20,688 nucleotides of DNA, from IMG/VR virus record IMGVR_UViG_3300030099_004443, positions 1 through 20,688 of that record, one strand, 5' to 3'. Position numbers and translations under genes: made by a program. Below the pieces are notes generated by a model. It had not been told where the DNA came from and did not search any database. It was given only the letters and a program-made list of their open reading frames with translations. Positions 1 to 20,688 of the stretch are shown here, in pieces. Position 1 is the stretch's first letter. Each line of letters begins with the position of its first letter. The stretch is from a virus.

Positions 1-644
1 TTATCAGTAAACATTTTTTTAGCATCAGGACCTGTTTTAGATAATATACCATATCTAGAGTCACTTGATATTGTAGCCATATTAACTACTTCACCTGAAG
101 CCATAAATGAAAAACCAGATCTTCTATTTTTTAAATAACACATACCGTAGCATCTGTTATCAGCTTTACAAGCTTCCCAAAATATATAAAATAATCTATT
201 AGCTTCTCTAAAATCTGGTTTACCTACATCTATTTTACTCCATTGTAAATACATGTAGTGTGTACCTGTTAAGTAAGTTGGTATACCGTTGTTGTAATAC
301 CAAAAACCCTCATCTCTTCTTTTAAATTCCTCGTCTATATAATCTATATATTGACTTTTAAAATTATCAGGATATTCTTTCCAGTCAAATATAGTTTTAA
401 TCCTTTGTAACGCTTTAGGTTGATCAGTTACTTCCCATTTGCCACTATTAAACTTATGTATGTTTTTAGGCGTTTTTGGTAAAGCGATTTTAAGATTTTG
501 TATATTATAAATATCACCAATAGTTCCGTTTTTACTTATAACAACAATATCATGATCTTTATTGTAACCATATTTCCATTTTTTGCCTTTGTTAAGGCGT
601 TTAATGGTATTTATTTTTATTGGATTTACTACCTCAAACAACAT
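1..644 (-). CDS. Terminase large subunit, N-terminal 214 residues (runs off left edge)
   Basis: The reading frame is open from an ATG at 644 to the window edge, so the C-terminal part, including any nuclease domain, is missing. Large terminases are the ATPase motors that pump DNA into the procapsid. Residues 126-150 carry a GTHYMYLQW block followed by a PDFREANR stretch. Next comes a basic P-loop-like segment, KNRRSGFSF, at 172-180, then an LSKTG block near 201-205. This order is what I recall from terminases of Bacteroidetes and crAss-like phages. The P-loop is deviant: arginines precede the glycine, and there is no Lys directly before the Ser. The start codon overlaps the stop of the upstream gene as TAATG, and a small terminase-like gene lies directly upstream. 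Family assignment is from memory of motifs, not a search. Confidence 0.72.
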   Translation of the reverse strand, partial: MLFEVVNPIKINTIKRLNKGKKWKYGYNKDHDIVVISKNGTIGDIYNIQNLKIALPKTPKNIHKFNSGKWEVTDQPKALQRIKTIFDWKEYPDNFKSQYIDYIDEEFKRRDEGFWYYNNGIPTYLTGTHYMYLQWSKIDVGKPDFREANRLFYIFWEACKADNRCYGMCYLKNRRSGFSFMASGEVVNMATISSDSRYGILSKTGPDAKKMFTD

Positions 645-919
645 TACTTAGATCTTTTTTCAGCAAAACCACTAAATGATTTTACTTTAGCTTCTTCTTT
701 AGTAACGCCATTTAGCATATCTTCTTCTTCCTGTATTCTATTTAATATTTCAAAAGCATCAAATATAGCTAGCTTTTTTGTAGCAGCAGCGTTTTTTAAT
801 CTATCAGCTGAAACATCATCTTCTGTTTCTACTATTTTTTCTTTAGCAACTTTAATAAGCTCTTCAACAGCTTTATGCCCAGCTTGGATTATACGCTTCT
901 TCGTCTCCTTGGTACTCAT
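644..919 (-). CDS. Small helical protein, possible terminase small subunit
   Basis: This is a 91-residue, mostly helical and highly charged protein. I chose the ATG at 919; a TTG at 931 would add four residues. A central segment (SADRLKNAAATKKLAIFDAF) is followed by an acidic helix. Its position directly before the large terminase, with a one-base TAATG overlap, is the usual place of a small terminase, the DNA-recognition partner of the packaging motor. The N-terminal helices with many Lys/Arg would suit DNA binding. The start lies about 47 bases inside the upstream gene, so translation is probably coupled. The function rests mainly on position and general character, and it could be another small virion or packaging protein. 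Confidence 0.5.
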   Translation of the reverse strand: MSTKETKKRIIQAGHKAVEELIKVAKEKIVETEDDVSADRLKNAAATKKLAIFDAFEILNRIQEEEDMLNGVTKEEAKVKSFSGFAEKRSK

Positions 920-1454
920 ATATAATTTCAATGTTTACATTAGGTATTTTATAAAGTAACTCGTTATCTATTATAAACTCGTGATTTACACGAGGATTAA
1001 AACCAACTAGCTGTTCTTTGTTAAATGTACCGTCTGTATATTTAACTATACCTTTACTAGCATGTTCTATACCTAAATTAAATTTATCTTTATTTAATAT
1101 TGGTTTTACAAAAGTAAACCCTTTATAAGCTAACCAATTTTTACCTACTTTGTGTAAATATATTTGATCTTGCGATACAGTATATAAATTTTTTTTAATA
1201 TAACTAGATGAGTTTTTTTGTTTACCTTTTAAATCATACCATATTCTAAAAACGTTGTGATGTATTATTATTTCATCGCCAACCTTAATATCTGTTTGTA
1301 TCATTTTAGGTAAAGCTAAAACAATAGCTTTTCTATTTATATACTTAAATTCAGATAAATTATTATTTAATATTAAATCAACACCAGCTATTTTTTTAGT
1401 GTTGTTGTATATATCTCCTTTTGGTTTTACAATAAAGTTATATAAACCTTGCAT
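873..1454 (-). CDS. Beta-rich protein with possible GroES-like barrel
   Basis: The protein has 193 residues, no signal peptide and no membrane segment. Residues around 55-70 read KVGDEIIIHHNVFR, which resembles the VGD-hydrophobic strand of GroES-type barrels. It continues with an aromatic/basic stretch and a DQIYLHK strand. The C-terminal half (GIVKYTDG to the end) has further short beta segments. I recall similar proteins beside terminases of marine phages, but no confirmed role. The ATG start overlaps the upstream stop as TAATG. A true groES-like gene is present elsewhere in the window, so this would be a second barrel rather than the main co-chaperonin. The function is unassigned and the GroES likeness is tentative. 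Confidence 0.5.
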   Translation of the reverse strand: MQGLYNFIVKPKGDIYNNTKKIAGVDLILNNNLSEFKYINRKAIVLALPKMIQTDIKVGDEIIIHHNVFRIWYDLKGKQKNSSSYIKKNLYTVSQDQIYLHKVGKNWLAYKGFTFVKPILNKDKFNLGIEHASKGIVKYTDGTFNKEQLVGFNPRVNHEFIIDNELLYKIPNVNIEIIYEYQGDEEAYNPSWA

Positions 1455-1675
1455 TAATACTCTAAGTTGTATTCTACAGCTATTGCCATGTTTTTATTAA
1501 AATCTTTCCATGGAATAACATCTTTACCTTTTTGAATAAAAATACTATATTTATCGTCTTCTTCTTGTATATCAATGATGGTATGACCTCCATAAACCTC
1601 TTGGCCTACGGAGTAGTGCATAGCTTCATTTTTATAGTCCTTACCTATACTAATTTTTCGTATTAACCTGCTCAT
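1454..1675 (-). CDS. Small hypothetical phage protein
   Basis: This is a 73-residue protein beginning with a basic N-terminus (MSRLIRKISIG). A probable small beta fold follows (VGQEVYGGHTIIDI, then YSIFIQKG). I do not recognise it. The ATG at 1675 lies within the end of the upstream coiled-coil gene, a 26-base overlap, and is preceded by an AGAGAAG stretch that could act as a purine-rich ribosome site. Its stop overlaps the next start as TAATG. The tight packing supports it as real and co-translated with its neighbours. Confidence 0.6.
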   Translation of the reverse strand: MSRLIRKISIGKDYKNEAMHYSVGQEVYGGHTIIDIQEEDDKYSIFIQKGKDVIPWKDFNKNMAIAVEYNLEY

Positions 1676-1928
1676 CTTCTCTAGGTTTTAAAGAACCATC
1701 ATTAATATTAACAACAACATCACCATATTTATCTCTCAATTTATTTTGTAGTTCCATCCATTGGTTTTTAGCATTTATTGCCATGCTTACTAAACTTGTT
1801 TTTTCTAACTCTAGTTCACCAATCCTAAATTGAGTGTTGTTAATGTTGTTTACTAAAGTTTGTACTTTTTGTAGTTCTTCTTTAGTTACTTGTGTAGCTT
1901 TTGCAGCTTGTTTTTTATTTTTTGTCAT
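1650..1928 (-). CDS. Small coiled-coil hypothetical protein
   Basis: This 92-residue protein has a Lys/Gln-rich N-terminus. A long predicted helix spans roughly residues 17-66, with Leu/Val/Ile spacing consistent with a coiled coil, and the tail is acidic. There is no recognisable enzymatic motif. It is the first gene after a 51-base gap. That gap holds a GATAAT box preceded at nine bases by GCGTGA on the minus strand, so it may have its own promoter. The start is an ATG behind an A/T-only leader with no Shine-Dalgarno sequence. Scaffold, assembly or packaging accessory roles would fit its location before the terminases, but nothing in the sequence decides this. Confidence 0.55.
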   Translation of the reverse strand: MTKNKKQAAKATQVTKEELQKVQTLVNNINNTQFRIGELELEKTSLVSMAINAKNQWMELQNKLRDKYGDVVVNINDGSLKPREDEQVNTKN

Positions 1929-1955
1929 TTTTATTTAATTTAATTTCACTTTTAT

Positions 1956-1981
1956 ATTATCACGCAATTGTCACGCTTTTT
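1956..1981 (-). promoter_or_regulatory. Candidate leftward promoter-like element
   Basis: On the minus strand this reads AAAAGCGTGA, nine bases, then GATAAT. It lies about 30 bases upstream of the ATG at 1928. The spacing matches the six-copy ACAAYWYAAATACGA-N9-GATAAT element on the other strand, but the upstream box differs. The string AAAAGCGTGAC recurs on the plus strand at 14330-14340. The promoter role is inferred. Confidence 0.3.
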
Positions 1982-2888
1982 ACTTTTTTCTAGGTTCAGA
2001 CGCTAAATACCAATTTTTATACGTCTCTCTTTTCAACATTATATATTTTAAATAATGATCTACTTTCTTTTTCCAGTTCTTATCAACTGCAGGGTTTATT
2101 ATACCTGATTTGTAACTTGAAAAGCAATAGTTTATAAACTTTTTAGCTTGTACTTGCTCTTTGAATATATGATTATTTATACAATAAAATGATCCTCTTT
2201 GTATATTGTTCCAAACATCAATTGGTTGTATATACTTACCCAATACAGCTGCGTATATACAGCTTTCACTTATATGTGTTGTATATACATTTTTTGCCTT
2301 TTGCAAAAAGTAATACATATCTGCGTTTCTAGGTAGTATACACTCTTCGCCAAAAAAATCTTTTAACTCACCAATTATTTGATGTGTAGTTATAGGGTGT
2401 GGTTTAAAATAAACATTATCACCGTGTTGTTGTTTAATATGTTTTAATTTATTTAAACAAACGTTTTCCCTAACTTTGTTTGAACCTGGTAGTACAACTA
2501 AGTTATCTTTGGCTGTATAATCTTTAGTAACATCTTCTCGATCAATATATTTATTACTATCGCTTTTAACTACTTTATTTATAAACCATGAAGAATAATC
2601 TAAAGTTGGATAACCAATTTCTTCTTTATCATACCAAGCATCTATCATTTGCTCGTTTCTTAACTTATAGTTTAATGGCTGTAAATATAAACAACCAGCA
2701 TATTCTGTATAAGCTAGAGTTTTAAAATATGGCATTTCTTCTGCCATAACATCATAAGCACATTCAATGCCTATTTCGGCACATCGTCTTATTAAATAAC
2801 CTTCTACTTGTTCTAAATCGTAAAGGCTTTTGGTTTTTTTAAGAGGACCTATACGTTTGTCTAGCTCCTTTTTATTAAACATTTCCAT
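1980..2888 (-). CDS. Putative GT-B-like glycosyl/phosphoglycosyl transferase
   Basis: The protein has 302 residues. The C-terminal half carries a run of motifs: LPGSNK (133-138), a lysine-rich helix, YFKPHP (160-165), then THISES (204-209) and AAVLGK (213-218). KPHP followed by a Ser/Glu-containing loop and a small-residue helix is the pattern of capsule-type transferases. These include the sialyl-, Kdo- and glycerophospho-transferases of the GT-B fold, in which KPHP sits in the nucleotide-donor domain. No membrane segment is visible, so it should be cytoplasmic. It is the last gene of the fibre region, directly downstream of the 661-residue Thr/Ser/Asn-rich repeat protein. That suggests it may decorate the virion fibre, though modification of host polysaccharide is an alternative. 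Donor and acceptor cannot be read from the sequence. Confidence 0.6.
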   Translation of the reverse strand: MEMFNKKELDKRIGPLKKTKSLYDLEQVEGYLIRRCAEIGIECAYDVMAEEMPYFKTLAYTEYAGCLYLQPLNYKLRNEQMIDAWYDKEEIGYPTLDYSSWFINKVVKSDSNKYIDREDVTKDYTAKDNLVVLPGSNKVRENVCLNKLKHIKQQHGDNVYFKPHPITTHQIIGELKDFFGEECILPRNADMYYFLQKAKNVYTTHISESCIYAAVLGKYIQPIDVWNNIQRGSFYCINNHIFKEQVQAKKFINYCFSSYKSGIINPAVDKNWKKKVDHYLKYIMLKRETYKNWYLASEPRKK

Positions 2889-2942
2889 ATAATTAAATTT
2901 TATTTTATTAGTATTATTATAGTTACACGTTTTTACACTTTT

Positions 2943-4928
2943 CTACCTACCCGAGCTAAATGGCTGCTCTCCAAGTTGACCAGCTTTTGTAGAAGGGTTG
3001 TACCACGTTGTATTAGTAACTGTATTTGTGCTAAACGTAGTGTTAAAAGTAGTTGTAGTAGTAAATGTAGTTACTGTGGTAGTACTAGTGTTAAAAGTTG
3101 TTGTTCTAGTTGTATTAAAAACTGTAATCGTATTAGTACTAGTGTTAAACACAGTGTTTGTTGACGTGTTAAACGTTGTGGTAGTACTTGTTGTCGTGTT
3201 AAAAACTGTAGTAGTAGTTGTACTCGTATTAAACGTAGTTACTGTTGGTAACGATGTATTAAAAGTTGTAACTGTACTAGTGCTAGTATTATAAGTTGTT
3301 GTTCTAGTAGTAGCAGTAGTTGTATTATAAACAGTTATCGTAGGATGTGACGTGTTAAATGTTGTTACAGTTGATGTAGCTGTGTTAAACGTCGTTATAG
3401 TTGTAGTACTTGTATTAAATACAGTGTTTGTGCTAGTATTAAACGTAGTAGTAAACGTTGTAGACGTATTAAACGCTGTTATAGTAGTTGTTGACGTCTG
3501 TGTACTAGTATTAAATGTTGTTGTATAAATAGTAGTAGTATCTCTAGCAGTACCTCTAGTTGTAGTTGTACTAGTATTATAAGCAGTTGTAAAAGAAGTT
3601 GTAGTGCTTTTACTTGTATTAAACGTTGTTGTAGTGCTAGTACTAGTATTAAATGTTGTCGTATATGTTGTTATAGTTCCTATACTTGTGCTAAACGATG
3701 TATTATAAAAACTTGTATAAGCTGTTATAGTAATAGTGTTAGTACTTCTACTTGTATTTCTAAATATCTGATCAGTGCTTAATGTGTTTCTAGAAGTAGC
3801 AAATGTTGTCGTAGTGCTTCGACTAGTAGCAAACGTTGTAGTTGTTGATCTAGTGGTAGTAGTACTTGTATTATAAACTGTAGTTGTTGAAAATACAGTA
3901 GTAGTACTTCTTTGCTCAGTAGTACTTCTACTTGTACTAAATGTTGTTGTTGTACTTTTACTAGTACTAACAGTTGTTACTCTACTTGTAGATGTTACTT
4001 TACTAGTATTATATACCGTGCTTGTAGTATATACTGTAGTAGTTGATCTTTGCTCTGTTGTATTTCTATTAGTAGAAAAAGTAGTTGTAGTATTACGACT
4101 TGTAGAAAACGTTGTGTTAGTGCTTTTTGTTGTAGATCTACTAGTATTAAATACAGTTGTTGTTGTAAAAGCAGTTACCGTGCTTGTATTAAAAGTTGTT
4201 GTAAATGTTGTAGATGTATTAAATACAGTTGTTGTAGAATAAGTTGTTGTTGTTGTAAAAGCAGTTGTAGTTGTAAACGCTGTAATTGTACTAGTATTAA
4301 ATATAGTAGTTCTACTAGTTCCGTATGTTGTAGTAGTTGATCTAGTTGTAGTTTTACTTGTTCCAAATGTAGTAGCAGTTACATATGTTGTTGTTGTATT
4401 TCTTTGTTCTACTGTATTTCTAGAAGTATTAAAGGTAGTTGTTCTACTTGTTTGAGTTAATGTACTCGTATTAAAAGTAGTTGTTCTACTTGTGCTTGTT
4501 CCTCTTGAAGTTCCAAATGTAGTAGTCGTACTTTTTGATGTTCCTCTACTCGTTGCAGTGTTTCTATTAGTTTGTGTTGATCTATCAGTAACACGACCAG
4601 TACTAAAAACAGTTGACGTAGTATATGCTGTCGTCGTACCTCTTTCTGTTAGATAAGCTGTTGATGTTGAATAAACTGTAGGTGTAGACCTTGTAGTATT
4701 ATAAACAGTTGTAGTGTTGTAAGCAGTTGTAGTTGGTTTACTAGTGTTATACGAAGTAACATAAGTTGTGTTAAAGTTAGTTGTTCTACTAGTTTCATAT
4801 GAAGTCGCATGTATCGTAGAAGTAAAACGTTGAGTATTAGTAGCCGTAGCCGTACCATACTGCGTTATTGTAGCAAACGCCGTCGACGTATTAAACTGAG
4901 TAAGTGTATTTCTAGACGTTAGAGGCAT
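2943..4928 (-). CDS. Giant Thr-rich repeat protein 1, probable fibre/adhesin
   Basis: Of 661 residues, roughly the first 640 are low-complexity units dominated by Thr with Ser, Asn, Phe/Tyr, Val/Ile and Arg. The core is (T)TFNTS followed by R/T/K-S-T, and FNTS alone occurs 19 times. Cys is absent, Gly and Pro are rare, and the acidic residues are nearly confined to a recurrent EQR triplet. The spacing between successive FNTS-like cores is mostly 10, 8 or 6 residues, suiting an alternating beta-strand fibre. The last ~22 residues (from WYNPSTKAG) are non-repetitive and could be a tip or trimerisation cap. The ATG at 4928 overlaps the methyltransferase gene upstream by 17 bases, so the two are probably coupled. 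Location among fibre genes argues for a virion surface fibre. There is no direct evidence of assembly. Confidence 0.65.
   Translation of the reverse strand: MPLTSRNTLTQFNTSTAFATITQYGTATATNTQRFTSTIHATSYETSRTTNFNTTYVTSYNTSKPTTTAYNTTTVYNTTRSTPTVYSTSTAYLTERGTTTAYTTSTVFSTGRVTDRSTQTNRNTATSRGTSKSTTTTFGTSRGTSTSRTTTFNTSTLTQTSRTTTFNTSRNTVEQRNTTTTYVTATTFGTSKTTTRSTTTTYGTSRTTIFNTSTITAFTTTTAFTTTTTYSTTTVFNTSTTFTTTFNTSTVTAFTTTTVFNTSRSTTKSTNTTFSTSRNTTTTFSTNRNTTEQRSTTTVYTTSTVYNTSKVTSTSRVTTVSTSKSTTTTFSTSRSTTEQRSTTTVFSTTTVYNTSTTTTRSTTTTFATSRSTTTTFATSRNTLSTDQIFRNTSRSTNTITITAYTSFYNTSFSTSIGTITTYTTTFNTSTSTTTTFNTSKSTTTSFTTAYNTSTTTTRGTARDTTTIYTTTFNTSTQTSTTTITAFNTSTTFTTTFNTSTNTVFNTSTTTITTFNTATSTVTTFNTSHPTITVYNTTTATTRTTTYNTSTSTVTTFNTSLPTVTTFNTSTTTTTVFNTTTSTTTTFNTSTNTVFNTSTNTITVFNTTRTTTFNTSTTTVTTFTTTTTFNTTFSTNTVTNTTWYNPSTKAGQLGEQPFSSGR
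3009..4925 (-). repeat. Coding repeat: Thr-rich FNTS units
   Basis: This is the repetitive part of repeat protein 1. The basic unit is about 30 bases, but copies differ at synonymous Thr, Ser and Asn positions. Conservation is therefore clearer in protein than in DNA. On the plus strand the same stretch appears as GTA/GTT-rich sequence with long spurious open frames. Confidence 0.8.
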
Positions 4929-5463
4929 TGCTATAAACTTTATTTATTAACGCACAAACTATTACACTGTCCTGATCTTTTAACTGAGGAGTGTAGTTGT
5001 GCAACATTGTACCATTTGAATTAAACTGATCTGTGTGGTAATAGTTTTCTATTAAAACACAGTCATACTTTTTAGAGCCTTGATACGACTCAACATCTGA
5101 TGTTGTTATTATATTTATATCTTCATGTAAAAAATCTACATACGAAGTCAACTCAGCATCATCTTCAACAACATCTATACTATCATAGTTTTTAAATTTT
5201 TGAATATAAGTAGGTATAGTACCTAATCCTAACCCAACAACTAGAACATCACCGTAAACTAAATTATCAAAACAAGTATTAACATTGCACTCTTCACAGT
5301 CATTAAAATACGCGACTAAACATGGCTCATGGTTCTCCTGACCACCATACTTATTTTTAAATGTAAGTACAGACACAGGAACCTCAGATCCATTAAAATT
5401 ATCAACCTTTTCTACTTTAAAGTTAGTTGCGTTTATTTCTGTAATTAAGTTTTCGTTTATCAT
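4912..5463 (-). CDS. Class I SAM-dependent methyltransferase-like (spermidine-synthase-like)
   Basis: This 183-residue protein has a Rossmann signature. A strand and glycine loop (LVVGLGLGT, about 74-82) is followed by a helix. A second strand ends in acidic residues (DVVEDD, 97-102) where SAM ribose is usually bound. A third strand, YDCVLIEN, lies at 133-140. The first motif and the hydrophobic-acid second motif resemble the spermidine synthase-like branch, so a true methyl transfer role is not certain. A pair of cysteine-containing segments (CEECN, near 56-60) precedes the domain. The start overlaps the upstream methyltransferase gene as ATGA, and the end overlaps the start of repeat protein 1. 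This places the gene inside the fibre cassette and suggests it acts on a fibre or its precursor. Confidence 0.6.
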   Translation of the reverse strand: MINENLITEINATNFKVEKVDNFNGSEVPVSVLTFKNKYGGQENHEPCLVAYFNDCEECNVNTCFDNLVYGDVLVVGLGLGTIPTYIQKFKNYDSIDVVEDDAELTSYVDFLHEDINIITTSDVESYQGSKKYDCVLIENYYHTDQFNSNGTMLHNYTPQLKDQDSVIVCALINKVYSNASNV

Positions 5464-6029
5464 AATTCTTTAACAGGTATCTTATAAATTAAATTATTGT
5501 AGTAAGCATTTTTAGGTGGCTTAATGTTAATATCATAAAACTTAACATTATTCCAACCCATAGTGTGCTCTTCGCTACCTAAATGATTCCACCAACTAAT
5601 AATACCTTTTTTTAATTTAGTTTCACAAAATTGTTTAAATTTTGGTAAATCATCGTCTGCGTATGTATCTATTAATATTACACTATATTCACCATCTTTT
5701 ACATTTATCCATTTGTCTTCGTGTAGTATAACATTTGGTTTGTTTTTAGCCCAAGACCTTAATCTTGGTATTATATCTTTATGGTTTTCACATATAGTGT
5801 GTGAAGCAGGTTTTTTAGCTTGTATTGCATCAGATAATATACCCATGCCAAAACCACACTCTAATACATGATCACCCGGCTTAACACATAGATCAGCTAT
5901 TTTATTCATAATCGGTGTTTCCCAGTCCATCATAACTTGCCAGTATTGACCGCGAAAAGGATTTTTCCAAATTATCTTCTCGTGGTCAAACTGTAAGTCT
6001 GCTTTTTGATATGCTTCTTGCAGTGTCAT
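5460..6029 (-). CDS. GAMT/RMT2-like N-methyltransferase
   Basis: This 189-residue protein closely follows the layout of guanidinoacetate methyltransferase and the related type IV arginine methyltransferases. DWETPIM lies at 35-41, the SAM loop LECGFGMGI at 56-64, an acidic strand end at CE (80-81), RLRSW at 89-93, and LIDTYAD at 119-125. In that family the Glu of WETP and the Asp of the DTY motif hold the guanidino group. Both are present here (E37, D121), so a guanidino or arginine side chain is a plausible substrate. The gene sits between the two arginine-containing Thr-repeat proteins, three bases after repeat protein 2 and overlapping the next methyltransferase by ATGA. Methylation of fibre arginines is an inference; a small-molecule substrate is possible. 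Confidence 0.68.
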   Translation of the reverse strand: MTLQEAYQKADLQFDHEKIIWKNPFRGQYWQVMMDWETPIMNKIADLCVKPGDHVLECGFGMGILSDAIQAKKPASHTICENHKDIIPRLRSWAKNKPNVILHEDKWINVKDGEYSVILIDTYADDDLPKFKQFCETKLKKGIISWWNHLGSEEHTMGWNNVKFYDINIKPPKNAYYNNLIYKIPVKEL

Positions 6030-6032
6030 ATC

Positions 6033-8339
6033 TTATGGAGCACCAGGTCCACCTGGATCACTACCACCACCGCCTCGACCGCCACCGCCGCCAGGTCCAC
6101 CGCCAGTACAGTTCAGTACACTAATTACAGTACCATTTACACCAAACTGAGCGGCAACTGTAGCAACCACATTTGCATTACCACCAGTGAATAACGATAT
6201 ACCATAGTTACCAGCAATTAAAGGACTTGTTGCAGCACTGTTTACATATAAGTGGTCACCAACAGCAATTACAACCGCAGTTTGACCAGAGTCTGGTGTT
6301 CTATATACTAACGTATGAGTTGCATTTTGACAGTTTGAAGCAGCAGAGAAAGTTGTGCTTGTTCTTGCTCTATTTTGTATTGGAACAGTAGTGTTATATA
6401 TTGTAGTTGTATTTCTTGAAGTACCAAACGTATGAGTTGTAGTAGTACTTTTAGAAGTTTGTGTTATTGTATTTGTTTGGAATATCGTGTTAGTAGGTGA
6501 CGTAGTAGTAGTAGACGTATTATATGTCGTACCTCTAAGTGTTCCTCTACTTGTGTTTCTAGACGTACCAAATGTAGTAGTAGTGTTTCTACTTTCACCA
6601 GTACTTCTACTTGTTCCAAACGTAGTAGTAGTGTTTCTACTTTCAGTAGTGTTATTACTAGTACCAAATACAGTGCTTGTTGTTCTGCTTTCACCAGTGT
6701 TTCTACTAGTATTAAACGAGCTAGTGTATGTTGTTGTTGTAGCAAACACAGTGTTTGTAGCAAATACAGTTGTGTAAGCAGTTGTTGTGCTTCTACTAGT
6801 ACTAAATGCTGTAATGGTATCAAACACAGTAGTTCTAGAAGTGTTGTAAGATGTACTTGTTCCAAACACAGTAGTTCTAGAAGTATTAAATGTTGTAGCA
6901 GTAGTATACGTAGTAAGTGTAGTTCTTGACTCAGTAGTATTTCTTGAAGTGTTAAACGTTGTTGTAAACGTTGTAACAGTAGTTGTACTAGTGTTGTAAG
7001 CAGTAACTCTACTAGTTGATATAGTTGTTGCTCTACTTGTTGTTGTTGATCTTGTTGTCGTTGTTGATCTGCTTTCTAAAGTACTTCTACTAGTTGATAT
7101 TGTTCTTGTTGTTGTTCTACTGGTAGAAACAGTAGTAGTCCTACTAGTTGTAGTAGATCTTGAAGTTGCAAACGTAGTAGTAAACGTAGTTACAGTAGCG
7201 GTTGTAGTATTAAACACCGTGTTTGTAATAGTTGAAGTATTAAATACCGTATTAGTTGTATATACCGTTGTTGTAGATCTAGACTCAGTAGTGTTTCTGC
7301 TTGTTTGATATACTGTTGTTGTAGCAAACACAGTTGTTGTACTTGTATTGAAAACAGTACTTGTAGAAGTACTTGTGTTAAATGCTGTTATAGTACCATA
7401 TACAGTTATAGTAGCTCTACTAGTCTGTGTTGTTGTACTTGTATTATAAGCTGTAGTAAACGATGTAGTTGTTGATCTAGTAGTATTAAACGTTGTTGTC
7501 GTACTAGTAGATGTGTTATACTCGGTTATTAATGTATTTATAGTATTTCTTACAAATGTAGAAAATGTTGTATTATAAACAGTTGTTGTGTCTCTAGCTG
7601 TACTAGTACTTGTTGTTGTGCTTGTGTTAAACACGGTTGTAGTAGCTCTAGATGTTATTCTACTTGTACTAACTACTGTAGTTGTTGATCTACTAGTACT
7701 AAATGTTGTAGTTGTAGATCTAGTAGTTGTTGTACTAGTATTGTAAGAAGTTGTAAATGATGTATTAAAAGCAGTTATAGTTATAGTATTAGTTATTCTA
7801 CTTGTAGATACAACAGTATTATACACTGTTTGTGTATTTTTACTTGTTAATATAGTTCTAGTTGTAGTTCTGCTAGTTGAAACTGTAGTGTTTCTGTTTG
7901 TTGAAAAGGTTGTTGTGGTTGATCTACTTGTTGCATATGTAGTATCTGTACTTCTAGTTGTATTAAACGTTGTAGTTGTACTAATACTTGTAGGTACTGT
8001 TGTACCAAAGCTAGTTGTAGTTGATGTGTTATATGCTGTAGTAGTAGATCTAGTTGTGTTAAATGTTGTGGTTGTTTCTCTTGAAGTAGAATATACAGTT
8101 GTTGTACTTTTAGATGTATTGTACGCTGTTAATGTAGCTCTAGAAGTACTTATTGTAGTATTTCTGTTAGTTGAAACTACAGTGCTTGTAGCTCTAGATG
8201 TAGAAAACGTAGTAACTCTGCTTGTAGAAAATACAGTGGTAGTCGACCTAGATGTACTAGTCGTCCTATTTGTACTTCTACTAGTGTTAAACGTAGTAGT
8301 AGTATTCCAGAAGTCTATTCTATTCCACAACCACCTCAT
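6033..8339 (-). CDS. Giant Thr-rich repeat protein 2 with C-terminal domain and Gly-rich tail
   Basis: The protein has 768 residues. After a short aromatic N-terminus (MRWLWNRIDFW), residues ~10-663 are the same kind of Thr-rich units as in repeat protein 1, with more Arg (TSRST) and an ESR triplet in place of EQR. A globular region then runs from about 665 to 744, bounded by Cys670 and Cys744 and containing a VGDHLYVNSA strand pair. It resembles small beta domains seen at the ends of adhesins from Bacteroidetes and their phages. The protein ends in a Gly-rich stretch and PGGPGAP, recalling glycine-rich phage tip proteins that contact receptors. I infer a long fibre shaft with a receptor-binding tip. 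It is the first gene of the modification cassette and has an A/T-rich leader without a Shine-Dalgarno sequence. Confidence 0.65.
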   Translation of the reverse strand: MRWLWNRIDFWNTTTTFNTSRSTNRTTSTSRSTTTVFSTSRVTTFSTSRATSTVVSTNRNTTISTSRATLTAYNTSKSTTTVYSTSRETTTTFNTTRSTTTAYNTSTTTSFGTTVPTSISTTTTFNTTRSTDTTYATSRSTTTTFSTNRNTTVSTSRTTTRTILTSKNTQTVYNTVVSTSRITNTITITAFNTSFTTSYNTSTTTTRSTTTTFSTSRSTTTVVSTSRITSRATTTVFNTSTTTSTSTARDTTTVYNTTFSTFVRNTINTLITEYNTSTSTTTTFNTTRSTTTSFTTAYNTSTTTQTSRATITVYGTITAFNTSTSTSTVFNTSTTTVFATTTVYQTSRNTTESRSTTTVYTTNTVFNTSTITNTVFNTTTATVTTFTTTFATSRSTTTSRTTTVSTSRTTTRTISTSRSTLESRSTTTTRSTTTSRATTISTSRVTAYNTSTTTVTTFTTTFNTSRNTTESRTTLTTYTTATTFNTSRTTVFGTSTSYNTSRTTVFDTITAFSTSRSTTTAYTTVFATNTVFATTTTYTSSFNTSRNTGESRTTSTVFGTSNNTTESRNTTTTFGTSRSTGESRNTTTTFGTSRNTSRGTLRGTTYNTSTTTTSPTNTIFQTNTITQTSKSTTTTHTFGTSRNTTTIYNTTVPIQNRARTSTTFSAASNCQNATHTLVYRTPDSGQTAVVIAVGDHLYVNSAATSPLIAGNYGISLFTGGNANVVATVAAQFGVNGTVISVLNCTGGGPGGGGGRGGGGSDPGGPGAP
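6351..8312 (-). repeat. Coding repeat: Thr-rich FNTS/TSRST units
   Basis: This is the repetitive shaft of repeat protein 2. It shares uncommon stretches with repeat protein 1 (NTITITA, ARDTTT, SFTTAYNTSTTT) in a different order, indicating duplication and shuffling between the two genes. Confidence 0.8.
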
Positions 8340-8350
8340 TGAAATTTATT

Positions 8351-8725
8351 TTAAGGTTGAGGATATGAATCAAAAGCCCCAACGTAGTTTATCAATATTT
8401 TATTACTTGCTATAACTAAATATGTCATCGCGGCTATAGCGTTAGCTGTTGTATCAAAGTTTATTGTACTACCACCTGGAGTGTAAGCTTCGCTTTGCAG
8501 TCCAGCCCAACCTAAAGAGTTTACACTTGATGGGTTTGTTATAAGTATAGTTCCACCTTTACCAATTTTAGCAGAATCTAAATTACTAAAAGTAATTGTA
8601 TTAGTAGCATTACCCGCTGTAATACTATAGTTATTTCCTTTTTTATTAAGATCAACAGTGTGTGTATTAGAAGCAGCTGTTATAGCGTGAAAAGGTTGTT
8701 TTATATCTAAGTGAAAAAATGCCAT
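8351..8725 (-). CDS. Small virion/fibre protein
   Basis: This is a 124-residue protein starting MAFFHLDI. I chose the ATG at 8725 rather than the one at 8749, because the latter lies directly beside a stable hairpin. The upstream sequence TAACTATAATTAT also matches the leaders of other genes here. The sequence alternates short beta strands and contains GKGGTILITNPSSV (about 55-68), then GGSTINFDTTANAIAAM and a final NYVGAFD. I recall this pattern from small structural proteins and fibre C-termini of marine phages. It lies between the large fibre gene and repeat protein 2. A virion or fibre-tip role is likely; the exact position is unknown. Confidence 0.6.
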   Translation of the reverse strand: MAFFHLDIKQPFHAITAASNTHTVDLNKKGNNYSITAGNATNTITFSNLDSAKIGKGGTILITNPSSVNSLGWAGLQSEAYTPGGSTINFDTTANAIAAMTYLVIASNKILINYVGAFDSYPQP

Positions 8726-8749
8726 ATAATTATAGTTAAATAAATACAT

Positions 8750-8769
8750 GGCGGCACCGAAGTACCGCC
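8750..8769 (-). terminator. Hairpin with UUCG tetraloop
   Basis: On the minus strand this reads GGCGGUAC-UUCG-GUGCCGCC: eight base pairs including one U-G, closed by the very stable C(UUCG)G loop. It lies between the stop at 8787 and the start at 8725 of adjacent leftward genes. No clear U-run follows, so it may act as an mRNA stabiliser or processing barrier rather than a strong terminator. Confidence 0.55.
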
Positions 8770-8786
8770 CGTATTTTAGTTAGTTA

Positions 8787-10667
8787 TTAAGATGTTGGGT
8801 AAGTTGGAGTTACCGCAGCAGTTCCTTTAACAGATGTAATGAAAACATTTATATCTTCACTAGGTACTGCAACAAAATGGAAAGTCAAATGATTTGTTGA
8901 CGATGATCCATTATTGTCTGTGTGATACTCGCATAATACTCTCTCACCAGTTGTAGCACCAAAGCACTCAACGATAACTTCTTTTGTAGCCAACGAGTGT
9001 GGCACAACAGCTTTTAAAGCCGTAGCATTTAAAGATGAAACATCAATAACAGCTTTAGAATATCTATCAGTTAAGTTATGTGGTGTTATAATCTTATCGT
9101 TAGCTGAACCAGTTATTGACTCTAATGAACTAGCAACTTCTAATATACCAGCTGTACTTTCAGTAGCAGCAACTTCATCACCAGTGTTACTACCACTAAG
9201 AGTTGTAATGCCATCTAGTAAGTTAAGTTCTGTTGTAGTAGCTGTAACGCCATCTAAAATATTTAATTCAGATGCAGTAGCAGTTACACCATCAAGTATA
9301 TTAAGCTCAGCAGCTGTAGAAGTTACACCATCTAAAATGTTTAACTCGGCAGTAGTAGATGTAACACCGTCCATTATGTTAAGTTCAGACGTTGAAGCTG
9401 TTAAACCGTCAAGTTTATCAAACTCAGTTGTTGTTACACCAGTTGCTCTTAAATCTTTAGCATATGTTAAGTCTGCAGTTACACCGGCAAAACCGTCTAA
9501 AACATTAAGTTCAGCAGGAGTTGCAGATATTGTAGCTGTTGGAGCAGCCGCAAATAAAGCAACATGACCAGATAAGTTTGCTAGTGTTACTGTATGATCA
9601 GCACTTAGTACACCTGTTGTTAACTTTAACTCATCGTTAGCGCCACTTAAAGCAGCACCTTCAAATTGTATTGTATTGTTTTCAATAACAGATACAGTTT
9701 CGTTAGATATTGTTTGTGTTCCAGTTACAACTAAGTTACCAGGTATAGTTACTGTATCAGAGTTGTCACCAATTTGTACAGCGTTTGATCCAAAACCACC
9801 AGCTAAAGCTGTTTTTAAGTTTGCAACACTAACATCATCAAATGTTTTACCATCAATATATGCTTTAATAGACTGTTGCGATGCAATGCCAGTAGCACTA
9901 TTAGAAGACATATCGTCTTCATCTAAAAATGCTTTACCATCTAATATGTTAAGCTCTGCAGCAGTAGACGTTACGCCGTCTAATATATTAAGTTCTGCAG
10001 TTGTTGATGTTACTCCATCAAGAATATTTAATTCCGCAGTTGTTGATGTTACACCGTCAAGGATGTTTATTTCAGCAGCTGTAGCAGATATATCTGTTCC
10101 ATTAAAGTTAATAGCATCTAAATAAGCTTTTCCATCAATATATAAGTCTTTCCACTCTTTTGATGAAGAACCTAAATCTTTATCACCATCACTTCCAGGT
10201 ACGAAAGCAGATCCGTTCCATCTTGCTTCACCACCATCAACAGATAATTTAATTATACCGTTGGTAGCAAAATCAATAAATTCGTGATCACTCGCAGATA
10301 AATTTGCTCGACCAACTTTTAATGATGGGTTAATTATAGATGTTATTCCAGTTTGTGCAGGTGTTACAGCGACATCGTCGGCATTGACTGTAATACCCGT
10401 GCCTGCACCTACGGCTAATGCCCCTGATGAAGTAACTGATCCAGTCAAACCAGCGCCACCGTCTACTTGCGTTACGGTACCAGATCCTGTTCCGGTACCT
10501 AAGGTAACAAAAGAACTTCCGTTGTGGAACTTCAAGTTACCTGAGTCGTAAATAAGAGCACCTGCTTCGGCGTTTGCATAACCAGATGCTGCAGCATTTT
10601 CAACTCTAAATCTTATAATCTGACCTTTGTTTTGCAGATCAAGATTACTTAATACAGGTATTGCCAT
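8787..10667 (-). CDS. Large tail-fibre/virion protein with NILDGVT repeats
   Basis: This protein has 626 residues. The N-terminus has short beta segments and a GTGTGSGT linker. Residues ~165-185 carry the DLGSSSKEWKDLYIDG block common in marine phage fibres. Thirteen-residue units of the type (T)AELNILDGVTST occur in two clusters, about 194-244 and 381-487. The C-terminal part has the TAGILEVAS and DKIITPHNLTDRYSK stretches typical of phage tail-fibre shafts. The protein ends in a ~90-residue beta-rich domain. It is an extracellular virion component expected to form trimeric rods. A 36-base leader with repeated GTTATA precedes the ATG. Family recognition is good; the exact place in the virion is not shown. 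Confidence 0.8.
   Translation of the reverse strand: MAIPVLSNLDLQNKGQIIRFRVENAAASGYANAEAGALIYDSGNLKFHNGSSFVTLGTGTGSGTVTQVDGGAGLTGSVTSSGALAVGAGTGITVNADDVAVTPAQTGITSIINPSLKVGRANLSASDHEFIDFATNGIIKLSVDGGEARWNGSAFVPGSDGDKDLGSSSKEWKDLYIDGKAYLDAINFNGTDISATAAEINILDGVTSTTAELNILDGVTSTTAELNILDGVTSTAAELNILDGKAFLDEDDMSSNSATGIASQQSIKAYIDGKTFDDVSVANLKTALAGGFGSNAVQIGDNSDTVTIPGNLVVTGTQTISNETVSVIENNTIQFEGAALSGANDELKLTTGVLSADHTVTLANLSGHVALFAAAPTATISATPAELNVLDGFAGVTADLTYAKDLRATGVTTTEFDKLDGLTASTSELNIMDGVTSTTAELNILDGVTSTAAELNILDGVTATASELNILDGVTATTTELNLLDGITTLSGSNTGDEVAATESTAGILEVASSLESITGSANDKIITPHNLTDRYSKAVIDVSSLNATALKAVVPHSLATKEVIVECFGATTGERVLCEYHTDNNGSSSTNHLTFHFVAVPSEDINVFITSVKGTAAVTPTYPTS
9207..9527 (-). repeat. 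NILDGVT coding repeats, cluster 2
   Basis: About seven 13-residue units of the LDG type, including degenerate copies such as TEFDKLDGLTAST, lie in tandem in the distal half of the fibre protein. The DNA copies are close in sequence and could recombine with cluster 1 at 9936-10088. Confidence 0.75.
9936..10088 (-). repeat. NILDGVT coding repeats, cluster 1
   Basis: Four tandem 13-residue units of the form (T)AELNILDGVTST in the proximal half of the fibre protein, starting after SATAAEI. They are nearly identical at protein level. Confidence 0.8.
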
Positions 10668-10703
10668 AGTTTTTGTTTTTAATTGTTATAGTTATAGTTA
10701 TTT

Positions 10704-11048
10704 TTAGCCAATAAACGCAAAACCTCTTTGCGCTGTATGGAATTCAATTATTAGTTGATTTGCATTTACATATCTTATATCACCTAATATTTCATAATTA
10801 TTATATGTACCACTATCGGATTTTATAGTTACATGCGGTAAATGATCAGCTATATTTAAGTTGTGAGTTACAGTCCACGTAGAGCTTAACGTGTTTTGTG
10901 TAAACTTAAATTTACTTGCATTTTGAGCCACATGATTAGTAAGACTCTGAATAGTATAAGTTTTAGTTGCGCCAGACGAGTCTTGTCCTAATAACTTGTC
11001 GTCATTGGTTAACTGAGAGTCTTGACCGTACCTTGAGATTTTAGGCAT
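10704..11048 (-). CDS. Small virion/fibre-like protein
   Basis: The protein has 114 residues. The N-terminal third (LTNDDKLLGQDSSGATKTYTIQSL) looks like the attachment motif found at the start of many phage fibres. It is followed by a WTVTHNLN strand and a beta-rich end (IRYVNANQLIIEFHTAQRG). I recall the W-x-HNL and NQL-I-F combination from small tail or fibre proteins of marine phages. It lies between the holin and the large fibre gene, two bases after the holin stop. The role is likely structural and is not proven. Confidence 0.6.
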   Translation of the reverse strand: MPKISRYGQDSQLTNDDKLLGQDSSGATKTYTIQSLTNHVAQNASKFKFTQNTLSSTWTVTHNLNIADHLPHVTIKSDSGTYNNYEILGDIRYVNANQLIIEFHTAQRGFAFIG

Positions 11049-11050
11049 AA

Positions 11051-11458
11051 TTAATTATTTTTTTTGTTTCTAAATTTTTCAACGCTTCGTCCGCCGAAAT
11101 AAGCACCAATTGTAGTCATTAAAACTAATTGAAGTAGGTCCACCCATTTGGCCTCTACCTCAAAAGTTAATGATCCACTGTCTATAAATACCATGAGCAC
11201 GGTCGCCACTATTAGGAATATAAGAACGAGAGGACGAACTGAACGCGTTAACCAGTTTCCGTGCTCTAAATCTGCTTTCCACCTTTCGGTTACATTTTTC
11301 TGCATTTCAGCTTCTGCTTGTATAAATATTTGAGCCATCTCTTTTTCAAATGCAGCTTTTTCTTCTTTTGTTTGTATAAACTTGTCTGCTACGCCTGCTA
11401 GTTTTTGAACTATACCACCAGCAGCATCGCCAAGTAGCTTTGTTAATATTTTACTCAT
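11051..11458 (-). CDS. Holin (three-TM/GTA-type family)
   Basis: This 135-residue protein has an amphipathic N-terminal half with a Lys/Glu-rich helix (about 27-60). A WKADLEHGNWLTRSVRP segment (60-75) is the hallmark I recall for the GTA-type 3TM holin family. Two hydrophobic segments follow at about 76-92 and 106-121, then GGRSVEK and a basic tail. Holins insert in the host inner membrane and time lysis by opening it to the endolysin. No endolysin is visible in the window. Its start overlaps the upstream gene as TAATG, and a virion gene follows after two bases. Confidence 0.75.
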   Translation of the reverse strand: MSKILTKLLGDAAGGIVQKLAGVADKFIQTKEEKAAFEKEMAQIFIQAEAEMQKNVTERWKADLEHGNWLTRSVRPLVLIFLIVATVLMVFIDSGSLTFEVEAKWVDLLQLVLMTTIGAYFGGRSVEKFRNKKNN

Positions 11459-11898
11459 TATCTTTCGTTATCATTAATCATATCATCAATGGCTTTATTA
11501 TATACCTTGTCTGTATATGATTTGTTAGTAAAAAATATATTTCTTTCTGAAGTGGGTATATCCTCTTCCCCTAATAAGATTCTGTATATTCTGGATATAA
11601 GTTGACTACATTTAAATGATGTTTTGAATATACTGTATTTAATTGAAGTGCGGTTACGATGTCTCCAAACTTCGATCCAACCGTCTCGTCGAAGTCGCTC
11701 CCAGCGGTTTTTATCCCAACTGTAAGTATAAGAGCCATCTATAAAATTATTACGCGTAAATCGCGATTTGCAATCTAAATAGATTAAAAGTTCTAAGTCA
11801 GCATCCTTTAGGCCATAAGTTTTACAGGCCCATTTACGTACGAGCCTGTAATACTTTAATAAACCAATATCTCTTAAATCAGATGCACTTAGTTTCAT
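11458..11898 (-). CDS. Putative winged-helix DNA-binding protein
   Basis: This 146-residue protein is rich in Arg, Lys and Trp. An initial helical part (LRDIGLLKYYRLVRKWACKT) is followed by DLELLIYLD, then a WDKNRWERLRRDGWIEVWRH segment that could be the recognition helix and wing of a MarR-like fold. The next segment, SIKYSIFKTS, would be the second wing strand. I recall related small proteins beside structural genes in T4-like and marine phages, but no proven role. It overlaps groES by ATGA upstream and the holin by TAATG downstream, so it is part of the chaperonin-lysis transcript. It could regulate late transcription. The assignment is tentative. Confidence 0.5.
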   Translation of the reverse strand: MKLSASDLRDIGLLKYYRLVRKWACKTYGLKDADLELLIYLDCKSRFTRNNFIDGSYTYSWDKNRWERLRRDGWIEVWRHRNRTSIKYSIFKTSFKCSQLISRIYRILLGEEDIPTSERNIFFTNKSYTDKVYNKAIDDMINDNER

Positions 11899-12152
11899 TC
11901 GACTATAACTATATCACCATACTTGATAACATAGTATATACTATTGTCGAAACTAATACCATGACCAGAGTGTTTATTATACCAAACTACATCACCTTCA
12001 TTTACTCCCTCTACTAATTCACCCTTGCTAATTACTTTACCTTTTAGGTATTTATTTTCATTATCCTGATGATCAGCTATAATAAAACCCTTATTTTCTG
12101 GTTCTTTGTTTTTTATTTTATCAACGACTACATAATAACTAACTGCTCTCAT
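11895..12152 (-). CDS. groES: Co-chaperonin GroES-like
   Basis: This 85-residue protein is a little shorter than the usual ~97. An N-terminal strand is followed by a loop holding GFII (22-25), in the position of the hydrophobic tripeptide by which the mobile loop docks on GroEL. Then come KGKVISKG, VNEGDVVWYNKHSG and a terminal strand (KYGDIVIVE), matching the barrel order of GroES. It would cap the chaperonin ring and close the folding chamber. The start lies 14 bases inside the end of groEL, so translation is coupled. The gene order, groEL before groES in the direction of transcription, is the reverse of the usual cellular operon. Confidence 0.82.
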   Translation of the reverse strand: MRAVSYYVVVDKIKNKEPENKGFIIADHQDNENKYLKGKVISKGELVEGVNEGDVVWYNKHSGHGISFDNSIYYVIKYGDIVIVE

Positions 12153-13698
12153 TTGTTCTCATATTAGATATTATACAATCAGCAGACATTACCGTTTTAG
12201 CTACAGACACTGCATTTATTAAAGCTGCTTTAGTTACCAATACTGGATCTATTATACCTGCTTTAACCATATTAACTTTATCACCTGTTACTACATTTAA
12301 ACCTTCACCAAATTTTAATTTACTAGGACACTCTAAGTTAGCGTTCTCTAATATAACATCAAATGGTTTGGTTATAGCCTTCAATAATAAAGCCTCGCCA
12401 TCGTTGTCTGGTACTATAGTTGTCGATGCGTTTAATAAAGCTACACCACCTCCAGCAACAATACCTTCTTGTAAAGCTGCTTTTGTAGCGTATATAGCGT
12501 CTTCAACTCTGTCTCTTTTTTCTTTTAACTCAACTTGTGAGTTAGCTCCAACAAAAACTATACCAACATTACCTGATAATATTGCTATTCTTTCCTTTAA
12601 TTTTTTCTTTATATAAGGGTTTTTGTCTTCTTTTTTAATTAAAGCTTTAACGTGATCTATACGATCTTGCAAAGCCTCTATGTTTTTACTTACTGTTAAT
12701 ACTGTGTTTTTGTTATCAGTAACACATTTAACAGCTTGGCCTAAACAATTTTCGTCTAACAACTCAATATCATCGCCTAATTCTTCATTTATAAGTTTAG
12801 CACCAGTAACAATAGCAAGATCTTCAACAGTATCTTGTTTTGTTGGTCCAAAACCAGGCGCATCAATAATATTAAGTTTTATATTCCCTTTTACGTGATT
12901 AGCTATTAGTGCTGACTTAGGTGAGTCTTCTACTTTACCAACAATAACTAAAGGTCTTTTTTGTTTAATAACATATTCTAATATGTTCTGTATACTTCGT
13001 ATAGTTCTTATAGGTGAATATGATATTAATATATAAGGATTATCTAGTTCAGATAATTCTCTGTCTTTATCAGTTATTAGGTAGTTTGATTGTAGAGCTG
13101 AATTTATTTGCACACCATCAACTACATCAGCATAGGTTTTTTCGGTTTGTGAGTCTTCAAATAAAACTACACCGTCTTTACCTACTTTATTATACGCGTC
13201 AGCTATTATACTACCAAGCTCTTTGTCATTGTTGCAGCTAATAGAAGCTACATTGTTTAACATTTTGCCTGATACATTTTTTGCATGTTTTTGTAAGAAT
13301 TTAACTACTTTATCACATGCTGACTCAATACCTTCTTTTATTTGTCTTTGTGTTAAGTCACTATTTAGCATCTCGTGTAAAAGTGATTGAGCAAGTACGG
13401 TAGCTGTTGTTGTACCGTCACCTGCTTCTTTCACCGTGTTCTTTGCAGCTTCTTTTATAAGCGTTGCGCCTATATTTTCAACCGGATCATATAAGACAAC
13501 AGATTCAGCTACTGTTACACCGTCTTTTGTAATCACCGGTTTGCCCATTGCGTCTTCGTATATTACACAACGGCCTGAAGCTCCTAATGTAGATTTAACT
13601 GCCGTAGCTAGTTTATCTACTCCACTTATTATTCTATTTTTGCCGTCATCACCAAAGTTAAGATCTTTGACGATCTGGCTAGGTTGATTATATTCCAT
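12139..13698 (-). CDS. groEL: Phage chaperonin GroEL
   Basis: This is a 519-residue group I chaperonin. Nucleotide-site motifs are intact: TLGASGR (37-43), ITKDG (56-60), DGTTT (94-98), the ATPase Asp in VEDA (D400) and VAGGG (414-418). The apical domain spans about 180-370. The protein ends in NMRTNESS and lacks the Gly-Gly-Met tail of cellular GroEL, which lines the cavity floor. The phage-type TLGASGR replaces the usual TLGPKGR. With the adjacent groES it should form a complete folding machine, probably for capsid or the large fibre proteins encoded downstream on the same strand. The leader is A/T only, and no Shine-Dalgarno sequence is visible. Confidence 0.96.
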   Translation of the reverse strand: MEYNQPSQIVKDLNFGDDGKNRIISGVDKLATAVKSTLGASGRCVIYEDAMGKPVITKDGVTVAESVVLYDPVENIGATLIKEAAKNTVKEAGDGTTTATVLAQSLLHEMLNSDLTQRQIKEGIESACDKVVKFLQKHAKNVSGKMLNNVASISCNNDKELGSIIADAYNKVGKDGVVLFEDSQTEKTYADVVDGVQINSALQSNYLITDKDRELSELDNPYILISYSPIRTIRSIQNILEYVIKQKRPLVIVGKVEDSPKSALIANHVKGNIKLNIIDAPGFGPTKQDTVEDLAIVTGAKLINEELGDDIELLDENCLGQAVKCVTDNKNTVLTVSKNIEALQDRIDHVKALIKKEDKNPYIKKKLKERIAILSGNVGIVFVGANSQVELKEKRDRVEDAIYATKAALQEGIVAGGGVALLNASTTIVPDNDGEALLLKAITKPFDVILENANLECPSKLKFGEGLNVVTGDKVNMVKAGIIDPVLVTKAALINAVSVAKTVMSADCIISNMRTNESS

Positions 13699-13719
13699 TT
13701 AATTAAATTTTATTAGTAC

Positions 13720-14010
13720 CTATTTAAATTCCTTAACTACCTTAGGTCCTTTTAAAAAGTCTAACCTTTTAGTGTAATGCTCGATGCTACCATCAATAGC
13801 AGCTTCAGCAGACTCTATAGTTTCTCTTCTTGTAACATCGTTCCAGACATCATCCATGTCTTTATACTCTGTTTGGTAGAAACCATTAGGTAATTGAACT
13901 ATTCTCCAGTTTTTCTTTTCTACAAGGTGTTTCCAAAAGTTTTTGGTTTCCTCGGTTACTTGTGGGTTGGAGTTACCCCAAGTGTTGGATTTGTAATAAA
14001 AATACGTCAT
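13720..14010 (-). CDS. Hypothetical small protein
   Basis: This 96-residue protein has an aromatic N-terminus (MTYFYYKSNTW). A mixed region contains FWKHLVEKKNWRIVQLPNGFYQTEY, and the second half is helical and charged (ETIESAEAAIDGSIEHY). No membrane segment or catalytic motif is visible and I do not recognise a family. It is the second gene of the leftward transcript, 21 bases before the groEL start. The coherent reading frame and tight spacing support a real gene. Confidence 0.6.
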   Translation of the reverse strand: MTYFYYKSNTWGNSNPQVTEETKNFWKHLVEKKNWRIVQLPNGFYQTEYKDMDDVWNDVTRRETIESAEAAIDGSIEHYTKRLDFLKGPKVVKEFK

Positions 14011-14043
14011 TATTTTGGTTTTTATTAGGTTGCAGAGGACTAG

Positions 14044-14277
14044 TTATTCATTACGCGTACCGTGTCCCCTGTTTCCACGGTTCGCTTTTATGCTTATAAA
14101 TCTCTTGGTTTTATGGTCAAAGTCCATGCCTTTTATATTTTTGCCAGACTTTATAGCAGCTCTACGCTTGCGCTGGTTTTCAGCACGCATCTTCTTTCTT
14201 CTAGTTGTATTTGCTGCAGCTAAGTCTCTTTTCTTCTTGGCGATCCTAGCTTTTAAGCTTAGCTTTTGTTTAGGCAT
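14044..14277 (-). CDS. Small very basic protein with DFDHK motif
   Basis: The protein has 77 residues. The first 48 are dominated by Lys/Arg/Ala and probably form one long helix. Then MDFDHKTKRF (51-60) and a KANRGNRGHGTRNE end form a short conserved-looking tail. I recall similar basic proteins with a DxDHK and NRG ending in many phages, of unknown function. The His/Asp pair is faintly HNH-like, but the motif is too short for a nuclease. The charge suggests nucleic-acid or capsid-interior binding. It is the first gene of the leftward block, facing the divergent control region. Confidence 0.6.
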   Translation of the reverse strand: MPKQKLSLKARIAKKKRDLAAANTTRRKKMRAENQRKRRAAIKSGKNIKGMDFDHKTKRFISIKANRGNRGHGTRNE

Positions 14278-14589
14278 GTGTAATTAATTTCTTCTATGTT
14301 TAGATAATTACATGTATAAATAGAAATTTAAAAGCGTGACATTAGCCAGTTACTAATATATCTTATATAGCTACTGTCATACTATTTTTTTGTTGTTAGA
14401 TGTAGTGATAGTTTGTGTTGCCCCTACTTTTCTCGTTTTTACTTTGTAATTATAAATACATTTTTTTTACACTACGGGCCCCCTTTTTACTTTTTTTTGT
14501 ATAAATTTTTCACATTTTACTAATATATGTATATATATATTGTACTTATATACAATGTAGATACGATGTATTATAGATAATACTTATAT
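14278..14589. promoter_or_regulatory. Divergent control region between leftward and rightward blocks
   Basis: These ~310 non-coding bases are strongly AT-rich. They contain TATAAATA strings at 14315-14322 and 14451-14458, a TTACTTTG at 14439-14446 that resembles a Bacteroidetes -7 box, and a GC island around a GGGCCC palindrome near 14476-14482. An inverted repeat (ATTGTA, six bases, TACAAT) lies near 14539-14556. The first copy of the bipartite element lies at its right end. The region probably holds the main promoters and possibly an origin. No box is certain. Confidence 0.5.
14552..14581 (+). promoter_or_regulatory. Bipartite element, copy 1
   Basis: ACAATGTAGATACGA, nine bases, then GATAAT. 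This is the most diverged of six copies, and it ends eight bases before the ATG of the 32-codon frame at 14590. If GATAAT is a -10 box, the transcript would start near that ATG. Confidence 0.55.
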
Positions 14590-14688
14590 ATGATAAAAAA
14601 TAATATTAGTATAGAAGTTGTGAGAGTGTGCGGAATACTACATAACAAAAAACAAATAGTAAACAAACAATATACTTTTACAACTTAA
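14590..14688 (+). CDS. Tiny first rightward ORF, 32 codons
   Basis: MIKNNISIEVVRVCGILHNK and 12 further residues, ending in TFTT. There is no known family. It is supported only by position: it directly follows copy 1 of the bipartite element. Its 3' end is overlapped by copy 2, exactly as copies 3, 4 and 6 overlap the ends of their upstream genes. Confidence 0.4.
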   Translation: MIKNNISIEVVRVCGILHNKKQIVNKQYTFTT

Positions 14689-14709
14689 ATACGAAATATA
14701 ATAGATAAT
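14680..14709 (+). promoter_or_regulatory. Bipartite element, copy 2
   Basis: ACAACTTAAATACGA, nine bases, then GATAAT, placed 33 bases before the ATG at 14743. It overlaps the end of the tiny upstream frame. Confidence 0.6.
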
Positions 14710-14742
14710 AATAATATAAATAATAACTTAAATATAATAACT

Positions 14743-14976
14743 ATGACTTCAAATTCAATTACTTCAAAAAGATTTGTACTTAGAAAATCTTTACTAAACA
14801 CAAATACTATAATTACTTTCACTAACAAAAAAGGTGACACAATAAAGTATTCACATGATAAAGCATTTTCAATAATGAAAGATACACTAACTAAATTACC
14901 ATGTTGGTTAAAGTATAAATCATACACTGCTACTAATAATATTCCATTAGTACTTAGAGATAAAGAGTTAGTTTAA
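14743..14976 (+). CDS. Small hypothetical early protein
   Basis: This 77-residue protein is basic, with a Thr/Ser/Asn-rich first half, a central ITFTNKKGDTIKYSHDKAF stretch and a single Cys. No family is recognised. It is the first sizeable rightward gene and lies under copy 2 of the bipartite element. The leader AATATAATAACT before the ATG is of the type shared by several rightward genes (ATAACT-ATG). A hairpin with a T-run covers its stop codon, so it may be transcribed as a single short message. Small proteins in this position are often host-takeover factors, but nothing here proves that. Confidence 0.6.
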   Translation: MTSNSITSKRFVLRKSLLNTNTIITFTNKKGDTIKYSHDKAFSIMKDTLTKLPCWLKYKSYTATNNIPLVLRDKELV

Positions 14977-14989
14977 TAACTAACTTTTT
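14966..14989 (+). terminator. Intrinsic-terminator-like hairpin
   Basis: AGTTAGT, loop TTAATA, ACTAACT, then TTTT: a perfect seven-pair stem followed by a T-run. It overlaps the stop codon of the 14743 gene. Only two pairs are G-C, so termination may be partial. Confidence 0.5.
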
Positions 14990-15041
14990 ATTTCAACTGC
15001 GAGTTCCACTTGTTTCTAACAGTAAATTGCGAATGAGTAAC

Positions 15042-15106
15042 TGTCATTACGGTAACGTGGTGTGACCAAATTGGTACACGTAGTGGTTCGATTCCACTCA
15101 TGACAA
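15042..15106 (+). tRNA. tRNA-like element 1 (acceptor and T arm, no clear anticodon arm)
   Basis: A canonical T arm (AGTGG-TTCGATT-CCACT, 15082-15098) is followed by CATGACA. That pairs with TGTCATT at 15042-15048 over six of seven positions to give an acceptor stem; the discriminator base would be A. Only 33 bases lie between acceptor and T arm, versus about 41 in ordinary tRNAs. Those bases fold as a GGT/ACC D-like stem or as a GTGT-g-ACC/GGT-ACAC hairpin, so no standard seven-base anticodon loop can be placed. CCA is not encoded. It could be a degenerate tRNA or a tRNA mimic that is processed by RNase P/Z. Confidence 0.4.
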
Positions 15107-15127
15107 CTAACAATTAAATTTATAACT

Positions 15128-15295
15128 ATGAGTAAAATCAAATTCACGTACAATAAAGTGTACAATTACGTAAAAGGTAAGTCAGTAGTTGACTTAATAT
15201 TTGAAACTATTGCATTTGGTGTATTATTACCAATAGCGTTAACAGGAATAGTATTCATGTTCTATCAAGTAATATTCAATGGCGTAACAATATGA
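15128..15295 (+). CDS. Small single-pass membrane protein
   Basis: This 55-residue protein has a basic soluble start (MSKIKFTYNKVYNYVKGKS). A hydrophobic helix (about residues 29-47, AFGVLLPIALTGIVFMF) follows, then a short tail. No signal-peptidase site is seen, so it is probably anchored in the host inner membrane. The leader is TTATAACT-ATG, with no Shine-Dalgarno. Its stop overlaps the next start as ATGA, pairing it with another tiny membrane peptide. The function is unknown. Confidence 0.6.
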   Translation: MSKIKFTYNKVYNYVKGKSVVDLIFETIAFGVLLPIALTGIVFMFYQVIFNGVTI

Positions 15296-15378
15296 AGAAG
15301 ATAATCATAGAATTTTTGTTTGTAGTGTGTTTATTTGCACTACTATACGTTTCACTATGGGTATTTTGCCCATGCTAA
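15292..15378 (+). CDS. Tiny membrane peptide, 28 residues
   Basis: MKKIIIEFLFVVCLFALLYV followed by SLWVFCPC. Two lysines, then one hydrophobic helix, then a terminal C-P-C. It may be a membrane insert or a lipoprotein-like signal, but no downstream domain exists. The ATGA overlap with the upstream membrane protein suggests coupled translation and joint function. Superinfection or membrane-defence roles are speculation. Confidence 0.45.
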   Translation: MKKIIIEFLFVVCLFALLYVSLWVFCPC

Positions 15379-15389
15379 ATTAAGAAATT

Positions 15390-15524
15390 ATGAGTTTTAG
15401 AGAACTACATGTAATAGATGATATGATTTATTCACACGAAGTGGATAAGTGGGTGACGATTGAAGAGTACTATCAAGAGTACGTGTCACCATTTAACGCT
15501 AAGTTACAACATAAATACGAATAA
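15390..15524 (+). CDS. Small acidic hypothetical protein, 44 residues
   Basis: The frame starts MSFRELHVIDDMIYSHEVDK, continues WVTIEEYYQEY and ends HKYE. It is helical, acidic and aromatic; no family is recognised. An A/T leader precedes the ATG and copy 3 of the bipartite element overlaps its last codons, as seen at other gene ends. Confidence 0.5.
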   Translation: MSFRELHVIDDMIYSHEVDKWVTIEEYYQEYVSPFNAKLQHKYE

Positions 15525-15535
15525 AGTAAGATATT
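15506..15535 (+). promoter_or_regulatory. Bipartite element, copy 3
   Basis: ACAACATAAATACGA, nine bases, then GATATT (one base off GATAAT). It overlaps the end of the 15390 gene and ends six bases before the ATG at 15542, which would make the next message leaderless or nearly so. Confidence 0.6.
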
Positions 15536-15541
15536 AATAAT

Positions 15542-15727
15542 ATGAATAAAATAAAATTAACAAACTATAATATGTTTGGCGTACCACAAAACGCTATACT
15601 AAAATATAAAAATGGCGACACAGTTGTGCTCGACAAAATAATAACCAGTAGCTACTATGATAGCGTTGACAAAACTTGTCACTCATATCGTAAGTTCTAC
15701 AAAATAAACAATACGCTTTATGCCTAA
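15542..15727 (+). CDS. Small hypothetical protein
   Basis: This 61-residue basic protein is rich in Lys, Asn and Tyr. A beta-like ILKYKNGDTVVLDKI segment is followed by SYYDSVDKTCHSYRKFYKI. It may form a small SH3-like barrel, but this is only an impression. The start is immediately downstream of bipartite copy 3, and the last eight bases overlap the start of the next gene. Confidence 0.55.
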   Translation: MNKIKLTNYNMFGVPQNAILKYKNGDTVVLDKIITSSYYDSVDKTCHSYRKFYKINNTLYA

Positions 15728-15959
15728 ATACTTTGATGACTTAACACTAGAACAAATGTTCGAGTATCATGACCATACTTATATGATGAGTGATGACAAT
15801 CGAGCGTACGAAAATGGCAGACGCCAACGTGATTTGATAGAAGATAAAGTCAAAGCACAAGGCGGATGGACTAGAGAATTAGTCGAACTATATAATAAAT
15901 ATGCACCAGGTGGTAGATTTCAAAAAGACTACGACTTCATGCAGCAATACAATAAATAA
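15720..15959 (+). CDS. Hypothetical helical protein
   Basis: This 79-residue charged protein has three likely helices: LTLEQMFEYHDHTY, AYENGRRQRDLIEDKVKAQG and ELVELYNKYA. It ends with a QQYNK tail. No catalytic motif is visible. The ATG overlaps the end of the 15542 gene, and only two bases separate its stop from the next ATG, consistent with one polycistronic message. Confidence 0.55.
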   Translation: MPKYFDDLTLEQMFEYHDHTYMMSDDNRAYENGRRQRDLIEDKVKAQGGWTRELVELYNKYAPGGRFQKDYDFMQQYNK

Positions 15960-15961
15960 CT

Positions 15962-16417
15962 ATGACACAATATCAATTAGAACAAGAAGCACTTGAGAAC
16001 GCATTTGTAAGACAATTGCTTATTAAGTATAATATTAAAGAAGTAACTACACAAAGACAAGCAATAAATGGTACAAGAGAATTTGAGTTTCCTTGCTCCA
16101 CATATGAAAATACTAATGTATTTTACAAAAATTGGCTAAAATCTAAAGGTAAATCACTAGATGATACACCAAGATTAAGACTAGCTTGCTTTAAATCAGG
16201 TTATGTAAGAAAACAAAATGGTTGTTATTCACCATATCAAATAAATAAAACTTATAATCAAGAGCAAAGAACTACGTTTTTAATTGATGGTAAGTTAGAA
16301 ACTAGAAAATATATAGGTAAGGCAAGGACTAAAGTATGGTCAAGTCTTGCTAGATTAAACTATATGTTAGAATATTATTTAAAAAATTACAATATAAATA
16401 CGACAAAAGTCAGATAA
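15962..16417 (+). CDS. Hypothetical basic protein
   Basis: This 151-residue protein has a Gln/Glu-rich helical start (QYQLEQEALENAFVRQLL). A central region has scattered Cys (FPCS, LACF, NGCYS) that do not form a clear zinc knuckle, and the second half is basic (RTTFLIDGKLETRKYIGKARTKVW). No family is recognised. The DNA is noticeably A-rich. Copy 4 of the bipartite element overlaps its last codons. The basic half could bind nucleic acid. Confidence 0.55.
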   Translation: MTQYQLEQEALENAFVRQLLIKYNIKEVTTQRQAINGTREFEFPCSTYENTNVFYKNWLKSKGKSLDDTPRLRLACFKSGYVRKQNGCYSPYQINKTYNQEQRTTFLIDGKLETRKYIGKARTKVWSSLARLNYMLEYYLKNYNINTTKVR

Positions 16418-16418
16418 T
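16389..16418 (+). promoter_or_regulatory. Bipartite element, copy 4
   Basis: ACAATATAAATACGA, nine bases, then GATAAT. The core TATAAATA equals the T4-type late promoter box, though the rest differs. It overlaps the 3' end of the 15962 gene and ends eight bases before the ATG at 16427. Confidence 0.6.
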
Positions 16419-16426
16419 ATAATTGT

Positions 16427-16639
16427 ATGACAAAATGTAAATGTAAAAATATAATACCTCCGCAGCGCCTCGCACTAGGTTATACCTCTTGCGTCGACTG
16501 TTCAACCACTGAACCTTATGGCTGTGTTCAAATCACATACCATAAAACCGGCAATACTATTCAAATTATGCCAAAAAGTCAGGCGAAACGTGTAAGGAAG
16601 CTTGGCGCTAGACGAGGTTACGGAACATGTTTAAGATAA
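16427..16639 (+). CDS. Small zinc-finger-like protein
   Basis: This 70-residue protein has Cys4, Cys6, Cys22 and Cys25 in a CxC...CxxC arrangement around the conserved-looking RLALGYTSCVDCST. YGCVQITYHKTGNTIQIM and a basic C-terminus (KRVRKLGARRGYGT) follow. I recall this protein type from marine phages, with a DksA/TraR-like finger feel, but the length and spacing differ from DksA. It may bind RNA polymerase or nucleic acid. Its codon use is less A-rich than its neighbours (CGC, CTC, GCG appear), which may indicate a different history. It starts just after bipartite copy 4. Confidence 0.6.
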   Translation: MTKCKCKNIIPPQRLALGYTSCVDCSTTEPYGCVQITYHKTGNTIQIMPKSQAKRVRKLGARRGYGTCLR

Positions 16640-16643
16640 TACT

Positions 16644-16862
16644 ATGGCAGCAATAAAACAAATACATATAGTAGCTAAAGAAATAGCAGAAGATATAACA
16701 AAACAAATCAATAAGCAATGCGACTGGCAAGTAGATCAGTTTCTACCCAAAAACAGTGAGGGCAAAATAATAGACGAAGCTCATAGTTATATGGCTAGAA
16801 CTGTTGCTCGCCATGTCGCAAACGCTTTTGATGTAACTACTAATAAATACTACGATGAGTGA
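16644..16862 (+). CDS. Small hypothetical helical protein
   Basis: This 72-residue protein has an initial amphipathic helix (IKQIHIVAKEIAEDITKQIN), a short WQVDQFLPKN turn and a second helix (EAHSYMARTVARHVANAFD). No family is recognised. It begins four bases after the zinc-finger gene, behind AAGATAATACT. It overlaps the next start by eight bases. Confidence 0.55.
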   Translation: MAAIKQIHIVAKEIAEDITKQINKQCDWQVDQFLPKNSEGKIIDEAHSYMARTVARHVANAFDVTTNKYYDE

Positions 16863-17139
16863 TTCAGTAAAAAAATACTTTGAAGATAAAGAAGAAACTT
16901 GTAACTACAGCGGGCTAAGAAGCACAAGCAGCTACACAGCTAAGTACATATTCTTACTAGATTTTAATGACGGTAAGGTATATAGATATGACATTAGCTC
17001 GTTATGTAATGATGAAAATAAATGGAATCCTGACTCAGAGTCTTGTGAAGCGTTTTTATACGGCGCAGGTCACAAAGTAAATGACTGTGAGTGGATGGTA
17101 ACAAGTGAAAGAGATATAACTCCTGGGAATACACTGTAA
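16855..17139 (+). CDS. Hypothetical acidic protein
   Basis: This 94-residue acidic protein has three Cys and beta-like segments (AKYIFLLDFNDGKVYRYDI, then CEWMVTSERDITPG). The first half has a Ser/Thr-rich stretch. No family is recognised. It is the last gene before the non-coding RNA-rich stretch at 17140-17516. A weak hairpin (ACACT/AGTGT, 17131-17148) spans its stop codon. Confidence 0.55.
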   Translation: MSDSVKKYFEDKEETCNYSGLRSTSSYTAKYIFLLDFNDGKVYRYDISSLCNDENKWNPDSESCEAFLYGAGHKVNDCEWMVTSERDITPGNTL

Positions 17140-17162
17140 GCTTAGTGTTGAAAACAAAGGAG

Positions 17163-17236
17163 AAGGCGGCAGCATACTGGTCGAAAGCGTGGATAAAGCA
17201 TAATACTAGTTAGTACCGGTCCACGACTGCTGCCTT
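17163..17236 (+). ncRNA. Structured RNA with 10-bp stem and possible pseudoknot
   Basis: AAGGCGGCAG (17163-17172) pairs with CTGCTGCCTT (17227-17236) through ten pairs, including one G-U. Inside, CGTGGA (17188-17193) pairs with TCCACG (17220-17225), and TACT/AGTA (17204-17215) forms a small hairpin. ACTGGT (17176-17181) could pair with ACCGGT (17215-17220) in a crossing arrangement. The G+C content is well above that of neighbouring genes, and no convincing protein frame spans it. It is unassigned: a ribozyme, a regulatory RNA or a leader of the following tRNA-like element. Confidence 0.45.
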
Positions 17237-17238
17237 AT

Positions 17239-17314
17239 GGGCGTGATTATGGAATTGACCGAGACATGGTATCACCGAGTCATGGTAACGCAGGTTCGAG
17301 TCCTGCCACGTCCA
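17239..17314 (+). tRNA. tRNA-like element 2, 76 bases, anticodon not assignable
   Basis: GGGCGTG (17239-17245) pairs with CACGTCC (17307-17313), seven pairs with one G-U, and A17314 follows as discriminator. The T arm GCAGG-TTCGAGT-CCTGC (17290-17306) is canonical. The total length, 76, equals an ordinary tRNA. The 44-base middle does not give a normal D arm or a five-pair anticodon stem. Instead it holds two 16-base tandem units, each forming an ACC-(7)-GGT hairpin. A tRNA whose centre has been rebuilt, or a tRNA mimic, explains this best. CCA is not encoded. Confidence 0.45.
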
Positions 17315-17456
17315 CTAACAGGGTAAAACAAGAAAGACGGTTGAGAAGTCAAAGATGTTTAACCAAGTCCATATTAGTAACTGGACAGAGGTCAATGACT
17401 AGACTTACTTGGCTCCTGAAAGCTTGGGCACTGTGCACGGTGTCACCCTTAATATT
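17315..17456 (+). ncRNA. Non-coding, possibly structured stretch
   Basis: No convincing gene is present. Paired segments are visible. CCAAGT (17363-17368) matches ACTTGG (17407-17412), GTCCA (17367-17371) matches TGGAC (17382-17386), and AAGTC (17346-17350) matches GACTT (17402-17406). The strongest is a terminal hairpin at 17426-17448: GGG-CACTG-TGCA-CGGTG-(TCA)-CCC followed by TTAATATT. It may be the 3' part of the same transcript as the two RNAs upstream, with the last hairpin ending it. Confidence 0.35.
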
Positions 17457-17486
17457 ACAACACAAATACGAATGTAGATGGATAAT
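17457..17486 (+). promoter_or_regulatory. Bipartite element, copy 5
   Basis: ACAACACAAATACGA, nine bases, then GATAAT, located nine bases after the GGG-CCC hairpin and 30 bases before the ATG at 17517. It fits a promoter restarting transcription after the RNA-rich stretch. Confidence 0.6.
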
Positions 17487-17516
17487 ATAATCAGAATAAT
17501 TAAATATAAAAACAAT

Positions 17517-17756
17517 ATGAGTAAAATTAAATCAATTTATGACTTACTGCAACCTAAACTTAAATCAGAGTTGCAAGCTAGCGCTAAAAAATATGACAGC
17601 GCTAAAAGATTAAAGTATAAACTCATGAGCTCTACATTATGGCACGAATTATCTCTAAGAGATATTAGCGACTTAATGTCTTACTCAGGTCTTTATACAA
17701 GTGATGTAACAGCCAAAGATATTATGTACGGCGGCAGAATACTTATCGAAGAATAA
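17517..17756 (+). CDS. Hypothetical helical protein
   Basis: The protein has 79 residues from MSKIKSIYDLL. An upstream in-frame ATG at 17478 lies inside bipartite copy 5, so I prefer the later start, which has an AAACAAT leader like other genes. The sequence is helical and basic in the first half (QPKLKSELQASAKKYDSAKR), then LWHELSLRDISDLMSYSG. No family is recognised. Its stop overlaps the acidic-protein start as TAATG. Confidence 0.55.
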   Translation: MSKIKSIYDLLQPKLKSELQASAKKYDSAKRLKYKLMSSTLWHELSLRDISDLMSYSGLYTSDVTAKDIMYGGRILIEE

Positions 17757-18211
17757 TGGCAGAGTTACTAACAGACGATATTATCACTTCGGCATTAGTC
17801 GACGATGGTATAATGCAAGAACCAGATGCGCCTTGGCTTCTTGAATATATCGATACGGAATATGGCGGCAAACTAGACACATCATCTGATTGGTGTGATG
17901 ATAAACATAAACTAAAAATATACAGTGAATCAACAGCTGATAGCTATGAAATATACTTTTGTACTCACAGCGATAAACCTTATGTATCACAAGATGGTTA
18001 TTACTATGAAGATCACAGCGAGTGGTCAGAACAAGCTATCGGTGAGTTAACATCGGGTAGTGATGTATGGATAGCTCCTGAAGTATGGTCAGACATGGAG
18101 TGGGAGTTTAATCACGAGCTAGAACAATGGTGGCAAGATGTATACGAAGATAAGTTTAACGATAAAAAAGATGAGTTATTAGACTCAGAAGATTATTATG
18201 AAGACAATTAA
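17756..18211 (+). CDS. Strongly acidic, Arg-free protein; candidate DNA mimic
   Basis: By my count of the 151 residues, 42 are Asp/Glu, eight are Lys and none are Arg. The protein also has many Trp and Tyr. The acidic residues are spread along its length and become densest at the C-terminus (DSEDYYEDN). No enzyme motif or membrane segment is visible. Such composition is known from phage DNA-mimic anti-restriction proteins such as Ocr, but there is no sequence likeness that I can see. A dense, even negative charge with aromatic packing residues is consistent with a folded mimic rather than a disordered tail. Its location in the early block fits an anti-defence role. It is coupled by TAATG upstream and a 14-base overlap downstream. 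Confidence 0.6.
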   Translation: MAELLTDDIITSALVDDGIMQEPDAPWLLEYIDTEYGGKLDTSSDWCDDKHKLKIYSESTADSYEIYFCTHSDKPYVSQDGYYYEDHSEWSEQAIGELTSGSDVWIAPEVWSDMEWEFNHELEQWWQDVYEDKFNDKKDELLDSEDYYEDN

Positions 18212-18491
18212 TAAACAAGAAAAACCTAAATGGTTTACAGGCGCTTGGTATAAAACAGGCGACATTGTACAAAACCCGTTTAGCGGTGAGCTATATGAGT
18301 TAACAGGACCAGAGTTATCTATGTATAACTTTATTAAAGGTGCTGAGTATACAATATCTATAAACCTTGAAAAGACAGGTGACTTCTATGTAGAAGACCC
18401 TGCATTAGTTAAATTACAAAAAGATATGATAAAAGGTTTAGACTGGTTCAGATCAGAAAACCCTACAGCATACATGACATTACTAGATTAA
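18198..18491 (+). CDS. Conserved marine-phage hypothetical (NPFSGE motif)
   Basis: This 97-residue protein has a basic start. W-Y-K-x-G-D-I-V and NPFSGELYEL (about 27-36) are followed by MYNFIKGAE, a block I recall in many small proteins of marine myo- and podophages. The end, GLDWFRSENPTAYMTLLD, is also of that type. The function is unknown. Its start lies inside the acidic-protein gene, so the two are probably co-translated. Confidence 0.65.
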   Translation: MKTINKQEKPKWFTGAWYKTGDIVQNPFSGELYELTGPELSMYNFIKGAEYTISINLEKTGDFYVEDPALVKLQKDMIKGLDWFRSENPTAYMTLLD

Positions 18492-18492
18492 T

Positions 18493-18807
18493 ATGACAAC
18501 AGATAATTTTAATGCGATAGTATATGAGTTAGACTCACACGCGCAAGAAACAATGAATAAGAAAGGTCCTGAGTATACTATGCAGGACAGTGATGTACTT
18601 CACAACTTTAAGTCTACAGCTAAAAAGCTAAATGTAGACCCTTTAGTTGTATGGTATGCTTACTTTGATAAGCAAGTTAGTTCAGTTGCTGCTCACGTTG
18701 GCAACCACGATCTAAATAAAGCAGAGCCTATGATTAGTAGGTTTGGTGATATAATTAATTATGCAAAGCTTGGCTACGCATTATTTGTAGAAAGAGATAA
18801 CTTATGA
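18493..18807 (+). CDS. DUF1599-like protein
   Basis: This 104-residue all-helical protein has KKGPEYT (23-29), DVLHNFKSTAKKL (34-46), a helix with FDKQVSSVAAHV and a terminal RFGDIINYAKLGYALF (about 84-99). The K-x-x-Y, then D-x-L-x-N-F, then D-I-x-N-Y order fits the DUF1599 group, linked in the literature to nucleotide modification or MazG-type metabolism. If so, it would act on nucleotides during phage DNA synthesis, in line with the ligase downstream. Residue-level activity cannot be shown. Its stop overlaps the next start as ATGA. Confidence 0.55.
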   Translation: MTTDNFNAIVYELDSHAQETMNKKGPEYTMQDSDVLHNFKSTAKKLNVDPLVVWYAYFDKQVSSVAAHVGNHDLNKAEPMISRFGDIINYAKLGYALFVERDNL

Positions 18808-18968
18808 TGTGTAAAGATGTTATGATGACTTTATTATCTCTTATAGAAAAAGAGATGAAACGAAGAATCGAACATTCATACTTTGAAGAAGAGTCTGATA
18901 AATGGAGTAAGTTCCATGATTATATCAGAAAAATACGTTTAACAATTAAAAAAGGCGGAATAAAATGA
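18804..18968 (+). CDS. Small hypothetical protein, 54 residues
   Basis: The frame starts MMCKDVMMTLLSLIEKEMKR and continues as a charged helix to a basic end (RLTIKKGGIK). No family is recognised. ATGA overlaps at both ends, with the DUF1599-like gene and with the 18965 gene, strongly support it as a translated member of the operon. Confidence 0.55.
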   Translation: MMCKDVMMTLLSLIEKEMKRRIEHSYFEEESDKWSKFHDYIRKIRLTIKKGGIK

Positions 18969-19420
18969 GTACAAGAAATTTAACAATGGTAGTACATAGA
19001 GACTACGCACAAAATCATGAGCTTGGGTTTGCTGCTCCACCATCGGTGTACAGTGACAAAAGCTACGTAAATATGTATTTACATCATGATGGTTATCCTG
19101 AGTGGCAAGGTGTACAGCTAGCAAACTGGGTTAAAACTAATAATAGACAAGATGGTAGTGCTATGGCTGCAAAGCTAGTACATGACCATTACTATGACAG
19201 TTGCTATTTATACCACGATTTAGATGCTATAGACCATAATTATACTTATATAATATGGACAGGTAAAGATGATGTATGGATTAGTTGCTATGATCAGTAT
19301 ACTAGTACATGTGTGTTTGTATTAACACCTGACAAGATTATAGAAAGATATAAAGATGATATGGACTATACTGATTTTGCTAACGGCGAAACTAGAAATG
19401 AAAAAGTATACACAATATAA
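18965..19420 (+). CDS. Conserved hypothetical with DGYPEWQG motif
   Basis: This 151-residue protein starts MSTRNLTMVVHRD. Residues ~41-50 are HDGYPEWQGV, followed by a helix, a Tyr/His-rich centre (HDHYYDSCYLYHDLDAIDHNY) and a strand (TYIIWTGKDDVWISCY). The start with S-T-R-x-L-T and the DGYP..G block recur in phage and cellular proteins of unknown function. There is no clear catalytic set. Upstream it is coupled by ATGA. Bipartite copy 6 overlaps its last codons. Confidence 0.6.
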   Translation: MSTRNLTMVVHRDYAQNHELGFAAPPSVYSDKSYVNMYLHHDGYPEWQGVQLANWVKTNNRQDGSAMAAKLVHDHYYDSCYLYHDLDAIDHNYTYIIWTGKDDVWISCYDQYTSTCVFVLTPDKIIERYKDDMDYTDFANGETRNEKVYTI

Positions 19421-19441
19421 ATACGAATGAACGAAGATAAT
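19412..19441 (+). promoter_or_regulatory. Bipartite element, copy 6
   Basis: ACAATATAAATACGA, nine bases, then GATAAT. It overlaps the end of the 18965 gene and the first candidate ATG (19427) of the next. If it is a promoter, the in-frame ATGs at 19448 and 19451, just after GATAAT, are the better translation starts. Confidence 0.6.
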
Positions 19442-19747
19442 AATGATATGATGCCAAAAGATTTTTATAATGATAAAATGTTAGATGAACTAACTGATAA
19501 AGTATTAGACAGATTAATACAAAAAGCAGCTAGTCCACAGTGGCATCAATATAATTCACCTATGACACTAGGCGAGTTAATAAAAGGACAATTGCCTTTT
19601 AAGGAAACAGAAGAAGAGTTCTTAGTAGGCGAAATGGCTAGGCTAACAACATTATTAAATATGTATGAAGGCAAAGAAGAATATATGAAGGCCGCAATAA
19701 TAAAAAGAAAACTAGATATAATAACAAATAAACTAAATAACCTATGA
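19427..19747 (+). CDS. Hypothetical protein with UVR-like C-terminal helix pair
   Basis: The protein has 106 residues from the first ATG, or 98-99 from ATGs at 19451/19448. The later starts are attractive because the first lies inside bipartite copy 6. The sequence is helical and acidic. The end, EEYMKAAIIKRKLDIITNKL, resembles the UVR helical hairpin by which UvrB and some chaperone partners bind others. A degenerate SPMTLGELIKGQLPF turn lies in the centre. The function is unknown. Its stop overlaps the ligase start as ATGA, so it may work with it. Confidence 0.55.
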   Translation: MNEDNNDMMPKDFYNDKMLDELTDKVLDRLIQKAASPQWHQYNSPMTLGELIKGQLPFKETEEEFLVGEMARLTTLLNMYEGKEEYMKAAIIKRKLDIITNKLNNL

Positions 19748-20577
19748 TGAAACCAATGCTAGCACATAAGTTCGATGACAGTCGTGTTGACTGGTCTCAA
19801 CCTGTGTACATACAACCTAAACTAGACGGCGTCCGCTGTCTGTTTACAAAAGATGGTGCGTACTCACGTAACCACAAACAATTTATGAACGTTAGACATA
19901 TTGAAATGGCTCTCAAACCTTTCTTTGATCAACACCCTGACGTTATACTCGACGGCGAGTTATACAATCACAAACTAAAACGTGATTTTGAAAAGATTAT
20001 ATCATTAGTTCGTAAGCAAAAGCCTACTGATACTGATAGACTAGATGCTCAGCATCTTGTACAGTTTCATGTATACGATTACTTCGATGGAGTAATGTAT
20101 GACTCTTACAGTACAAGACAAGATCAACTAGCTTGTTCTAATATATATGGCCCTTGTGTCAGATATGTTGAAACACACCTAGTTAAAAGCTACGATATAG
20201 CTAGAGCTAATCACAAAGTATATCTTGAAGATGGCTACGAAGGTAGTATTATCAGACTAGATGGTCTATACAAACACGGTAGGTCTTACGATCTAATGAA
20301 GTTCAAAGACTTCAGTGATGCTGAAGCAACTATCATTGGTTATGAAGTAGGTAAAGGTAAAAGGACAGGCACATTGGGCAAGTTCATCATGCTAGATGAC
20401 GAAGGTATTAAGTTCGGTTGTCCACCCGGACGTGGATATACCTACAAGGATTTAGCAAGTATGCTCACCAATATTGATTGGTTTATTGGCCAACGTGCTA
20501 CCTTTACTTATTTTCAAAGAACACAAGCAGGTTCATACAGACACCCGCTTTTTAAAACTGTACGCAACTATGAATAA
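19744..20577 (+). CDS. ATP-dependent DNA ligase
   Basis: The protein has 277 residues, the size of minimal phage ligases. The nucleotidyltransferase motifs are complete and in order. Motif I is KLDGVR with the adenylated Lys26, motif III LDGEL (69-73), motif IIIa FHVYDYF (108-114), motif IV EGSIIR (166-171) and motif V LMKFKDF (184-190). The rest, from about 192, is an OB-fold domain with LGKFIM and the final TFTYFQRT. There is no N-terminal DNA-binding domain. It seals nicks with ATP, most likely joining Okazaki fragments or repaired DNA in phage replication. Two adjacent ATGs could start it, and the first overlaps the upstream stop (ATGA). It has all the residues expected for activity. Confidence 0.93.
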   Translation: MMKPMLAHKFDDSRVDWSQPVYIQPKLDGVRCLFTKDGAYSRNHKQFMNVRHIEMALKPFFDQHPDVILDGELYNHKLKRDFEKIISLVRKQKPTDTDRLDAQHLVQFHVYDYFDGVMYDSYSTRQDQLACSNIYGPCVRYVETHLVKSYDIARANHKVYLEDGYEGSIIRLDGLYKHGRSYDLMKFKDFSDAEATIIGYEVGKGKRTGTLGKFIMLDDEGIKFGCPPGRGYTYKDLASMLTNIDWFIGQRATFTYFQRTQAGSYRHPLFKTVRNYE

Positions 20578-20605
20578 AGACGAATTAATAACAGGTACAT
20601 TATGA
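20570..20605 (+). CDS. Eleven-codon coupling micro-ORF
   Basis: MNKDELITGTL starts inside the last codons of the ligase gene and ends in an ATGA overlap with the next ATG at 20602. It could carry ribosomes across the 24-base gap. It may equally be chance. Confidence 0.25.
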   Translation: MNKDELITGTL

Positions 20606-20688
20606 ATATATTTTACTTAGATGAATGTCCTGACAAAGCAGCTAGACTACAATACAATAAACATGTGGTCAAGATGATACTTGAGTCA
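20602..20688 (+). CDS. Conserved phage protein, N-terminus only (runs off right edge)
   Basis: Twenty-nine residues are visible: MNIFYLDECPDKAARLQYNK, then HVVKMILES. The pattern M-N-I-F-x-L-x-x-x-P...A...K-H-V-V-K-M-I-L-E begins a family I recall from many marine phages, of uncertain function. The frame continues beyond the window. ATG follows ACATT with no Shine-Dalgarno sequence. Confidence 0.6.
   Translation, partial: MNIFYLDECPDKAARLQYNKHVVKMILES

Follow-up and report, generated by a model that had tools for sequence, protein, structure and literature searches.

A GAMT-fold methyltransferase of ocean phages that probably acts on a single arginine in the glycine-rich tail of a neighbouring fibre or tip protein

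What would a phage methylate with an enzyme built like guanidinoacetate N-methyltransferase (GAMT)? The question is raised by a 20,688-nucleotide stretch of viral DNA (IMG/VR virus record IMGVR_UViG_3300030099_004443), referred to here as the window. It encodes a GAMT-like methyltransferase within a cassette of Thr-rich repeat proteins. In most of the many ocean phages that carry a relative, the enzyme gene travels with one arginine in a neighbouring protein; therefore, the enzyme probably methylates that arginine and does not take part in creatine synthesis. The favoured reading, to which a probability of about two in three is assigned, is a virion-dedicated phage protein-arginine N-methyltransferase of the GAMT/RMT2 type whose substrate is the single arginine in the Gly-rich tail of its neighbour.

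The methyltransferase gene (5460..6029) is a complete ORF of 189 amino acids that starts with ATG. This ORF had been singled out by a sequence-only reading of the window and proved to be real, but it is encoded by the minus strand; read on the plus strand, the same interval has many stops. The gene is part of an operon-like series on the minus strand, in the order Thr-rich protein 1, methyltransferase, companion, Thr-rich protein 2 and 302-aa protein. Thr-rich repeat protein 1 (768 aa, 6033..8339), a putative fibre or adhesin, is encoded directly before the methyltransferase with a gap of 3 nt, and has a small C-terminal domain and a Gly-rich tail carrying the proposed substrate. This tail, GGGPGGGGGRGGGGSDPGGPGAP, comprises residues 746–768 (6036..6104), and its Arg755 (codon 6075..6077, context GGGGGRGGGGSDPGGPGAP) is the candidate for the methylated residue on the basis of co-variation. 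The companion gene (4912..5463) codes for a 183-aa protein with a predicted class-I methyltransferase-like fold; its start and the methyltransferase stop share 4 nt (ATGA). The C-terminus of Thr-rich repeat protein 2 (661 aa, 2943..4928) reads GQLGEQPFSSGR, without a Gly-rich RG tail.

The 302-aa protein (1980..2888, minus strand; phrog_26179) is a conserved cassette marker of unknown function that supplied a tree for the co-variation test. It is strongly conserved in cassettes of the window type, and a homologue with about 26% identity is encoded in Caulobacter phage Cr30 between fibre-region and neck genes (L188). Its FKPHPI..H motif suggests that it may be a GT-B/capsule-type enzyme. The window also encodes a terminase and, on the minus strand, a phage GroEL (519 aa, 12139-13698), a GroES (85 aa, 11895-12152) and a second GroES-type protein (193 aa, 873-1454), the last of which matches the PHROG named co-chaperonin GroES (E 1e-14).

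When all PDB sequences were searched with phmmer, the top matches of the enzyme were four GAMT sequences (1.5e-11 to 4.8e-11), beyond which no PDB match fell below 0.15. A family profile of 15 sequences matched GAMT at 1.1e-27 over GAMT residues ~40–172; the alignment ends at 172–175, the C-terminal part of GAMT is unmatched and the phage ORF is 40 or more residues shorter. The best fold matches of an AlphaFold2 model (pLDDT 95.4, from an alignment of 89 sequences) were human GAMT with SAH (3orh, E 6e-11) and rat GAMT with guanidinoacetate (1xcj), at TM 0.78–0.79 normalised to the query. The motifs that the sequence-only reading had described as retained, along with a GAMT-type fold, are present exactly as W36-E37-T38-P39, L56-ECGFGMG-63 (motif I) and D121-T122-Y123, and the searches and the model bear out the fold. 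W36 and E37 never vary among 84 distinct relatives (84/84), and D121 is kept in 81; the GFGM SAM motif, E81 and W107 are likewise invariant across very diverse sequences. W36, E37 and D121 align with W44, E45 and D134 of rat GAMT. In the rat structures, E45 binds the guanidino group. The aspartate, D134, accepts the proton in the GAMT reaction (PMC12471008). No family in Pfam, NCBIfam or PHROGs was matched above cut-off, the most being weak KsgA/RrnaAD-type matches to the SAM core, and no PRMT model (double-E, THW loops) in Pfam or NCBIfam was matched. Judged by sequence and predicted structure, the window ORF is a GAMT-fold methyltransferase, with a class-I SAM fold and GAMT as its nearest structure.

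Enzymes of this kind had been supposed to be rare in phages. This holds for annotated phage records, of which 1 in 50,697 encodes a relative (a 634-kb phage), but not for environmental phages, in which a profile scan identified 546 IMG/VR stretches encoding confirmed relatives. At least four confirmed relatives were found among the 84,980 prokaryote genomes scanned. One of them, a cyanobacterial GAMT-like gene (L032:4920-5585), is located ~1 kb from an AGAT/SxtG-type amidinotransferase gene (6578-7687; phmmer to SxtG 1e-163), which is the context expected for a true GAMT and possibly belongs to a bacterial creatine or guanidino pathway. A GAMT-like gene in Patescibacteria diverges from an adjacent gene of the ornithine/arginine decarboxylase family (L034:643-1731, 1857-2516). 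In phages L024–L027, the fusion partner of the GAMT-like domain is DUF3310 (PF11753, E 1.5e-13); these genes lie outside the fibre regions seen, and their substrate may differ.

In most of the phages examined, the enzyme gene has a fibre, adhesin or tip gene as its immediate neighbour, and at least four arrangements were distinguished; the labels 'fibre', 'tip' and 'S74-like' are inferred from gene order, sequence and domain content. In several unrelated phage groups, the genes are packed so closely that stop and start overlap or a few bases separate them. Group 1, to which the window belongs, has the order Thr-rich protein 1, enzyme, companion and Thr-rich protein 2. Group 2 has Thr-rich protein 1, an enzyme fused to a Hint-like domain, and Thr-rich protein 2. 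Group 3 consists of a long fibre whose end is S74-like, the enzyme and a tip protein of ~190 aa that contains a BACON domain, and group 4 of a fibre, the enzyme and a ~225-aa CBM96-like tip protein. The BACON carbohydrate-binding domain scored above the Pfam cut-off and the CBM96-like assignment below it.

Several other features of these neighbourhoods were recorded. Many GAMT-like domains in L035–L105 (e.g. L070:5989-7023) carry a C-terminal Hint/intein-like fusion (TGNHPMIV ... ELVIGDKL ... NYFVN), which is matched weakly by Pfam Intein_splicing (E 0.017) and is partly degenerate, with TGNQ in some. The C-terminal half of these ~350-aa fused enzymes was considered as a companion methyltransferase, a candidate rejected when alignment identified it as the Hint/intein-like domain. 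The companion itself, in the window as in L125, L129, L130 and others, is without the WE, GFGM and DTY signature and stays in the cassette whether the GAMT-like gene is present or not. Its nearest profile match is the plantazolicin methyltransferase BpumL (E 4e-4). A close GAMT paralogue was rejected, as the SAM core alone aligns and the model matches generic class-I enzymes, and the companion is left as class-I-like. In a T4-like group (L011–L022), the enzyme is flanked on one side by a 571–576-aa gene, itself preceded by a gene with collagen-like GXQG repeats, and on the other by a block resembling neck and tail-sheath genes. No clear Gly-rich RG tail was found beside the enzyme gene in L011–L022, L024, L030 and L041.

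In groups 1 and 2, the upstream protein has a Gly-rich end with a single arginine, in other members reading GGGGGGCSRGCI. In group 3, it is the downstream protein, unrelated to the Thr-rich family, that terminates in this way (GGGGGGRGNAAP, GGGGGGRGEP and similar), and the downstream protein of group 4 contains a GRGGG-type loop in its interior. A neighbour with such an arginine motif accompanies 128 of 147 distinct enzyme genes, and the motif is found in almost all of 66 further distinct downstream proteins collected by a separate remote query. A further Gly-tail arginine that does not adjoin the enzyme gene was seen in a ~155-aa protein (L056:10092, L092:4522, L196:3384) with an invariant GGGSSRGKNN tail, encoded ~3–4 kb from the enzyme or tip gene.

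Enzyme-less phages with the same neighbours were gathered by queries independent of the enzyme, namely the 302-aa protein, the tip body without its tail and the fibre end. The enzyme was absent from 26 whole control contigs, the lone weak match being the companion; these contigs are fragments, and 'enzyme absent' is therefore valid for the sequenced part only. Cultured phages, also tried as controls, yielded no tip-protein homologues. Among unique tails of the Thr-rich family, an arginine followed by G or N was present in 30 of 30 with the enzyme, and a comparable Gly-tail arginine in none of 25 without it. A raw count of 'RG' gave 28 tails with and 2 without the motif beside the enzyme, against 2 and 23 in its absence (p 4e-11). 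The two matches without the enzyme (L151, L174) fall in another, non-Gly domain; the misses with it (L089, L105) both read GGCFRNCI. The closest enzyme-less relatives share a homologous pre-tail domain, and the RGGGG stretch is absent from L125, L129, L130, L131 and L170. On the tree of the 302-aa protein, enzyme and Gly-tail arginine agree in 53 of 53 phages of the Thr-rich family, with three changes.

The same co-occurrence was found in a second, non-homologous neighbour family. The BACON tip proteins have the tail arginine motif in 21 of 21 cases with the enzyme and in 0 of 6 without it, where the tails read GGGKGGGGEP, GGGKDGGEGLDP, PPPPGGGGRP, PPPPGGGGMP and GGIPPGGGGGEAP. On the tree of the tip bodies, all 29 agree, and five switches, all in the same direction, are forced by supported branches. 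In the CBM96-like tip family, an RG-type motif was present in 30 of 30 with the enzyme and also in 11 of 23 without it. This family was rejected as independent evidence of co-variation, because the motif also occurs without the enzyme and independent pairs are mostly the same in motif; there the motif may be structural. Thus, in the Thr-rich and BACON families the enzyme and a Gly-tail arginine of the neighbour occur together or are absent together, and in the CBM96-like family the relation is one-way. The Fisher p values (4e-11 and 3e-6) ignore the relatedness of the phages and for that reason over-count; the independent switches amount to five on the tip tree, with branch support, and one to three more on the tree of the 302-aa protein. 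Because the first tails had been seen before the tail criterion was set, the weight rests on the enzyme-less controls and the tip family.

Among the alternatives, a protein that binds the RG tail as an assembly factor, chaperone or pseudoenzyme, needing the arginine for binding and leaving it unmethylated, is improbable. Fibre genes often adjoin dedicated assembly factors, and the same cassette holds a class-I-fold companion without the catalytic signature. Against this, the invariance of GFGM, W36, E37, E81 and W107, together with the near-invariance of D121, in sequences otherwise very diverse suggests selection for catalysis. It is quite improbable that the target is a small molecule with a guanidino group or an arginine of a host protein, with the RG tail hitch-hiking in the cassette. 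Substrate pockets are unreadable from sequence, and tail-fibre regions commonly exchange cassettes; possible joint exchange of whole cassettes is also a point against the favoured reading. However, proteins that are not homologous share the R-G motif, on the upstream side of the enzyme in one group and on the downstream side in another, and within each group the motif switches with the enzyme.

An auxiliary metabolic role has been proposed in print. In a global ocean AMG catalogue, viral GAMT (K00542) was the gene most enriched over cellular homologues (85.4-fold) and was interpreted as creatine synthesis in low oxygen (PMC11360552); matched by description, this marine virus 'GAMT' is probably the same family or one overlapping with it. 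A true guanidinoacetate N-methyltransferase supplying creatine to the infected cell would fit that annotation, the GAMT fold and the retention of both acidic residues that grip guanidinoacetate. Yet the gene is wedged between fibre and tip genes in several unrelated phage groups and co-varies with a neighbour's arginine, and GAMT profile similarity stops near residue 172–175. None of 28 contigs with the enzyme, all of them fragments, yielded an amidinotransferase homologue in a search that had no independent positive control, whereas the cyanobacterial L032 gene has one close by. A PF00217 search for creatine kinase carries no weight, since the control set gave no match either. Creatine metabolism is disfavoured as very improbable, and the evidence on the enzyme argues against the published 'creatine AMG' label.

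The sequence-only reading had proposed protein arginine methylation with the TSR repeats of the adjacent proteins as substrate. These proteins are indeed rich in TSR (29 units in the 768-aa and 15 in the 661-aa protein flanking the gene), and the proposal of an arginine in an adjacent virion protein gained support from the tail co-variation. TSR coverage of Thr-rich proteins had a median of 4.4% (range 0.2–11.5) beside the enzyme and 5.2% (1.8–14.4) in phages without it. The repeats were rejected as the target, a version now scarcely credible, because Arg/TSR content does not track the enzyme, enzyme-bearing L068 has a coverage of 0.2%, and the BACON and CBM96-like neighbours of groups 3 and 4 are without TSR-type repeats.

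Under methylation of the tail arginine, the favoured reading, the neighbouring fibre or tip protein would first be translated, after which the enzyme would bind the single arginine in its flexible Gly-rich (RG/RGG-like) tail. E37 and D121 would hold the guanidino group, and the methyl group would be transferred from SAM to the arginine; the chemistry of GAMT and RMT2 suggests the delta (internal) nitrogen as the acceptor. The modified residue would then lie where the adhesin is exposed at its end, and there it would most plausibly tune receptor contact, or protect or assemble the tip. Extended beyond the window, the evidence leans, somewhat less firmly, towards a widespread and misread class of phage protein-arginine methyltransferases, probably delta-N-specific, each of which methylates one Gly-tail arginine of its own adhesin.

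If this is correct, ocean phages bring their own enzyme for methylating protein arginines site-specifically, and its target is the portion of the virion that probably contacts the host; among phages, it would be the first arginine methyltransferase dedicated to modifying the virion. Only very recently has mass spectrometry revealed methylated arginines in phage proteins, in phages that reportedly are not known to carry methyltransferase genes (PMC13288928). The AMG most enriched in viruses in the global ocean survey (PMC11360552) would then be a virion-maturation gene and not one of creatine metabolism. The prediction specifies one residue per phage.

Compared with known systems, the phage enzyme resembles GAMT (PDB 1xcj, 3orh) in the conservation of WETP/E45, DTY/D134, LExGFGM and W116 (rat numbering). 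It differs in being shorter (189 versus about 236 aa), in having no profile match to the C-terminal part of GAMT, and in its location in virion-fibre cassettes, with no AGAT found nearby in 28 fragmentary contigs. RMT2, which is related to GAMT, is functionally the nearest system as a GAMT-like enzyme acting on protein arginine. RMT2 is a type IV protein arginine N-methyltransferase that makes delta-N-monomethylarginine (PMC4860837). Type IV activity has been reported only from yeast and plants (PMC11721204), and no phage member of the class was found described in the literature searched. Arginines in RGG/RG motifs are preferred PRMT targets (PMC8141346), and the phage tail motif resembles these PRMT1-type substrates, a parallel that carries no evidence of kinship; unlike them, each phage tail has one arginine rather than many, and the enzyme is of a different family. 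Finally, in contrast to the creatine interpretation of marine viral GAMT (PMC11360552), the gene neighbourhood and the co-variation with the neighbouring protein point to methylation of a virion protein.

Follow-up and report, generated by a model that had tools for sequence, protein, structure and literature searches.

A six-copy bipartite element in an uncultured phage as a predicted promoter class for a phage-encoded sigma70-family factor

Introduction

What reads a bipartite DNA element that recurs six times at the rightward gene junctions of a viral sequence? The window (the whole 20,688 nt stretch of DNA analysed here) comprises positions 1–20,688 of IMGVR_UViG_3300030099_004443, and its first-pass annotation proposed that a protein recognizes the element, GATAAT being the -10 of a promoter specific to the phage. 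Promoters from E. coli fail in Bacteroidota, according to one report (PMC6847099). The carriers of the element are many uncultured, podovirus-like phages, whose hosts are probably Bacteroidota. Phage-sigma regulons as such are already known; the variant proposed here is new. Here, we report that, to judge from the sequences of the window and its relatives, the six elements most probably form one promoter class for host RNA polymerase with a phage-encoded sigma70-family factor.

Results

The element in the window

Six copies of the element are present in the window, all on the + strand and where they had been annotated; the claimed spacing of nine bases and the single GATATT are also correct. 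The predicted promoters are listed below with their scores from a 41-column matrix, which was trained on 405 sites including the six copies themselves.

14550–14588, + strand: predicted promoter copy 1; +1 at 14588, 2-nt leader to ATG 14590; first of a tandem pair; score 32
14678–14716, + strand: predicted promoter copy 2; +1 at 14716, 27-nt leader to the gene at 14743; score 40.5
15504–15542, + strand: predicted promoter copy 3; GATATT variant, +1 at the A of ATG 15542; score 37
16387–16425, + strand: predicted promoter copy 4; +1 at the G at 16425, 2-nt leader to ATG 16427; score 46
17455–17493, + strand: predicted promoter copy 5; +1 at 17493, 24-nt leader to ATG 17517; score 39
19410–19448, + strand: predicted promoter copy 6; +1 at the A of ATG 19448; score 35

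The gaps between GATAAT and ATG, annotated as 6–8 bases in four copies and about 30 in two, were measured as 8, 33, 6, 8, 30 and 6 bases for copies 1 to 6. The annotated distance to ATG 14590 also stands, with the refinement that the ORF starting at this putative gene start has no more than 32 codons; two of the four relatives compared (G001 and G005) have a similar one. Copies 4 and 6 overlap the 3′ ends of ORFs 15962–16417 and 18965–19420, respectively, and the genes behind the copies are as follows.

14743–14976, + strand: first larger gene of the rightward module; relative in 5/5 contigs compared
15542–15727, + strand: small gene following copy 3; 3/5 contigs compared have a relative
16427–16639, + strand: small gene following copy 4, Cys-containing; 5/5 contigs compared have a relative, up to 98.6% identical
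17517–17756, + strand: small gene following copy 5
19448–19747, + strand: small gene behind copy 6; the ORF finder lists its start at the in-frame ATG 19427
19744–20577, + strand: ATP-dependent DNA ligase; in relatives, an HTH gene and a sigma gene lie downstream of the ligase

With up to three mismatches allowed, the full pattern matched the window exactly six times, at the six known copies, compared with a mean of 0.06 matches and a maximum of one in 100 dinucleotide shuffles. The TACGA-N9-GATAWT core was found six times on the + strand and not at all on the - strand. At two mismatches, the core alone did not exceed chance in the window (20 seen versus 17 expected); therefore, part of the signal sits in the flanking bases. 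The 41-column matrix gave the six copies scores of 32–46, whereas no other position in the window scored above 7.3 and the top score in 100 Markov sequences was 14.5. Equal frequency in shuffled sequence or inside genes, which the first-pass annotation had named as speaking against a promoter, was not found with the shuffles, the other strand or reversed controls.

Promoter architecture in relatives

Comparison with relatives extends the promoter to about 39 bases: TTACAAWMTAAATACGA (-38 to -22), nine bases, GATAAT (-12 to -7) and a purine at the predicted +1. Among 420 sites, which were picked irrespective of the -1 and +1 columns, a purine occupies the position seven bases past GATAAT in 99% and T or C is found at -1 in 85%, while the nine bases between the boxes are the variable part. 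An ATAAATA string occupies the stretch from about -30 to -24, above the separate GATAAT. At the level of sequence, the two-box promoter recurs in several copies, its -10 standing about 7 nt ahead of the predicted start; in relatives, the sites are on one strand and in one gene module. A search for late promoters in 42 divergent regions showed an inverted repeat and no defensible promoter.

The distance from the predicted +1 to the first ATG that opens an ORF of at least 40 codons was bimodal and otherwise spread at 302 sites, with peaks at 0–2 and about 10–29 nt. This ATG lies exactly on the predicted +1 at 46 of these sites and between -3 and +3 at 81 (0.27, versus 0.046 at random positions), which suggests that the mRNA would be leaderless at many sites.

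Within a genome, the columns taken to be recognized vary less than they do between genomes, the uniformity of the base before GATAAT reaching 0.76 compared with 0.32 when shuffled. At one column of the nine-base spacer, uniformity within genomes also slightly exceeded that of every shuffle (0.39, with a shuffle maximum of 0.37); another spacer column that was tested did not go beyond the shuffles.

A sigma70-family gene linked to the sites

A 252-aa sigma70-family protein is encoded 3′ of the ligase gene in relatives, adjoining the gene for the HTH protein, and it was confirmed in 122 IMG/VR stretches. All 50 sigma proteins compared match PHROG 351, 'RNA polymerase sigma factor' (best 3.7e-25), and Pfam at E 0.01 found Sigma70_r2 in 47/50 and r4 in 37/50. 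Profile matches in the PDB include SigA, FliA and RpoD, from 1e-8, and the 50 Foldseek matches listed for the sigma model are RNA polymerase initiation or sigma entries, with low global TM-scores (0.26–0.38). Relatives accordingly encode a protein of the sigma70 family that has both region 2 and region 4, the record of the window stopping before the HTH and sigma genes. The sigma gene starts 2.4–3.0 kb past the last upstream copy in most relatives. As a separate candidate, the 2386-aa protein of G003 was considered as a virion RNA polymerase and rejected, since Pfam, PHROG and the PDB gave it no credible match and it lacks a D.D.D motif; a very remote polymerase could still be present in that protein.

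Same-strand upstream sites, 4–11 in number, are found at 43 of the 46 sigma loci having at least 8 kb upstream. Over all 80 sigma loci, 330 sites lie upstream, ten downstream and seven on the other strand, with three in reversed sequence (one strand); these site and locus counts are not independent because some sigma loci lie on contigs that also supplied training sites for the matrix and because several records are near-copies (G009/G011 and G002/G007). No upstream sites were found at loci L167 and L217, nor at L215, which has only 6.6 kb upstream. Conversely, a sigma match occurs in 29 of 42 motif-selected records, and the other 13 stop 126–2357 nt past the last site. In one relative, G012, there are two clusters of sites, and a separate sigma gene comes after each of them; no site was found in MW202828 or elemoA, two relatives without sigma. 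Among terminase-selected records, sigma was present in 2/43, both with site clusters (4 and 10 exact matches), and of the 41 without sigma 39 had no match and two a lone match (reversed control, five matches), although this control is weak because most of the records are fragments and may be missing the module. Six sigma-selected records included in these scans had zero or one exact match each because their motifs vary; the matrix scan gave six sites in L156 and two in L148.

Together with the gene-start location, the purine at +1 (99%) and the pyrimidine at -1 (85%), the position on one strand and in one module and the linkage to a phage sigma70-family gene support the annotated proposal of a protein-recognized, phage-specific promoter with GATAAT as its -10.

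Diverged sigma factors are paired with diverged motifs in unchanged geometry: L231, whose sigma shares 52% identity, carries nine CTTGCAGATCTATAACGAAG..TATAAT sites that keep the register, and L230 and L162 have motif variants of their own. Column-by-column association of sigma and HTH residues with motif bases did not single out the DNA-reading helices, and such association is probably dominated by ancestry; the region 2.4 residues do not account for L231 having T rather than G at -12.

Discussion

In the mechanism that we propose, host RNA polymerase with the phage sigma would initiate at the six elements, with GATAAT (-12 to -7) acting as the -10 element and TTACAAWMTAAATACGA (-38 to -22) read by sigma region 4, perhaps aided by the neighbouring HTH protein; a 17-bp upstream element is longer than sigma region 4 alone usually reads. 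The promoters would serve gene starts of a small-gene module beside the divergent junction, and many transcripts are predicted to start on, or within 2–3 nt of, the AUG. The last copy would probably drive the ligase, HTH and sigma genes, hence a positive feedback loop, and the timing would be middle-like because the sigma has to be made beforehand. Recognition of the sites by the phage sigma is a prediction, and for the phage of the window we likewise infer its own sigma, the transcription start, the feedback, the timing and a Bacteroidota host. A bolder extension, which we consider rather doubtful, is that each lineage has a private version of the code (in the base before GATAAT, the upstream box and the use of TATAAT or GATATT in place of GATAAT), held constant among its copies, with a two-protein reader of sigma and HTH protein, no cross-activation of co-infecting relatives and many leaderless mRNAs in hosts that rarely make them.

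An improbable alternative is MotA-like activation, in which a phage protein, either the 201-aa HTH protein or a different one, would bind the upstream box and recruit the host-sigma holoenzyme to GATAAT, leaving the phage sigma to serve other promoters. The long upstream box ending nine bases above the -10 resembles the MotA layout, and the HTH and sigma genes directly adjoin in 5/5 full relatives and in 57 of 80 sigma loci (an automatic search, in which many of the remaining loci had little upstream DNA). The C-terminal HTH of the protein has a weak Pfam match (HTH_11, 2e-4, below the cut-off), but its model has no significant fold match. Against this reading, sigma and motif diverge together, an argument tempered by the HTH protein, which, being sigma-linked, is inseparable from sigma in the association analysis; moreover, the Flavobacterium primary sigma reads TAnnTTTG rather than GATAAT (PMC6847099). 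Ordinary host promoters read by a primary or alternative host sigma are very unlikely for the same elements, which are too long and invariant for the usual host consensus, have lineage-private variants that follow the phage and are absent from the two related phages without phage sigma. The probable hosts use TAnnTTTG (PMC6847099). A scan of the window for host-type TTG-N17-23-TAnnTTTG showed no enrichment (3 versus 4.7 expected). A generic sigma70 scan of positions 14000–20688 gave 42 sites versus 34 expected, with none of the six copies among the sites listed; what speaks for host promoters is the closeness of GATAAT to the consensus TATAAT.

Just as unlikely is a promoter of the T7 type, used by a single-subunit phage RNA polymerase that would start at the G of GATAAT. 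The TACGA-N9-G spacing fits the T7 layout, in which the block from -9 to -1 is conserved, whereas the nine bases vary here. Both the YR signature and the ATG peak lie 12 bases downstream of such a start, and PF00940, the single-subunit polymerase family, was found in 0/5 full relatives by a search that scored the T7 control at 1e-109; a separate search for PF00940, without a working positive control, gave 0/19 records. That the element acts in RNA, as a translation or processing signal by the start codon, is also most improbable. Four of the six copies do lie only 6–8 bases from an ATG, but the ATG distance is bimodal and otherwise spread, RNA folding of three of the six copies gave nothing out of the ordinary (z 0.9, -0.5 and 0.5), and a variable stretch of nine bases between fixed boxes is a better fit to DNA recognition; an Rfam search for an RNA element gave no matches.

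Leaderless initiation is predicted here in a phylum where leaderless mRNA appears rare, to go by one flavobacterium in which just 5.5% of mRNAs were leaderless (PMC9723704). The sigma and its predicted cognate promoter offer a testable transcription scheme for uncultured podovirus-like phages, probably of Bacteroidota. As natural pairs that diverged together, they are useful for studying the evolution of sigma specificity, and they may be usable as expression parts in Bacteroidota.

Among known systems, T4 middle promoters (MotA/AsiA) have an upstream box some 9–13 nt above a -10 hexamer, a likeness to the present arrangement; this class is not known to use a sigma of T4's own. The HTH protein here is a candidate counterpart of MotA; its model has no significant fold match. 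The first-pass annotation saw an echo of T4 late promoters, which proves superficial: the shared ATAAATA string lies here at about -30 to -24, above a distinct -10, whereas in the T4 late promoter (gp55) TATAAATA is the -10 itself and no upstream element is known. The sigmas of Bacillus phage SPO1 (gp28 middle, gp33/34 late) likewise use -35/-10 type promoters; the SPO1 late -10 is GATATT-like, and the -35 and the host phylum differ from the present case. As had been annotated, the element is distinct from the Bacteroidetes sigmaABfr type TTTG/TAnnTTTG, with both boxes differing in a host environment that is probably the same (PMC6847099). Late promoters of Salmonella phage 7-11 are bipartite with fixed spacing (GTAAtg-16-aCTA), and eight have been identified (PMC8948821). 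As with gp47 of 7-11 and gp36 of phiEco32, a phage-encoded sigma subunit would program host RNA polymerase, although hhalign gave no significant match between the present sigma family and phiEco32 gp36. The motif differs from that of 7-11, whose promoters are late, whereas the present ones lie in a small-gene module beside a divergent junction, and, as a further difference, predicted leaderless starts are common here.

Arrangement of the window and the six copies

The virus record has a length of 20,688 bases, with leftward genes below 14.28 kb encoding GroEL, GroES-like, holin-like and repeat proteins, and rightward genes comprising an ATP-dependent ligase and small genes without assigned function. 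The following features are referred to in the text.

Features of the window and of its relatives
Window 2943-4928 and 6033-8339, minus strand: two repeat proteins, almost wholly NTSTTTTFNTSR-type threonine/serine repeats; counterpart in the relative G007
Window 14590-14688: 32-codon ORF lying between predicted promoters 1 and 2, a tandem pair; its IEVVRVCGIL stretch has close counterparts in the relatives G001 and G005
L121:6211-6816 (sigma-gene locus of the relative G003) and counterparts: 201-aa HTH protein, encoded beside sigma in all five full relatives

The six copies claimed by the first-pass annotation lie exactly where it placed them, and none is expected randomly at full-pattern stringency. 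The core alone, with two mismatches permitted, is no more frequent than chance, and thus the flanking bases matter. With the 41-column matrix the six copies score 32-46, against 7.3 for the next-best window position; the best score among 100 Markov sequences was 14.5. A VRVC search with the 32-codon ORF peptide matched 2/43 loci, and CGILL-type peptides were seen by eye at the same place in several others.

Consensus and predicted start site

An alignment of 420 distinct sites (115 loci) gave the consensus TTACAAWMTAAATACGA, then seven unconstrained bases, then T, R, GATAAT and A, followed by AT-rich sequence. This makes the element longer than was first seen. The seventh base past GATAAT is a purine in 99% of the 420 sites and is preceded by T in 70% and C in 15%; neither column played a part in site selection. 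GATAAT and the downstream purine resemble a putative -10 element and start site, and on this appearance GATAAT is numbered -12 to -7.

Gene starts were counted for 302 sites upstream of the sigma gene, taking the first ATG that opens at least 40 codons. An ATG lies exactly at the predicted +1 in 46/302 sites, at -3 to +3 in 81/302 (0.27, versus 0.046 at random positions) and 10-29 nt past +1 in 124/302; no qualifying ATG occurs within 150 nt at 21/302 (7%), versus 36% of random positions. Predicted leaders in the window are 0-2 nt for four copies and 24-27 nt for two. Leaderless mRNA is reported to be rare among flavobacteria, at 5.5% in Flavobacterium psychrophilum (PMC9723704), with leaders of >10 nt in 87% in F. 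johnsoniae (PMC6847099).

Occurrence in relatives and linkage to a sigma gene

At least 119 IMG/VR contig stretches match the full pattern exactly. In twelve whole records hand-picked among the 80 matches listed, some of them near-copies of one another, TACGA-N9-GATAWT occurs 4-10 times per record (74 in total), with 73/74 copies on the main strand of their own record and mostly clustered; the reversed-pattern control gave one match. Five contigs of 60-71 kb have much gene content in common with the window, and in scans of their whole length every match falls in the interval from the divergent junction to the sigma gene. These include one weak match in G007 (score 17) on the opposite strand close to the junction, and one in G008 within the HTH gene, immediately ahead of sigma.

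The sigma protein is encoded in 122 IMG/VR stretches, of which 80 loci were retained. Where at least 8 kb of upstream DNA is present, 43/46 loci have 4-11 same-strand matrix matches upstream. The 80 loci together, including 34 with less upstream DNA that enter these totals only, give 330 matches upstream, 10 downstream and 7 on the other strand, versus three in a one-strand reversed-sequence control; the training sites were partly drawn from the same contigs. Among the three loci without the usual sites, L162 has six variant sites (CACRGACTT..GATAAT), L167 has two matches, only at the far contig end, and L217 has no match in at least 8 kb scanned upstream. At L215, 6.6 kb of upstream DNA contains no site.

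From the motif side, 42 records were hand-chosen among the 80 matches listed for several copies or long contigs, and sigma was matched in 29/42, partially at the contig end in G006 and as two pieces with internal stops in G070. It was not found in the other 13/42, all of whose contigs end 126-2357 nt past the last site. Truncation can explain these, because the last site lies >2.4 kb from the sigma gene in 35/43 sigma loci; with 1.9 kb of contig left after the last site in G075 and 2.4 kb in G076, this explanation is less certain for those two. The 129 kb record G012 has two site clusters (14.5-18.5 and 75-78 kb) and two sigma genes, which could reflect either a genuine duplication or two genomes that were fused or assembled together. 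MW202828.1 and elemoA 7-9A, named relatives by terminase, have neither sigma nor sites. A separate control on terminase-selected records agrees in direction with the linkage, although it is weak.

The sigma protein and candidate readers of the motif

Downstream of the ligase, the relatives encode the 201-aa HTH protein and then, with an overlap of a few bases between the two genes, a protein of 252 aa that profile and fold matches identify as a sigma70-family factor. PHROG 351 matches 50/50 members (best 3.7e-25), and at E 0.01 Pfam finds region 2 in 47/50 and region 4 in 37/50; the first member scores under Pfam's curated cut-offs. PDB profile matches are to SigA, FliA and RpoD, mainly over region 2. 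The AlphaFold model (mean pLDDT 75.5) retrieved RNAP initiation or sigma entries throughout the best 50 Foldseek matches, with low global TM-scores of 0.26-0.38. A tblastn search of the G003 protein against 50,697 phage records at 0.01 gave no match. The window record ends at 20,688, short of the expected place of the gene. An automatic search placed the HTH protein beside sigma in 57/80 loci; a fold search with its model gave no significant match.

Motif variants go with divergence of the sigma. L231 (sigma 52% identical) has nine CTTGCAGATYTATAACGAAG..TATAAT sites in unchanged register, the nine sites of L230 (56%) read CACAAATTAAA..GATAAT, and G069 has GATATT in 5/5 exact matches. Uniformity was tested on 307 matrix-selected sites from 48 loci with 1000 shuffles among genomes. 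The base before GATAAT has a same-genome sharing probability of 0.76 versus 0.32 shuffled (maximum 0.36), and three upstream-box columns are likewise more uniform than shuffled; of two N9 columns tested, one has no excess (0.313 versus 0.310) and the other a slight one (0.386 versus a shuffle maximum of 0.370). Such uniformity is the mark expected of one reader per genome, a role that sigma or the HTH protein would fit alike; an association test did not separate the two.

Host, timing and neighbouring features

Apart from one uncultured record, the 87 records matched by terminase are Flavobacterium, Cellulophaga, Tenacibaculum and Maribacter phages, and 4/9 sigma-bearing contigs in MAGs lie in Bacteroidota bins; from both we infer a Bacteroidota host. 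The other 5/9, three within one bin, fall in other phyla and may be mis-binned. A host-type promoter scan found none that stands out in the window. The predicted promoters are probably middle-like or self-amplifying, since sigma must be made first.

The divergent region has, at 14336-14382, an imperfect copy of an inverted repeat, TGACATnAGCC..GGCTAnTGTCAC, seen by eye and missed by the strict pattern. That pattern occurs in 14/42 divergent regions, against an average of 0.0 over 100 shuffled sets; the repeat is a possible operator or origin. A GGGCCCCC block followed by a T-run lies at 14476-14483, with a similar G-rich block in 24/42 divergent regions (raw count, no control set). Two tRNA-like sequences (15042-15105 and 17239-17315) have a GGTTCGAnTCC T-arm and matching acceptor ends. 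ARAGORN called neither at default settings; the latter becomes a tRNA-Asp call once the threshold is relaxed, a setting that also yields doubtful calls. Similar sequences occur in the same module of relatives, some called tRNA-Met and a few directly ahead of promoters.

Comparison with known phage sigma systems

In the literature searched, with subscription papers and preprints outside its coverage, neither the motif nor promoters of this sigma family are described. Phage sigma factors with dedicated promoters are already known from phiEco32 and 7-11 (PMC8948821), and the predicted pairing of sigma and promoters here is of the same kind. It would be a variant of that kind by virtue of its long upstream box and HTH partner, the leaderless starts predicted for many sites, and codes private to each lineage.
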